64,000 nucleotides of DNA from Bartonella fuyuanensis (GTDB lineage Bacteria > Pseudomonadota > Alphaproteobacteria > Rhizobiales > Rhizobiaceae), in assembly GCF_014197255.1 (NCBI RefSeq), contig NZ_JACIFE010000001.1, positions 310,001 through 374,000 on the forward strand. Reading direction: 5' to 3'. Shown here piece by piece: positions 1 to 64,000 of the stretch. The translations under genes were made by a program, and so were the position numbers. The notes beneath the pieces are model-generated. The model saw only the letters and a list, made by a program, of their open reading frames with translations, did no database searches and was not told the DNA's origin. Position 1 is the stretch's first letter. Each line of letters begins with the position of its first letter.

Positions 1-3000
1 TATTATGCACACCATCATGGCATGTCTATTCTTGCTCTTAATAATGTTATTTTTCAAGGGCGAATGCGTGATCGTTTTCATCGTAATCCCGTTATTGAAG
101 CGACTCAATTTCTCTTACAGGAGCGAGCACCACATTTCATTCCTCTACTTCATACCAAAGCCGTTAGTCGTATGCGCAATACATCTCAAGCATTTGATGC
201 TGCCCCTTTGCGTATTATTACAAACCCATTACTCAAACCACGAGCAACTTTGCTTTTATCAAAAGGCTTTTATTCTATCATGTTAACAGCTAATGGTTCT
301 GGTTATAGCCGTTGGCATGATTATGCGATTACGCGATTTATTCCTGATGCAACAGAAGATCAACAAGGTACTTTATTCTTTCTACGCGATACGCATAGTG
401 GACGATGGTGGTCTGTTACGGGTGAACCAACACGTATTATTGAAGAAAAAGCTGTCAGCATTTTTACAGATGAAAAGGCTGAATATACAAAAATAGTTAA
501 TGGTATAAAATCAACACTTGAATGTCTTATTGCGTCTGAAGGAGATGGCGAAGGTAGACGTATTCAACTACTGAATATGACAAATAAAGATTGTCTTATT
601 GAAGTTACTTCTTATGGTGAATTAGCGCTTGCAACAATGGACATAGATTGTGCTCATCCTATTTTTTCCCGGATGTTTATAGAGACAGAAATTGCTGAGG
701 AAGGCAAAACAATTTTTGCCAAAAGGCGCAAATTCTCACCTAGCGATCCTGAAATCTATATTACCCATTTTGTTTCTAGTACAACAGATATCCTCCAAAA
801 GACAGAAGCTGAAACGGATCGCTCGTTGTTTATTGGACGGGGGAGATCCATTCATCGTCCCGCTGCATTTGACAAAAATACTCATTTCAGTAACAGTCAA
901 GGTTGTGTTCTTGATCCTATTATGTCATTGCGATGCCGGATAAAAATACCAGCCAATGGAAAATCAGAACTTATTTTTTGGACTTTTGCTGCCCATACAA
1001 AAGAAGCGCTACATAATCATATTAAACATTATCGACAACATGATATGTTTCAAAAAGAACTTTCAAGGGCATGGATGCACTCCCAAGTCGCCCTCTATCA
1101 GCGTGGAACCCAGCTTAAAGAAGCTGTTGTCTATCAAAAATATGCAACACCGCTTATCTATCCCGAACGAAAATGGCGTCTTCCTTCTGAACTATTAGCA
1201 AAAACGCTTGGAAAACAGTCTGATCTTTGGCCCATGTCTATCTCAGGTGACAATCCTATCTGTCTTCTTAGATTAAATAGTGAAGGAAATATAACTGTCT
1301 TGCGTGAGCTCCTCAAAGCACATGAATATTGGCGTATGCGAGGACTCATTGTTGATTTGGTCATTCTCAATGAACAAGCATTTTCTTATATACAAAATAC
1401 ACAACGCGTTCTTGAATGGGTTTGTGAATCTTATCGTCATCATACGCAAGAGGCAGATAAACGCCAACATATTTTCACACTTCGGCGTGATCAAATGAGC
1501 GAACAGAGTTTTAAAACGCTTCTTGCATCAGCGCGCATCATCCTTGATGCCCAAAATGGCTCTTTATCTGAACAACTTAAACGACTTGATGAAAATGATT
1601 TTGATCTCACAATTGATAAATCAAACTCGCTAAAATATAACCAAGGAAGGCACATTGCAACACGAATTAAACAGAATCTTTTTACTGCCGTTGATTTTTC
1701 TAGCCAACAAAAACTATCTTCTTTTCCTACATATAGAGAAGATTTAAGGCATTGGAATGGTTATGGTGGTTTTAATCAGCATAATCATTATGTAATACGT
1801 CTTCGTGGACACACCGCCACACCACATCCGTGGATTAATGTCATTGCTAATTCTCGGTTTGGGTTTCATGTTTCTGCTGAAGGTGCCATTTTTACGTGGG
1901 TTAACAATAGTCGTGATTATCAATTAACTCCTTGGACGAATGATCCGACGTCTAACCGACCAGGGGAAGCACTTTATCTGGTTGATCATCAGTCTTTAAA
2001 ATGTTTTTCACCAGTTTCTGCTGTTGAATGTGATGAAAATATTGTTTATGAGGCTTGTCATGGTTTTGGATTCTCAACTTTTAAATCAACCCATTCAGAA
2101 ATTGCATTAGAACTTACTCACACGCTTGATCTTGAAAAACCTATTCGCTTTTCCCGTCTTATCCTTACAAATAAAGGAAAAAAATCACGTAGTTTACGTC
2201 TTTATAATTATGTTGAATGGGTTTTGGGAAATGTTCGTACAAAATATGCTCCCTTTATTATTTCCTCTTATGAGGCTAGATGGGGTGCACATTTTATTCA
2301 AAATCCCTATCATATAGAAAAATCTCAACAAGTCACATTTTTATCAGCTTCCGAAATGCCATCCAGCACTACAACCAATCGCACAGAATTTATCGGTGTA
2401 ACCGGAACTGTAACACATCCAAATGCGATCCGTAAAGCTGGTGCTCTTTCGAATACAGTTGAAGCAGGATGTGATCCTTGTTCGGCATTTGCTTATGATA
2501 TTGAGCTTCTTCCAGGACAAACAAAAGAAATCATTTTCTATCTTGGCAGCGCTGAAAATAGAAAAGAAGCTGAAAAATTACTCAATCAAGTCCGTGAAAA
2601 TGATTTTGAAACTTTACTCACACAACAAAAACAATATTGGAGTGATTTTGTTTCACCGCTTCAAGTAAAAACACCAGATCCCTCTTTCGATATTATGGTT
2701 AACCATTGGCTTCCCTATCAAATCTATGCATGCCGCATCATGGCGCGCGCTGCCTTTTATCAAGCAAGTGGAGCATTTGGTTTCCGTGACCAGTTACAAG
2801 ATAGTTTATCTTTGTTATTGCTGAAACCACAATTAGCCCATGAACAATTGTTAAATGCTGCAGCGCACCAATTTCTTGAAGGAGATGTGCAACATTGGTG
2901 GTTGCCTGACACAAATGCTGGTGTTCGCACATACATTTCTGATGATATCGTTTGGCTTGCATATGCAACAGCTCTTTATGTTAATACTATGGGCGATGAC

Positions 3001-4143
3001 ACTTTTCTTGATACGCTCATTCCTTTTATTGAAGACGATGTTCTCAAAAGTGGACAACAGGATGTTTATTTTCAACCTACTCAATCTTCAAAGGTTGCAA
3101 CAGTTTATGAACATTGTGCTTTAGCTCTAGATCTTGCTATTAAACGCTGTGGTCCCCACGGTCTTCCTCTTATTTTGGGTGGTGATTGGAATGATGGCAT
3201 GAATTTGGTAGGTAGCCAAGGAAAAGGCGAAAGTATTTGGTTAGGATGGTTTCTTGGGTATACACTACAAGCATTTATTCCTTTGGCCCAAAAACGTGGT
3301 GACAACAGCCATATGCAAATATGGAGTATGTACCTTGAACGCTTGAAAAAATCCTTAGAGGAAAATGGTTGGGATGGCGCTTGGTATCGACGTGGTTATT
3401 TTGATGATGGAACACCTCTTGGCTCTAAAAGCAATGATGAATGCCAAATTGATACTATTGCTCAATCATGGGCTGTCATTTCTCAAATGGCACCACTTGA
3501 GCGCCAAAAACAGGCTATGGCCTCAATGCTTGAGCATCTCTATGATGAAAAAAGAAAACTTTTACGTCTTTTCTGGCCTCCTTTTGATAAAACAACTCTT
3601 GAACCCGGTTATATAAAAGGTTATCCCCCTGGTATTCGAGAAAATGGTGGACAATACACCCATGGTGCTATTTGGAGCATTTTAGCGCTTGCACAAATAG
3701 ATGAAAGCGATAAAGCCTATCATTTATTTTCCATGATTAACCCTATTAATCATGGACAAAATCCTGAAACCTATCGTGTTGAACCTTATGTGATGGCTGC
3801 GGATGTCTACACTGTTGAACCACGATGTGGTCAAGGCGGTTGGACATGGTATACAGGCTCAGCCGGATGGTTTTATCATGCTGCAACAAAAGCAATTCTT
3901 GGTATTCATCGTCAAGGTGATTTTTTATTTTTACATCCACATTTACCTTCTTTCTGGCCCGGATATGAAGCAAGAATGAAATTTTATGAGGCTATTTATA
4001 TTCTTAAAGTGAAATGGGGATCTGAAAATACACTCAGCGTTAATGGAAAAGAATATGCTCATGTTCAAACAGGAATAAAGTTAGAAAAAACCGGAAAACA
4101 TGAAATCATCCGCACACTTAAATCCTCAAAACAGAAAAGCTAA
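1..4143 (+). CDS. Cyclic beta-1,2-glucan synthase, C-terminal part (5' end outside window)
   Basis: The reading frame is open from base 1 with no start, so only about the last 1,380 residues are present; family members (NdvB/ChvB/Cgs) run to about 2,800. The family makes periplasmic cyclic beta-1,2-glucans from UDP-glucose at the inner membrane, and the C-terminal part resembles GH94 phosphorylases and sets ring size. Visible family motifs are GFRDQLQDSLS (near nt 2780), a HWWLPDTNAGVRTYISDD-like stretch (near 2890-2950) and GGDWNDGMN (nt 3178-3204), which holds the conserved Asp of the GH94 fold. No frameshift is seen. In relatives these glucans support osmotic adaptation and host interaction. 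The next gene follows on the same strand after about 117 bases. Confidence 0.93.
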   Translation, partial: YYAHHHGMSILALNNVIFQGRMRDRFHRNPVIEATQFLLQERAPHFIPLLHTKAVSRMRNTSQAFDAAPLRIITNPLLKPRATLLLSKGFYSIMLTANGSGYSRWHDYAITRFIPDATEDQQGTLFFLRDTHSGRWWSVTGEPTRIIEEKAVSIFTDEKAEYTKIVNGIKSTLECLIASEGDGEGRRIQLLNMTNKDCLIEVTSYGELALATMDIDCAHPIFSRMFIETEIAEEGKTIFAKRRKFSPSDPEIYITHFVSSTTDILQKTEAETDRSLFIGRGRSIHRPAAFDKNTHFSNSQGCVLDPIMSLRCRIKIPANGKSELIFWTFAAHTKEALHNHIKHYRQHDMFQKELSRAWMHSQVALYQRGTQLKEAVVYQKYATPLIYPERKWRLPSELLAKTLGKQSDLWPMSISGDNPICLLRLNSEGNITVLRELLKAHEYWRMRGLIVDLVILNEQAFSYIQNTQRVLEWVCESYRHHTQEADKRQHIFTLRRDQMSEQSFKTLLASARIILDAQNGSLSEQLKRLDENDFDLTIDKSNSLKYNQGRHIATRIKQNLFTAVDFSSQQKLSSFPTYREDLRHWNGYGGFNQHNHYVIRLRGHTATPHPWINVIANSRFGFHVSAEGAIFTWVNNSRDYQLTPWTNDPTSNRPGEALYLVDHQSLKCFSPVSAVECDENIVYEACHGFGFSTFKSTHSEIALELTHTLDLEKPIRFSRLILTNKGKKSRSLRLYNYVEWVLGNVRTKYAPFIISSYEARWGAHFIQNPYHIEKSQQVTFLSASEMPSSTTTNRTEFIGVTGTVTHPNAIRKAGALSNTVEAGCDPCSAFAYDIELLPGQTKEIIFYLGSAENRKEAEKLLNQVRENDFETLLTQQKQYWSDFVSPLQVKTPDPSFDIMVNHWLPYQIYACRIMARAAFYQASGAFGFRDQLQDSLSLLLLKPQLAHEQLLNAAAHQFLEGDVQHWWLPDTNAGVRTYISDDIVWLAYATALYVNTMGDDTFLDTLIPFIEDDVLKSGQQDVYFQPTQSSKVATVYEHCALALDLAIKRCGPHGLPLILGGDWNDGMNLVGSQGKGESIWLGWFLGYTLQAFIPLAQKRGDNSHMQIWSMYLERLKKSLEENGWDGAWYRRGYFDDGTPLGSKSNDECQIDTIAQSWAVISQMAPLERQKQAMASMLEHLYDEKRKLLRLFWPPFDKTTLEPGYIKGYPPGIRENGGQYTHGAIWSILALAQIDESDKAYHLFSMINPINHGQNPETYRVEPYVMAADVYTVEPRCGQGGWTWYTGSAGWFYHAATKAILGIHRQGDFLFLHPHLPSFWPGYEARMKFYEAIYILKVKWGSENTLSVNGKEYAHVQTGIKLEKTGKHEIIRTLKSSKQKS

Positions 4144-4260
4144 AAGGCTTTTTTATTCTTGCCCAAAATCTTAGAGTTGTTATAGTTTTTTTTCATTCCT
4201 ATATGGATCTTGTTGGAGCACAATAACTTTAAATTCTATGAAACCGAAAGAAAGAGGATT

Positions 4261-5565
4261 ATGAATCATCCAGACATTGCGAGACGTGTTTACAATCATA
4301 CCTGGAAACTTGATCCCATTATTCGTTCACTTCTTGATACAGATTTTTATAAACTTCTTATGGTGCAGATGATTTGGGGGCTTTATCCCAATGTCAATGT
4401 TACTTTTTCCCTCATAAATCGCTCTAAAACAATACGTCTTGCCGACGATATTAATGAAGATGAATTGCGAGCTCAACTTGACCATGCTCTTAGTTTGCGC
4501 TTTACGAAAAAGGAAATGATCTGGCTTGCTGGTAATACATTTTATGGACGCAAACAAATTTTTGAACCAGATTTTCTTCAGTGGCTTGAGAATTTTCAAC
4601 TACCAGAATATGAATTAACCCGAAAAGATGGCCAATATATTCTATATTTTCATGGTTCGTGGGCTCATAGTTCTATGTGGGAAATTCCGGCTCTTGCTAT
4701 TGTCAGTGAATTACGATCACGTGCTGCTATGAAAAAACTGGATCGCTTTGCTCTTGATGTACTTTATGCACGTGCTAAGGCAAAAATGTGGAGTAAAGTT
4801 GAACGCCTTAAAAAATTGCCTGATATTAAAATATCCGACTTTGGTACAAGGCGTCGCCATTCTTTTTTATGGCAACGCTGGTGTGTTGAGGCATTAAAAG
4901 AAGGCATTGGGAATTCTTTTACGGGAACTTCTAATGTTCTTCTCGCTATGGATACAGATTTAGAAGCTCTTGGAACCAATGCGCATGAATTGCCTATGGT
5001 TATTGCTGCTCTCAGCAACAATGATGATGAATTACGCAGAGCTCCATATCAAGTTTTGCAAGATTGGAACCGTTATTATGGTGGAAATCTTCTGATTGTT
5101 TTACCTGATACCTTCGGTACAGAGGCATTTTTATGTGATGCTCCAGATTGGGTAGCGGATTGGACGGGTTTTAGACCGGATAGTGCACCCCCTATTGTAG
5201 GTGGAGAACGTATTATTCAATGGTGGAAAGAAAAAGGGAAAGATCCGCGCGAAAAACTCTTAATTTTTTCTGATGCACTTGATGTTGATACGATTGAAAA
5301 AACTTATCATCATTTCCATGGGAAAGTGCGCATGAGTTTTGGATGGGGCACTGATCTTACCAATGACTTTACAGGCTGTGCCCCTCAAGAAATCGCCACC
5401 CTTGATTCTCTCTCCCTTGTTTGTAAGGTGACCTCTGCCAATGGGCGGCCAGCCGTAAAACTTTCAGATAATCCTGAGAAAACGATCGGCGATTCAAAAG
5501 AAGTACAACGTTATCTCAATTTTTTTGGTAATAAAAAGCGTGTTGCTAGACCTATCAAGATGTAG
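4261..5565 (+). CDS. pncB: Nicotinate phosphoribosyltransferase
   Basis: Converts nicotinate and PRPP, with ATP hydrolysis, to nicotinate mononucleotide in the cytoplasmic NAD salvage (Preiss-Handler) pathway. The 434-residue product has the usual family length. The N-terminal [11 protein letters not shown] signature is present, as is GTNAHELPM with the His that is phosphorylated in this family, followed by [13 protein letters not shown] and [10 protein letters not shown] phosphate-binding segments. The frame stays open back to 4210, but the ATG at 4261 has an AGAGG ribosome site about 5 bases upstream and gives the standard N-terminus, so I prefer it. No NAD de novo genes are visible here, so salvage may matter to this organism; that is inference. 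Confidence 0.95.
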
Positions 5566-6062
5566 TTGTCAGCTTTTTAAACGGATATATTGGCTCATCA
5601 TATTATTTATAAGATTAATTCTTTTCCCACCCTAAGGACCAAGATTCTTAACAACCCTTTCGGGTCTGTAAATAGTTCAACTTCCCATTAAGCGGATTCC
5701 ATTTGGCTTTCCACACATGCGGTTTACTGACATAAGACTCAATAAGCAAAACTTAAAAATATATATGATGCATTTAAAAACTTAATGTACCAAGGAAGTT
5801 TAAGCTAAGGAAGCTTAAATATTTTATTATCATTGTTTACAAATCAACTTTTTGAATTTTAAAGGTTTTGTGCATAATTTTCTTTGTTCATAAAAATTAT
5901 TTCATAAATATATCATTAATCAATTGCTTTTAAAAAGTTTATTATTTCATATGCATTTTGAATGTGGGAAAATTATATCTAAAACTTGAGGGAAAAGTTT
6001 CTTTCATCATTCTAACAAATAAGCAAAGTTAAAAAGAGCATCTCATAAAATCTTTTATGTCA
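5566..6062. other. Gap without recognisable gene
   Basis: About 500 AT-rich bases lie between convergent pncB and the DUF454 gene. No frame longer than about 60 codons stands out, and there is no tRNA and no clear terminator with a T-tract. A short direct repeat (AAGGAAG followed by TTTAA or CTTAA) occurs near 5789-5818. I see nothing else to call. Confidence 0.6.
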
Positions 6063-6449
6063 TTATGAAGATGGACGTGTCACAATATAACTAGCAATTA
6101 ACAATAATATAACAGCAACGAATAAAGAAATCCATAAAGGCGGGTGTAACATTATGAAAAAGGATAATCCTCCTCCTATCATACTCATTACTGCAAAAAT
6201 TTTAATAAATGGAGAGATAGCTCTTCTTTCTTCCCATTGTTTAAGAGGGGGACCAAAAATACGATGATTATTCAACCACTGATGAAAACGTGGAGAAGAA
6301 CGCGTAAAACACCATGAGGCAACCCACAAAAAAGGAACAGTCGGCATAATAGGTAATACCACACCGATAATACCTAATATAAGCATTGCCCAACCTGCTA
6401 TATAATAGCAGAGTCGCAAAGGATTTGATATCTTGAAATATTTCTTCAT
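6063..6449 (-). CDS. DUF454 (YbaN-like) inner membrane protein
   Basis: A 128-residue small membrane protein. The pattern GWAMLILGIIGVVLPIMPTVPFL near residues 18-40, then SWCFTRSSPRFHQWL and a HRIFGPPLKQWEERRAI segment, is the signature of the DUF454/YbaN family. Two further hydrophobic segments close the protein (about residues 78-123), giving perhaps three to four membrane spans. The family's biochemical role is unknown. It stands alone, convergent with pncB. The start gives the usual family N-terminus. Confidence 0.85.
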   Translation of the reverse strand: MKKYFKISNPLRLCYYIAGWAMLILGIIGVVLPIMPTVPFLWVASWCFTRSSPRFHQWLNNHRIFGPPLKQWEERRAISPFIKIFAVMSMIGGGLSFFIMLHPPLWISLFVAVILLLIASYIVTRPSS

Positions 6450-6654
6450 TCTCTCGTATTATTTTCCTCTACGCAAAATTTTTCGCAAAAAATTATATCT
6501 GTCTGAGTGGATAATTTCTCTTCATCATTTCCCTTTTCCACCATTTCTATGTGTAAGTGCTTTTACTGCCATAAGTTCCTTTAAGATACTAAATAGCTTT
6601 ATCATATGATAATTATTTTAAATGATTTCAAGAAATAAGAAGAGATTTTAGAAA

Positions 6655-6695
6655 AGTAAAAAATAAAAAGGCTGCAAAATAAATCAATGCAGCCT
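6655..6695 (-). terminator. Probable intrinsic terminator of the metal importer operon
   Basis: Read on the minus strand, an 8-bp perfect stem (AGGCTGCA / TGCAGCCT) with an 11-base AT-rich loop is followed at once by a T-rich run (TTTTTATTTTTT). It lies about 165 bases past the stop of the last importer gene, so it fits the end of that transcript. Confidence 0.65.
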
Positions 6696-6704
6696 CTTAA
6701 TTAA

Positions 6705-6745
6705 GAATGCAGTGTTGGGGGGGGGGGAGAATATGCACTGCATTC
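6705..6745. repeat. 10-bp inverted repeat enclosing a G homopolymer
   Basis: GAATGCAGTG and CACTGCATTC form perfect 10-bp arms around a loop of about 21 bases that includes a run of about 11 G. It sits between the proposed terminator and the end of the importer operon. Such a run is unusual in AT-rich DNA. The function is unknown; it may be a hairpin in the 3' untranslated RNA or a slippage-prone site. Confidence 0.7.
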
Positions 6746-6857
6746 ACTTGCTAGACATTAGGAGGAAAAACAACCTAGCGACTCAACCTGTAATTAAAAT
6801 TATCATGAGAAACAATATATAAAAATGCATGGCTGATATGCATGAATTTTATCACCG

Positions 6858-7769
6858 TCAATTTTCTTGAATTATGTTTCGACGAAAAAAAGTCATCATG
6901 AAAATGACAATAAAAATCAACGTCAAGATTAATACGCTTGTGGAAGCAGAATCAGAACCGATAAATAAGCTAAGATAAATCCCTAAAAAACCAGAAAAAG
7001 CTGCAACAAATATCGCAATCATTAACATAAAAGAAAACCGTTTCGTAACAAGATAGGCAATTGCTCCTGGTGCTATCAGTAAAGAAATAACAAGCACGAT
7101 TCCAACAGCTTTCAAAGCTGCAACAATTGTAAGAGAAATCATCGTGAGAAGGGTATAGTGGAGCAATGATATTCGCAATCCCATTGCACAACCTTGTACT
7201 GAATCAAAAATGTACAGCATAAAATCGCGCCATTTTGCTCCTAAAGTAAAAGTAACAATGGCAGAAATGATCGCTGTCTGCGTAATATCAAGCCAATTAA
7301 CGCCTAACAGATTACCGAATAGAATATGATTTAAATCTAGGCTACTATAGATAGATGTTGCCAAAACGAGTCCTAAACCAAACATCGATGAAAAAACAAT
7401 ACCCATCACTGTATCCTGTTTGATACGACTATTGCTTCCCAAAAAACCTGTTATAAGTGTACAAATTATACCCGCAATAAAAGCACCACAAGTAATTAAA
7501 GTGATAGTAATATTCTCTGGGCGCATATGCTGGAACCAAGCAAATGGCAAAGAAGCTAAAAAAGCTATCACCCACGGTGTTGTCATATAACCAACAACAA
7601 CACCTGGAAAAACTGCATGGGAAATGGCATCGCCTAATAATGCCCATCCTTTCAAAATAAGAAAACAAGAAAGCATTGCCATTGGAATAGAAAGGATCGT
7701 GACAATAAGCATACCTTTCAACATAAAAGAAAATTGAAAAGGGAACAGTAATTGATCAATCATGGTCAT
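6858..7769 (-). CDS. sitD: Manganese/iron ABC transporter, second permease subunit
   Basis: A hydrophobic ABC-3 family permease of about 303 residues with about eight membrane helices, belonging to the chelated-metal importers (Sit/Yfe/Mnt/Znu). The GWALLGDAISHAVFPGVVVGY segment near the N-terminus and the LLIAPGAIAYLVTKRF segment near the C-terminus are family signatures. It should pair with the adjacent permease to form the membrane channel. The frame is open to 7790, but the ATG at 7769 lies just past the stop of the upstream gene and gives the usual N-terminus (MTMIDQLLFPF), so I prefer it. The symbol follows the Sit naming; Bartonella literature also uses yfeD. Confidence 0.88.
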   Translation of the reverse strand: MTMIDQLLFPFQFSFMLKGMLIVTILSIPMAMLSCFLILKGWALLGDAISHAVFPGVVVGYMTTPWVIAFLASLPFAWFQHMRPENITITLITCGAFIAGIICTLITGFLGSNSRIKQDTVMGIVFSSMFGLGLVLATSIYSSLDLNHILFGNLLGVNWLDITQTAIISAIVTFTLGAKWRDFMLYIFDSVQGCAMGLRISLLHYTLLTMISLTIVAALKAVGIVLVISLLIAPGAIAYLVTKRFSFMLMIAIFVAAFSGFLGIYLSLFIGSDSASTSVLILTLIFIVIFMMTFFRRNIIQEN

Positions 7770-7770
7770 A

Positions 7771-8625
7771 CTACATCTTTTTTGCTGCATTTATACGCAA
7801 ACGCGCAGCAATATATCCGTGTTTAGGAGCAAAAATAAAAGCTAACATAAATAAGAATGCTTGAAAAAGTACGATAACCCCCCCTGTTTGTGCATTCAAA
7901 AAATAACTCACATAGACACCTAATATGCTTGTGAGTGTCCCAATAATAACTGCAGTAATCAAGATATTTATAAAACGATCACTTAAAAGATAAGCGGTTG
8001 CCCCAGGCGTCACAACCAAACAAATAACCAAAAATGCTCCAACTGTTTGCATGGCAGCAACAGTACAAGCAGCAAGCAGTGTGAAAAAGAGAATCTTTAA
8101 AAACTTTACGTTTAATCCAATGGCACGCGCGTGTGTTTCATCAAATAAAGAAACAAAAAGATCTTTCCATTTCAAAAGCAATATAAATAAAGAAACAAAA
8201 ACAATCAAAGCCAATTGTATAATATCTGATGAACTAACGGCTAAAATATTTCCTAAAACAATCGTATCAATATTAACAGCCATTGGTTTTAATGATTTGA
8301 GAAATAATCCAAAAGCAAAAAAGGAAGAAAAAATGAGACCAATAACAGTATCTTCTTTCAGTTTTGTTCGCTGATTCAAAAACAGCATTGCTGCTGCAGC
8401 AAGACCACCAGAAAAAAAAGCGCCAAGTGAAAAAGGTAATCCTAAAAGGTAAGCTCCTGCTACACCAGGAACAATCGAATGGGATAACGCGTCACCAATC
8501 AATGACCAACCTTTTAACATCAAAAAAGTTGAAAGAAAGGCACAAACACATCCAACTAACCCAGAAACCCACATTGCATTCACTATATATTGATAGCTTA
8601 GTGGTTCAAGCAACCAAGAAATCAT
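7771..8625 (-). CDS. sitC: Manganese/iron ABC transporter, first permease subunit
   Basis: A 284-residue ABC-3 permease homologous to the downstream permease. It begins with [19 protein letters not shown], a typical SitC/YfeC N-terminus. [24 protein letters not shown] and [15 protein letters not shown] match the conserved cytoplasmic and membrane segments of the family. Two different permeases plus one ATPase and one binding protein is the SitABCD arrangement; zinc importers usually have one permease. Its start overlaps the end of the ATPase gene by 4 bases, and its stop is one base from the next start, so translation is probably coupled. Confidence 0.9.
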
Positions 8626-9452
8626 GCAACGTGCTCCACTCTTTCGACATTTTTACAAATTGCAGACTGTTTTCTTTTCATGAAAACATCATTTTTTTTC
8701 GTGCCTTGAAGGTCAAAAATATGGTGGTGCAACGAACCTCCAAAAGTTTTCTCCAAATTTTCCTTTGTAAAGATTTTTTCTGTTACCCCAGAAGCTAAAA
8801 CGGTTTCTTTTATTAAAACTGTATGATCACAAAATTCCGGGACAGAACCTAAATTGTGTGTAGAGACCAAGATTACTGCCCCTTCTTTACGAAGATCTTG
8901 CAACAGAGTAATGATTTTATCTTCTGTTGTAACATCAACTCCTGTAAACGGCTCATCTAATAAAATAGCTTTTGCTTTCTGTGCTAGAGCACGCGCTAGA
9001 AAAACGCGCTTTTTTTGCCCACCAGAAAGTTCGCCAATTTGGCGCTTGGCAAAAGGCAACATATCCACGCGTTCTAAGGCAACACGAACGGCTTCATGAT
9101 CCTGCGTTCGTGCATAACGAAAGAAATTCATATGGCCATAACGTCCCATCAAGACAACATCTTCAACTAGGACAGGAAAATTCCAATCAACATCTTCACT
9201 TTGAGGAACATAAGCAATAAGGTTTTTTTTCAAAGCTATATCAATGGGCAAACCAAATATGCGAATTTTTCCCTTTGAGGGGCGTACAAATCCCATAATT
9301 GCTTTAAATAATGTTGATTTACCGGATCCATTAACCCCAACCAATGCTGTAATAGAACCTTCTGGACTTTCAAAATTTACTTCACGTAAAGCTGTATGTC
9401 CATTACCATAAGTTACTGTTACCCCTTGGGCAAATATTCCATATTTCGTCAT
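8622..9452 (-). CDS. sitB: Manganese/iron ABC transporter, ATP-binding subunit
   Basis: A 276-residue ABC ATPase that powers import of divalent metal. Visible motifs in order: Walker [10 protein letters not shown] (about residue 39), Q-loop in [13 protein letters not shown] signature LSGGQKKR, Walker B AILLDEP and the switch His in STHN. The [11 protein letters not shown] stretch is typical of metal importers of this type. The last 35 or so residues are a basic tail without a domain I recognise. The gene overlaps its neighbours by 4 bases on both sides, the mark of a tight operon. Confidence 0.93.
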
Positions 9453-10357
9453 TGGTGTTTTACTCCCTCTAATAAGGATTTGCTAATGCGACCACTCGTG
9501 ACACGTAGTAAGTCAATATAAGTGGGTACCTCCCCATTTTTTTCACTTAGAGAATCAACATAAAGAACACCACCGTATTTAGCTCCTGTTTCTTTTGCCA
9601 CTTGTTTAGCAGGTGCTGGAGAAATTGTGCTCTCAGAAAAAACTGCATGAATATTGTATTTTCGAACCATATCAATAACATGTTTAACTTGCTGAGGTGT
9701 TCCTTGCTGATCTGCATTAATGGGCCATAAATAAAGTTCTTTTAGATAAAAATCACGTGCTAAATAGCTAAATGCACCCTCACTGGTTACAAGCCAACGT
9801 TTATCTTGAGGAACAGCTGACAATTCAGCTCTAATTGGATCAATGGTGGCGCGAATCTTCTGCTTATAAATTTCGGCATTTTTTTTATAAATAGCAGCAT
9901 GCTTAGGATCGTACTTTACAAAAGCATCACGAATGTTATCGACGTAAATCAGAGCAGAAGTCGGTGACATCCAAGCATGAGGATTTGGCTTACCACTAAA
10001 GGGCCCTTCACCAATTATAATTGGTACAACACCTTCTGAAACAACAACACTTGGAACATCCTTAATATTTTGAAAAAACTTTTCAAACCAAAGCTCTAAC
10101 TCTAATCCATTCCATAAGATAAGATTTGCATCTTGCGCACGCATAAGATCGCGAGGGGTAGGTTGATATTCGTGAATTTCAGCACCTGGTTTTGTGATTG
10201 ATTCAACATCAGCAGCATCACCAGCTACATTTCGCGCTATATCAGCAATAATGGTAAATGTCGTGACAGCTTTAAATTTACCAGCGCATACCGCTAAATT
10301 GGGTGTAAGAAAAATAAAACTTCCCAGAATCAGAGTAAAAAATTTTTTTATATTCAT
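9449..10357 (-). CDS. sitA: Manganese/iron ABC transporter, periplasmic binding protein
   Basis: A 302-residue cluster-9 solute-binding protein with a clear signal peptide ([19 protein letters not shown], cleavage probably after AVCA). The four expected metal ligands are visible: His in [11 protein letters not shown], His in PNPHAWMSP, Glu in VFSESTISP and Asp in VLYVDSLSE. Two His plus Glu and Asp is the ligand set usual for Mn/Fe rather than Zn proteins. It is the first gene of the four-gene operon. Which metal it carries cannot be fixed by reading alone. Confidence 0.92.
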
Positions 10358-10385
10358 TAAGTTTCTCTTGTTTTATTGCGAATGG

Positions 10386-10431
10386 TTTGCATTATCATTT
10401 AGCAATAACAGTTATCTTTTGCATTTGCAAT
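10386..10431 (-). promoter_or_regulatory. Candidate metal-responsive operator before sitA
   Basis: Between about 30 and 75 bases upstream of the sitA start are two related AT-rich motifs, TTTGCATTATCATTT and TTTTGCATTTGCAATG (plus-strand reading). The second has partial dyad symmetry (TTGCATTTGCAA). In rhizobia the Fur-type regulator Mur binds TGCAA-rich dyads before sitABCD, so this is a plausible site. The assignment rests on motif resemblance and position only. Confidence 0.35.
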
Positions 10432-11241
10432 GAAGGATTTTTATAAAAATTAACTTTTCAAGCCCTTTTTAAATAATTCTTTCTCGCCTTGAAAATTCAC
10501 CTTGAAAAAAGTAGATAATTTTAAAGAAAAATTACTTTGTTATTTTGCAAAGTATTTTATAAAAAGCTGAGTTATTTTTCTCGTTCTTTTTTGGAAACCT
10601 TATGTTTTATGGCACTTTTTGTCTCATAAAGCTTGTGTCTTTTTTGTTGCTGATTAATTAACATCTAATCATCAATGATAACATGTTAATTTCTAAGGAT
10701 AATGTATCGTTTTATTGAGTAATGAGAAGATCACATTCCTCACAAACGATAGAATGCTCAAAATAAGGGCTTATCATGTTATTTATGCACCTATTTTAAC
10801 GAAACATCTTATCTCATAGCAATACCTGTCAAGCGCATACTCCAAAGGGGATGAGATCCACTGAGCATCATCATTGATTTTACAAAATGCAGTACTATTA
10901 TTTATTTTTTCAATATCAATGTTGCATGATTAATTCTTTATATTGACGATAGGTTTTGGCATTTGAGAGCTTGTATAAGGGGGCATGCTTACTTTTTTAT
11001 GGTTTCTACACAACCATTCCACTTTAAGGTACGAAAATAAAAGATTTTGATTCATTCAAAAACAATTTAGAATAATAAGTTTTATAATATTAAAGATTTT
11101 ATTTAATATGAAAAATTATTATTATAAATCAATCTATTGTAGTAAAAGTTTTTTTCAAAACAATTCTACAGATTTCAAGTTTTTAAAAATAAAGAAGCAT
11201 TCAAAAGTGTTTCTATCTTTAGAAAAGTAATCCGAAAATAC
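10432..11241. other. Long gap without recognisable gene
   Basis: About 800 AT-rich bases between the sitA promoter region and the 3' end of pheT. I find no frame with family resemblance, no RNA gene and no clear terminator. It may be decayed sequence. Confidence 0.5.
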
Positions 11242-13656
11242 TCAACGGCGAAGATAAGCGCCTGTCATTTTGGTAACGTTTTCTATTACTTTTGCAGCAA
11301 TTTCCTCTAGGTCCTTATCTATCAAAGTGCGTTCAATTGGTTGAATAACAATCTCAATGGTAACAGATTTTTTATCTTTACCAAAGCTTTGATCTTCAAA
11401 AAGATCAAAAACTTGCACGTAACGAATAAGTTTTTTATCAGCTTCCTCAGCAGCGCGAATAATAAGAGAGGAAGCAATCGTTTTATCAACGATAAATGCA
11501 AAATCACGCCGCACTATTTGAAAAGGCGATAATTTCAAAGGAGGACGGCTTTTCGTTGTTTTTTTCTTTGATTTTGGAATTTCATCTAGAAAAATTTCAA
11601 AACCACATAAGGGACCACTGATATCTAATTTTTCTAAGGTTGTTGGATGAAAAACACCAAAAAAACCAAGAATAATCTTTGAGCCAAGTTTTATGATTCC
11701 TGAACGACCTGGATGATACCAATTGGGCGCTCCAACTTCAATCTGTAATTTTCCAACATTTATATCGCATGCTTCTAAAACTGCTAAAGCATCTGCTTTG
11801 GCATCAAAAACATCAACTACGGTTGCATTTCCATTCCAAAAACGCCCGGCACCTTCAAATTTCTCTGTGCCACGGCGAATTCCACTCACAACACGCCGTT
11901 GTTTATCAGGGGTATCGCCTTCATAAATGCTGGAAACTTCAAACAAAGCAAGATTAGAAAAGCCACGATCAGCATTTCTCTGCGCTGCCATAAGCAAACC
12001 AGGTAAAAGAGAAGGGCGCATCACTGACATATCAGCGGCAATAGGATTAACCAATTTAAGCTCTGCTTGACCTCCCCCAAAAGCAAGAGCCTGATTTTCA
12101 GAAATAAAAGACCATGTGACCGCTTCTTTCATGCCGCGATGTGCTAAAGCCAAACGGGCAGTACGTAAACGAATTTGCGCGCATGTTAAAACTTGATTTT
12201 TTTCTTCTGCGAAGTTTTCCAAAGGAATAGGTTTAATTTTATCTAACCCATAAATCCTCATGACTTCTTCCACCAGATCGGCTTTACCCATAATATCAGG
12301 GCGCCATGATGGTACTTTTACTGTAACGACATCTCCCTTTTCCTCAACGCAAAATCCAAGTTTTGTTAAAATAGAGATGGCTTTTACAGGCTCTATTTCC
12401 AAATGTGTCAAACGTTTAATTTCAGAAAAAGGAAAAGCAATTTGTTTGGTTTCTTGTCGCTGATAACCAACAATTTTTGCCTTAGATACTTCACCGTTAC
12501 AAAGACGTAAGACCAATTCTGTCGCAATATCAAGTCCTGTTTCAATAAAAGCTGGATCAACACCTCGTTCAAACCGATAACGTGCATCGCTGATAAGACC
12601 TAATGTTCGCCCTGTTTGTGCGATGCGTTGCGCTTCCCAAAGTGCTGATTCAATAATAACACGTCGTGTTGCTTCATCACAACTCGTTCTTACACCGCCC
12701 ATGATACCAGCAATCGAGACAATACCTTCTTCATCTGCAATGACACAATCTTGAGTGCTCAAATGATAAGTTTTTCCATTAAGTGCTTGAAGTTGTTCTC
12801 CTTCATGAGCACAACGAACATACAAATTCCCTTTAATCTTATCAGCATCAAAAACATGAAGTGGACGGCCAAGATCAAAACTGATGTAATTGGTCATATC
12901 AACTAGCGCATTAATAGGTCTCAAACCGATTGCATTTAAACGCTGTTGCATCCATTGCGGTGATGAACCATTTTGAACATTACACACCTCACGCCAAGCA
13001 AAACCTAAACATAATGATGCAGCTTGCGGAAAATCTAATGAAACGTTGAGAGGTGTGTCAAAGGACGCTTTAAATTTTGGTAAAGATAATTCTTTTAATT
13101 GTCCGATTCCAGTGGCAGCAAGATCACGTGCAATACCACGAACACCTGTGCAGTCAGAACGGTTGGGGGTCAAACCAATATCAATGATTGGATCATCTAG
13201 ACCAGCATAAGCTGCAAATGAAACTCCAATAGGACTGTCTTCTGGAAGTTCGATAAGGCCATCATGCTCATTTGATAATTCAAGCTCAGCTTGTGAACAC
13301 ATCATTCCAAAACTTTCAACGCCGCGAATTTTTCCTACAGATAATGTCACACCGAGTCCTGGAACATAGGTCCCTGGTTGCGCAAGGACACCAACAAGTC
13401 CAGCACGTGCATTTGGCGCTCCACAGACAACTTGAACAGGTGTCGCAGTTCCCGTATCCACTGATAAAATCTGTAATTTATCTGCATCAGGATGTTTTAT
13501 TGCTGTTAAAACTTTTGCTATCACAAAATTTTTTAAAGAAGAGCGATCATCAACATGATCAACCTCAAGACCGATAGCTGTTAATTTCTCACAAATTTCA
13601 CCCAAAGGCGCATCTGTCTCTAAATGATCTTTTAACCATGACAAAGTAAATTTCAT
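11242..13656 (-). CDS. pheT: Phenylalanine-tRNA ligase beta subunit
   Basis: The 804-residue beta chain of the alpha2-beta2 enzyme that charges tRNA-Phe. The N-terminus ([18 protein letters not shown]) is standard. A tRNA-binding OB domain covers about residues 40-150, with [11 protein letters not shown] and [17 protein letters not shown]. The B3/B4 editing region includes [20 protein letters not shown]. The B5 and catalytic-like core follow, and the C-terminal FDX-ACB anticodon-binding domain holds the [15 protein letters not shown] segment. It is last in the rpmI-rplT-pheS-pheT run, 31 bases after pheS. Confidence 0.97.
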
Positions 13657-13687
13657 TTTAAAACCTTACATGAAAGCAATGATAAGA

Positions 13688-14770
13688 TCACACATTTCTA
13701 TTAGAAAAAAAAACAGGCATATCAAAGCAATGAAAGCCATAATGATCTAACCAACGCAGATCAGCATCAAAAAAAGCCCGTAAATCAGGCATACCGTATT
13801 TCAACATAGTAATGCGATCAATACCCATCCCCCATGCAAAGCCTTGATATTCATTGGGATCTAAACCAACATTTTTTAACACATGAGGATGCACCATTCC
13901 GCATCCTAAAATTTCTAACCAATCTTGTCCTTCGCCAAACTTTATTTCTGAACCAGAACGATCACATTGAATATCCACCTCCATGGATGGTTCGGTAAAA
14001 GGGAAAAAAGAAGGACGAAAACGCATTTTTACAGAGGGAACTTCAAAAAATTCTTTACAAAAAGTTTCATGCAGCCACATCATATGGGCAATAGTGGAGC
14101 TTTTATCAATGACAAGGCCTTCAACCTGATGAAACATGGGTGAATGTGTTGCATCCGAGTCCATGCGGTAAGTTTTTCCAGGAATAATGATCCGTATCGG
14201 TGTTTTTTGTTTTTCTAGCGTGCGAATTTGCACGGGTGATGTATGGGTTCGCAATAATTTGCGTTCTCCTATTCTATCAACATCAAAAAAGAAGGTATCA
14301 TGCATTTCACGTGCTGGATGCCCTTCAGGAAAATTCAAAGCCGTAAAATTATAATAATCTGTTTCAATATCTGGCCCTTCTGCAAGAGAAAAACCCAATT
14401 TTGTATAAATAGCGATAATTTCTTCAATTACTTGTGAAATAGGATGAATACGCCCACGTTCCATAGGCGAAGAGCGAACAGGTAAGGTAATATCAACTGT
14501 TTCATAAGAAAGACGCGTATTCATTGCTTGTCTTTTTAGAAGATCACGCTTTTGCGCCCATAATTCTAAAATACGATTCTTTAACCCATTAAGAACTGGT
14601 CCAGCTTTTTGGCGCTCGCTAGCTTCCATCTTTCCTAATGCTTTTAATTTTTCAGAGATGCTGCCCTTTTTACCTAATGCTGCAATACGCACTGTTTCAA
14701 GTGCCTGTTCATCATCTGCAGCTTCTAAAGCTAAACAAATTTCTTGTTCCAGACGCTCAATATCGTTCAT
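13688..14770 (-). CDS. pheS: Phenylalanine-tRNA ligase alpha subunit
   Basis: The 360-residue catalytic chain of PheRS. An N-terminal coiled coil (about residues 1-85) is followed by the class II core. [12 protein letters not shown] begins the core, motif 2 is in [19 protein letters not shown], and motif 3 is [22 protein letters not shown] near the C-terminus. The frame extends to 14809, but the ATG at 14770 ([10 protein letters not shown]) matches the usual N-terminus. It lies between rplT and pheT on the same strand, the common order in Rhizobiales. Confidence 0.96.
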
Positions 14771-14861
14771 ATTTTTGCCTATTTTTAATAAAAAAAACCG
14801 CACTCGCAATAGCCAGCACGGGAACCCGAATAAATAAATGCCTTAAGAGAACACGACTGGC

Positions 14862-15263
14862 TTACTTGACAGCGCTTTCAAAAGCATTAGGCGTTGTATC
14901 TTTTAAATATTCTAAAGCTTTTTTTGCTGAAATAACTAAAGCAGAAAATGCTTCCGATTCGTAGATTGCTATATCTGAAAGAACTTTACGATCAACTTCA
15001 ATACCAGCTTTTGATAAGCCATCAATAAAACGTCCATAAGTTAAACCTTCTGCACGAACAGCTGCATTAATTCTCTGAATCCACAAAGCACGGAAAGTCC
15101 GCTTTCTATTTTTGCGATCACGATAAGCATACTGTTTTGAACGATCAACTGCTGCCTTAGCAGCACGAATGGTATTTTTGCGTCGACCGTAAAAGCCTTC
15201 AGCTTGTTTAAGAATTTTTTTATGCTTAGCGTGTGCTGTCACACCTCTTTTCACACGTGCCAT
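14862..15263 (-). CDS. rplT: 50S ribosomal protein L20
   Basis: 133 residues beginning [20 protein letters not shown], the universal L20 start, followed by [17 protein letters not shown]20 binds 23S rRNA early in large-subunit assembly, and in several bacteria it represses its own operon through the rpmI leader. The length fits alphaproteobacterial L20 (about 118-135). It follows rpmI by 33 bases. Confidence 0.97.
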
Positions 15264-15296
15264 ATTATAATCTCCTCAAAATCAAAAGCGCAAGGT

Positions 15297-15500
15297 TTAA
15301 ATACCATTCGGCAAATAATGCTGAATAACTTTTTTAGCATCTTGTTCACACAAAACCATTGTTCCACGTGCATCGCGAATAAATTTATTCGAACGCTTAA
15401 TCATGCCGTGGCGCTTACCAGCAGCTGCTACTTTAATTTTACCTGACGCAGTGATTTTAAACCGCTTTTTAGCGGATGATTTGGTCTTCATCTTGGGCAT
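15297..15500 (-). CDS. rpmI: 50S ribosomal protein L35
   Basis: 67 residues beginning [20 protein letters not shown], the L35 signature, ending with a HYLPNGI-type tail. The frame is open upstream to 15575, but the ATG at 15500 has a GGAG ribosome site about 7 bases before it and gives the normal protein. It is the first gene of the L35-L20-PheS-PheT cluster. Confidence 0.96.
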
Positions 15501-15612
15501 TTTGCTACTCCATACATAAATTGATTCAATCAAACATTTCATCTCTTCAAGCGGACCACTGCTTGAATAAGCCATTTAAACAGCCACGGCATGCCCTGCC
15601 GGGCGGTTCTTA
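15501..15612 (-). promoter_or_regulatory. Structured leader before rpmI
   Basis: The stretch upstream of rpmI contains a 7-bp perfect stem (TTCAAGC / GCTTGAA, loop of 8, at about 15546-15567) and a GC-rich pair of short palindromes near 15580-15606 (GGCATGCC and GCCC-TGCC-GGGC). GC-rich structure stands out in this AT-rich DNA. In other bacteria L20 represses rpmI-rplT through leader structure, so an autoregulatory site is plausible. The pairing is by eye only. Confidence 0.4.
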
Positions 15613-15657
15613 AAAGATGCTCTTATAAGCTAGTCTACACAAAATAGCAAGAGTGTA

Positions 15658-16467
15658 TTACAAAAAAATCGGCGCTCCATTACCTTGAATTTCAACCAAA
15701 GGTGCCGGAATAGCATTTGTTTTTCTTGCAGCTTTACATAAATCGGCAATAATGCATTGCTTACATTGCGTTTTACGTGCTTGACAAATATAGCGTCCAT
15801 GTAAAATCAGCCAATGATGCGCATGACGAAGATAATGAATCGGTATAATTTTTAATAATTTTTTCTCAACAATCTCTGGTGTTTTGCCAGGCGCCAAACC
15901 AAGACGATTGCTTAAGCGAAAAATATGTGTATCTACCGCCAATGTAGGCAAACCAAAAGCAACATTCAAAACAACATTAGCTGTTTTGCGTCCTACGCCT
16001 GGAAGAGTCATGAGTGCTTCACGTGTGTCAGGGACTTGACCGCCATATTGATCAATTAAACAGTTACAAAGTGCATAAATATTGCGTGCTTTTGCACGCC
16101 AAAGACCAATTGAACGGATATGATGTGCTATTTCTTCTTCCCCTAATGCAACCATTTTTTCCGGTTGATCAGCAAGGCGAAATAATTCTTTTGTCGCTTT
16201 ATTAACGCTTACATCTGTCGCTTGAGCTGAAAGAACAACTGCAACCAAAAGTGTAAAAATATTTATATAGTTAAGATCACTTTTAGGTGTCGGGCGTTGC
16301 ACAGAAAAACGGCGAAATATTTCTGCAATTTCACCTTCATTATATAATATATCAGATAAATTGCGCACCTTTGACAAATTTATGGTGTTTCGAGATATTT
16401 TTATGTTACTTTGAGGCATTGAACTCTCTTCATCTTCTCTCTTGAAGTTATCATTCACGCTCGCCAT
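15658..16467 (-). CDS. nth: Endonuclease III (DNA glycosylase/AP lyase)
   Basis: Base-excision repair enzyme removing oxidised pyrimidines. The helix-hairpin-helix LPGVGRKTANVVL is present, followed by the catalytic Asp in VDTHIFRLSNRLGL. The C-terminal 4Fe-4S cluster Cys pattern C-x6-C-x2-C-x5-C is intact (CQARKTQC-KQC-IIADLC). At 269 residues it is longer than the E. coli enzyme (211) because of an N-terminal extension of about 45 residues. A start at 16419 (MPQSNIKIS), with a GAAGAGAG ribosome site, is an equally good choice. Confidence 0.95.
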   Translation of the reverse strand: MASVNDNFKREDEESSMPQSNIKISRNTINLSKVRNLSDILYNEGEIAEIFRRFSVQRPTPKSDLNYINIFTLLVAVVLSAQATDVSVNKATKELFRLADQPEKMVALGEEEIAHHIRSIGLWRAKARNIYALCNCLIDQYGGQVPDTREALMTLPGVGRKTANVVLNVAFGLPTLAVDTHIFRLSNRLGLAPGKTPEIVEKKLLKIIPIHYLRHAHHWLILHGRYICQARKTQCKQCIIADLCKAARKTNAIPAPLVEIQGNGAPIFL

Positions 16468-16540
16468 ATGAGAAGAATGCAGCGAACACTTTAATATAGA
16501 GTTTGGTCAAGTAAATACGCTTTAAAGAGGATACTCATGA

Positions 16541-16972
16541 ATGACACATGTGACACCCTTTTCCAATCCTTTTCTTTTAGGATTTGAAACCGTAGAAAAA
16601 ATATTACAACGTATCGGTAAAGCTGATGAGGCTTATCCAGCCTATAATATTGAACGTTTACATAAAAACGATGATGCGAATCATATCCGGATAACTTTAG
16701 CTGTTGCTGGATTTAAGATTAATCATCTTAATATTTTGCTCGATGATAATCAATTGGTTATTCATGGTAAACAAACGGATAATCAAAGTCATCAATATTT
16801 GTATCGCGGTATAGCCGCACGACAATTCCAGCGGACCTTTGTCCTTGCAGAAGGTATGAATGTCACAAATGCCGAGTTGAAAAATGGTCTTTTATCAATT
16901 AATCTGTATCAACCAAGATTAAAAAAAGAAATAAAACAGATACCAATTAAAGTCAGTAGTGGTGAATCATAA
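16541..16972 (+). CDS. Small heat shock protein, Hsp20 family
   Basis: A 143-residue alpha-crystallin-type holdase chaperone. The NIERLHKNDDANHIRITLAVAGF segment and the later ELKNGLLSINLYQP match the IbpA/HspA core: a beta-sandwich ending in an L-x-I-x-L-like strand. The N-terminus (TPFSNPFLLGFETVEKIL) resembles rhizobial IbpA-class proteins. A GAGGATA ribosome site precedes the start. The DUF1150 gene follows by 26 bases, a pairing seen across Rhizobiales, and both probably share one transcript. No ROSE-type thermosensor was recognised upstream. Confidence 0.93.
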   Translation: MTHVTPFSNPFLLGFETVEKILQRIGKADEAYPAYNIERLHKNDDANHIRITLAVAGFKINHLNILLDDNQLVIHGKQTDNQSHQYLYRGIAARQFQRTFVLAEGMNVTNAELKNGLLSINLYQPRLKKEIKQIPIKVSSGES

Positions 16973-16998
16973 AAGTTAAGGCGTAAAGGAACAGTGAA

Positions 16999-17250
16999 AT
17001 GGGAGAACATAAACAAAGCTTATCGTTTCAGAATACGTCCTACTCTGATACAGGACAGATTGCTTATTTAAAAAAGGTTTGTACAGATGATCTAGCTAAA
17101 AATTTTCCAGATCTTCCCCCCATGACTCCAGGCATTACCATATGGGCGCTTTTTGGTGAAACAGGTTATCCTATCATTTTATCCGATGAACGCTCTATTG
17201 CCCTTGCTGGAGCCAATGAGCATGAGCTCCAAATTGTAACTCTGCATTAG
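16999..17250 (+). CDS. DUF1150 family protein
   Basis: An 83-residue acidic soluble protein. The segment MTPGITIWALFGETGYPIILSDERSIALAGANEHELQIVTLH is the DUF1150 core. The family occurs almost only in alphaproteobacteria, usually just after an hsp20 gene as here. Its function is not established. A terminator-like hairpin follows the stop. Confidence 0.88.
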   Translation: MGEHKQSLSFQNTSYSDTGQIAYLKKVCTDDLAKNFPDLPPMTPGITIWALFGETGYPIILSDERSIALAGANEHELQIVTLH

Positions 17251-17261
17251 AATTACCGTAC

Positions 17262-17306
17262 GAGAAAAAACGGAGTTCTTTATAAATTCTAGCCGTTTTT
17301 TCTTAA
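17262..17306 (+). terminator. Intrinsic terminator after the hsp20-DUF1150 pair
   Basis: An 11-bp perfect inverted repeat, AGAAAAAACGG / CCGTTTTTTCT, with a loop of about 19 bases lies just after the DUF1150 stop. The descending arm itself supplies the T-run. Confidence 0.7.
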
Positions 17307-18171
17307 TTTAAAGGGTATTAATCTGTTTAGCGGTATGTTTGATTTTTTTTCTTTTGTTGCTGATGGCCGGTGGTGTTTTGGTATTATATATGGGGGTAAA
17401 AGGAATTGATCAATTTAAATTACTTGTTTTCCGTTATAAGCAGAGTTGGCGTGTAGGTGAAAAGTACTTGAGGAAAGGAATATTCCTCTTACTAAATTTT
17501 TCTTTACATAAATATAAAGGTGATGGTGCTCTATAAGTTTTATTTATAGGGTCGTTATACGGCTCAAGGACTTGAAAATGAAATAGTAGCCTAGAGCATA
17601 TTGAGAGATACTTCTTTAAAATGAGTATGTGAAGTGTTAGGAAAATAGATTTTGTTGGGATATTCTATTCTTTGTAAGGGGACATGACTTCATTGAAGGA
17701 TATGAAAAACAAAGACATGAGACAATGTGTCATTATTATTTAAGATATCGCTATAGATGCTTTTGAAAGGCATAAAGCTGAAGTGTAAGAATATAGTAAA
17801 TTTTTATACCATTAGGCTTTTATATTCTTCACCAATTAAACTGTCTTCTTGTTCCAGAAATTATGCAAACAGATCGATGCAATATTCTTCCTAAATCTGG
17901 CATATAAAAATCTGGAACAGTTCGTGTTGTCCTGAATCGTTTTGATATTTGTTTCAAACGTGCAGTTGTGCTGGGATTAGATGTTGATTAACTGGTAATA
18001 AAAAATAAAGCTTTATAACTTTATGAGGAAGCTTATACAGTGCTTTTACAACTTTGTGCTTCAAATGCTTCAGTACAAAGTATTTTTTTCTTTATTAATA
18101 TTAAAGCTCTTGTTTTTATAGTGAAGTTACAGCACAATGAACAAAATGGAATTATTTGAGGGGGAAAAATA
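17307..18171. other. Gap of about 860 bases with relic sequence
   Basis: No convincing gene. A 65-codon frame at about 17339-17536 has a hydrophobic N-terminus, but I recognise no family and would not call it. The part at about 17770-18030 resembles a stretch at about 53385-53625 and is listed as a relic. The last 40 bases before ilvD carry its ribosome site (GAGGGGG). Confidence 0.5.
17770..18030 (+). pseudogene. Relic copy 1 of an unidentified gene
   Basis: Aligned by eye, this stretch matches about 53385-53625, with about two thirds of bases identical over the best ungapped part of 48 bases. Shared marks are a CAATTAA or AAATTAA block, TATAAAA followed by AACAGT, and a frame reading LGLDVD. 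Both copies are interrupted by stops and frame changes, so neither is a working gene. The parent family is not recognised. Confidence 0.35.
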
Positions 18172-20010
18172 ATGCCTTCTTACCGTTCAAGAATATCGAC
18201 TCACGGGCGTAATATGGCAGGAGCCCGCGGTCTTTGGCGTGCAACAGGGATGAAAGATACGGATTTTGGTAAACCCATCATTGCGATTGCGAATTCTTTT
18301 ACACAATTTGTACCAGGGCATGTTCATCTAAAAGATATTGGCCAATTAGTTGCACAACAGATAACCATTGCCGGTGGTGTTGCGAAAGAGTTTAATACTA
18401 TTGCTGTTGATGATGGAATTGCGATGGGGCACGACGGAATGCTTTATTCTTTGCCCTCACGTGAAATTATTGCTGATTCTGTAGAATATATGGTCAACGC
18501 CCATTGTGCGGATGCTCTTGTCTGTATTTCTAATTGTGATAAAATTACCCCTGGAATGTTAATGGCTGCTTTACGGTTGAATATTCCAACAATCTTTGTT
18601 TCAGGCGGTCCGATGGAAGCCGGTAAGATTAAATGGAAAGATCAAGATTTAAGGGTTGATTTGGTTGATGCCATGATTGCTGCCGCTTCAGAACAGAATT
18701 CAGAAGAAGAAGTTGCTGAAATGGAGCGTGCTGCTTGTCCTACATGTGGTTCTTGTTCAGGAATGTTTACTGCTAATTCCATGAATTGCTTAACGGAAGC
18801 CTTGGGGCTTTCGCTTCCCGGAAATGGATCAGTGCTAGCAACACATTCAGATCGACGGATGCTTTTTGAAGAAGCTGGCAGACAGATTGTTGCATTGGTC
18901 AAGCGTTATTATGAAAAAGATGATGAAACAGTTTTGCCACGCTCTATTGCTTCACGCAAAGCTTTTGAAAATGCCATGGCTGTTGATATAGCCATGGGGG
19001 GATCAACCAATACAGTACTGCATCTTTTAGCTGCAGCGCAGGAAGGTGAGGTGGATTTTACCATGACGGACATTGATCATCTTTCACGTCGTGTTCCAGT
19101 TTTATGCAAAGTTGCTCCTGCTGTTGCGAATATCCATATGGAAGATGTTCATCGCGCGGGTGGTATTATGGGGCTTTTAGGTGAATTGGATGCAGCGGGA
19201 CTCATTGATACATCAACTTATACGGTTCATGCAAAAACAATGAAAGAAGCTCTTGATCATTGGGATATAAAACAAACCACTGAACCGACAGTTTGTGCAT
19301 TTTATCGTGCTGCTCCAGGAGGGATTTCAACACAGATAGCTTTTAGCCAATCTTGTCGCTATGAAACTCTTGATCTTGATCGAGAAAAGGGTGTGATTCG
19401 CGATAAGGAACATGCCTATTCACAAGATGGAGGATTGGCAGTTCTTTATGGAAATTTAGCAAAAGATGGCTGTATTGTAAAAACAGCAGGTGTTGATCAA
19501 TCAATTTTGACTTTTAAAGGTTCAGCAAGAATTTTTGAAAGCCAAGATTCAGCTATTTCAGCTATATTAACGGATAAAATTAAAGAAGGTGAAATTGTTT
19601 TAATCCGTTATGAAGGGCCACGTGGGGGACCCGGAATGCAAGAAATGCTTTATCCTACGAGTTATCTCAAATCTAAAGGATTGGGTAAAGTTTGTGCACT
19701 TGTTACAGATGGACGTTTTTCAGGGGGCAGCTCAGGGCTCTCGATAGGACATGTTTCACCAGAAGCGGCTGAAAGAGGAGAAATTGCATTGGTGGAAGAA
19801 GGAGATATCATAGAAATTGATATTCCAAACCGTAGCATTCATATGTTGGTTGATGACGTAGAGATGAAGCGGCGTCGTGCTAAGATGGAAGCAAAAGGAA
19901 AAGGCGCTTGGCAACCGGTTGAAAAGCGTCAGCGTAAAGTTTCAAAGGCTCTCAAAGCTTATGCTGCTATGACCACATCTGCTGCAAAGGGTGCAGTTCG
20001 TAATCTTTAA
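18172..20010 (+). CDS. ilvD: Dihydroxy-acid dehydratase
   Basis: A 612-residue Fe-S enzyme of the IlvD/Edd family that dehydrates 2,3-dihydroxy-isovalerate and -methylvalerate in isoleucine and valine synthesis. The N-terminus [20 protein letters not shown] is typical. Cluster ligands are visible in [13 protein letters not shown] and in [20 protein letters not shown]. The C-terminal [11 protein letters not shown] and [21 protein letters not shown] motifs are present. It stands alone, with long gaps on both sides. No attenuator peptide rich in branched amino acids was seen upstream. Confidence 0.97.
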
Positions 20011-20687
20011 TGAGATAAAGGATGCGTTTTATAAAAAGAGAGGGTATCTGATTTTTTGCACGATGTTCTAAGCAGATATTCTATGAGTTTATGAGCATAG
20101 CATATGACTGAAAAGCAAGGGAAAGCTCTTAGAATTTAGACTATTTTCAAACTAGTTTCGAGAGAAAATCTTTATTTTGAGATGCGAGAAAGAGTTCAAG
20201 GGCTTTTTAAGAAAATCAAAAGCAGCAGGGCCTGCTTAGATAATATATGTAAAAACAGTAAAAAAGCTCTTTATCATTCGAAATGTAAAGAAAATAGATG
20301 ACTCCATTATCTATGAATTTATCACGCAAAATTAGGTGGCATTCCAACCCAGAAATAGATTTAAATCAAGCTGTTGCTATAATAACAAGAATATTGATTG
20401 TGAAAAGTATGATTCACTAGATGTTGTATATTTACAAGATGAAAGAGACTTCATAACAATCTTTGCAAAAAAAGAATCAACGTTAATCAATTTTTTTTGT
20501 AAAAAAATCAGCCTTAATCTAAGAAAATATGAAAGTGCGTAGAATTTTTCCTCTCGATGTTTATCAAAATGTGTTGTGCAGAAAAGAAATTAGGAAGCAG
20601 TAAACAATAGTTTTATGCTGAAACATATCAAAAAAGGGAACTTTAATTTCCTATTAAGAAAGATTTTTAATAAAAAAACATCTATTT
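20011..20687. other. Gap without recognisable gene
   Basis: About 680 AT-rich bases between convergent ilvD and mutS. A 68-codon frame at about 20336-20542 shows no family signature and no good ribosome site. No terminator is clear, and no RNA gene was found. Confidence 0.5.
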
Positions 20688-23432
20688 TTATAGGATGTTA
20701 TTCTTTTCAAGCTGTTTAAGCTGATAAATTGCTTCTAAAGCTTGCTTAGGGGAAAGCTCATCGGGATGAATATTTTTTAAAACTTCGTGAAGTACATCAT
20801 GTTTGTTTCTCTCTTCGTTGAGGGGTGAGGTTGCTTTAAGAGAAAAGAGAGGTAACTCATCAATGAGTTTATGCCCTTTCCCAGCCATTTCACCTTGTTC
20901 TAATTGATGGAGAACATCTGTCGCTCGTGTAATAACAGCTGAGGGAAGCCCGGCAAGCTTTGCAACTTGTACTCCATAGGAACGGTCAGCAGCTCCTGGT
21001 ATGACCTCATGAAGAAAAACCACATCACCATTCCAATTTTTAACTTTCATGGTTACATTATGCAGTCTGTCAAGTTTTTCAGTCAGTGCTGTCATTTCAT
21101 GAAAATGGGTCGCGAGAATAGCACGACAGTGATTAACTTCATGGAGATATTCGACGGCTGCCCAAGCAATAGAAAGCCCATCAAAGGTTGAAGTTCCGCG
21201 TCCTATTTCATCGAGAATAACAAGAGAATGGTGACTTGCATGATTGAGAATAGTTGCTGTTTCAACCATTTCCATCATAAAAGTTGAGCGTCCCCGTGCA
21301 AGATCATCAGAGGCACCGACACGACTAAACAGACGATCAACGACACCAATATGTGCTGAAGTTGCTGGAACAAAGGAACCCATTTGCGCCATAATAGTAA
21401 TGAGAGCATTTTGGCGCAAAAAAGTTGATTTTCCGCCCATATTAGGTCCTGTCAAAAGCCAGATTGCTGCATATTGTTGATTTTCTTTCACAGAGAGATC
21501 ACAATTATTGGCAACAAAGGGTTCTGCTGCTTGTTTGCGGAGGGCTTGCTCGACAACAGGATGGCGTCCTGCGGTGACGTGAAAGGTAAGGGAATAATCA
21601 ATTTTAGGACGGCAATATCCTTGTTCTTCAGCAAGATGTGCTAAAGCGACAGAAACATCTAAAATAGCAAGTGCTTCAGCAGCTTTACGAATAAAATCAA
21701 CCTGTTTGATAATTTCTTGAACAAGAGTATCAAAGATTTCCAGTTCAAGTGTCAAGGCTTGGTTGGCAGCATGGGCAATACGACTTTCAAGGTCAGCAAG
21801 CTCTGTTGTTGTAAAACGCATAGCATTTGCCATTGTTTGCCGATGAATAAAGCGTGCTTTAGCTTGTGGACTATTGGTGAGTGCGGCTGCTTGTATATTG
21901 GTGACTTCAATGAAATAGCCTAGAATATTATTATGCTTTATTTTAAGCGTCTTAATATCTGTTTCTTGGGCATATTGCGCTTGTAGTTCAGCAATGACAC
22001 GGCGCGACTCATCCCGTAAAGCACGCATTTCATCGAGGTCTTTATGATAGTTGGCACGAATAAAACCACCATCACGTTTCAGCAGAGGGAGATTATCGGC
22101 CAACGCTTGTTCTAAATGGCAATGTAAAGCAATGGGTAGATTTGAAAACACCTGTTGTATATCACTTATTTCTTGAGGCAGAAGCTCATTATTAAGAAGC
22201 TGATGAATTTCACGAATGATTTCAAAGCCACGTTGAATCGTTGCCATATCACGAGGACTTCCTCGTTCAAGAGCCAAACGTGAAACAGCGCGGGGCATAT
22301 CTGGCCCCCCTTTTAAAGTGAGTTTTATTGCTTCGGTAAGAGAAGGATTACGGAGAAAAAAGTCGATAGAATCCAAACGCGTATCAATAGCTGAAGGGGT
22401 GGTAAGAGGAGCAATAAGGCGATCGATGAGAAGGCGAGAGCCTCCTCCTGTTACAGTACGATCAATAGCTTTTAATAAGCTTCCATCTCGTTGACCTGAT
22501 GTCGTTCGAATAAGCTCAAGGCTTAGCCTAGTTGCGGCATCAATAAAAAGGGTAGCACTTTCATTTTGGCGCTCAGGTTGCATAAGGGGAGGACGATGTG
22601 TGATTTGTGTTTTTTCGATATAACGAATAGCAGCTACAATGGCAGAAATTTCACAACGTGAATAATCGGCAACACCTTCAAGAGTTGAAAGTTTGAAATA
22701 AGTGCAAATATCGCGTTCAGCGGTAAGAGTATCAAAGAGATAAGCCGGTTGAGGTGAAACAATACGATCAAGAACATTAAAGAGTGATTTGTGCGATTTA
22801 TCATAAAAAAATGAATCAGCAACAATAATTTCTTGCGGATCCACACGCATAATATCTGCTAAAAGTTTTTCTTGTCGGCTTTCTATTACACGAAATACGC
22901 CTGTTGAGATATCAATCCAAGAAAGAGCAAATTCTTCTCCATCGCCGGTTTTTATACGGGAAAGTGTCATCAAATAATTTGCGCGCGCTGGATCAAGGAG
23001 TTTTTCTTCTGTTATCGTTCCTGGGGTTACAAGGCGAACAACATCACGCCGAACAACAGATTTTGAGCCCCTTTTTTTTGCCTCAGCAGGATCCTCTGTT
23101 TGTTCACAAACAGCAACGCGATAACCACAAGCAATCAGTTTTTGCAAATGATCGTCTGCAGCATGAACGGGAACACCACACATAGGAATATCTTTCCCGA
23201 GATGTTTTCCGCGTGTTGTAAGTGTGATTCCTAAAGCCTGAGCAGCTTCAATTGCATCATTAAAAAATAATTCATAAAAATCTCCCATTCTGTAAAAAAG
23301 AAGTGAATCATGATGGACGGCTTTGATTTCTATATATTGCTCCATCATAGGTGTAAGACGTTCTTGAGAGGAAGCAGATGAGGAGGCTGATTGTGGAATT
23401 AAATTATTTTTATGATCATTTTTTTTATCCAT
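20688..23432 (-). CDS. mutS: DNA mismatch repair protein MutS
   Basis: A 914-residue mismatch-recognition ATPase, close to the usual rhizobial length. The N-terminal mismatch-binding motif DFYELFF is at about residue 51. The connector, lever and clamp domains follow. The ATPase has Walker [15 protein letters not shown], Walker [16 protein letters not shown] and the [10 protein letters not shown] switch. The C-terminus has the family's [15 protein letters not shown] dimerisation tail. The first 25 residues are Ser-rich and polar. It is divergent from the malic enzyme gene, with about 195 bases between them. Confidence 0.97.
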
Positions 23433-23628
23433 TTTTACGTGGCCTGTTCCCTTTCAATGAAGCTTTTAGTCTTTTTTGTTTACTTCGATATTTATTTATC
23501 TCTAAATTGAAACACATCATTAGATTTGCTAAGGCAAAGAATAGCGATTTACGACATGTGAATCAAATTTAATAACTATACGCATTATCAAGTAAAATTT
23601 ACACTGTTTTTGGAGAAAATAAAGTGAG

Positions 23629-25929
23629 ATGAAAAAGAGCGAGCAAGATCAAAAAACACCTCAAGTGATTTATAGTGCGAGCGAACGAGAAGCTCTTGAT
23701 TTTCATAGTCGTAATCGGCCTGGCAAGCTTGAGATTGTTGCAACAAAGTCTATGGCAACACAGCATGATTTAGCTCTTGCTTATTCACCAGGTGTTGCGG
23801 TCCCAGTTAAGGCAATTGCTCAAAATCCAGCACTAGCTTACGATTATACAACAAAAGGCAATCTTGTTGCTGTTATTTCAAACGGTACAGCTATCTTAGG
23901 ATTGGGCAATTTAGGTGCCCTTGCCTCTAAGCCGGTTATGGAAGGGAAAGCAGTGCTGTTTAAGCGTTTTGCAGATATTGATTCCATTGATTTAGAGATT
24001 AATATAGACGATACGGAAAGTTTTATCAATTTGGTACGTCATTTAGAACCCTCTTTTGGAGGAATCAATCTTGAAGACATTAAGGCACCTGAGTGTTTTA
24101 TGATTGAAAGTCGCCTGCGTGAGGTGATGAATATTCCTGTTTTTCACGATGACCAACATGGTACAGCAATCATTGCGGCTGCTGGCGTTCTCAATGCTTT
24201 AGCTTTAACGGGACGCGATATGCAAAATACGCGGTTAGTTTGTAATGGTGCTGGTTCTGCTGGGATTGCTTGTATTGAATTGATTAAAGCGATGGGCTTT
24301 CGTTCTGAAAATATCATATTATGTGATACAAAAGGTGTAGTTTATGAAGGTCGTAAAGAGGGAATGAATCAGTGGAAATCAGCACATGCTGTTCAGACGG
24401 ATAAGCGTACGCTTATGGAAGCAATAGAAGGGGCTGATATATTTTTCGGGGTTTCTGCTAAAGGTGCACTGACCCCTGAAATGGTAAAATCTATGGCGCC
24501 GCAGCCAATTATTTTTGCTATGGCCAATCCCGATCCAGAAATTACACCGGAAGAGGTTTTACAAGTGCGTCAGGATGCCATTGTAGCAACAGGTCGTTCC
24601 GATTATCCAAATCAAATTAATAATGTTCTCTGTTTTCCTTATATATTTCGTGGTGCACTTGATGTGCGTGCAACGGTTATTAATGAAGATATGAAAATTG
24701 CTGCGGCTAGGGCTCTTGCCGATTTAGCGCATGAGGAAGTTCCTGACAGTGTTGCAGAAGCCTATCGAGGAAAGCGATTAAAATTTGGTCCTGATTATAT
24801 CATTCCTGTTCCTTTTGATCCGCGTTTATTCACGGTTGTTTCAATAGCGGTAGCAAAAGCAGCAATGGAAAGCGGTGTTGCGCAAAAGAACATAGATGAT
24901 TTAGAGGCCTATGAGCGCGATTTGAGTGCGAGACGTGATCCTATTTCTTCGGTGATGCGAGGGGTTTATCATCATGTTCGTCAAGTACCAAAACAAATTG
25001 TCTTTGCAGAAGGTGAAGAAGAGCAAGTCATGCGGGCTGCCGTTTCCTACGTTCATCAAAAATTAGGACAAGCGATTTTGGTTGGTCGTGAAGAGCAAGT
25101 AAGAGAGACGGCTGTTATCGCTGGAATTGATCTGGAGCGTGAAGGTATCTCATTAATGAATGCCAAGCTTTCTTGTCGTACAGATGCTTATGCAAATTAT
25201 CTTTATAAAAAAATGCAGCGTCAAGGCTGGCTGTTGCGTGATTGTCATCGCCGCATCAATAATGATCGAAATTATTTTGCTGCGTGTATGGTGGCACTAG
25301 GAGATGCGGATGCAATGGTTACAGGGGTAACACGCAATTATGAAACAGCATTGGTTGATATACGTAGGGCAATTGATGAAAAACCAAAAGAAAGATTGAT
25401 TGGTATTTCAATGGCTATTTGTCGTGGTCGAACTGTATTTATTGCGGATACTGCTGTTTATGAAAATCCTAATGCTGAAGAGCTTGCGGATATAGCGGAA
25501 CAAACCGCTTCGTTTGTACGTGGATTTGGACACCATCCAAGGGTTGCATTTTTGGCATTTTCTACGTTTGGTTATATGAAAGGAAGAGTTACGCAACAAA
25601 TTCAGGATGCGATTAATATTTTGCATGAGCGCAAAGTTGATTTTGAGTTTGATGGAGAAATGAGTGCTGATGTGGCACTTAATTCCAAATTGATGCAGCA
25701 ATATCCATTTATGGGATTAACAGAGCCAGCTAACATTTTAGTTATGCCTGGATATCACGCATCTTCCATTGCGAGCAAAATGTTACAAGAACTTAGTGAA
25801 GCAACCATTATTGGTCCTATTTTAATTGGATTGGAAAAATCTGTCCAAATTGTACCGTTTAGTGGAAACGATACAGATGTTGTCAATATTGCAATGCTTG
25901 CAGCTTATCATGCGGCAAAAACTGTCTAA
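23629..25929 (+). CDS. maeB: NADP-type malic enzyme with phosphotransacetylase-like C-terminus
   Basis: A 766-residue two-domain protein. The malic enzyme part (about 1-430) has AYSPGVAVPVKAIAQNP, FHDDQHGTAIIAAAGVLNAL and the Rossmann motif CNGAGSAGIACIELIKAMG. The rest is a phosphotransacetylase-like domain (from about QIVFAEGEEEQVMRAA). This fusion is normal for MaeB/Dme enzymes, where the extra domain is regulatory. The reaction is oxidative decarboxylation of malate to pyruvate; choice of NADP over NAD is inferred from family. A terminator-like hairpin follows the stop. Confidence 0.95.
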   Translation: MKKSEQDQKTPQVIYSASEREALDFHSRNRPGKLEIVATKSMATQHDLALAYSPGVAVPVKAIAQNPALAYDYTTKGNLVAVISNGTAILGLGNLGALASKPVMEGKAVLFKRFADIDSIDLEINIDDTESFINLVRHLEPSFGGINLEDIKAPECFMIESRLREVMNIPVFHDDQHGTAIIAAAGVLNALALTGRDMQNTRLVCNGAGSAGIACIELIKAMGFRSENIILCDTKGVVYEGRKEGMNQWKSAHAVQTDKRTLMEAIEGADIFFGVSAKGALTPEMVKSMAPQPIIFAMANPDPEITPEEVLQVRQDAIVATGRSDYPNQINNVLCFPYIFRGALDVRATVINEDMKIAAARALADLAHEEVPDSVAEAYRGKRLKFGPDYIIPVPFDPRLFTVVSIAVAKAAMESGVAQKNIDDLEAYERDLSARRDPISSVMRGVYHHVRQVPKQIVFAEGEEEQVMRAAVSYVHQKLGQAILVGREEQVRETAVIAGIDLEREGISLMNAKLSCRTDAYANYLYKKMQRQGWLLRDCHRRINNDRNYFAACMVALGDADAMVTGVTRNYETALVDIRRAIDEKPKERLIGISMAICRGRTVFIADTAVYENPNAEELADIAEQTASFVRGFGHHPRVAFLAFSTFGYMKGRVTQQIQDAINILHERKVDFEFDGEMSADVALNSKLMQQYPFMGLTEPANILVMPGYHASSIASKMLQELSEATIIGPILIGLEKSVQIVPFSGNDTDVVNIAMLAAYHAAKTV

Positions 25930-25970
25930 AAAAATCCCCTAATAGATCAATAATATACAAGGGGCTTTTT
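25927..25970. terminator. Bidirectional terminator between maeB and secB
   Basis: A-run, CCCCT, about 19-base loop, AGGGG, then a T-run lies between these convergent genes. The A-run and T-run flank the stem, so it could act for both strands. Confidence 0.6.
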
Positions 25971-25990
25971 GATAGAAAAGGAATAAATTT

Positions 25991-26467
25991 TCAAGATGTT
26001 TGTATTTGATTGTCTTTTTGTTCTTCAGAGAGCCTCTTTTGGAAGAGGGCTGCAAAATCAATCGGATCAATCCACAAAGGTGGGAAACCACCATTTTGAG
26101 TAGCATCAGATATAATTTGGCGAACAAATGGAAATAAAAGGCGAGGACATTCAATAAAGACTAGAGGCATAACATGTTCTTGTGGAATGTTTTTAAGGTG
26201 GAAAACGCCACCATAAATTAACTCTACATGAAATAAGGTTTCAGTGTTATCATTGGCTTTGATGGACAGAGACAAGACGACATCATAATTGTCATCACCA
26301 ATTGGGTTAGCATTGACATTAATATTGATATCAATTTGTGGTGATTTTTCACGCGCACGCAATGAATGAGGAGCACCTGGGTTCTCAAATGATAAATCTT
26401 TTAAATATTGCGTTAATACAGCAAAAATCGGCTCTCCACCACTATTGTTCATTTCACCTTCAGCCAT
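25991..26467 (-). CDS. secB: Protein-export chaperone SecB
   Basis: 158 residues. SecB is a tetrameric cytoplasmic chaperone that keeps preproteins unfolded and hands them to SecA. Family marks are [20 protein letters not shown] near the N-terminus, [38 protein letters not shown], and [40 protein letters not shown] one codon upstream is also in frame; I chose the ATG at 26467, which has a GAGAGG ribosome site. It precedes fxsA on the same strand in genome order but is transcribed after it. Confidence 0.96.
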
Positions 26468-26601
26468 CAACGAACCTCTCTCATTATAATTATGTATATT
26501 TATTTTAGATCTTAAAGATCGAATTGGTTATCACGCCTTGCAAAAGGTTGCAAGGAATACACTCTTTCATTTTGCTTATTTTTTTCACTCGTTACAATAT
26601 T

Positions 26602-27096
26602 TCATTGGTTGTCATCATTTTTGTGCCATGGGGATTCTGTTGCATCATGAATTTGATAATCTTCAGCGTTAAGATCAATTACTTTTTCAGCGTCATTTTT
26701 TCTTTTCATATTAGGTTTCAGGGTGTTTTTTAGTGATAAAAAGAAATGCCAAGCAACAGAGCGAATTGGTTTAATAAGAAGTAATATTCCTAATAGATCA
26801 CTTACAAAACCGGGTAGAATAAGCAAAATCGCACTAAACATGATGCAAACATCATGAATAATATTGTTTTCTAATGTGCGTCCTTGGATAAGTTCACTTT
26901 GTGTGTTTTTTAAAAGGCTAAATCCTTGAATTCGCAATAAAAAAACCCCAACTATGGTTGTGAGAATAATCAAACTCAAAGTTGCCAAAATGCCAATTTC
27001 TTGACCAACAAAAATAAAACCAGCAATCTCAATTAAAAGAATACAGAGAAATATAACGATAAAAAAACGAGGATTTATAGAATAAAGTTTTATCAC
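26602..27096 (-). CDS. fxsA: FxsA family membrane protein
   Basis: A 164-residue protein with about four hydrophobic segments. The pattern FLCILLIEIAGFIFVGQEIG, then LRIQGFSLLKNTQSELIQG and FSAILLILPGFVSDLLGILLLI, is the FxsA signature. In E. coli, excess FxsA relieves F-plasmid exclusion of phage T7; its normal role is unclear. The C-terminal 40 residues are polar and variable. It is divergent from the Tim44-like gene, as in other Rhizobiales. Confidence 0.9.
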   Translation of the reverse strand: MIKLYSINPRFFIVIFLCILLIEIAGFIFVGQEIGILATLSLIILTTIVGVFLLRIQGFSLLKNTQSELIQGRTLENNIIHDVCIMFSAILLILPGFVSDLLGILLLIKPIRSVAWHFFLSLKNTLKPNMKRKNDAEKVIDLNAEDYQIHDATESPWHKNDDNQ

Positions 27097-27266
27097 ATGA
27101 AAATTTCCTTCTGGATGATTAGGGCAGAAATTCTTAAGAGCACTCCTTAATATAAAATTTATAAAAATATTTAAATGATAGGATTCCCTATTTTACATAT
27201 TTATTGATAAATGATATTGACTGCAATATTTATTACAGACTTAATTTTTGGAGATTGACAGCACCT

Positions 27267-27959
27267 ATGGAATTTGACGTTATACTTGTCATCGCTCTTG
27301 TTGTTATGGTTGTTATTTTTGTGCAACTCCGTAGTGTATTAGGGAAGCGAATTGGATTTGAAAAGCCTCCCTTTGATCCTTATTCACGTCGCTCTAAAGA
27401 ACAAGCTGAGGCAGAAACGACAGATAATATTGTTTCGTTCCCTCATCAGAAAAATTCACAAAAAGGCGATTTTAGTGAAATTAATGAGATTGCACCAGAG
27501 GGAAGTATTTTGAATGAAAATTTGCGCGCGCTGTGCAGTATTGATCCTTATTTTTCTCCTCAATTTTTTATAAAAGGTGCGCGAGTTGCTTATGAAATGA
27601 TTGTAACAGCTTTTGCCAAAGGTGATCGCAATCAACTTGAAAGTTTGCTTTGTCAGAGTGTTTTTGAGAGTTTTTGTGCTGCTATTGAGCAACGAGAAAA
27701 AAACAAAGAAAAAATAGAGTTTACTTTTGTTGGAATTAATAAAATCGAGTTTGTCGCAGCGACAATACAAGAAAAAGACGAATTTTTAACGATACGTATT
27801 ATCAGTGAGATGATTTCTGTTACTTATAATGAACAGGGCGAGCGTATAGATGGTGATCCTGATGTTATTGTAGAAATTAGGGATATTTGGACATTCGTTC
27901 GCAATAGCCTATCGCTGGATCCAAACTGGAAGCTTTTTGCTACAGAAGATGAAAATTAA
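27267..27959 (+). CDS. Tim44/TimA-like domain protein
   Basis: 230 residues: one N-terminal membrane helix (FDVILVIALVVMVVIFVQL), a polar linker, then a Tim44-like domain from about residue 85 (FFIKGARVAYEMIVTAFAKGDRNQLESLLCQSVFESF). The family is related to mitochondrial Tim44, and the bacterial proteins are thought to be inner-membrane anchored; their role is not settled. The start at 27267 gives the membrane helix at the N-terminus and has a GGAGA site upstream. The frame is open back to 27204. The Smr gene follows after 44 bases. Confidence 0.88.
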   Translation: MEFDVILVIALVVMVVIFVQLRSVLGKRIGFEKPPFDPYSRRSKEQAEAETTDNIVSFPHQKNSQKGDFSEINEIAPEGSILNENLRALCSIDPYFSPQFFIKGARVAYEMIVTAFAKGDRNQLESLLCQSVFESFCAAIEQREKNKEKIEFTFVGINKIEFVAATIQEKDEFLTIRIISEMISVTYNEQGERIDGDPDVIVEIRDIWTFVRNSLSLDPNWKLFATEDEN

Positions 27960-28003
27960 AGTACTTTTTTCCATAAGTACTCAATGATTTATGAGAAATT
28001 GAA

Positions 28004-28594
28004 ATGTCCTCAAGTAAATGGAGACAAGAAAGAGATTTATTAACTTCACGAGATCGCCTTTTATGGGACATGGTTTGTCGTACGATAACACCTTTTCATG
28101 GTAAGAGAAGTTCTTCTATTCCAGAAGCGTTTCCAAATATTAATGATAAAAAACAGCACATAACTCAAATCCCTCTAGCGTTTCAGAAAAATCAACAGCC
28201 CTTGACAATTATTAAAAAGGAGAAGAGAGCAGTTACGCAAGCACATAAGATTCATTTTTTTGATCGTGCTACACATCGTAAAATTTCTCAAGGTCGTTAT
28301 CCTCTTGAGGCGTGTCTTGATCTTCACGGCTATATGCAGGAAGAAGCCTATTCTTTCTTAAAGAAATTTTTACAATCCTCTCAGCAGAATGGATTGCGTT
28401 ATGTTCTTGTGATTACAGGAAAAGGCCGATCCATAGGGAGTAATGGGGCTTTGTATAGATTTGTTCCGTATTGGTTATCAACACCAGCTTTTCGATATTA
28501 TGTTCATGCATTTGAGAAAGCAGCGCGCCAGCATGGCGGTGAAGGTGCGCTTTACATTTGGTTGCGTCGTTTTGTGTCGGGAAAAGGAATGTGA
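28004..28594 (+). CDS. Smr domain protein
   Basis: 196 residues. The C-terminal Smr (MutS2-type) domain is visible from about residue 104: CLDLHGYMQEEAYSFLKKFL, then VLVITGKGRS, LYRFVPYWLSTPAFRYYVHAFEKAARQHGGEGALYIWLRR. Standalone Smr proteins are predicted DNA- or RNA-cleaving enzymes; the substrate is unknown here. LDLHG and TGKG, the motifs linked to catalysis, are intact. The N-terminal half is basic and lacks a known domain. Confidence 0.9.
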   Translation: MSSSKWRQERDLLTSRDRLLWDMVCRTITPFHGKRSSSIPEAFPNINDKKQHITQIPLAFQKNQQPLTIIKKEKRAVTQAHKIHFFDRATHRKISQGRYPLEACLDLHGYMQEEAYSFLKKFLQSSQQNGLRYVLVITGKGRSIGSNGALYRFVPYWLSTPAFRYYVHAFEKAARQHGGEGALYIWLRRFVSGKGM

Positions 28595-29539
28595 TGCTAT
28601 TATAGTTGTTTTAGATTTAATATTGATTTCAAAAGATCTCGTTTATTCTCTCATAAGAGAGGCATGAGAATATATTAATTTATAATTTCCATCTATTGCA
28701 TAGGTGTTGCGAATACAATATACTCTTATTTTTAATTTTTTTATTAAAGACTATTCATCTTACACGCTGCGCATTGCATCGTGCTTTTGTTTATAACGTG
28801 TTTTTTTGGTTATGCTCTTCGCGTAAAACAGAATGCTTAAAGTAGAATACTCTGATTTTGCATATTCACGTGCTCATTGTAGAGAAATACCCCTTAATAC
28901 TTTTAAGCTTATTCTGTAGCAGGGCACAAAAATAGTAATCTCCCTGAAGCGTAAAATTCGTTATCTACCTCCATCTTTACGCCTAATAAAAGTGCAAGTA
29001 GGGCACCATCACACACTTTTCTAATCTTCAATATTGCTAAACTCTTAGCACCTGAAAGGGGTTATAAAAGGCAAACTTTTCTTTAAGTGTTTTTACTCCA
29101 GATGGCTCCTTTCGTTTGTGACGTGTAAGCGAAAGATTTTGATTAATTCAATATAAGAGAGTTCAAAATGAGAAAGATATTTGTGAGTTTTACTTAGGTT
29201 GCAAACGATAAATTATTTTTATAAACTACAACATTACCTTATGTAAGCATATGAAGGATAAAAACGTTATAAATTGAGGAACTACATTCTTCAAAAGATA
29301 TCCTTATAAATAGTTTTAAAAACAGTACAATTGAATTAAAGAGAATCGTGAAAATAAACAAGAACTAGCTTAACATATAGCTGCACCGAGCACTAAAAGA
29401 TATAATTTCGTTACATATTTTCAGGAGAAAATGCACTCATCCATTATAAACCTCATCAAATTCCTTTCTCATAATAATTCGGTCTTGAAATTTAATAATG
29501 AGGCACAGAAAACGCAGAATATGAAATTATATCGCGAGT
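28595..29539. other. Gap of about 940 bases with relic sequence
   Basis: No intact gene. A short minus-strand relic at about 28909-29058 is listed separately. Around 29285-29350 the DNA resembles about 53322-53385 (roughly three quarters identical over 66 bases, including GTACAA followed by TGAATTAAAG). The rest is AT-rich without structure I can name. Confidence 0.5.
28909..29058 (-). pseudogene. Relic of a small Cys-containing protein
   Basis: A 48-codon frame with no start reads ...ILKIRKVCDGALLALLLG..., then KMEVDNEFYASGRLLFLCP, then a stop. The KVCDG...G...FLCP spacing recalls the Rap1a/Tai family of small secreted proteins, but the match is short. A similar KVCDS and KMGG arrangement occurs across frames in the minus-strand relic at 52524-52745. 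Low certainty. Confidence 0.25.
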
Positions 29540-30073
29540 CTATATTCTTATTCGCCGTTTTTCAGATATTGGTTGAAATGCTAGCTTAGCATGAAAAGCA
29601 CAGTAGGGACTATTTTCATCAGAATCGGCACCACAAAAATGAAAATCGGCTGATAATGGATCCCCAACTGGCCATCTACATGTATTTTCACTCAATTGTA
29701 GCAGATTAAGTTGACGTGATATAGGCACTACTACATTAGATTTTGTGGACATATCAACTTCTTTTATATTTTCTGCTACAAACTCTGTTTTGAAAGTTAT
29801 CTCTTCAACGCTGTCAGATGATATATTTATTGGTGATACTGTAGATATGTTGCGACGTACACGTGGAGATGATGGGTTGCTTCCTACGGGAGTTTTTTGT
29901 GCACGTACGTTTCCTTGTGCTGTCTTGCCACGCCCTGGCAATTTTAATCGATGTACTTTTCCAATGACTGCATTTCTGCTCACTCCACCTAATTGAGCAG
30001 CAATTTGACTTGCACTTAACCCTTCACTCCAAAGCTTCTTAAGAAGCTCGACGCGTTCACATGTCCAACCCAT
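29540..30073 (-). CDS. gcrA: Cell cycle regulator GcrA
   Basis: 177 residues. GcrA is an alphaproteobacterial transcription factor that works with RNA polymerase sigma-70 at promoters carrying CcrM-methylated GANTC. The N-terminal helix-turn-helix (GWTCERVELLKKLWSEGLSASQIAAQLGGVSRNAVIGKVHRLKLPGRGK) and the C-terminal CRWPVGDP...FCGADSDENSPYCAFHAKLAFQP block are both intact; the middle is variable. The frame opens six codons earlier (30091), but the ATG at 30073 has GGAG about 7 bases upstream and gives the usual MGWT start. Confidence 0.95.
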   Translation of the reverse strand: MGWTCERVELLKKLWSEGLSASQIAAQLGGVSRNAVIGKVHRLKLPGRGKTAQGNVRAQKTPVGSNPSSPRVRRNISTVSPINISSDSVEEITFKTEFVAENIKEVDMSTKSNVVVPISRQLNLLQLSENTCRWPVGDPLSADFHFCGADSDENSPYCAFHAKLAFQPISEKRRIRI

Positions 30074-30553
30074 ATCAGCACTCCATTCCAATTACGCCAC
30101 TGAGACGCCCCCTTTTGCATCTTCAAATATTTCAATAATGTTCTCAATGCGCTGAATGAAAGAATTTTATACTCTAAGTGAGCATAAGAAAATCATCCAA
30201 CCTGTGTAATTTATAAATTAAAACACATCATCATACTTACTATAGTGCAAACTACAATATGCACTCACTCCATGACAAGAGTCTTTACCTCTTAAAGTGT
30301 TTATTTAGAATGTTTTCCCCAACTTGCAAATCAATTATAGGTTAAACATTCACTTTTATTTAAGGTTTTTCTCAAAAATGCTTCTTTGTAAAACCTTCAT
30401 TGACTTTTTTTCAATTGGTGTAATGATCTATTCTGTAGGCATAATCATTAATCTAGTGAAATGTTGAAAGTACTTTAACGAAATATATCATGTTGTTTTA
30501 TTTGTAGCGTTGCTTTGTATATATTATGAAAGGGTTAAAATATAAAGGGTATT
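30074..30553. other. Divergent promoter region of gcrA and argD
   Basis: About 480 AT-rich bases separate the two divergent genes. A TTGACT at about 30400 with TAATGA 15 bases on is a weak promoter candidate for argD. No gene is seen. Confidence 0.4.
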
Positions 30554-31771
30554 ATGATGAATGCCATCTCTCTGCAACCACTTTATGAATGTTTTGAACG
30601 ACGAAATTTGCATTTTAAACAGGGGCATGGTGTATGGCTTATGTCCGACAAAGGGGAAAATTATCTTGATTTTACATCTGGCATTGCTGTTAATGCATTA
30701 GGGTATGCCCATCCTAAATTAATTGATACGCTTAAAAGACAAGCTGAAAAGCTTTGGCATGTTTCTAATCTTTTTCAGTCTCCTGAACAAACAGTTCTTG
30801 CAACGCGGCTTTGTGCAAATAGTTTTGCGGACAAGGTTTTTTTCTGCAATTCAGGTACTGAAGCATTGGAATGCGCATTCAAAACGGCACGTCATTATTA
30901 CTATGCTGCGGGTCATTCAGCACGCATTGAAATAATTAGTTTTGAAGGGGCATTTCATGGACGGACGCTTGCAGCACTCGCTGCGACTGGGCATGAAAAA
31001 TATCTTAAAGGCTTTGGACCTAAAGTTGGTGGATTCATTCAAGTCCCTTTTTGTGATGAAATCGCTTTGCGTAACGCTATTAATAAAAATACTGCCGCTA
31101 TTCTTATTGAACCCATTCAAGGAGAAGGAGGAATACGTACAGTTTCTCATGAATATTTAAGATTTTTACGTAAAATATGTGATGATAATGGTCTATTGTT
31201 GATTTTTGATGAAGTTCAAACAGGTATGGGACGAACAGGAAAGCTTTTTGCTTATGAATGGAGTAATGTCACACCTGATATTCTTACTCTTGCAAAAGGG
31301 TTAGGAGGTGGATTTCCATTAGGCGCGTGCCTTGCAACGGATAAAGTTGCAAAAAGTATGACACCTGGGACCCATGGTTCAACCTTTGGAGGAAATCTTC
31401 TTGGAATGGCTGTAGGAAATAGTATTCTTGATACCCTATTAGAGCCAAGTTTTTTTAACCATGTGCAGTGTATGGGGGATAGACTGAAAAGAGGCATTTT
31501 ACATATTCTTAATATCTATCCTGATATTATCTGTGCAGTTCAGGGGATGGGGCTTATGGTGGGCATTCAGTGTGTTGTGCCTGCAAATCTTGTCGTTAAT
31601 GCTTTGGAAAGTGAATATCTCTTAAGTGTTGCAGCTAACAACAACGTTGTACGCTTATTGCCTCCTCTTATCATCAAGGAAGAAGAGATAGATGAAAGTT
31701 TGCATCGTATTGAAAAAGCAATAGCTTATCTTTCGCAAATCAATAAAGAAAAGCAAAAATCACACACTTGA
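30554..31771 (+). CDS. argD: Acetylornithine aminotransferase
   Basis: A 405-residue class III PLP aminotransferase. It interconverts N-acetylglutamate semialdehyde and N-acetylornithine in arginine synthesis; some ArgD enzymes also act as succinyl-DAP aminotransferase in lysine/DAP synthesis. Visible marks are NSGTEALECAFKTARHY, SFEGAFHGRTLAALAATG, DEVQTGMGRTGKLFAYE and the PLP Lys in LTLAKGLGGGFPLGACLA. The frame is intact. A second ATG one codon in is possible. The broken argF overlaps its stop, so the two were once an operon. Confidence 0.94.
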   Translation: MMNAISLQPLYECFERRNLHFKQGHGVWLMSDKGENYLDFTSGIAVNALGYAHPKLIDTLKRQAEKLWHVSNLFQSPEQTVLATRLCANSFADKVFFCNSGTEALECAFKTARHYYYAAGHSARIEIISFEGAFHGRTLAALAATGHEKYLKGFGPKVGGFIQVPFCDEIALRNAINKNTAAILIEPIQGEGGIRTVSHEYLRFLRKICDDNGLLLIFDEVQTGMGRTGKLFAYEWSNVTPDILTLAKGLGGGFPLGACLATDKVAKSMTPGTHGSTFGGNLLGMAVGNSILDTLLEPSFFNHVQCMGDRLKRGILHILNIYPDIICAVQGMGLMVGIQCVVPANLVVNALESEYLLSVAANNNVVRLLPPLIIKEEEIDESLHRIEKAIAYLSQINKEKQKSHT

Positions 31772-32704
31772 CAAAATTTACTCGTCATTTCATAGACTTA
31801 TCCAATTTAATGCCAGAAGTAACACGTGCAATAATCGATTATCCAAAAATCCTTAAAGCAACTTTTAGAGCAGGGAAAGGTTCAAAAGTTTTTATGGGTA
31901 ACACATTCGCGATGATTTGTGAAAAATTATCCACACGAACTTGTATTTCATTTAATATCGGTATGCACCAGCTTGGGGAAAAGCAATCAAGCTCACGGAT
32001 GTAGAGATGCAGCTTGGTCATAGTGAACTCATAGCTGACACGGTATGCATTTTATCCCGTTTTGTGGATATCGTAATATTGTTAACAACAACACATCAAT
32101 TCATACTGGAGTTGACACAAGATACACAAATTCCTGTCATTAACGTCCTTAATAGATGACACACTTTCTTACAAAATTCTAGCAGATATCTTAATCTATC
32201 AGGATATTGAGGGCCAATTACGAACAAAATAGTTGTGTGGATGGGGGGAATAAAGTCCTCCATTCCTCGATTGAATCTACGGCTCCTTTAGAATTTTTAT
32301 TTGCATCTTGCTACTCCAAAGGGCAGTGAATCATAAGGACAATTTATACATTATTACATATTGGATGTGTGAACGGGGAGCGTACCTTACTCTAATCTAT
32401 AATCCTTCAAAAGCGGCTCAAGATTTTGATTGTATATATGACCGATTGGTCTCTATGGACAAGGATTTTATGCGCACAGTCATTCTATTTTCAGCTTTAT
32501 CAAATCAAAGAAACTCTCATGAAATTAGCAAAACTTGATGCTCTTTTTATGCATTATCTTTCTACTGATCGTAGTGAAGAAGTTATCAATACTGTGACTG
32601 ATAGACCGCATACAGTTATTTTCGATGAAGTTGAAAATTGTCTTCATGCTCAAAAAGCTGTTTTTTCTTGGTATTTACAAGATGCTTTTTTTTCACCACA
32701 ATAG
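31768..32704 (+). pseudogene. argF: Ornithine carbamoyltransferase, degraded
   Basis: Pieces of OTCase lie in order in different frames. The first frame reads RHFIDLSNL, then EKLSTRTCISFNIGMHQLG (the STRTR carbamoyl-phosphate motif, with the second Arg now Cys). A one-base loss in the G-run near 31975 shifts the frame; KAIKLTDVEMQLGHSELIADT and PVINVLN continue in the next. Then KILADILIYQD, WMGGIKSS, LATPKGSE, and [23 protein letters not shown] with [13 protein letters not shown] follow, split by stops. HCLPAHR has become HYLSTDR, so the catalytic Cys is lost. It starts at a TTG overlapping the argD stop. The gene cannot make active enzyme. Confidence 0.92.
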
Positions 32705-32739
32705 ATTCTCTACAATGAATTATAATAAAAGGTAGAGTC

Positions 32740-33711
32740 ATGAGTGAGCAAGCAAAAGAAGAAGTCTTTCTCAACAACAATTTCTTACATGAGGATGATA
32801 CTGTTATTCCTTTTCAAGTTGAAAAACTTGATATTCGTGGACGTGTTGTCCAAATTGGAGAAACTTTAAATTGTATTCTCACAAGACATCAATATCCTGA
32901 ACCAGTTTCTTATCTTCTGGCAGAAGCTTTACTTTTAACTGTTCTGCTTGGCACTTCTTTCAAGTTTACGGGAAAATTTATTTTACAAACCAATTCCGAT
33001 GGAGCGGTTGATATGGTGGTGTGCGATTTTTCTCCTCCTTCTAGTTTACGGGGATATGCTCGTTTTGATAAAGAACAGCTTAAACAAGCCATAAATAATG
33101 ATCAAACTTCTTCAGAAACACTTTTAGGAAAAGGCACTTTAGCTTTCACGATTGATCAAGGTCCCCACATGCAACCTTATCAAGGGATAGTTCCATTAGA
33201 TGGATCAAATTTACAAGAAGCTGCTCGTACTTATTTTGATCAATCAGAACAAATTCCTACCGATATCCGTTTGGCTGTTGCTAGATTAATCAATCATGAT
33301 CAACAAGAAAAACAACGAAAAAGCTGGCGAGCTGGAGGCATTTTGACTCAACTTTTACCCCAAGCATCATTCCATCATAAAACAGAAGATCTTCGTCAAA
33401 AGCGAGAAGAAATGAAAACTCAATTAGATAATCGATGGCAAGAAGCTAAAATACTCATGGCAACGATTGAAAGTTCAGAATTAACAGATCCCCAAGTTGG
33501 AAGTAAACAGCTCTTATACCGTCTTTTTCATGAACAAGGTGTGAGAGTTTTTAAATCTTTTTCTCTTGTCGATCAATGTTCTTGTTCACACGAAAAAATT
33601 AAAGGAATCTTAGAAGGTTTTCCAATTGATGAACGCGATAAAATGGTTGAAAGTGGACATATTTCAGTTACATGTGAATTTTGCTCAAAAGTGTATCGTT
33701 TTACACTTTAG
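32740..33711 (+). CDS. hslO: Redox-regulated chaperone Hsp33
   Basis: 323 residues. Hsp33 is a cytoplasmic holdase switched on by oxidation, when its C-terminal zinc site forms disulfides. The four zinc Cys are visible: CSC in DQCSCSHEKI and CEFC in VTCEFCSKVYRF. The N-terminal domain has the family's LLTVLLGTSFKFTGKFILQ and GPHMQPYQGIVPL. In Rhizobiales hslO often follows argD-argF, and it has survived here although argF is broken. Confidence 0.95.
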   Translation: MSEQAKEEVFLNNNFLHEDDTVIPFQVEKLDIRGRVVQIGETLNCILTRHQYPEPVSYLLAEALLLTVLLGTSFKFTGKFILQTNSDGAVDMVVCDFSPPSSLRGYARFDKEQLKQAINNDQTSSETLLGKGTLAFTIDQGPHMQPYQGIVPLDGSNLQEAARTYFDQSEQIPTDIRLAVARLINHDQQEKQRKSWRAGGILTQLLPQASFHHKTEDLRQKREEMKTQLDNRWQEAKILMATIESSELTDPQVGSKQLLYRLFHEQGVRVFKSFSLVDQCSCSHEKIKGILEGFPIDERDKMVESGHISVTCEFCSKVYRFTL

Positions 33712-34185
33712 GAATTTTTTGAAGAAAAAACATAATCAAATATTTTTCATAAAAAATGATGATTCTAACAAAAATCCATTTTATTAGCGCTGTAAAAACC
33801 TAAACACGAGCTCATATGAAGCTCTAGAATATTTCTTTTCGTAGTGCTTTTCAATATATATATCAATAATCATCCTTTTAAAATCACTATTCATCCGATG
33901 TGCTTTTTTAAAAAGGGAATTTTGTAAAACTTTCTAAGAAGAATGGTTCGTCTAAACAAAATGGCATGCATGGCATGATAAAAATTTATGTTCTTACAAC
34001 TCTGCATTATTATGTTTTTTAACTTAAAATGTTGCTAATTATTTTTATGTGTAGATGATTCATAAAAAGGATTTTTAGCCTTTTCTTAAACATTTTTATA
34101 AAGAAATTTAAAAAACTCATAGTATTCGGTGTTCTCACTTAAAATAAAGTCGATAAATTATATTTATAAACCAATATTTAATGTT
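33712..34185. other. Gap without recognisable gene
   Basis: About 470 AT-rich bases between the convergent hslO and ccmG genes. I see no gene, RNA or clear terminator. Confidence 0.5.
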
Positions 34186-34779
34186 TTATTTCTCTTCTAT
34201 TATGATTGCTTGTTCAATTTTTGGTAGAATTTTTTTTTGATAAATTTCCCATGTTAAGGGACCAACATGTTTGGCAATAATGATGCCCTCTTTATTCAAG
34301 AGAAAAGTTTCTGGTGGCCCATATACCCCCCAGTCAATGGCTGTATATCCTGAAACATCAAAGCCAATCGATTTAAAAGGATTACCAATATTATTTAAAA
34401 AGCGCAGGGCGTTTGCTTTGTTATCTTTATAGTTAATACCAATTAGATCAATACGTTTATCTTGTGCAATTTTCATAAGAATAGGATGTTCTGCGCGACA
34501 GGGTAAACACCAAGAACTCCAAAAATTGACCAAGACAACATGTCCTTTAAACTGTTTTGAATTGAGATAACTTTCTTTATCAAGAAGGGGAAGGTGAGTA
34601 TAGGGGGCAGGCTTTTCAGCTAACGCATTTGGGAGCAGCGAAGGATCTTGAGGGTATTTTTTAGTCATAAAATTGAAAAAAAGTACCATAAGAAGAAGAA
34701 AAAGAAAAAATGGTCCAAAAAGAACAAACAAAACAGACAAAGATATATTTTTTTTAAGTTTTGGAGTGGTGTTTTTCAT
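34186..34779 (-). CDS. ccmG: Cytochrome c biogenesis thioredoxin CcmG/DsbE
   Basis: About 197 residues. CcmG is a membrane-anchored periplasmic thioredoxin that helps reduce apocytochrome c before heme attachment. One N-terminal membrane helix (LFVLFGPFFLFLLLMVLFF) precedes a thioredoxin fold with the active site WCLPC. The GVYGPPETFLLNKEGIIIAKHVGPL segment holds the family's GVYGxPET motif. The frame is open to 34866; the ATG at 34779 places the helix correctly and overlaps the end of ccmD by 26 bases. Confidence 0.94.
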   Translation of the reverse strand: MKNTTPKLKKNISLSVLFVLFGPFFLFLLLMVLFFNFMTKKYPQDPSLLPNALAEKPAPYTHLPLLDKESYLNSKQFKGHVVLVNFWSSWCLPCRAEHPILMKIAQDKRIDLIGINYKDNKANALRFLNNIGNPFKSIGFDVSGYTAIDWGVYGPPETFLLNKEGIIIAKHVGPLTWEIYQKKILPKIEQAIIIEEK

Positions 34780-35005
34780 TATATTGTTCTTTTTGTGAAA
34801 GCTTTTTTTTGTGTAACTGTTGAAGAATTTTTTTTTGATATAAGGCTTTGCAAAGAATATATCCAATAAGACAAAGGAGGGTTATTGCAGATAGAAGATA
34901 GCTTAAAGCAACAATTTGCTCGTGTTTAAGAGTTCCAAGGAAATAATCAATTTTCTGAGACAGGTTTCCTAAAAGTCCGCTGTGAATGACATTTAAGTTG
35001 AACAT
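34754..35005 (-). CDS. ccmD: Heme exporter protein CcmD
   Basis: 83 residues with one central membrane helix (ALSYLLSAITLLCLIGYIL) and a basic cytoplasmic tail, the normal plan of CcmD. CcmD is needed to release heme-loaded CcmE from the CcmABC complex. Sequence conservation is low in this family; the call rests on size, topology and position between ccmC and ccmG. It overlaps both neighbours (13 bases with ccmC, 26 with ccmG). Confidence 0.8.
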   Translation of the reverse strand: MFNLNVIHSGLLGNLSQKIDYFLGTLKHEQIVALSYLLSAITLLCLIGYILCKALYQKKILQQLHKKKLSQKEQYNEKHHSKT

Positions 35006-35817
35006 GATGAGGAGTCCTGTTGCTGTGCACGACGAGATTTTTTAATCTGGAGTATTTGGATATAGCGACGATTGATTTCATTTCGCATAGCCATCAAATA
35101 AAGTGTAATAAACATAAATATGAAACAAAATAGCATTGTTATAAGGGGCCATAACATAGCATTGTCAATTGTTGGTCCTCCAGCACGTAAAAGTGATGCT
35201 GGTTGATGCAATGTATTCCACCAATTAACGGAAAATTTGATAATAGGAATATTAACAAATCCAACAAGTGTGAGAATTGCAGTAGCGCGAGCAGCTTTTG
35301 TTTGGTTGTCAAAAGATTGCCCAAGCAGGCTAATGGCAAGATAGATAAAGAGCAGAATTAAAACTGATGTTAATCGTGCATCCCATACCCACCATGTGCC
35401 CCATGTAGGGCGCCCCCAAAGGGCTCCTGTCATGAGAGCTAAGGCGGTAAAAATTATCCCAATAGGTGCCCCACATTTGAGTACCATATCAGCAAGATGA
35501 TATTTCCAAATTAGATTTACTAGTGCTGCTGCACTCATCGTTATATAACAGAATGTAGACAACCACGCAAAAGGCACATGAAGGTACATAATTTTAACAG
35601 TAATACCCTGTTGATAGTCATCAGGGGAATGCATTACAAGAATAAGCCCTAAGATCAGGAAACACAACGTTATGCTGGATAACCAAGGCAAAAGTATTTT
35701 GCTTATTTTCATGAAGCGAGTAAAACTTATAGGGAGTGACATCATTTTATATGTGTTATATGTGCGAGTTATTTTATTCATGCAATTGATAATAAACATA
35801 GTTTTGTTATGCGGCAA
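34993..35817 (-). CDS. ccmC: Heme exporter protein CcmC
   Basis: Up to 274 residues, six membrane helices. CcmC presents heme to CcmE in the periplasm. The Trp-rich WWD motif is clear (WGTWWVWDARLTS), and the flanking His segments are seen in MYLHVPFAWLS and WWNTLHQPAS. The frame starts with several possible ATGs, none with a strong ribosome site; 35745 (MMSLPISF) would give the more usual length of about 250. Confidence 0.93.
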   Translation of the reverse strand: MPHNKTMFIINCMNKITRTYNTYKMMSLPISFTRFMKISKILLPWLSSITLCFLILGLILVMHSPDDYQQGITVKIMYLHVPFAWLSTFCYITMSAAALVNLIWKYHLADMVLKCGAPIGIIFTALALMTGALWGRPTWGTWWVWDARLTSVLILLFIYLAISLLGQSFDNQTKAARATAILTLVGFVNIPIIKFSVNWWNTLHQPASLLRAGGPTIDNAMLWPLITMLFCFIFMFITLYLMAMRNEINRRYIQILQIKKSRRAQQQDSSSCST

Positions 35818-35827
35818 TCATCTTTTA

Positions 35828-36493
35828 TTATTCTAATAAAAGCTTGAGCGTTCTAGCAGCAACAAAAGGGCTGAAAAGGCTCAAAAAAAGTGAAAAAGCG
35901 CTAAGAAGAGCTAAGGAGGTAAGAAAAGAGGCATTTGGATTTGTTGGGGCTGTAGCAGCTGAAACGCCGAAAATCATAATTGGAATGATCCATGGTAAGA
36001 TAATGATGAAGATAAGTAGAGTACTGTGCAACAATGAGGTTGCGAGTGCCGCTCCTATAGCCCCAATAAAAATAATGGCTGGTGTTCCACATAAAAGAGT
36101 AAGTATTGTTGTAAGAGTTATTTTTACATCTAAATGAAGCATGAGGGCTAAAATAGGTGTCACAAAAATGAGAGGGAGCATTGTTCCTACCCAATGAGCA
36201 AGGCATTTGATAAAGACAATCAGGGTAAAACTTTGTCTTTGTTCTGAAAGAATAAATTGATCGAGATTACCATCATCGCGATCGATTTGGAAAAGTTTGT
36301 TCAGATTGAGGAGACCTGCGAGAAGGGCTCCAAGCCACAAGATACCGGGCCCTATTTGTGCAAGAATTTTTGGATCTGGGCCAATGGCAAAGGGGATTAT
36401 GACAACAACAGCGGTGAAAAACAATAACCCTGTTAGTGAAGAAGTTTGTGGTGCTAATAATAATTTAAGATCACGCCAAAACAGTGCTTTCAT
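35828..36493 (-). CDS. ccmB: Heme exporter protein CcmB
   Basis: 221 residues, six membrane helices; the permease partner of CcmA in the CcmABCD complex of cytochrome c maturation system I. The N-terminus (MKALFWRDLKLLL) and DDGNLDQFILS near residue 75 are family marks. An AGGAAAG site precedes the start. It lies 11 bases after ccmA and 10 bases before ccmC. Confidence 0.93.
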   Translation of the reverse strand: MKALFWRDLKLLLAPQTSSLTGLLFFTAVVVIIPFAIGPDPKILAQIGPGILWLGALLAGLLNLNKLFQIDRDDGNLDQFILSEQRQSFTLIVFIKCLAHWVGTMLPLIFVTPILALMLHLDVKITLTTILTLLCGTPAIIFIGAIGAALATSLLHSTLLIFIIILPWIIPIMIFGVSAATAPTNPNASFLTSLALLSAFSLFLSLFSPFVAARTLKLLLE

Positions 36494-36504
36494 TTTATTC
36501 TTTC

Positions 36505-37116
36505 CTAGAGAGGTAAAAATTTTTCTAGAACGATTTTATGGTTTTCTGAAATACCTAAGGAATTATGAGTTGCGGCAATAATCATACCACCTTGATTGAG
36601 ATGACGTTGGAAAATACGAGCAAGAAGTTTCTGAGCATGGTTATCAAGACCAGATATTGGTTCATCTAAAATCCAAATAGGTCGGTAGGAGAGCAAAAGG
36701 CGGGCAATAGCTATACGTCTTTGTTGTCCAGTTGACAGAATGTTAAAGGGTAAGTATTCAAGATCAGAAAGACCAATTTCAGCAAGGACTTCATGCACAA
36801 AGCGTAAATGTTGACCATAAAACTCTGCCCAAAATTGCAAATTTTCAATGACAGATAAGAGAGGTTTCATAGCATTTTGAGGACCAAGATAATGACATGC
36901 AGTTGCAACCGGGTATGTTTGTCCATGGCTTTTAAGTATTATATGTCCTTCAGCAGCTTCAAGAAGACCAGCGATGATTCGTAATAATGTAGATTTTCCG
37001 ATACCATTTGGTCCAATGATTGTCATAAGTTGCTGTGGAAATAAACGAAAGGAAAGACCTTTGAACAGAATTTCCTCATTTCTATAAGCTGCTAAATTTT
37101 TGCCTAATAATACCAT
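36505..37116 (-). CDS. ccmA: Heme exporter ATP-binding protein CcmA
   Basis: 203 residues, a short ABC ATPase as usual for CcmA. Walker A is GPNGIGKST and the signature is LSTGQQRR, with Ser-Thr in place of the second Ser-Gly as in many CcmA proteins. Walker B is IWILDEP and the switch His is in AATHN. ATP hydrolysis drives release of heme-bound CcmE. First gene of ccmABCDG, divergent from acnA. ccmE, ccmF and ccmH are not in the window. Confidence 0.93.
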   Translation of the reverse strand: MVLLGKNLAAYRNEEILFKGLSFRLFPQQLMTIIGPNGIGKSTLLRIIAGLLEAAEGHIILKSHGQTYPVATACHYLGPQNAMKPLLSVIENLQFWAEFYGQHLRFVHEVLAEIGLSDLEYLPFNILSTGQQRRIAIARLLLSYRPIWILDEPISGLDNHAQKLLARIFQRHLNQGGMIIAATHNSLGISENHKIVLEKFLPL

Positions 37117-37290
37117 GTGAGTGCTTATTTTGCTTTAATTTTCATATTCTTTATTGCATTGTAAAATAAAAAACACGTTTTTTATGCAATTGTCCCTAGA
37201 ATAGTTCTAGAAATAGTTCTATAAAAGATACCTTACATCAGTATTTGGTGTAAAAGATTTTTGGCGCTAATTTCTGTATTTGCCTATGAT

Positions 37291-37362
37291 GAAGGTGGAG
37301 GGGGAAATGGATAGCGGAGGTACTGCGTCTGCGCTCAAACTGCGACCTTGACTCGTAGTTTG
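37291..37362 (+). promoter_or_regulatory. Possible leader peptide and hairpin before acnA
   Basis: A 14-codon frame at 37307-37351 (MDSGGTASALKLRP, then TGA) has a strong AGGTGGAGGGGG ribosome site. Its last codons form the 5' arm of a 10-bp hairpin (CAAACTGCGA / TCGTAGTTTG, one G-T pair, 7-base loop, 37336-37362). The acnA start lies about 50 bases further on. This part is GC-richer than its surroundings. Function is unknown; translation of the short frame could control the structure. Confidence 0.4.
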
Positions 37363-37412
37363 GGTTGTTCATTCCTAGAAATTGGGTGGTTTTAGTATGA
37401 GAGTGGACAGTC

Positions 37413-40100
37413 ATGACTCAAATTGATAGTTTCAATTGTCGCAGAATGTTAAATGTTGGTGGCAAAAGATATACTTATTATAGCTTAATCGAAGCGGAAA
37501 AGAATGGACTTGAAGGTATTTCCCATTTGCCGTTTTCGATGAAAGTTATTCTGGAGAATTTATTGCGATTTGAAGATGGTCGCACGGTTAAAAAGGAAGA
37601 TATCCTTAATGTTGCTAAGTGGTTAAGCGACAAAGGAAGTGCGCGAGCAGAAATTGCTTACCGTCCTGCGCGTGTTCTTATGCAGGATTTTACAGGTGTT
37701 CCCGCAGTTGTTGATCTTTCTGCAATGCGTGATGCTATGGTCAAACTTGGCGGTAACGCTGAAAAAATCAATCCTCTCATCCCTGTTGATCTCATCATTG
37801 ATCATTCGGTTATTGTTGATGATTTTGGTAATCCCATGGCTTTTAAAGAAAATGTTGAGCATGAATATGAACGCAATGGTGAACGCTATCGTTTCCTTAA
37901 ATGGGGACAGCAAGCTTTTCAAAATTTTCGCGTTGTTCCTCCGGGTACAGGGATTTGTCATCAAGTTAATCTAGAATATTTAGCGCAGTGTGTGTGGATG
38001 AAGACTGAAGAGGGGGGGGAGACGGTTTATCCTGACACCTGTGTGGGAACTGATTCGCATACGACGATGGTGAATGGTTTAGGTGTTTTAGGTTGGGGTG
38101 TTGGTGGTATTGAAGCAGAAGCAGCAATGTTAGGCCAACCTGTTTCTATGTTGTTACCTGAAGTGATTGGTTTTCGTCTAACAGGTAAACTTAAAGAAGG
38201 TGTAACAGCTACTGACCTTGTGTTGACGGTGACCCAAGTGTTACGCCAGAAGGGTGTTGTTGGTAAATTTGTTGAGTTTTTTGGTCCTGGTTTGGAGCAT
38301 ATGACGCTTGCTGATCGCGCAACAATTGGGAATATGGCACCTGAATATGGAGCAACTTGTGGTTTTTTTCCTATTGATAAGGAAACAGTGCGTTATCTCA
38401 ATATGACAGGGCGTGATAAAAATCGGATTGCCTTAGTGGAGGCTTACTCCAAAGCACAAGGGATGTGGCATGAGGAAATGGTGGCTAATCCCATTTTTAG
38501 TGATACAATTGAATTAGATATGGGAACAGTTGTACCTTCTATGGCTGGGCCTAAACGTCCTGAAGGGCGAATTGCATTGGAGAATGTTGGGCAGGGTTTT
38601 GAGAAGGCATTAGTTGAAGACTATAAAAAGACTTCTGGACAAGATGAACGCTATCAGGTTGAAAGTGAAGAATATACACTTGGTCATGGTGATGTGGTGA
38701 TCGCTGCGATTACTTCTTGTACAAATACATCGAATCCAAGTGTTCTTATTGCAGCAGGTCTTTTGGCACGAAATGCCGTAGCAAAAGGCCTCAAGAGTAA
38801 ACCATGGGTAAAAACTTCTCTTGCACCTGGTTCACAGGTTGTTGAAGCTTATCTTCAAAATTCGGGTTTGCAAAAAGATTTAGATGCGTTGGGATTTAAC
38901 TTAGTAGGGTTTGGATGTACAACATGTATTGGGAATTCTGGTCCTTTGCATCCATCTATTTCTAAAACGATTAATGACAATGGTGTAATTGCAGCTGCAG
39001 TTCTTTCAGGAAATCGTAATTTTGAAGGGCGTGTTTCCCCTGATGTGCAAGCGAATTACTTAGCTTCACCACCGTTAGTTGTTGCACATGCACTTGCTGG
39101 GACGGTATGTAAAGATTTAACCAAAGAACCTCTTGGTGAAGGTTCAAATGGCCAACCGATTTACTTGAGAGATATTTGGCCAACCTCTCAAGAAATACAG
39201 GAATTTATCGAAGAAAATGTTACGCGTAAGGTCTTTGCTGAAAAGTATGCGGATGTCTTTAAGGGAGATGAAAATTGGCAAAAAGTGCAGATCCCTACAG
39301 GTTCTACCTATTCTTGGGATGAGCAATCCACATATGTACGTAATCCACCTTATTTCGATAATATGCAGAAAGTTCCTGATATTCTAACAGATATTAAGGA
39401 TGCACGGATTTTAGGTTTATTCGGTGATAAAATTACGACGGATCATATTTCTCCTGCTGGTTCTATTAAGGCAGCTTCTCCTGCTGGAAAATATTTAATG
39501 GATCATGATGTTAAAGTGGCTGATTTTAATCAATATGGAACGCGCCGTGGGAATCATGAAGTTATGGTTCGTGGGACCTTTGCTAATATTCGCATTCGTA
39601 ATTTCATATTAGGAGAAAATGGTCAAGAAGGGGGTTACACGGTTCATTATCCGTCAAAGGAAGAACAAACCATTTACGATGCAGCAATGGCGTATAAACA
39701 AGAAGGTGTACCGCTCGTTGTTTTTGCTGGTATTGAATATGGCAATGGATCATCACGCGATTGGGCTGCCAAAGGTACCAATCTTCTTGGTATAAGAGCG
39801 GTGATTGTCCAATCTTTTGAAAGGATTCACCGCTCTAATCTTGTTGGTATGGGCATTATCCCCTTTGTCTTTGAAGAGGGTGTAAGCTGGAAATCTTTGG
39901 GCTTAAAGGGAGATGAAAAGGTGACAATTGAAGGGATTCATAATTTGAAGCCTCGTCAAAAAACAGTAGCGACAATTACCTTTTCAGATGGTAGGGTAAA
40001 AATTGTTCCATTATTATGTCGTGTTGATACTGAAGATGAGCTAGATTATTTGCATCATGGTGGAATTTTGCAATATGTTTTACGTAAGCTAGCTGTTTAA
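37413..40100 (+). CDS. acnA: Aconitate hydratase A
   Basis: 895 residues, the AcnA/IRP1 type. It isomerises citrate and isocitrate in the TCA cycle with a 4Fe-4S cluster. The cluster Cys are visible in ITSCTNTSNPSV and GFGCTTCIGNSGPL. The N-terminal VLMQDFTGVPAVVDLSAMRDA, GTDSHTTMVNGLGVLGWGVGGIEAEAAMLGQP, and the C-terminal swivel-domain GIEYGNGSSRDWAAKG are intact. Divergent from ccmA with about 300 bases between them, which hold the possible leader. Confidence 0.97.
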   Translation: MTQIDSFNCRRMLNVGGKRYTYYSLIEAEKNGLEGISHLPFSMKVILENLLRFEDGRTVKKEDILNVAKWLSDKGSARAEIAYRPARVLMQDFTGVPAVVDLSAMRDAMVKLGGNAEKINPLIPVDLIIDHSVIVDDFGNPMAFKENVEHEYERNGERYRFLKWGQQAFQNFRVVPPGTGICHQVNLEYLAQCVWMKTEEGGETVYPDTCVGTDSHTTMVNGLGVLGWGVGGIEAEAAMLGQPVSMLLPEVIGFRLTGKLKEGVTATDLVLTVTQVLRQKGVVGKFVEFFGPGLEHMTLADRATIGNMAPEYGATCGFFPIDKETVRYLNMTGRDKNRIALVEAYSKAQGMWHEEMVANPIFSDTIELDMGTVVPSMAGPKRPEGRIALENVGQGFEKALVEDYKKTSGQDERYQVESEEYTLGHGDVVIAAITSCTNTSNPSVLIAAGLLARNAVAKGLKSKPWVKTSLAPGSQVVEAYLQNSGLQKDLDALGFNLVGFGCTTCIGNSGPLHPSISKTINDNGVIAAAVLSGNRNFEGRVSPDVQANYLASPPLVVAHALAGTVCKDLTKEPLGEGSNGQPIYLRDIWPTSQEIQEFIEENVTRKVFAEKYADVFKGDENWQKVQIPTGSTYSWDEQSTYVRNPPYFDNMQKVPDILTDIKDARILGLFGDKITTDHISPAGSIKAASPAGKYLMDHDVKVADFNQYGTRRGNHEVMVRGTFANIRIRNFILGENGQEGGYTVHYPSKEEQTIYDAAMAYKQEGVPLVVFAGIEYGNGSSRDWAAKGTNLLGIRAVIVQSFERIHRSNLVGMGIIPFVFEEGVSWKSLGLKGDEKVTIEGIHNLKPRQKTVATITFSDGRVKIVPLLCRVDTEDELDYLHHGGILQYVLRKLAV

Positions 40101-40325
40101 ATGCCTTTTTTGTTAAGAAGTGCTTTTAAATTATTGAGCTATAAAAGAGTTTGGCTTCATTTTTTATGTCTATCTTTGAAAATTTAATTGACGTTGGCGT
40201 TGAGATTGCGCTATAGAACAAGCGGCTTTATAGTTTTGCTTTGGTTGGGTTTATTTTTATTAATAGAGTTATTACGTTGCTGTTTGGACTCATTTTACAA
40301 AGGTATTGAAAGAGAGATTATATTT

Positions 40326-40592
40326 ATGGCGAATACACCTTCTGCTCGAAAAGCGGTCCGCAAGGTTGCGGCACGCACGCAGGTTAATAGAGCCCGTCGT
40401 TCACGTGTTCGTACTTTTATGCGTAAGTTTGATGATGCTTTAGCTAGCGGTGATAAGGTGTGTGCGGAATTTGCATTTAAGAATTTTGAGCCTGAAATTA
40501 TGCGTGCAGTTTCTAAAGGGGTTTTTCATAAGAATGCTGCTGCAAGGAAAGTGTCGCGTTTAGCTAAACGTTTGAAGGCTTTTAGCGTTTAA
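40326..40592 (+). CDS. rpsT: 30S ribosomal protein S20
   Basis: 88 residues starting [19 protein letters not shown], the S20 signature, and ending with [18 protein letters not shown]. The frame is open upstream to 40188, but that part does not resemble any S20. A GAGAGA site lies about 10 bases before the ATG at 40326. rpsT next to dnaA is usual in Rhizobiales. Confidence 0.96.
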
Positions 40593-40618
40593 GCTCCCTC
40601 TTTTTGTTGTGAATTAAG

Positions 40619-40647
40619 CCAGTGTCCATAAGGATACTGGTTTTTTT
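40619..40647 (+). terminator. Intrinsic terminator of rpsT
   Basis: A 9-bp stem (CCAGTGTCC / GGATACTGG, one G-T pair) with a 4-base loop, followed by seven T, 27 bases after the rpsT stop. Textbook form. Confidence 0.88.
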
Positions 40648-40682
40648 ATTTATTGCTTCAAAGGGTTTATATTAAAAATTTA

Positions 40683-40910
40683 AGAATCGATAATGATTCT
40701 GTTCTTGAAAAAAGAGAGAAAGTTTATAGAGGGATTAAGGTTATCCACAAGCTTTGTGGATTTTTACAGAGTCTTTTTTGTCAAGCAATTTATTTTTTTT
40801 TTTAATCTGAAGAGATTTTTTTAATTATTGGTAAATTTAGAGAAAAAAAATTAATTGAATCAATATTTTTTTTCATTTCTCATTGATCTAAGCATTTTTA
40901 AAGGGTTTAT
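40683..40910. promoter_or_regulatory. AT-rich dnaA control region with DnaA box and GANTC sites
   Basis: A perfect DnaA box (TTATCCACA, 40741-40749) is paired head-to-head with a weaker one (TGTGGATTT). About 50 bases before it, AGAATC and GATTCT (40683-40700) form an inverted pair of GANTC sites, and another GAATC lies at about 40857. The next 100 bases are very rich in A and T runs. This fits autoregulation of dnaA and could fit an origin, but in alphaproteobacteria the origin is often elsewhere, so I do not call oriC. Confidence 0.5.
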
Positions 40911-41297
40911 GATTTTATTTTGACCTCTTGCATTTTACCTCTGCTGTTTTGTATGGTTCCTACGAAGATTAAAAAGCATGAAGGGGTTACATCAGCACGT
41001 TATCCTGTATTTTGTTGAATACAAGATGCTTTCACTTGAGTTTTTCGAAGCTTCTGTAGTGGAGAGGTTTTCTGATGGTTTTTTTAGTTTTCTTAATTTG
41101 GTATGTTTACCATTTAGGAAGGATGGGGCATATCATGAGTGCAAGATAAATTTTCTTGGTCATCTTTATTAGCGGGGTTATGGTGAGGCTATCTTAGGGG
41201 AAGGTAGGTGATCTTATTGGGGTAGGGCGTTTTTGCCTTCGCTAGATTTGTTTTAGTTGTTTGGCAGGACAAAATTTTATTTTTATCAGGATGAAAG
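40911..41297. other. Rest of the rpsT-dnaA gap
   Basis: About 390 bases leading to dnaA. A 64-codon frame at about 40978-41172 has no family signature and is not called. No further perfect DnaA box was seen. Confidence 0.4.
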
Positions 41298-42869
41298 ATG
41301 GTGGATAAATTGAACTCTAAAGCTAGTTCCTTTAAAAGGGTTTCGGTGAGTATTCTGCCGGCAGAAAACATAATAAAGAATAGCATAACAGAGGGTGATG
41401 GGGCAGTTTTTAGAAATACTTCGATAGGACATTCTCTCGTTTCAGAGGAGAAAAGTACGGCGGCTTTTGTACGTGTTATGGCGCAATTAAAGGCGCAGGT
41501 TGGTGTTGAGGCTTATACCAGTTGGTTTGGTCGTGTAAAGCTTGCTGAATATAGTCATAGTCTTGTAAAGCTTTCTGTTCCTACAGCTTTTTTGCGTTCA
41601 TGGATTAATAATCATTATGGCTCTCTTTTGACTCATTTATGGAAACAAGAGAATTCAGCGATTCTTCGTGTTGAAGTCATCGTTCGCGGTATGGAACGCG
41701 TTTCAAGAGATGTCGTTTGTAAAACAATTGCATCTTCTGATGTGCTAGAGGAGCAGGAAGCTTCATCTTTTGTTGAGAGTTGTACCGAGCATTCAGCCAA
41801 GAGTTCTCAGTCTGGAGTTTTTGGATCTCCACTTGATTCCCGCTATACTTTTGAAAGCTTTGTTGAAGGGGCTTCTAATCGTGTTGCTTTAGCAGCTGCG
41901 CGTTCCATTGCTGAGGGGCATAAAAGTGCTTTGCGTTTTAACCCTCTTTTTATTCACGCGTCTGTTGGTTTGGGAAAAACACATTTGCTTCAAGCAATTG
42001 CAGCTTCTGCATTGAAACGTTTAACACCTGCACGCGTTATTTATTTAACCGCTGAATATTTTATGTGGCGTTTTGCAACAGCTATTCGTGATAATGATGC
42101 TCTTTCTTTTAAAGAGCAGCTTCGCGATATAGATCTTTTGATTATTGATGATATGCAGTTTTTGCAGGGTAAGTCGATCCAACATGAGTTTTGCCATTTG
42201 CTTAATATGTTACTTGATAGTGCAAAACAAGTTGTTGTCGCTGCAGATCGTCCACCAGCGGAATTAGAGTCGCTTGATCTTCGTGTTCGGTCTCGTCTTC
42301 AAGGAGGGGTTGCACTTGAAATTGAGGCACCGGATTATGAAATGCGTTTGCAAATGTTGCGCCAGCGGTTGAAGGTGGCAAAACAAGATGATGGCATGAT
42401 ATCAATTTCTGATGATATCTTGGAATATATTGCGAAAACGGTTTTAGGGTCGGGGCGTGATATTGAAGGAGCATTTAATCAGCTTCTGTTTCGTCAGTCT
42501 TTTGAGTCTGATTTGTCTTTAGAACGGATTGATGAGTTATTAGGTCACTTGACGCGCCCTGGTGAATCTAAGCGAATTCGGATTGAAGAAATTCAACGTA
42601 CAGTTGCACGCCATTATAATGTTTCTAAACAGGACTTGTTGTCTAATCGTCGAACACGTACGGTTGTGAAGCCACGGCAAGTTGCGATGTATTTAGCAAA
42701 AGTATTAACTCCCCGTTCATTGCCAGAAATTGGACGCCGTTTTGGTGGACGTGATCATACAACAGTTTTGCACGCTGTGCGTAAAATTGAGGATTTGGTT
42801 TGTGGAGATCAGACATTGGCCAAAGAACTTGAATTGCTTAAGCGGTTGATTGGAGAGCAGGCTGTTTAG
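41298..42869 (+). CDS. dnaA: Chromosomal replication initiator DnaA
   Basis: 523 residues with the four usual domains. Domain I lies near [22 protein letters not shown] (about residues 55-76), followed by a variable linker. The AAA+ ATPase has Walker A GLGKTHLL and Walker [15 protein letters not shown]-terminal domain IV contains the DnaA-box reading helix [12 protein letters not shown]. The first 45 residues are a polar extension seen in rhizobial DnaA. dnaN and recF follow. Confidence 0.97.
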
Positions 42870-43039
42870 AGTTTATCATTTTTTCGTTAAAAAAAACTTT
42901 AAAGGTTTTTTTAATTGCGCAGTAGTGACTTGCCATTTTAAGAGAGGTTTAATAAACTCTAGCAAGAGATTCTTTTAAAAGGGTCTATCATTTTAATTTA
43001 GGGAATTTTTGTAGTTTTGGTAAAACATACGGGGCTTTT

Positions 43040-44161
43040 ATGCGTATTACAGTTGATCGCAGTCAATTTCTCAAGTCTCTTGGTCGTGTTCACCGTGTGG
43101 TAGAGCGCCGTAATACTGTTCCTATTTTATCAAATGTGCTGATTGATGCAGAGAATAATCGTGTGCAGTTAAAAGCAACAGATCTCGATTTAGAGGTTAC
43201 AGAATCTTTTACAGTAGGTATTGAACAAGCTGGAGCAATAACTGTTCCAGCACATTTGCTCTATGATATTATTCGAAAACTTCCTGATAACAATGAAGTT
43301 GAATTATCTGTTGATGAGAATCAGGCAAGTACAATGTCTGTTGTTTCGGGTTGTGCACATTTTCAGCTTCAATGTCTTCCGAAGGCAGATTTTCCAGAGT
43401 CACTTCCTGGACAGTTCGGCTATCGTTTCTCTCTATCGGCATCAGGGTTAAAACATTTACTTGATTGTACGCAGTTTGCTATTTCTACTGAAGAAACTCG
43501 TTATTATCTTAATGGTATTTACTTTCATGTTATTAATGAAGATGTTTTGAAACTGCGTTTGGTTGCAACTGATGGTCATCGTTTGGCACAAGTCGAGATG
43601 GAAGCTCCTTCAGGAGTTGAGGGAATGCCTGGTGTTATTGTTCCCCGTAAAACTGTAGGAGAGTTGCAAAAACTCCTTTCAGAGGAAAATAATGGCGATG
43701 TAGATATAGAGCTTTCAGAAACAAAAATCCGTTTTTCTGTAGGTTCAGTGATTTTTACCTCAAAGTTAATTGATGGAACATTTCCCGATTATCAACGTGT
43801 TATCCCTCTTGGAAATAATAAAGAATTGATTGTTAATAGGCAGGGTTTTTCTTCTGCAGTTGATCGTGTCTCAACAATTTCAAGCGATCGGGGGCGTGCA
43901 GTTAAGTTAACGATTGGGCATGGACAATTAAGGCTTGTTGTTAATAGCCCTGATTCGGGCAGTGCGGAAGATAAATTATCAGTAACTTATACATCTGAAC
44001 CGCTTGAGATAGGGTTTAATTCACGTTATCTTTTAGATATTGCTGGGCAGCTTTCAAGCGATGAGATGGTTTTTATGTTGGCTGAGTCTGGAGCACCAGC
44101 TCTAATTCGTGATAATAATGATGCGGATGTGCTTTATGTGCTGATGCCTATCCGTGTTTAG
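43040..44161 (+). CDS. dnaN: DNA polymerase III beta sliding clamp
   Basis: 373 residues, three repeated clamp domains. The N-terminus MRITVDRSQFLKSLGRVHRVVERRNTVPILSNVLI is typical, as is ATDGHRLA in domain 2 and the C-terminal LYVLMPIRV end. The clamp ring tethers polymerase III to DNA. It lies 170 bases after dnaA, so it may have its own promoter, and 11 bases before recF. Confidence 0.97.
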   Translation: MRITVDRSQFLKSLGRVHRVVERRNTVPILSNVLIDAENNRVQLKATDLDLEVTESFTVGIEQAGAITVPAHLLYDIIRKLPDNNEVELSVDENQASTMSVVSGCAHFQLQCLPKADFPESLPGQFGYRFSLSASGLKHLLDCTQFAISTEETRYYLNGIYFHVINEDVLKLRLVATDGHRLAQVEMEAPSGVEGMPGVIVPRKTVGELQKLLSEENNGDVDIELSETKIRFSVGSVIFTSKLIDGTFPDYQRVIPLGNNKELIVNRQGFSSAVDRVSTISSDRGRAVKLTIGHGQLRLVVNSPDSGSAEDKLSVTYTSEPLEIGFNSRYLLDIAGQLSSDEMVFMLAESGAPALIRDNNDADVLYVLMPIRV

Positions 44162-44172
44162 GGGCAATTGTT

Positions 44173-45315
44173 TTGCAATGCATAGCGAGTCGTGTGCACA
44201 AAGTGGCAGTAAGGCAGCTGAAGCTTTTACGTTATCGCAACTATTCTTTTTTAAATATTCATTTTTCTGGTCAGCATGTGGTTTTTACTGGCCATAACGG
44301 TGCAGGTAAGACAAATCTTTTAGAGGCATTATCTTTTCTTTCTCCTGGTCGTGGTTTGCGACGTGCTGCTTATTCTGATGTTAGCTTTGTAGATGGTGGA
44401 GGTGAAGGATTTGTTGTATTTGCACGTCTTGAATGTGCTCTGTATGGTGAAGTAAAAATTGGTACAGCTTTAGAGGTTAGCGATAATAATAGAAAGATCC
44501 ATATTAATGGTGTAAATGAGTCAGGTGATTGCTTAACAGATTACTGTCATATTAGTATCTTAACACCATCTATGGATGGTCTTTTTACAGGGCCTTCGCT
44601 TGAGCGCCGTCGTTTTTTGGATCGTATGGTTTTGGCGATTGATCCTCTGCATAGTCGCCGCATAGCAGATTATGATAGAGCTATGCGTGCACGTAATCGT
44701 TTGTTTTTGGATGGAAATGAAGATTGTGGTTGGTTTGATGCTTTAGAAAAGCAGATGGCAGAACTAGCAACGGCTATTTCTGCGGCGCGTATTGATGTTA
44801 TTCGGCTTTTAAATGACATGTTTATCCAAATGGCATCTCAGATACCTTTTCCGCGAGCTTTTTTGCAAATTGAGGGTTTTTTAGAAACAGCTCTTAGTGA
44901 AATATCAGCAACTGAAGTTGAAGAGCAATTTTATGATCGGCTGCAGCGTAATCGTGCAATGGATCGTGCTGCTGGGCGGACATTAGAAGGACCACATCGA
45001 GCAGATTTGCAGGTTTTTTATGCTGATAAAAATGTAGCAGCAATATCTTGTTCAACAGGTGAACAAAAAGCGCTGCTTATGGGTTTGGTTTTGTGTCATG
45101 CACGTTTAACAGGTATAATGTCGGAAAGAGCTCCCATTCTTCTTCTTGATGAAATAGCTGCTCATCTTGATTCGTATCGACGTGCTGCTTTATTTGATAT
45201 TCTTGATGATTTAGCTGTACAAACGTTTATGACAGGAACAGATCGTATTTTATTTGATGACTTAAAAGGGCGTGCGGAATTTTTTGAAATTAAAAATGGA
45301 GCTTTATTGTCGTAA
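44173..45315 (+). CDS. recF: DNA repair and recombination protein RecF
   Basis: About 380 residues, an SMC-like ATPase that loads RecA at gaps. Walker A is GHNGAGKTN, then LSFLSPGRGLR; the signature region is STGEQKALLMGLVLCHARL and Walker B is ILLLDEIAAHLD. No ATG begins the frame: the TTG at 44173 has GGGG about 8 bases upstream, and the GTG at 44194 would give MHKVAVRQLKLLRYRNY, a more familiar N-terminus. The start is thus uncertain by seven codons. Confidence 0.94.
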   Translation: MQCIASRVHKVAVRQLKLLRYRNYSFLNIHFSGQHVVFTGHNGAGKTNLLEALSFLSPGRGLRRAAYSDVSFVDGGGEGFVVFARLECALYGEVKIGTALEVSDNNRKIHINGVNESGDCLTDYCHISILTPSMDGLFTGPSLERRRFLDRMVLAIDPLHSRRIADYDRAMRARNRLFLDGNEDCGWFDALEKQMAELATAISAARIDVIRLLNDMFIQMASQIPFPRAFLQIEGFLETALSEISATEVEEQFYDRLQRNRAMDRAAGRTLEGPHRADLQVFYADKNVAAISCSTGEQKALLMGLVLCHARLTGIMSERAPILLLDEIAAHLDSYRRAALFDILDDLAVQTFMTGTDRILFDDLKGRAEFFEIKNGALLS

Positions 45316-45371
45316 AAAACATGCTAAATATTTTTTTGATTAAGTGATGAGTCTAAAGGAAAAGACTTGCT

Positions 45372-45818
45372 ATGTCTGTGATGATAACGATTTTAAATGG
45401 TCCTAATTTAAATTTTCTTGGTCAGCGTGAACCAGAAATTTATGGGATTAAAAGTCTAGAAGATGTTGAAAAGTTTTGTAAAGAGTGGGCAAAAAAAAAC
45501 GGTGTTCTAATAAATTTTTATCAAAGTAACTATGAGGGGCAATTAGTAGAATGGATACAAGAAGCAATAGGGGTAAATTCTGGATTGATCATCAATCCAG
45601 CTGCTTACAGTCATACATCGATTGCAATTCTTGATGCACTAAAAATGTTTCCAGGGCCAAAGGTAGAAGTTCATTTATCTCATATTTATCAGCGTGAAAC
45701 TTTTCGCCATCATTCTTATACATCTGCAGGTGTAGATGCTATCATAGCTGGATGTGGAAGTGATGGATATTGGTTTGCGCTTGAATATATTGCAAAACAA
45801 TTAAATTGGCATAGGTAA
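45372..45818 (+). CDS. aroQ: 3-dehydroquinate dehydratase, type II
   Basis: 148 residues. Catalyses the third step of the shikimate pathway as a dodecamer. The signature ILNGPNLNFLGQREPEIYG holds the flexible-loop Arg and catalytic Tyr; INPAAYSHTSIAILDAL and VEVHLSHIYQRETFRHHSY hold the active-site His and substrate-binding residues. In many Rhizobiales accB and accC follow aroQ; here cyoA does. Confidence 0.96.
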   Translation: MSVMITILNGPNLNFLGQREPEIYGIKSLEDVEKFCKEWAKKNGVLINFYQSNYEGQLVEWIQEAIGVNSGLIINPAAYSHTSIAILDALKMFPGPKVEVHLSHIYQRETFRHHSYTSAGVDAIIAGCGSDGYWFALEYIAKQLNWHR

Positions 45819-45935
45819 AGAGCAAGCGTTAGGTCTATAGGCATTCAATTCACTTGATAATTATTTTCAAATCTGTACAATGTAAGGTATTATATTTATG
45901 GCAGTTTTTAGTGCGTATGACGGGGGTAAATAAAG

Positions 45936-46907
45936 ATGGAAAGCCTTGTTAGACAATTAAAAATACTTGTGGTTTTAGGGGGAGCATTACTTATATCTGG
46001 TTGTAAAATTGATGTTATGCAGCCATCGGGTTATGTTGCCCGTCAACAGCTCGTTTTGATTGTTGTTTGTGTGCTTGTTATGCTTTGCGTTGTCATTCCA
46101 GTAATGGTGAGTGTTGTATTTTTAGCTATAAAATATCGTGCATCGAATATAAGAGCGGACTATTCTCCTGATTGGGCGCATTCAAATAAAATTGAAGCAT
46201 TGATGTGGGGTATTCCAGTTGTAATTGTAATGGTTTTAGGTTCATTAACAGCTTATTATACCTATAAGCTTGAGCCTGCAAATCCTCTTCCAGTGGAGGT
46301 TGTGGGTGAAAGAAAACCATTGCAGATTGATGCTGTAGCTCTTGATTGGAAGTGGCTTTTTATTTATCCTGAATATGGCGTTGCGTCGGTTAATGAGATT
46401 TATGCACCTAAAGGACGTCAAGTTTTATTGCAATTGACGTCAGAGAATTCTGTCAATGCCTTTTGGGTTCCCAAATTGGGTACGGTTCTTTATGCTATGC
46501 CGCAGATGAATGCTAAGTTGCATTTGGTTGCTGAAGAGCAAGGAGTATTCGAGGGAACCTCCGCGAATTATAGTGGTGATGGTTTTTCGGGTATGCGGTT
46601 TAAGTGGCATTCTGTGTCTTTGCAGGATTTTGAGGATTGGATTGTAAAAGCTCAGGCTAGTGGTCGGGTACTTGATCGTACATCTTATCGTCAACTTTCT
46701 ATTGCGCCTCGTATGGGCGATATTGCTGCGAAGGAAAAAGATGCTGAAGTTCGTTATTTTGCACCTGTTGAGAAGCGGCTTTACTATCGTGTTGTTAATC
46801 GATGTATCGATGAAAATACGGTATGTAATGAGGATTTAATGAAACGTGCTGCTGCTCAGACGCTATGGGGTGCATTGTGTTCAGTATTTGGTCCTGATGT
46901 TTTTTAA
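45936..46907 (+). CDS. cyoA: Cytochrome bo3 ubiquinol oxidase subunit II
   Basis: 323 residues. A lipoprotein signal with lipobox LISGC is followed by two membrane helices and a periplasmic cupredoxin-like domain (from about QIDAVALDWKWLFIYPEYGVASVNE) that lacks the CuA ligands, as in quinol oxidases. The CyoA C-terminal domain follows (about YSGDGFSGMRFKWHSVSLQDFEDWI). First gene of cyoABCD, after a GGGGG-type ribosome site. Confidence 0.95.
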   Translation: MESLVRQLKILVVLGGALLISGCKIDVMQPSGYVARQQLVLIVVCVLVMLCVVIPVMVSVVFLAIKYRASNIRADYSPDWAHSNKIEALMWGIPVVIVMVLGSLTAYYTYKLEPANPLPVEVVGERKPLQIDAVALDWKWLFIYPEYGVASVNEIYAPKGRQVLLQLTSENSVNAFWVPKLGTVLYAMPQMNAKLHLVAEEQGVFEGTSANYSGDGFSGMRFKWHSVSLQDFEDWIVKAQASGRVLDRTSYRQLSIAPRMGDIAAKEKDAEVRYFAPVEKRLYYRVVNRCIDENTVCNEDLMKRAAAQTLWGALCSVFGPDVF

Positions 46908-46982
46908 AAGGGTCAATAGAGAAAGAGCCCTTTTAACATAAGGTTTTTTAAAACTTGAATTTCATTTGAAATGGGTTAAGAA

Positions 46983-49001
46983 ATGTTTGGAAGACTTACA
47001 GATCCTACAGCAGGTGCTTTTCATGCGCTTGCACATGAGCCAATCGTTTTGTATACATGTATTGCGATTATTTTTATTGGTTTAATCGCTGTTGTTGCTT
47101 TAACAGCACTTGGGTGGTGGGGGATTTTATGGAGAAATTGGGTTACAACTGTTGATCATAAACGCATAGGCATTATGTACATAATTCTTGGAATTATTAT
47201 GCTTGTTCGCGGTTTTGCGGATGCTATTATGATGCGAACGCATCAAGCTTTAGCTTTGGGAAGTGAAAAATCAGGTTATTTGACCCCTGAGCATTTTGAT
47301 CAAATTTTTTCAGCGCATGGCACTATTATGATTTTTTTCATGGCTACGCCTATTTTATTTGGTCTGTTTAATTATCTTATACCACTTCAAATTGGTGCAC
47401 GTGACGTTGCTTTTCCCTTTGCAAATAATCTAGGTTTTTGGATTACGGCTGCAGGGGCGATCTTGATTAATATATCACTAGGTGTTGGCAATTTTGGCCG
47501 TGGTGGTTGGTTAATGTATCCGCCTTTTACGGAGTTACAAACGAGCCCAGATACTGGGGTGGACTATTATTTATGGTCGCTTCAGCTTTCTGGTATTGCG
47601 ACAACAATGGGGGCTGTTAATTTTGTTGCGACTTTGATTAAAATGCGTGCTCCTGGAATGACAATGATGAGAATGCCTATTTTTTGTTGGAGCGCTTTTG
47701 TCAGTAATGTCCTTATTTTAGTTATTTATCCTGTCTTAACTGTAGCTTTTGCGCTTTTGGCATGCGATCGTTATTTGGGTATGAATTTCTTTTCTAATGT
47801 TGGTGGTGGGAATCCAATGGTATGGATTAACTATGTCTGGGTTTTTGGTCATCCTGAGGTTTATGTTTTGGTTGTCCCTGCTTTTGGCATTGTGTCTGAA
47901 GTTGTCTCGACTTTTTCTTCAAAACGTCTCTTTGGTTATACTTCAATGATATGGGCCATGTTGGTTATTTTGATTCTTTCCCTTCTTGTTTGGGGACATC
48001 ATTTCTTTACAATGGGTGGGGGTGAAGCTGTAAATACCTTCTTTAGTATTGCGACGATGATTATTGCAATTCCAACGGGTGTAAAAGTATTTAATTGGTT
48101 GCTCACAATGTATAAGGGGAGGATCCGTTTTGAGCCTCCAATGCTTTGGTGTATGGGAATGATCTTTACTTTTGTAGGTGGTGGATTAACAGGTGTTTTA
48201 TTATCCATTGTCCCTGCTGATTGGCAATTTCATAATTCTCTTTTTTTGGTAGCGCATTTTCACCATACAATTATTGGAGGTGTGGTTTTTGCTTATTTAG
48301 CAGGGCTTGCTTTTTGGTTTCCAAAAGTTTTTGGTTATAAACCAAATCGTATCCTAGGTATTGCATCTTTCTGGTGTTGGTTTATTGGGTTTTATCTTGC
48401 TTTTTTCCCTATTTATACACTTGGTTTAATGGGGGCAACGCGTCGTCTTCAGCATTACATGGAGCCTAGTTGGCAGCCGATGTTTATTGTTGCTGCTCTA
48501 GGTGCTTTTATTATCTTACTTGGTATCCTTTGTTTTGTGTTACAGGTTATTTTGGCAATTTGGTACGGCATTAAGCATAAAGGGCACTTACCAGTAACGT
48601 TAAATGATTCTTGGGGTGATGCACGAACACTTGAGTGGTATACTTCTTCACCGCCTCCTTCCTATAATTTCGCTCTACTTCCAAAGATACAGTCTGATGA
48701 TGCTTATTGGAATATGAAGAAAAGTGGTTATCAACGTCCTACCAGTGGATTTACAAAAATTCACATGCCATCAAATACATCAGCTGGAATTGTTGCCGGG
48801 TTCTTCTCATTAGTTGTTGGTTTTGCGCTTGTTTGGCATATTTGGTGGCTTGTTGTGGTTGGACTGCTTGGTTTTATTGCAACACTTGTGTGTCATTCGT
48901 TAACCGGTGATCATCATGGTTATTATATTCCAGCTGAAGAAGTACAAAAAACTGAGGATGCCTTTACAGCTGTTCTTAAAGAACAAGGAGTGACAGTATG
49001 A
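46983..49001 (+). CDS. cyoB: Cytochrome bo3 ubiquinol oxidase subunit I
   Basis: 672 residues with about 15 membrane helices. It carries heme b, heme o and CuB, and pumps protons. Heme and copper ligands are visible: His in FSAHGTIMIFFM, the CuB His in WVFGHPEVYVLVVP, HH in VWGHHFFTMG, and the paired heme His in VAHFHHTIIGG. Its stop overlaps the cyoC start by 4 bases. Confidence 0.97.
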   Translation: MFGRLTDPTAGAFHALAHEPIVLYTCIAIIFIGLIAVVALTALGWWGILWRNWVTTVDHKRIGIMYIILGIIMLVRGFADAIMMRTHQALALGSEKSGYLTPEHFDQIFSAHGTIMIFFMATPILFGLFNYLIPLQIGARDVAFPFANNLGFWITAAGAILINISLGVGNFGRGGWLMYPPFTELQTSPDTGVDYYLWSLQLSGIATTMGAVNFVATLIKMRAPGMTMMRMPIFCWSAFVSNVLILVIYPVLTVAFALLACDRYLGMNFFSNVGGGNPMVWINYVWVFGHPEVYVLVVPAFGIVSEVVSTFSSKRLFGYTSMIWAMLVILILSLLVWGHHFFTMGGGEAVNTFFSIATMIIAIPTGVKVFNWLLTMYKGRIRFEPPMLWCMGMIFTFVGGGLTGVLLSIVPADWQFHNSLFLVAHFHHTIIGGVVFAYLAGLAFWFPKVFGYKPNRILGIASFWCWFIGFYLAFFPIYTLGLMGATRRLQHYMEPSWQPMFIVAALGAFIILLGILCFVLQVILAIWYGIKHKGHLPVTLNDSWGDARTLEWYTSSPPPSYNFALLPKIQSDDAYWNMKKSGYQRPTSGFTKIHMPSNTSAGIVAGFFSLVVGFALVWHIWWLVVVGLLGFIATLVCHSLTGDHHGYYIPAEEVQKTEDAFTAVLKEQGVTV

Positions 49002-49684
49002 GTGCAATGGCAATGAATAATGCAAATGCTGTAGATAAACATCATGCTGTGGATGAATATCACCATGATAATAGCTCGATAATGACGTTTGGTTTCTGGG
49101 TCTATATTCTTTCGGATTTGATCCTGTTTTCGACACTTTTTTCGAGTTTTGCTGTTTTTTCTGCTTCTTATGGTGGCGGTAAAGCGGGCAATGAATTTAT
49201 TGATTTAAAATTTGTTTTGGTTGAGACTGCTTTTTTATTGTTTTCATCCGTCACTTATGGCTTTACAATGGTACAAGCGCATAAAAATAACATCAATGGT
49301 GTGCGGTTATGGATGGCTATTACCTTTGTATTTGGGTGTTGCTTCATTGGTATGGAACTTTATGAATTCCATGAACTTTTGAATGAAGTATTTTATCATG
49401 ATTCAAATGCTTATGCTGGTATTGATACTGCAACGGGTTTACAGCTTTTTGGGCGAGAGATACTTTCTGCTTATTGGTCAGCATTTTTTGCGTTAGTTGG
49501 CACCCATGGTATTCACGTAAGTGTTGGTCTTCTTTGGATGGTTGTGATGTTTTTTCATCTTCGTCGGAATGGTTTGGATCAGGATAATAAAACGCGTTTA
49601 GCATGCCTTTCCATTTTTTGGCATTTACTTGATATTGTATGGATTGGTGTTTTCACTATGGTTTATCTATTAGGAGCGTTGTGA
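48998..49684 (+). CDS. cyoC: Cytochrome bo3 ubiquinol oxidase subunit III
   Basis: 228 residues, five membrane helices, heme-copper oxidase subunit III family. FGFWVYILSDLILFSTLFSSFAVF, YGFTMVQAHKNN and ALVGTHGIHVSVGLLWMVVM are the family segments. It overlaps cyoB by 4 bases, and its stop shares a base with the cyoD start. Confidence 0.96.
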   Translation: MSAMAMNNANAVDKHHAVDEYHHDNSSIMTFGFWVYILSDLILFSTLFSSFAVFSASYGGGKAGNEFIDLKFVLVETAFLLFSSVTYGFTMVQAHKNNINGVRLWMAITFVFGCCFIGMELYEFHELLNEVFYHDSNAYAGIDTATGLQLFGREILSAYWSAFFALVGTHGIHVSVGLLWMVVMFFHLRRNGLDQDNKTRLACLSIFWHLLDIVWIGVFTMVYLLGAL

Positions 49685-50472
49685 TGAGCATGCGAAATGA
49701 AACACATGGTCCCAGTATTGGTTCCTATTTAATCGGTTTTATTCTAGCTGTATTTTTTACCTTGGGTTCTTTTGTTCCTGTGATGTATGGAATGATGGAA
49801 AGTTGGGCAATTAGTACAAAGGTTGCATATCTTATTGGGATGGCGATTATTCAGATTATAGTACAAATTGTTTTCTTTTTACATTTGGGTTCTGATCCAG
49901 ATGCCAAATGGAATTTCAGTGCTTTATGGTTTGCTGCTATTTGCATTTTTATTATTATTGGCGGGACTTGGTGGGCTATTTCTCATTTGAATTATAATAT
50001 GATGGGTGGCTCAGGACGTGTTATTGAACCGGAAATATCAAGTCAGGATGATTCTTCAGTATCTGAACAGTTCTCCAACAAAAATATATCCGTAAGAAAA
50101 CAATCAGAAAAGATATTGGGTTCAGAGCTTCTTATGGAGCAAGTTCCAAGTATACAAACTCCTGTAGATCAAGTACCTAGTTCAAAAATGCCCATGGAGC
50201 AAGTCCCAAATATGCATCGCCCCGTAGATCAAGTACCTGGTTCAGAGATGCTCATGGAGCAAGCTCCAAATATACACTCCCCTGTAGATCAAGTGCCTGG
50301 TTCAGAGATACTCATGGAACAAGTTCCAAATATGCATCGCCCCGTAGATCAAGTACCTGGTTCAGAGATGTTCATGGAGCAAGCTCCAAATATGCATCGC
50401 CCCGTAGATCAAGTACCTGGTTCAGAGATGCTCATGGAACAAGCTCCAAATATGCATTCTCCTATAGAATAA
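49684..50472 (+). CDS. cyoD: Cytochrome bo3 ubiquinol oxidase subunit IV with repeat tail
   Basis: 262 residues, against about 110-130 in the family. The first 115 or so are a normal CyoD: three membrane helices (GSYLIGFILAVFFTLGSF, VAYLIGMAIIQIIVQIVFFLHLG, ALWFAAICIFIIIGGTWW) with the short loops expected. After a polar linker the protein runs into a 20-residue tandem repeat, about six copies, of the type VDQVPGSEMLMEQAPNMHRP. By topology the tail should lie at one membrane face and extend away from it. The start at 49684 follows the cyoC stop by overlap. The tail is unlike anything I know in CyoD. Confidence 0.93.
   Translation: MSMRNETHGPSIGSYLIGFILAVFFTLGSFVPVMYGMMESWAISTKVAYLIGMAIIQIIVQIVFFLHLGSDPDAKWNFSALWFAAICIFIIIGGTWWAISHLNYNMMGGSGRVIEPEISSQDDSSVSEQFSNKNISVRKQSEKILGSELLMEQVPSIQTPVDQVPSSKMPMEQVPNMHRPVDQVPGSEMLMEQAPNIHSPVDQVPGSEILMEQVPNMHRPVDQVPGSEMFMEQAPNMHRPVDQVPGSEMLMEQAPNMHSPIE
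50118..50472 (+). repeat. 60-bp in-frame tandem repeat array in cyoD
   Basis: Five full 60-bp units start at 50161, 50221, 50281, 50341 and 50401, with a partial unit before (from about 50118) and a short one after. Each encodes 20 residues made of two 10-residue halves (VDQVPGSEML and MEQAPNMHRP types) that resemble each other. The last units differ at only a few bases, suggesting recent copying. The period is a multiple of 3, so unit gain or loss keeps the frame. Confidence 0.95.
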
Positions 50473-50485
50473 TTGTGAGAAATAT

Positions 50486-50519
50486 CTGTGGAGTTGATGC
50501 GGATTTATCAGCTCCACAG
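50486..50519. terminator. Strong hairpin after cyoD
   Basis: A 13-bp stem (CTGTGGAGTTGAT / ATCAGCTCCACAG, one G-T pair) with an 8-base loop begins 13 bases after the cyoD stop. It is followed by GGGGGAAAAGG rather than T, so it is not a classical intrinsic terminator; it may stabilise the 3' end or slow polymerase. Confidence 0.55.
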
Positions 50520-50867
50520 GGGGAAAAGGATTCATAGGATATGAAGAGGAGGCTAGCGTAGGATATCAATGGAATGAATATTGTGATTTTGAATATACTT
50601 TTATTTTTAGACGATTCGTTGAGTATTTAATCAAGCTTTAATTTTTTTCAGACAAATAGTTATTGGTGAAATATAAAAAGAATGGTGTTTGTCGAATACA
50701 ATACAAGAAAGGGAGCGTGAAAAACAAGTTTTTATGTTGTGTGAGATAAAGCTACAAAGAAGTAACATTTTAATTTTACAGGATTTATATTAAAGAAAAC
50801 ATTGAAGTTATTTGTAATAATAATGTGTAATTGAAATCAGCAATTTAGAGAATAATCAGTAAGTTTA
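50520..50867. other. Gap between cyoD hairpin and gpsA
   Basis: About 350 AT-rich bases with no gene or RNA that I can recognise. It presumably holds the gpsA promoter. Confidence 0.5.
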
Positions 50868-51872
50868 ATGAAAATCGTTGCAATGACAGTTATTGGTGCT
50901 GGTTCTTTTGGCACTGCATTAGCAATTGCTCTTGCTCGTAATGGTCATAATGTTTTACTTTGGGGGTATAATTCTCAACACATCAAAAAATTACAAGAAC
51001 AACGTTGTAATCAATTATATTTACCTGATATTCGATTTCCTGAAAATTTATTCCTCGAAACTTCGCTTGAAACTGCAATAACCGCAAGTAATAATATATT
51101 AATCGCTGTTCCAAGCTACGTATTTCATCAAGTGTTGTATAAGATTCAGCCTTATTTGGATCAACATTCGCGCGTTATTTGGGCAACGAAAGGTTTAGAA
51201 CATGGTACGGGACGTTTCTTACAAGAAGTTGCTCGTGAGATTTTGGGTGAAAAAATTCCTTTAGCTGTTTTTTCTGGACCAACTTTTGCTAAAGAACTAG
51301 CTATTGGTTGGCCTACTGCAATGACGATAGCAGCTTCTGATGTTGAGTTTGGTAAAGAATTGCAGCAACTTTTTCATTGTAACAAAAGTTTTAGAGTTTA
51401 TAAAAGCTCGGATATGATTGGTGTTCAATTAGGAGGAGCTGTCAAAAATGTTATTGCTATTGGTGCAGGAATATCAGATGGCATGGGATTTGGAGCAAAT
51501 GCACGAATAGCTCTCATCACACGAGGCCTAGCTGAAATTAGTCGTTTAGGGGGTGTTATGGGGGCTGAGCTTTCCACATTTATGGGAATGACAGGCTTAG
51601 GTGATCTGGTTTTGACATGTACTGATAATCAGTCGCGTAATCGCCGTTTTGGAATACTTCTTGGTGAAGGAATGGATATAAAAGAAGCGGAAAAACAAAT
51701 TGGTCAGGTTGTGGAAGGGTACTTAAATACCAAAGAAATATATATATTAGCGCAACGTCTTGGGGTGGAAATGCCTATTGTCGAACAAATTTATCAAATT
51801 CTCTATTGTGGTAAAAATATAACAGAAGCGGCTAACACATTACTAAGTCGCACTCTCAAGAGCGAAATATAG
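50868..51872 (+). CDS. gpsA: Glycerol-3-phosphate dehydrogenase [NAD(P)+]
   Basis: 334 residues. Reduces dihydroxyacetone phosphate to sn-glycerol 3-phosphate for phospholipid synthesis. The Rossmann motif [19 protein letters not shown] opens the protein, followed by [10 protein letters not shown] and [10 protein letters not shown]. The catalytic Lys is in [36 protein letters not shown], and [20 protein letters not shown] binds substrate. It stands alone between cyoABCD and a long decayed gap. Confidence 0.96.
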
Positions 51873-52523
51873 TGGTTTTAAATAATTTAAATCGTAAAAA
51901 ATAGAAATATACTATGATAAAAATATAAAATAGATTACATTGCTTATTGTATAAGGCTATTATAGCTCAAAAAATTACAGGTTCATATCATTCAATTTTT
52001 TATGAAATATAAAAATTTTGGCTTTTGTTAAGTATCTATTTGAAAATAAATTATCATTTTCACTTAAACATGTATATAATGGATATTTTGATTTTTTCTT
52101 AAATGCGTCTCAAATGATATTTGCAAACAGTATAATAGAAGATTCATTGGAGAGCAGCTTCTTATTTATAGAGAGTATAAACTAAAAATATCATTGCTAT
52201 TATCCAATTTCCAATATTATTTGCTGCGTATAATAAATAGCCTTTGTATGTTAGATACAAGGAAGAATATTTGCATACTTCCGTTTGATTTATCTCTGAA
52301 ACGAGGCGGTAATCTAATTTAGTGAGAATATGAAGTTTTCAAAATCCAGTTCTTGTTTTCACCATCATTTTTTTATTCAGCTTTCCAACTTTCGTAGGCA
52401 TTTAAAGCAGTATATTTTAAATAACGGAGATTGCTTTATATTTTTGTTTTTCTTGTTCTTTCACGGAGGCAGGCTCTTCACGCAAAACAAAACACTATTA
52501 CGGTTGGCTCATTCACATAATTT

Positions 52524-52745
52524 TTAAAAAGCTATCTCTACGCAACTCCATTCCACAATGGGTACTATAAACAGTATAATCAAAATCCCTGTGAAATAAA
52601 ACCCATTATGCCTCCCATCTTTATATTTGTGAAGGGGAAAGACAACGCTGTCACACACTTTATCCAGTTTACAATGCTGAGGCAGCTTTTGAAACTTGAG
52701 ATGGTTTAGTAGAATATTTATGCTTTCTTTTTTTCTACATATCAA
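52524..52745 (-). pseudogene. Relic related to the one at 28909-29058
   Basis: A minus-strand frame of 73 codons reads LDKVCDSVVFP..., and the adjacent frame reads KMGGIMGFISQG after it. Together they parallel KVCDG... and KMEVDNEFYASG of the relic in the 28.6-29.5 kb gap. The frame change and lack of a credible start suggest a decayed gene. Parent family uncertain. Confidence 0.25.
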
Positions 52746-53384
52746 ATTTGTTTTTTATATGCAAAAAATAATTTTTTTGATTCAAATGTAAAGGTCTGAA
52801 ATTGAAAGAATATTATTATATTTGTGGTTGTTTTTTAAACTGAAAAATAATGTGATTATAAGAGTAAGGCTGACTTGTTGATATTGAATTAGAATCCTGA
52901 ATATAATGAGATTCCTCCATATAAAATCTTTCTATATTGAATCAACGAAAATTATTTCTTTACACGTTACAAGTGGGAAAAATCGTGTGGATAAAAACGA
53001 TAAAGAAACGACTCAAAATACTTCTTATAGGCCATCTCAAGTTCTAAAAACTTCGCTATATTGAGGGAAGCAAATATAACGATAGTGTCGGCTTTTTTCT
53101 TTATAGGTTTAAAGATAGAGGAATGCAAATGGCTTTATGGTTATATTCATGGTTGCTTCCCTCGCGAAGTGGGCTTGGGAGTAAAATGTTTTTTTAGGCA
53201 CGTGAATTGGCAATCCAGGTGCATTAGGTTTAGCGCATTCTGGTTTGTATGGGGTTCTGTAACTCCAAAAAGACACGTGATAAACAAAGGTATGAGGGAA
53301 GGAGTAACCTTCGTTATTTAAAAGATATTTTTGTATATACTTTTGAAAAAGTTGTACAACTGAATTAAAGGATGATGGTAAAGC

Positions 53385-53625
53385 CGAAAGATGGCTCTTA
53401 CTCTTTATGCTTTTAGATTCTTCCCAAATTAAGTTGTTGCTCCGTTTCAGCGATAAATTAAATAGAGATTCTCAACATACTTTCTCCCATTTAGCTTATA
53501 AAAGTTGCAACAGTAGAGAAAGCAATAAATTGCCTTAATATTTATCATAAATATGCTGGGGCTTTGGGATTGGATGTTGATCTACAAGAAGCAGAAAAGC
53601 ATGGGCTTTGTTAGGAAAACAACAT
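53385..53625 (+). pseudogene. Relic copy 2 of an unidentified gene
   Basis: Short frames read SSQIKLLLRFSDKLNRDSQHTF and, after a frame change, INCLNIYHKYAGALGLDVDLQEAEKHGL, then a stop. The stretch aligns by eye with about 17770-18030, including TATAAAA, AACAGT and GGATTnGATGTTGAT blocks. This is the better preserved copy. I do not recognise the family. Confidence 0.35.
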
Positions 53626-54081
53626 GATAAAACACAAAACTTTCCAGCAAAATGGATTGGAGAGATAAATTAGCTTTTGTAAACTTTGCAAAACAATAAT
53701 AATGATATAGTTTGCTTTGTGTTTACTTATTTTATGAGGGTATACGTATCCTTTGCGTTATATTCATAAAGAGATTAGACTGAGGAAAAATATATAGATT
53801 ATCTTTAACTTGAAAATATGAAAGGAAGCGTAATACTCCAACAGAATTTTGGTTCTCTTTTCATCAGAGTCATTAAAAATCTTGAAACAAACAGTTTATT
53901 ATCTCGTAATATTTTTTTCTGCGACCTGTAATGTTCCCTTGGTGAAAATTGTATGTCATCATATGTGCAACAGATTAGACTTGAAGCCTATTTTTATGAA
54001 GTTCAATCAGTAGAGAAAGCCGCTGAGGGCGTGACTAAAACACTCTACAAATGCAATTTTATTTTTTTAGTCGGGTGATTT

Positions 54082-54900
54082 TTATTCTGCGTGAGAATCT
54101 TCAGTTTTTTTCAGCTCTTCAAGTATTGGCATAGACATGATGTTATAGCCTGAATCAACGTAATGAATTTCACCTGTGACGCCTGATGATAAGTCAGAGA
54201 GTAGATAAAGAGCGGACTTTCCAATTTCATGAATATTCACGGTACGGCGTAATGGGGCATTTCGACGTTGATGTGAAAATATTGCACGTGCAGCTGCAAT
54301 GCCATTCCCTGCTAAGGTTCTAACAGGACCAGCTGAAATCGCATTGACGCGGATATTTTGCGGGCCAAAGTCTGCCGCTAAATAACGGACCATAGCTTCT
54401 AAAGCAGCTTTAGCTATTCCCATGATATTATAATTAGGGACAACTTGCTGTGAAGCACCATAGGTAAGGGTTAAAAGTGCCCCTCCATGAGGCATAAGCT
54501 TCTCCGCGCGCTGAGCAATTTCAGTAAAGGAATAAGCCGAAATAACCATTGTACGTTGAAAGTTTTCACGTGTTGTAACATCAACGTAACGCCCTTTTAG
54601 CTGATTTTTATCTGAAAAACCAATAGCATGGACAATAAAATCAATAGTTTTCCATTCTTTTTCAATTTTTTCAAAGACGTAATCAACATTTTCAATTTTT
54701 TCAACATCACACTCTAGAACTAATTTGCAGCCAAGCTTATCAGCTAGGGGCTGAACACGTTTTCCGAAAGGACCTCCTTGATAAGTTAAGGCTAATTCAG
54801 CCCCTGCTTGTGCGAGTTGACAGGCAATACCCCAAGCAATTGAATGGTCATTCGCAATTCCCATAATAAGGCCACGTTTGCCCTCCATCAAACCTTTCAT
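54082..54900 (-). CDS. fabI: Enoyl-[acyl-carrier-protein] reductase (NADH)
   Basis: 272 residues, FabI class of the short-chain dehydrogenases. It reduces trans-2-enoyl-ACP in the last step of fatty-acid elongation. Marks are GKRGLIMGIANDHSIAWGIA for NADH binding, HAIGFSDKNQLKGRYVDVT, and the active-site Tyr and Lys in VPNYNIMGIAKAALEAMVRYLA. The frame extends to 54930, but the ATG at 54900 has GGAG about 8 bases upstream. Last of fabA-fabB-fabI. Confidence 0.95.
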   Translation of the reverse strand: MKGLMEGKRGLIMGIANDHSIAWGIACQLAQAGAELALTYQGGPFGKRVQPLADKLGCKLVLECDVEKIENVDYVFEKIEKEWKTIDFIVHAIGFSDKNQLKGRYVDVTTRENFQRTMVISAYSFTEIAQRAEKLMPHGGALLTLTYGASQQVVPNYNIMGIAKAALEAMVRYLAADFGPQNIRVNAISAGPVRTLAGNGIAAARAIFSHQRRNAPLRRTVNIHEIGKSALYLLSDLSSGVTGEIHYVDSGYNIMSMPILEELKKTEDSHAE

Positions 54901-54947
54901 ATTATTCTCCGTAAGACCGTATTTTTTCAATTACTAAGAACTCTCAT

Positions 54948-56168
54948 TTATACATAGCGTTGAAAAATAAGCGTTGCATTGGTACCGCCAAAGCCAAAAG
55001 TATTTGACAATACGGTATTCAGTTGTTGATGATCTCGTCGTTTACGGACGATCGGCATATCAACAAAAGCTGGATCAAGTTCTTCAATATGGGCACTTTC
55101 ACAGATAAAATTATGATTCATCATTAACAATGTATAAATCGCTTCGTGCACACCTGCAGCTCCTAAGGAATGCCCTGTTAGAGATTTAGTAGCAGAAATG
55201 GGAGGACATTGATCACCTGCTCCAAAAATACGGCGGATAGCCTCTATTTCAGGAGGATCACCAACAGGGGTTGCCGTTGCATGGGGATTTATATAATCAA
55301 TTTTATTATGGACTGTTGCAAGGGCCATGCGCATGCACCGTTCTGCTCCCTCTCCTGACGGAACGACCATATCATGTCCATCGGATGTTGCACCATATCC
55401 AACGATTTCTCCATAGATTTTTGCACCACGTGCTTTAGCAAGTTCTAGATCTTCAAGAACTAAAACGCCAGCACCTCCAGCAATAACAAATCCATCACGA
55501 TTGACATCATAAGCACGTGAAGCCTTGTGAGGGATGTCATTATATCTGCTAGACATAGCGCCCATAGCATCAAATAAAACAGAGAGTGTCCAATCCAAAT
55601 CTTCACAACCACCGGCAAAAACGCGATCCTGCTTGCCATATTGGATCATTTCATAAGCATTTCCAATACAATGATTTGAGGTAGCACAAGCTGAAGAGAT
55701 TGAATAATTGACTCCTTTTATTTTAAAAAAAGTTGCTAGGGTTGCAGATGCTGTAGAACTCATTGCTTTAGGGACAACAAAAGGCCCAACACGTTTTGGA
55801 CCCTTTTGACGTGTAATGATAGCAGCTTCGACTATTGACTGCGTTGAAGCACCTCCAGACCCCATAATAATGCCTGTGTTTTCATTGGATACTTCATTGG
55901 GCTCTAGACCAGCATCAGCAATTGCTTGATCCATGGCGATATGATTCCATGCTGTTCCACGACCATGAAAACGTAGAGCACGTCGGTCTACAAGTTCTTC
56001 TATATTAATATCAGGTTTACCGTAAACTCTGCTGCGAAAGCCTAATTCAGCATATTGAGGTGCGTAAGAAATTCCGGATTTTGCTTCATGTAAACTGGTT
56101 AAAACGGCCTCTGGATTATTTCCAATTGCGGAGACAATTCCCATTCCGGTCACAACAACTCGACGCAT
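54948..56168 (-). CDS. fabB: 3-oxoacyl-[acyl-carrier-protein] synthase I
   Basis: 406 residues, the condensing enzyme that works with FabA in unsaturated fatty-acid synthesis. Catalytic Cys is in [13 protein letters not shown], and the two His are in [14 protein letters not shown] and [15 protein letters not shown]. The C-terminal [15 protein letters not shown] is standard. A strong AAGGAGG ribosome site lies 5 bases before the ATG. It follows fabA by 56 bases on the same strand. Confidence 0.96.
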
Positions 56169-56224
56169 TCATACCTCCTTATTCCATTCAGAATAGTAAA
56201 AAAATCTTCCTGATGAAAATAAAT

Positions 56225-56734
56225 TCAATCTTCTTTGAATAAAGCAACGCGCAAATCATTCGCCTTATAAATAGTTTTTTCATCTGCTTTTAGCCATCCA
56301 TCAGCTATTCCTAAGACTAAATTTCCACGTCGAATACGCTTAAAATCTATTCCATATTCAAGAAGTTTGGCTTGTGGCGTTACCATACCTGATAACTTTA
56401 CTTCACCTGTTGATATTGCTCTTCCTTTTCCTGGTTCGCCCAACCAACCAAGAAAAAAACCTGTTAATTGCCACATACCATCCAGTCCAAGACATCCTGG
56501 CATAACGGGATCGCCTATAAAATGACAATTAAAGAACCACATATCTGGTGTAATGTCAAATTCGGCACGAACCATTCCTCTATCGTATTTGCCACCAGTT
56601 TCACTGATTTGAGTGATTCGATGAATCATCAACATTGGTGGTGCCGGTAATTGCGCATTACCCTTACCAAACATTTCGCCGCGAGCGCAGCTTAGAAGCT
56701 CTTCATAAGTGTAGCGAGACTTTTGTTCAGCCAT
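56225..56734 (-). CDS. fabA: 3-hydroxydecanoyl-[acyl-carrier-protein] dehydratase/isomerase
   Basis: 169 residues. Dehydrates and isomerises C10 acyl-ACP, committing it to unsaturated fatty acids. The active-site His is in [22 protein letters not shown]; the upstream [11 protein letters not shown] and the later [11 protein letters not shown] segments fit the family. The ATG at 56734 (MAEQKSRY) has GGAGTAACC before it and is preferred over 56755. Divergent from irr, a Rhizobiales-wide arrangement. Confidence 0.96.
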
Positions 56735-56960
56735 GGTTACTCCATTTATTTGCATATATCTTTTATTTCTGCGCTTTTCCCCAACCTACTTTTAGAGCAA
56801 ACTTTAAAGATAGGGAAATGATTTTATACCATTTTTAATGACAAGAGCCTTTTTTCATGTATTCTACATAGATAATTATTTAAAAATGGAATACAAGATT
56901 GCACCATACTATTCCCATTTTTTTATCTTATTGAGACGGGAAGATATTTTGGTTTGTAAT

Positions 56961-57473
56961 ATGTCAGTGAGTGCAGACACTTTAGATATGAATGAAGAGA
57001 AACAGTCTACAAAAGAATTTGAAGAAGGTGTGCAATATTATTCTACTTCTATGTTAGAAAAACATTTGCGTGAAAATGGGTTGCGTCCAACACGTCAGCG
57101 GTTAGAACTTGCACATATGATTTTTTCTGAAGGGAATCGTCATATTACTGCTGAAGAGCTTTATGAGGAAGCAGTGAAGGCGGGTGTTCCTGTATCCTTA
57201 GCAACGGTTTACAATACGCTTCATCAATTTACGGAAGCGGGATTATTACGGATTATTGCCGTAGAAGGTTCGAAGACTTGGTTTGATACAAATACCTCTG
57301 ATCACTACCATTTTTATATAGAAGGTAAAAATCGTATTCTTGATATTCCTTGCAATTTGAAAGATTCTCCCATTATTGGGAATTTGCCTACACCACCAGA
57401 AGGTATGGAAATTTCACATGTTGATTTGATTGTGCGATTAAAACAAAAAAATCAGCCTTGTGATAAGGATTAA
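56961..57473 (+). CDS. irr: Iron response regulator Irr (Fur family)
   Basis: 170 residues from the ATG at 56961 (MSVSADTLD); the frame is open to 56838 but that part is not conserved. The winged helix (LRENGLRPTRQRLELAHMIF to VSLATVYNTLHQFTEAGLL) is of the Fur superfamily. DTNTSDHYHFYIE corresponds to the His-rich heme/metal site, which in Bradyrhizobium is HHH; here one position is Tyr. No N-terminal GCPWHD-type heme motif is seen. In rhizobia Irr represses or activates iron and heme genes according to heme status. Confidence 0.92.
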   Translation: MSVSADTLDMNEEKQSTKEFEEGVQYYSTSMLEKHLRENGLRPTRQRLELAHMIFSEGNRHITAEELYEEAVKAGVPVSLATVYNTLHQFTEAGLLRIIAVEGSKTWFDTNTSDHYHFYIEGKNRILDIPCNLKDSPIIGNLPTPPEGMEISHVDLIVRLKQKNQPCDKD

Positions 57474-57520
57474 AGCTATGCGATGAGGAATAAAAATTGA
57501 ATTTGATGCGTTTTAAGCAT

Positions 57521-58081
57521 TCACCAATTTTTTATTTTTTCATCAGGATAAATTCCCCATAATTGAGGTTGATGAAGCCATCCATGAACGTTATTAAGAG
57601 TGATTTCGCACCATTGTCCATCGCATTGGTGGATATTGCCGATGACATTAGGCTCTACTTCTGCCACAAGTTCTGCATTGTCGGTAGGTTTTTTTCGCAG
57701 CATTAGCCTTTTTGTTTTATCTTTTTGCCATGGAATAGTTATAGCAGTCCGCTTTCCTGATAAAAGCGATTGATAAACCCACCCTTCATCGCCTTCTGCA
57801 TCACGAATTTTGCGCCACTGATCATATTCTTGGATGATTTCAATAGGTAGTCCCTTCTTTTGGTAAGTAAAAATGATAGAATAGTTACTTCCTGGCCCGA
57901 TGCGTACATTAACACGAGTAGGTTTAATCGAAGCAAATCTTGGAAGTGGTAAACCACTGGGGCCTAGATTTTGATTAAATGTTTGTGCGTGCAACAAATG
58001 CGGTGAACACAATACAATGACTTTTGCTATTAAGATACATAATGTAAGCATTAAAACGCGAAACCAACGAGAATTTTGCAC
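57521..58081 (-). CDS. Secreted SH3-domain protein
   Basis: 186 residues. A signal peptide (about 1-32, ending LLHAQ) precedes two bacterial SH3 domains: the first near KPTRVNVRIGPGSNYSIIFTYQKKGLPIEII to EGWVYQSLLSG, the second from about MLRKKPTDNAELVAEVEPNVIG to GWLHQPQLWGIYPDE. Such domains often bind cell-wall peptide. A gene of this type next to irr is common in Rhizobiales. Exact role unknown. Confidence 0.85.
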   Translation of the reverse strand: MQNSRWFRVLMLTLCILIAKVIVLCSPHLLHAQTFNQNLGPSGLPLPRFASIKPTRVNVRIGPGSNYSIIFTYQKKGLPIEIIQEYDQWRKIRDAEGDEGWVYQSLLSGKRTAITIPWQKDKTKRLMLRKKPTDNAELVAEVEPNVIGNIHQCDGQWCEITLNNVHGWLHQPQLWGIYPDEKIKNW

Positions 58082-59701
58082 ACTGAGCTCCTTTATTTCG
58101 TCATATATTGATAATTAAAATCTGGAAGATAAAATTGGATCCTGATAAAAATTATGCCATATCGCCCGTTAACGAGATCTAAACAATGAAAAAATTGTTA
58201 CGAGAAGAGCAATATAAAAAAGAAAAGAGTTTGAACTTCTTAGTGCTTATGGTGTTGATGAGGGGATACCTGTAAATAAATATTGGATTTTTAACAAACC
58301 ATATGCGTGAGAAAAATATTAAAACAACAAAGTATATCATGGTTGGAGTAGTTTTTGTATAGAAAATCAGATCTAAAATGTTGCCCCTTTTTTCCACGTG
58401 TATTTCTCGAACTAAAAGTGTAGTTATGCGTGTTATGAATGCGAAAACTATTCCGTAAAGACATTACGGTGTGGGGTGAGAAGACAGTTTTAAAGGAATA
58501 AAAGAATATGATGCATGAAGTCCTTAAACATAAAAATATGAGCAATATTCTAGAGTAGATTGATATATGAATGGCTAATTTTAACAGAGTAGTTTTCTGT
58601 GATAATCTAATATATAAAATTTGCTATACGCTGATCTTGTGCAATGATAATATTTATCCGTATGTTAGATAAACTTGTGCCGTCATTCTGTTTCATAATA
58701 TTCAATGTTATAAGTTTCTATTATTTAGAGTGTTTATAAGAAGCATTTTTATTCTATTTACAGATAAATTCCACGTGTTGATGTATAAGCAAAAGGCATT
58801 GATCGATTCAATATGAGAGGGCGTTGAGAGAATTTGCTGTATGCGGAGTTATTACCTGATGTGAAAAACGATTACTTATGATGATAAATCAATAAGTTAT
58901 AAATTTTGACTCATTATTTGAATTGTAAAAACGTTTTCATCAAAAGTGGTAATATAAGGCACTTACACCCAGGTTAAAATAAGAGTGTTTTCTCTATTTA
59001 TGTTCAATTTTCGTTTGTTTCAACTTAATATAAAAGTTTATGAAAGAGGAGGGATTATTCAATAGATTTATGAGGTTAATTATCATAGGTGATAAATAGA
59101 AAAAACTTATTAAAAAAGAAACTGTTGTGCAGTGGTTGAAATTCTTCATCCTTTAGAAGGATAGAACAAGAGATATAAAGAGTTACGAAATTACATTATT
59201 TCATTACATAAGTGCAGAGAAGAAGGGTTATGTATTTTCATATCCTTACACACGCAATTACCTGTTGCGTAGGTATTTGTGTTTTACAACCTGATATAAA
59301 GTTTTTGAAAGATTTAGAATATTTAAGGACAAAAAAGAAAATCATCATGAGACTTGCATATAAGAAATAGCTATTTGAAAGATAAAAAGAGTGAGGAAAA
59401 CTATAGCAAAAAATGATAACAAGACACTTCACACTCGACTCACATTTTACATAAGAACAAATCGCTTACATATCTGAAGTGTTGTTTATCATCCATTTCT
59501 GAAAACTACAAAAGTGAAGTAGACTTCATCCCTATGATAAAAAATTTATACCCAACATATTTTATACAACTAAAATATTAAGCGAAACATTACACGCAAA
59601 AAACATCCGCAAGAAACCTATTGCAATTGCCTATAAAGATAAAATTTTCTTATAATTTATCCTCTATTGCTTATGCAACTCTACAATGCATCAAATGTAT
59701 A
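58082..59701. other. 1.6-kb gap without recognisable gene
   Basis: AT-rich sequence with short frames on both strands but no family signature. Near 58786-58830 a stretch (AAGCAAAAGGCATTGATCGA then TTCAATATGAGAG) resembles one near 29128-29165 in another gap, again suggesting shared relic DNA. Confidence 0.55.
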
Positions 59702-59935
59702 TCACTTCACCGCAACAGTTCGTCCGTTATTGACAAAACCTTCTCTTTGCGCACGCTTACGAGCAAGCTTACGTGTACGACGAATAGCCTCAGCTTTTTC
59801 ACGAGCCCGCCTCTCAGATGGCTTTTCATAATAACTACGCATTTTCATTTCACGAAAGATACCTTCACGCTGCATCTTTTTTTTCAACGCGCGAAGCGCT
59901 TGGTCAACATTATTATCACGAACGAGTACTTGCAC
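59702..59935 (-). CDS. rpsU: 30S ribosomal protein S21
   Basis: 77 residues, the alphaproteobacterial S21: [53 protein letters not shown]-type order is intact, with a basic C-terminus ending in GRTVAVK. S21 binds near the 3' end of 16S rRNA and aids initiation. It stands alone upstream (in transcription terms, downstream) of fhs with about 180 bases between. Confidence 0.95.
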
Positions 59936-60119
59936 TATTTATCCTGCTTTTTTCAGTTTATAAATTATAGGAAAAACCTACCTCTTTTAAAGGGCATCTC
60001 CAAAAGGACAAAATCTTATATCATATAAATAAGACATTTGTCTATATAGCTTTTTAAAATTCTATTTTTTTGTAATAAACTGCTTCTTATAATGAATGCT
60101 AGAGTTTAGGGTTATAAAC

Positions 60120-61793
60120 CTATGAAAGTCCTAGTATTTGATCATTTTCATCAAGATGAATTTTTTCAGCGGTAGGATAATGCGGTAAGCCGGGCATGGT
60201 CATAACATCTCCACAAATGACAACAATAAAACCGGCTCCCGCACAGAGACGAATTTCTCGTACGGGAATTTCAAAATCAACAGGAGCACCATATTGCTTG
60301 GGATCAGCAGAAAAAGAATAAGGTGTTTTTGCCATACAAATAGGGTAAGTGCCAAAGCCTTCTTTTTCCCAAGATTCTAATTGTTTAAGAAGAGGAGCTG
60401 AGATGATGGCGCCACGTCCACCATATAGCTTTGTTATAATACAATTAATTTTTTGAACGAGGGGAATATCATCTTGATAGAGAACTTTAAAATCAGAATC
60501 TTGTTTTTCAATTAAGGCAATGAGTTCTTGTGCAAGTTCTATGGCACCTTTTCCACCTTGTTTCCAATGTTTACAGAGAATAGCTTTGTGTCCAGTTGTT
60601 GCCACTATTTTTTGTAACGTTCTTATTTCATTATCGCTATCGCTGTCAAAATGATTAATCGCTACAACACAAGGGATACCGTAGAGTTCCATATTTTTGA
60701 TATGTCGTAAAAGGTTAGCTGCTCCTTTTTCTAAGGCAATAATATTTTCTTCTGTCAGATTATTTTTTTCCACACCACCATTCATTTTTAATGCACGAAT
60801 CGTTGCAACAATTACTGTTGCATTTGGTACAATACCTGCTTGCTGACATTTGATGTTGAAGAACTTTTCTGCTCCAAGATCGGCTCCAAATCCCGCTTCT
60901 GTGACGACATAATCAGCGAGTTTTAAAGCGGTTTTTGTTGCTATAACTGAGTTGCAACCATGAGCAATGTTAGCAAAAGGTCCTCCATGAACAAAAACAG
61001 GGTTATTTTCAATTGTTTGTACAAGGTTAGGTTGTATGGCGTCTTTAAGAAGAACTGCCATTGCGCCTTCTGCATTGAGATCAGTTACTGTTACGGGCGT
61101 TTTATCATAACGATAGGCAACAATAATTTTTTTGAGTCTTTGTGTAAGATTTTCTAAATTTTCAGAAAGACAAAGAAGTGCCATAATTTCTGATGCGACA
61201 GTAATATCAAAACCTGTTTGTCTTGGAAAACCATTTGTTATCCCCCCCAATGAAATAACGATATCGCGCAATGCACGGTCATTCATATCAAGCACGCGTT
61301 TCCAAATAATGCGCCGTGGATCAATGTTTAGAGTATTTCCCCAATAGATATGGTTATCGATCATTGCAGCAAGAAGATTATGAGCTGCTGTAATAGCATG
61401 AAAATCACCGGTAAAATGTAAATTAAGGTCATCCATTGGGATGATCTGTGCATAACCACCACCAGCAGCTCCCCCTTTGACACCAAAACAGGGACCTAAA
61501 GATGGTTCTCTCAAAGTCGCTATTGTTTTTTTGCCAATAAGGTTAAGAGCATCACTTAGTCCAACAGTTGTTGTTGTTTTTCCTTCTCCAGCAGGTGTGG
61601 GATTGATAGCTGTGACGAGGATAAGTTTACCATCTGGATTTTTATTGAGCGATTTTATGTATGCAGAAGAAATTTTAGCTTTATCATGACCGTAAGGAAT
61701 GAGGTTTTCAGGTGTAATACCAATTTTTTGTGCAATTTCAGTAATATGCTGTTTTTTAGCAGTGCGAGCAATTTCAATATCTGTTTTATGCAT
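60120..61793 (-). CDS. fhs: Formate-tetrahydrofolate ligase
   Basis: 557 residues. Joins formate to tetrahydrofolate with ATP, giving 10-formyl-THF for purines and initiator tRNA. The ATP-binding [53 protein letters not shown], and [13 protein letters not shown] are family marks. The C-terminal [19 protein letters not shown] is intact. The gene is patchy in Rhizobiales; base composition looks like its neighbours. Confidence 0.96.
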
Positions 61794-62553
61794 GGAAAAA
61801 TTCTTAAACTGAGCTTTTATTAATGTTCGAGACCTGTATTCTATAGATTAATGAGAAGAATCCTTAGAGAATAGAAAGTGCAGGATATCATAGAGTTCAA
61901 TGATGTGTTATGCAAGAGATAATCCCAAAAGAACACAAGAAGGGTTTTATCGTTTTTTTTGGGAAAAAAATCTCTATGTTTTAAGTTTTGATAAGTTTTT
62001 AACCAGCTGCAATATTCCTCTCAAGATCAGCTAAGGATCAACATCAGAAGAAAGTATTTAGGTAATTAATTTAAAAACTTTTTACGCAGCAATATGGATG
62101 CAATTTTTATACCTTATATTTGTTGTTCCAAATAACACACTGAAAAAGTTTTAGAGAGCAGTAAACCACAATTTGTAGTGGTATACTTAAAGCCTTTCTT
62201 AAGATGTGGTGGACAGCAATAAAATATTCAGAAATATCTATTGATGGAAAAGCTAGAAATAAGCACAGAAAAATCATCCAACTGGTTAAAAGTATAATCC
62301 AGAAAAGATCAAAAACCAGCGCATAGATTGAGAAAGAAAGCAACAACATTCACCAACTAATACAATCTATGCGATTATATCTAATAAAAATACCCTTTAG
62401 ACTGAATTGAAGGCCATATAACATCCCATTTTATGAAAATAGCTAAAGAAACGACTCATAATACAATAATAAAGCCATAAGAGAAGCAAAGATAGGCAAA
62501 ACTAAATCACATAAACAAACTGAGATTAAATTTCTAAGCAAGATGTTGACAAA
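61794..62553. other. Gap between fhs and the tRNA
   Basis: About 760 AT-rich bases. An 80-codon hydrophobic minus-strand frame at 62107-62349 has no family signature and no ribosome site, and I do not call it. AAAGAAACGACTCA followed by AATAC near 62452 also occurs near 53004. Confidence 0.5.
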
Positions 62554-62630
62554 TGGCGCACCCGAAGAGATTCGAACTCCTGACCCCCAGATTCGTAGTC
62601 TGGTGCTCTATCCAGCTGAGCTACGGGTGC
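62554..62630 (-). tRNA. tRNA-Arg (anticodon ACG)
   Basis: The minus strand folds as a full cloverleaf of 77 bases. The acceptor is GCACCCG / CGGGTGC, the D-stem GCTC / GAGC, and the anticodon stem CCAGA / TCTGG around loop CTACGAA (anticodon at about 62594-62596). The T-arm has TTCGAAT, with G and an encoded CCA at the 3' end. A at the first anticodon position is normally converted to inosine, reading CGU, CGC and CGA. Confidence 0.95.
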
Positions 62631-62990
62631 GCGTATCCCGATTTTTTACATTGTCTAAAACAAAGACTTCCTAATCGTTTCATTAAAGAAATGCAAGTAA
62701 AACTTGGGTTATTATAAAAAAATTCTTTTTTTATAATATATTAAAAAAGGTTATAACATATTATGGGTTCAGTTGGATATTTGGTCGGGTCATTTTTTGC
62801 TGTGATTTTATCAAACAATATGAACGATAGTTAACTTGACGTTTTCGTCTATGAACGATAGTCAACCAGAGATGATATATGTTTTTGCGGTGGGGGGTAA
62901 AATATACACCTGCTGTTTGGTTTTTTGTAAAACGCCGATATTACCGTTGAAAACTATTTCATATAAACATGGCACAGCAAAGGTAGATGT
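62631..62990 (+). other. Promoter region of the efflux gene
   Basis: About 360 bases between the tRNA and the efflux adaptor gene. It contains the direct-repeat element listed separately and no gene. Confidence 0.5.
62820..62866 (+). promoter_or_regulatory. Direct-repeat operator candidate before the efflux gene
   Basis: ATGAACGATAGTTAAC (from 62820) and ATGAACGATAGTCAAC (from 62851) are near-identical 16-mers exactly 31 bases apart, three turns of the helix. Between them lie a TTGAC (a -35-like element) and the palindrome GACG-TTTT-CGTC. The spacing and promoter overlap fit a regulator binding two sites. No regulator gene is in view; it may lie outside the window. Confidence 0.5.
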
Positions 62991-64000
62991 ATGGCGTTAT
63001 TAAAAAAGATCTTTCCATTAGTGTTATTAATTAGCGTTTTAACGGTTACTTATTGGGCTGGAAAACAAAGCGCAGAACAACCCACTTCTATGGCGGATAA
63101 AACGAGTGTATCATCTCAAAATTCAAAGAAAACAATAGGAAGACCATCGGTGAATGTGGCCGTTGATCGTGTGAAGATTCAAGACCTTTATGAACATCTT
63201 AATGTTCTTGGAAGTGGAAAATCACTTGCTGAAGTCAAGATTACTCCTTTATCATCAGGTGTTATTGATAAACTTTTTGTGTCTGCTGGTACAAAAGTAC
63301 AAGTGGGGGACGTGATTGCAAAGCTTGATTCTAAAACGGAGGAAATAGCGGCCGCAAAAGCAAAAGTACAACGTGATAATAATGCGTTAACGCTTTCACG
63401 CATTATTAAATTACGTGCCAGCAATACAGCAACGGAAGTTCAAGAAGTTACAGCACGTTTAGAGTTGGATAACGCAAATTTGGTTTTGCGTAGTGCTGAG
63501 CTAGAACTCGATCGCCGAACAATTCGTGCACCGATTCCTGGAGTTGTTGGTATTTTACCCGTTGATGTTGGGAATAACGTAAGCCTTAATACTGTAATAG
63601 GCCGTATTGAGAATCAAGAACGTATTTTAGTCGATATATGGGTTCCTGAACGATATGTATCACGCCTTCATAAAGGAGATGAGGTAAAGGCAACATTAAC
63701 CGCACAGTCAGATAAATCTTTTGTTGGTCATATTTACGCGATTGATAATGTCGTTGATCCAGAAAGTCGCACACTTCATGCTCAGGTTGAAATCAATAAT
63801 GAAAAAGATACGCTCATGTCTGGTATGTCCTTTTCTGTTGCCTTGCAATTTCACAGTGGTTCTTTCCCTGTCGTTAATCCTCTTGCGATCCAATGGAATA
63901 GTGAAGGATCATTTGTTTGGCGTGTAAAAGAAGGAAAAGTAGAGTCTATTCCCGTATCGATTATTCAGCATAAAGCAGATCAAGTTTTTGTGAAAGCTTC
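62991..64000 (+). CDS. RND efflux membrane fusion protein (3' end outside window)
   Basis: About 336 residues are present and the frame runs off the end. It begins MALLKKIFPLVLLISVLTVTYWAG, a membrane anchor or signal, with AGGT upstream. Then come the lipoyl-like half-motifs (KITPLSSGVIDKLFVSAGTKVQVGDVIAKLDSK and RTIRAPIPGVVGILPVDVGNNVS), a short coiled-coil hairpin between them, and beta-barrel strands (VDIWVPERYVSRLHKGDEVKATL, IDNVVDPESRTLHAQVEI). This is the HlyD/AcrA-MdtA adaptor plan. The pump gene is expected next. Substrate unknown. Confidence 0.92.
   Translation, partial: MALLKKIFPLVLLISVLTVTYWAGKQSAEQPTSMADKTSVSSQNSKKTIGRPSVNVAVDRVKIQDLYEHLNVLGSGKSLAEVKITPLSSGVIDKLFVSAGTKVQVGDVIAKLDSKTEEIAAAKAKVQRDNNALTLSRIIKLRASNTATEVQEVTARLELDNANLVLRSAELELDRRTIRAPIPGVVGILPVDVGNNVSLNTVIGRIENQERILVDIWVPERYVSRLHKGDEVKATLTAQSDKSFVGHIYAIDNVVDPESRTLHAQVEINNEKDTLMSGMSFSVALQFHSGSFPVVNPLAIQWNSEGSFVWRVKEGKVESIPVSIIQHKADQVFVKA

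Follow-up and report, generated by a model that had tools for sequence, protein, structure and literature searches.

The acnA gene of Bartonella fuyuanensis is almost certainly preceded by a conserved structured leader, and the sequence of this cis-acting RNA of about 180 nt suggests, with somewhat better than even chances, that it works as a translational RNA switch. The stretch of DNA analysed here, referred to as the window, comprises 64,000 nucleotides (positions 310,001 to 374,000 of contig NZ_JACIFE010000001.1, RefSeq assembly GCF_014197255.1). All features are located on the + strand unless stated otherwise.

Aconitase is an iron-sulfur enzyme and stands at the entrance to the tricarboxylate cycle. 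The window codes for an aconitate hydratase of 895 aa (acnA, 37413-40100), assigned from the sequence and its relatives; among the best 80 of 584 aconitase relatives the closest named loci belong to Bartonella, with up to 96% identity. A likely -10 element (CTATAA, 37219-37224) has a similar counterpart just 5' of the hairpin P0 described below in most relatives compared, and from it transcription is predicted to start near 37230, which would place the complete element within the mRNA. The palindrome CTAGAA-TAG-TTCTAG (37196-37210, no strand assigned) lies in the promoter just before the -10 element, has variants upstream of acnA in many relatives and may be an iron-regulator site of the Irr type. 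The original prediction of a control element ahead of acnA was probably right, and the GC excess it had pointed out was confirmed: positions 37291-37412 contain 50.0% GC, compared with 29.7% in 37001-37290; the value for the initial 300 bases of acnA is 39.3%. The segment 37250-37480 folds better than its shuffled versions (z -2.75), with only 1 of 200 shuffles equally good. The leader is present as a single copy in the genome of the window, and a search for plasmid copies of 37200-37412 found none at E 1e-5.

Core fold of the leader and the short open reading frame

A shared element was seen in the 170 bases upstream of acnA in each of the best 80 of 584 relatives. Its core in Brucella- and Phyllobacterium-type genomes reads CGGGACGGACAGCGGAAATGACTGCACCCGCACC...GGCGTTCGTCC; genomes of the Rhizobium and Mesorhizobium types contain the same core with compensating changes at its ends, and the window version can be aligned with it. 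The stem P1 closes a junction with two hairpins. Its 5' strand, strand A (37301-37312), pairs through 37306-37312 with 37367-37373, the P1 3' side, which is part of strand B (37363-37374). The hairpin P2 (37314-37332) consists in the window of GCGG, the loop AGGTACTGCGT and CTGC, and in the relatives of GCGG...CCGC. It is followed by the hairpin P3 (37334-37364), which was delimited by folding and alignment. P3 includes the 10-bp hairpin of the original prediction, which is indeed present at 37336-37362 if G-U pairs are included, about 50 bases 5' of acnA.

Covariation supports this fold. In an alignment of 40 sequences (A1) P1 was paired in 95.8% of the cells with double changes in five of nine pairs, and a later test gave 93.2% and six of nine pairs. 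In A1, 91.2% of the cells were paired, and only 36.5-47.7% remained so after the 3' partners had been slid by one to three columns. At the base of P3 the fit to this alignment was poor (68.3%). A covariance model, R1, matched the window at 37301-37376 and all 80 acnA loci of the best 80 of 584 relatives, 39 of which had been used to build it. R1 also matched 90 of 90 other stretches; this set includes the window and stretches that had been fetched for a match and is therefore no independent test. The element is thus a structured, covarying 5'-leader domain of the kind found in riboswitches. The lowest R1 score (32.2 bits) was obtained for Bartonella doshiae (L084, 2884-2959): by appearance P2 is largely deleted, whereas P3 and the ribosome-site region are kept, a pattern that would fit a decaying sensor part.

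The 5' strand of P1 also carries the ATG of a 14-codon frame (37307-37351), and it had been proposed that ribosomes translating this frame open the hairpin in the manner of a leader peptide. The frame and its good ribosome site exist, with the purine-rich AGGTGGAGGGGGAA ahead of the ATG at 37307, and other Bartonella also have frames of 14 to 31 codons at this place. The stop codon TGA (37349-37351) is located in the hairpin loop (37346-37352) and not, as had been stated, in the 5' arm (37336-37345). When the proposed comparison with relatives was carried out, the pairing proved to be kept with compensatory changes; the frame and the codons of its peptide were not conserved. Among 30 distinct peptides from matched Bartonella leaders only two have 14 codons (the window and L005) and one has 15, while the remaining ones have 23 (two), 27 (two), 29 (seven), 30 (one) or 31 codons (15). 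The window frame is short because one base of the P2 loop that most relatives possess is missing. In 20 unique Bartonella sequences of the same length the variable columns were distributed over the codon positions as 18/17/12, without an excess at the third position, and the ratio of nonsynonymous to synonymous changes in the short frame was 4.4 against 2.3 expected. Outside Bartonella the codon aligned with the window ATG is usually ACG or GCG (GTG in L108, ATG in L109), and the frames that start from the AUG of the P2 loop in other genera vary from 6 to over 40 codons and share no common end. A conserved short frame with selected codons, the mark of a leader-peptide attenuator, was therefore not found, and as the frame lacks both conservation and a codon-position signal, the conserved feature is the RNA structure and not the peptide. 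Leader-peptide control, which the frame lengths and the codon-position test refute as a conserved function, is accordingly hardly tenable as an explanation for the window either.

That P3 acts as an intrinsic terminator or attenuator is just as improbable. A pattern scan flagged 37333-37365 as terminator-like (one found, 0.6 expected), but the tail TGTTCATTCC is only loosely T-rich and contains no clean run of T after the GC stem, and it coincides with the conserved strand B in P1.

Contact between the loops of P0 and P2

A further hairpin, P0 (37233-37253), is located upstream of the core, with a stem of 37233-37239 and 37247-37253 and the loop AGTATTT (37240-37246). In most leaders compared it is found 5' of P1 and closely follows a -10-like CTATAA or CTATAT. 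It was present in 123 of 123 leaders that fitted the first pattern, usually with the loop AGCGGUC, and its stem shows compensating variation among the relatives (90.4% of cells paired, double changes in six of seven pairs). Between the loops of P0 and P2 there is complementarity over six bases, so that the two hairpins can form a kissing contact of six pairs. Of 150 leaders fitting the P2 pattern 147 contained P0 by rule, and 145 of these form all six pairs. The exceptions, L020 and L048, represent one Bartonella type with five and four pairs; in the three leaders without P0 by rule (L276, L277, L279) the loops are complementary by eye.

The best evidence for the contact comes from divergent genomes (L154 among them), because altered P0 loops go with matching P2 loops there. 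The P0 loop AGCGACC is accompanied by GGUCGU or GGUCGC in P2 and AGCAGCC by GGUUGC or GGCUGC; where the P0 loop is AGCGGCC, the second position is invariably G. All six pairs are formed by 14 of the 16 distinct loop combinations, compared with a mean of 9.2 and a maximum of 13 after swapping (0 of 5000 swaps as good). When 92 distinct leaders were aligned (A4), the kissing helix was paired in 99.5% of 552 cells and had 37 cells with double changes versus 2.6 in shuffles (0 of 500); a slid register gave at most 55.6% paired cells. The bases flanking this helix are near-invariant. Because the selection patterns prescribed both the P2 stem and four of the seven bases in the P0 loop, the evidence for kissing is confined to positions that were free to vary. 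Most Bartonella of the window type lie outside the P2 pattern behind the count of 150 leaders. On a FastTree phylogeny of 112 AcnA rows (148 acnA loci minus 25 without one of the two loop patterns and 11 identical proteins) we counted 14 changes on the P0 side and 35 on the P2 side, and broken pairs were confined to the two rows of the Bartonella type of L020 and L048. The number of differing pairs was too small for a test of independent pairs on the tree to become significant; no pair pointed in the wrong direction.

The lineage of the window itself departs from this picture. In window-like Bartonella the loops are out of the ancestral kissing register. Seven potential loop pairs exist in the window (AGGUACU with AGUAUUU) and three to five in its relatives. 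Over 15 loop combinations of this lineage the mean run was 4.60 as compared with 4.40 in swaps, and 56 of 2000 swaps were as high. Since swapped loops do nearly as well, kissing is not established in this lineage. The canonical form is retained in other Bartonella (L049-L056, among them B. apis and B. tamiae). The window lineage has kept the stems together with the option of the alternative pairing of strand B described below, but its kissing loops have drifted, so that sensing there may be altered or lost.

For an additional stem, P4, in which the linker downstream of P0 would pair with bases following strand B, the evidence is only suggestive: an energy test over 107 leaders gave a median z of 0.23, and a specific run test over 89 leaders gave 5.35 versus 5.04 in swaps (0 of 300). 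Such a stem would enclose P1; in relatives it could join, for example, CGCCGAA with TTTGGCG or TTCGGTG, at places that correspond to 37263-37270 of the window and to the bases following strand B.

Possible pairing of strand B with the ribosome-binding region of acnA

Strand B has a second possible partner, the ribosome-binding region of acnA (strand C, 37401-37412 in the window), to which it is complementary there over 12 pairs; such complementarity also occurs in the relatives from Bartonella, Brucella and Phyllobacterium. Among 53 unique leaders of this group B:C reached 8/8 pairs in 45 and 7/8 in eight, compared with a shuffle mean of 6.5, and 43 of the 45 complete sites are positioned three to six bases before the start codon. 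In the other two (L022, L023) the reported site is 23 bases away and another one is located at the start. Four of the eight 7/8 sites have a distance of 22-25 bases. Position 5 of strand B forms A-U in 23 and G-C in 23 of the 53 leaders. For single leaders the signal is often weak: the share of shuffles reaching 8/8 ranged from 0 to 0.155 (0.04 for the window), many Bartonella leaders were equalled by 1 to 16% of their shuffles (4% for the window), and for the eight 7/8 leaders the share of shuffles as good was 0.43 to 0.72.

The energies of the two states are close to each other, with the kissing helix left out of all calculations. In the window the B:C duplex of 12 pairs has -11.3 kcal/mol versus -9.6 for A:B, and the complete region 37230-37430 folds with -60.1 kcal/mol if A:B and with -57.7 if B:C is formed. 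For eight further leaders, with P0 omitted from the fold, the gap between the states was 0.2 to 6.1 kcal/mol; A:B had the lower energy in three of them, B:C in the other five.

Outside the group the pairing looks different. Of 170 leaders, five had been dropped, as a start codon was absent by rule (L208, L218, L257, L095, L084). Over all 138 unique leaders B:C was not significant (median z -0.34; 35 below -1.5), and in the Rhizobium, Mesorhizobium and Hoeflea types it was mostly equalled by shuffles. The near-shuffle level in these types counts against a B:C switch common to the whole family. A candidate for a second strand directed against the ribosome site was seen in divergent leaders: GCGUGUUCC, in or beside P3, is perfectly complementary over 9-10 bases to the ribosome site GGAACACGC. 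This complementarity, first spotted by eye, occurs in six of 11 divergent leaders (L275, L276, L281, L282, L283, L296); the other five (L262, L264, L266, L269, L273) lack the GCGUGUUCC strand, and their longest run is a different one of 6-10 bases. A mutually exclusive expression platform is therefore supported in the Bartonella-Brucella-Phyllobacterium group and in six of 11 divergent leaders, and elsewhere the pairing is mostly at shuffle level. Judged from the pairing pattern, translation of acnA is likely to be switched by the leader in the Bartonella-Brucella-Phyllobacterium group.

According to the geometry, an effector would stabilise the kissing-loop fold, strand B would be held in P1 and the ribosome site would be free (ON); without effector, strand B would leave P1 and cover the ribosome-binding site of acnA (OFF). 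Because B:C was the more stable state in five of the eight folds with kissing ignored, this direction is only what we infer.

The same data can be read as a static structured 5' end, which, independently of any specific effector, would protect the mRNA, set the basal level of translation or react to temperature or magnesium. The position of P0 at the presumed 5' end of the mRNA would suit such a role, as would the lack of support for B:C in much of the family, but a covarying long-range kissing helix with near-invariant flanks and two different strands against the ribosome site seem to be more than basal stability needs. We regard a static role as quite unlikely.

Distribution, comparable systems and possible effectors

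At E <= 0.05, R1 matched 249 of 297 sampled genomes of the window's family, which we take to be GTDB Rhizobiaceae from its named members. Across the order 14 of 297 sampled genomes matched, 12 from the window's family and two weakly and without acnA; across the class there were three matches in 385 genomes, the genome of the window and two weak ones. These searches used strict filters, so that divergent copies can be missed. Inspection by eye and with R1 of the acnA upstream regions of 21 genomes without a match (20 from the family sample and G141 from the order sample; 28 further family genomes are outside this count) revealed the element in three (L290, L293, L296) and a contig end in two (L295, L303), and in the other 16 the element was missing upstream of acnA. 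Five element-less family members among these 16 (L284, L291, L292, L294, L297) have small genomes of 1.1-2.0 Mb. A connection to genome reduction is only a thought, since the other 11 are not small and many small Bartonella genomes retain the element. Among 28 acnA loci outside the family the best R1 match had an E of 0.42 and was located inside a gene. The weak matches outside the family (L123, L124, L162, L163) were rejected, as they occur without acnA and, by eye, show core letters in some cases with the remaining context absent. In the rest of the sampled order and class the element was thus not convincingly found.

In nearly every matched genome acnA is the sole target. A second match was found in four of 249 genomes. 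One of these, G583, possesses two acnA copies, and the match lies before the second; in the other three (L156-L161) the second matches are weak, are not associated with acnA, have no GCGGA[AG]AT core nearby except for L159 and were discarded as extra copies ahead of other genes. Three records deserve separate mention. One genome contains two equally good leader copies (G001:C1:307050-307180 and G001:C2:13661-13791) at 7% contamination, which may be a matter of assembly. The record named Bacillus subtilis strain SK6B4 (L064) is probably mislabelled or contaminated, because its acnA and leader are of the Pseudochrobactrum type; the element is identical to that of L063, L068 and L070. In L100 a TPP riboswitch (RF00059, 64.1 bits, 5788-5901) downstream of acnA is unrelated to the leader element.

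No Rfam 15 family covered the element at the gathering score in the window and nine loci; with E up to 10 there were none, or six snoRNA and miRNA matches far below their thresholds. The texts covered by a literature search contain no description of an acnA leader RNA in these bacteria, which supplementary tables of start sites or sRNAs may already list; the phrase "acnA leader" occurs in one paper, which deals with E. coli CsrA. A word search for acnA and aconit- in main texts on alphaproteobacterial and Bartonella RNAs and on RNA discovery gave no hit. This includes the main texts of two surveys of alphaproteobacterial and bacterial RNA motifs (PMC1273637, PMC2864571), which likewise derived motifs from comparison of upstream regions, Rhizobiales included. 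The phrase "citrate riboswitch" was not found in any paper by the same literature search. To our knowledge, no riboswitch for citrate or isocitrate has been reported.

Translational riboswitches of the SAM-II type in the same bacteria are similar in being 5' leaders with a conserved fold, a pseudoknot-type contact and a ribosome-binding site that can be covered by an alternative strand (PMC9373788, PMC1273637). The acnA leader differs in that only acnA lies downstream, no Rfam family matches and any ligand is hypothetical. The fold of SAM-II is also a different one. Within the switch reading, the effector might be a metabolite of the tricarboxylate cycle such as citrate or isocitrate, so that the substrate would turn its enzyme on; we put this forward tentatively and with low confidence, at less than even chances. 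A metabolite and the AcnA enzyme itself are the leading candidates for what the leader senses.

The latter corresponds to autogenous control, in which cluster-less (apo) aconitase would bind its own leader and set translation or stability, with iron being read via the enzyme. acnA as the single target in nearly every matched genome is what is expected for a self-regulator. Autogenous leaders of ribosomal proteins share with the acnA leader one target gene per genome, a covarying structure and a narrow taxonomic range, although acnA codes for an enzyme and its binding to the leader is conjectural. A precedent for post-transcriptional control of an aconitase mRNA with a possible iron link is E. 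coli apo-AcnB, which is reported to bind its own mRNA, but at the 3'UTR and not in a 5' leader (PMC4150767). A Brucella study reports AcnA at 0.54 within host cells, which its authors link to iron scarcity (PMC5587712). The possible iron-responsive promoter site could already provide iron control, and this would speak against a second iron input through the enzyme. The window leader, as read from its sequence, contains no loop of the eukaryotic CAGUGN type. We consider autogenous control rather unlikely, but it can overlap with the switch reading if the protein acts through the same switch; the readings weighed here overlap in part, and their likelihoods do not sum to one.

A more far-reaching version of the switch reading would be a new riboswitch class in the Rhizobium/Brucella/Bartonella family, in which kissing loops sense citrate, isocitrate or aconitate, perhaps together with a metal, and turn aconitase translation on, with the strand against the ribosome site swapped at least once and the system decaying in the Bartonella lineage of the window. 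We judge this combination to be unlikely as a whole. The fold of the acnA leader is defined enough for direct testing. The switch reading may represent an undescribed way to tune a central metabolic enzyme and, if true, a family-wide RNA switch would mean post-transcriptional control of carbon flow in legume symbionts, plant-associated bacteria and the relatives of Bartonella and Brucella.
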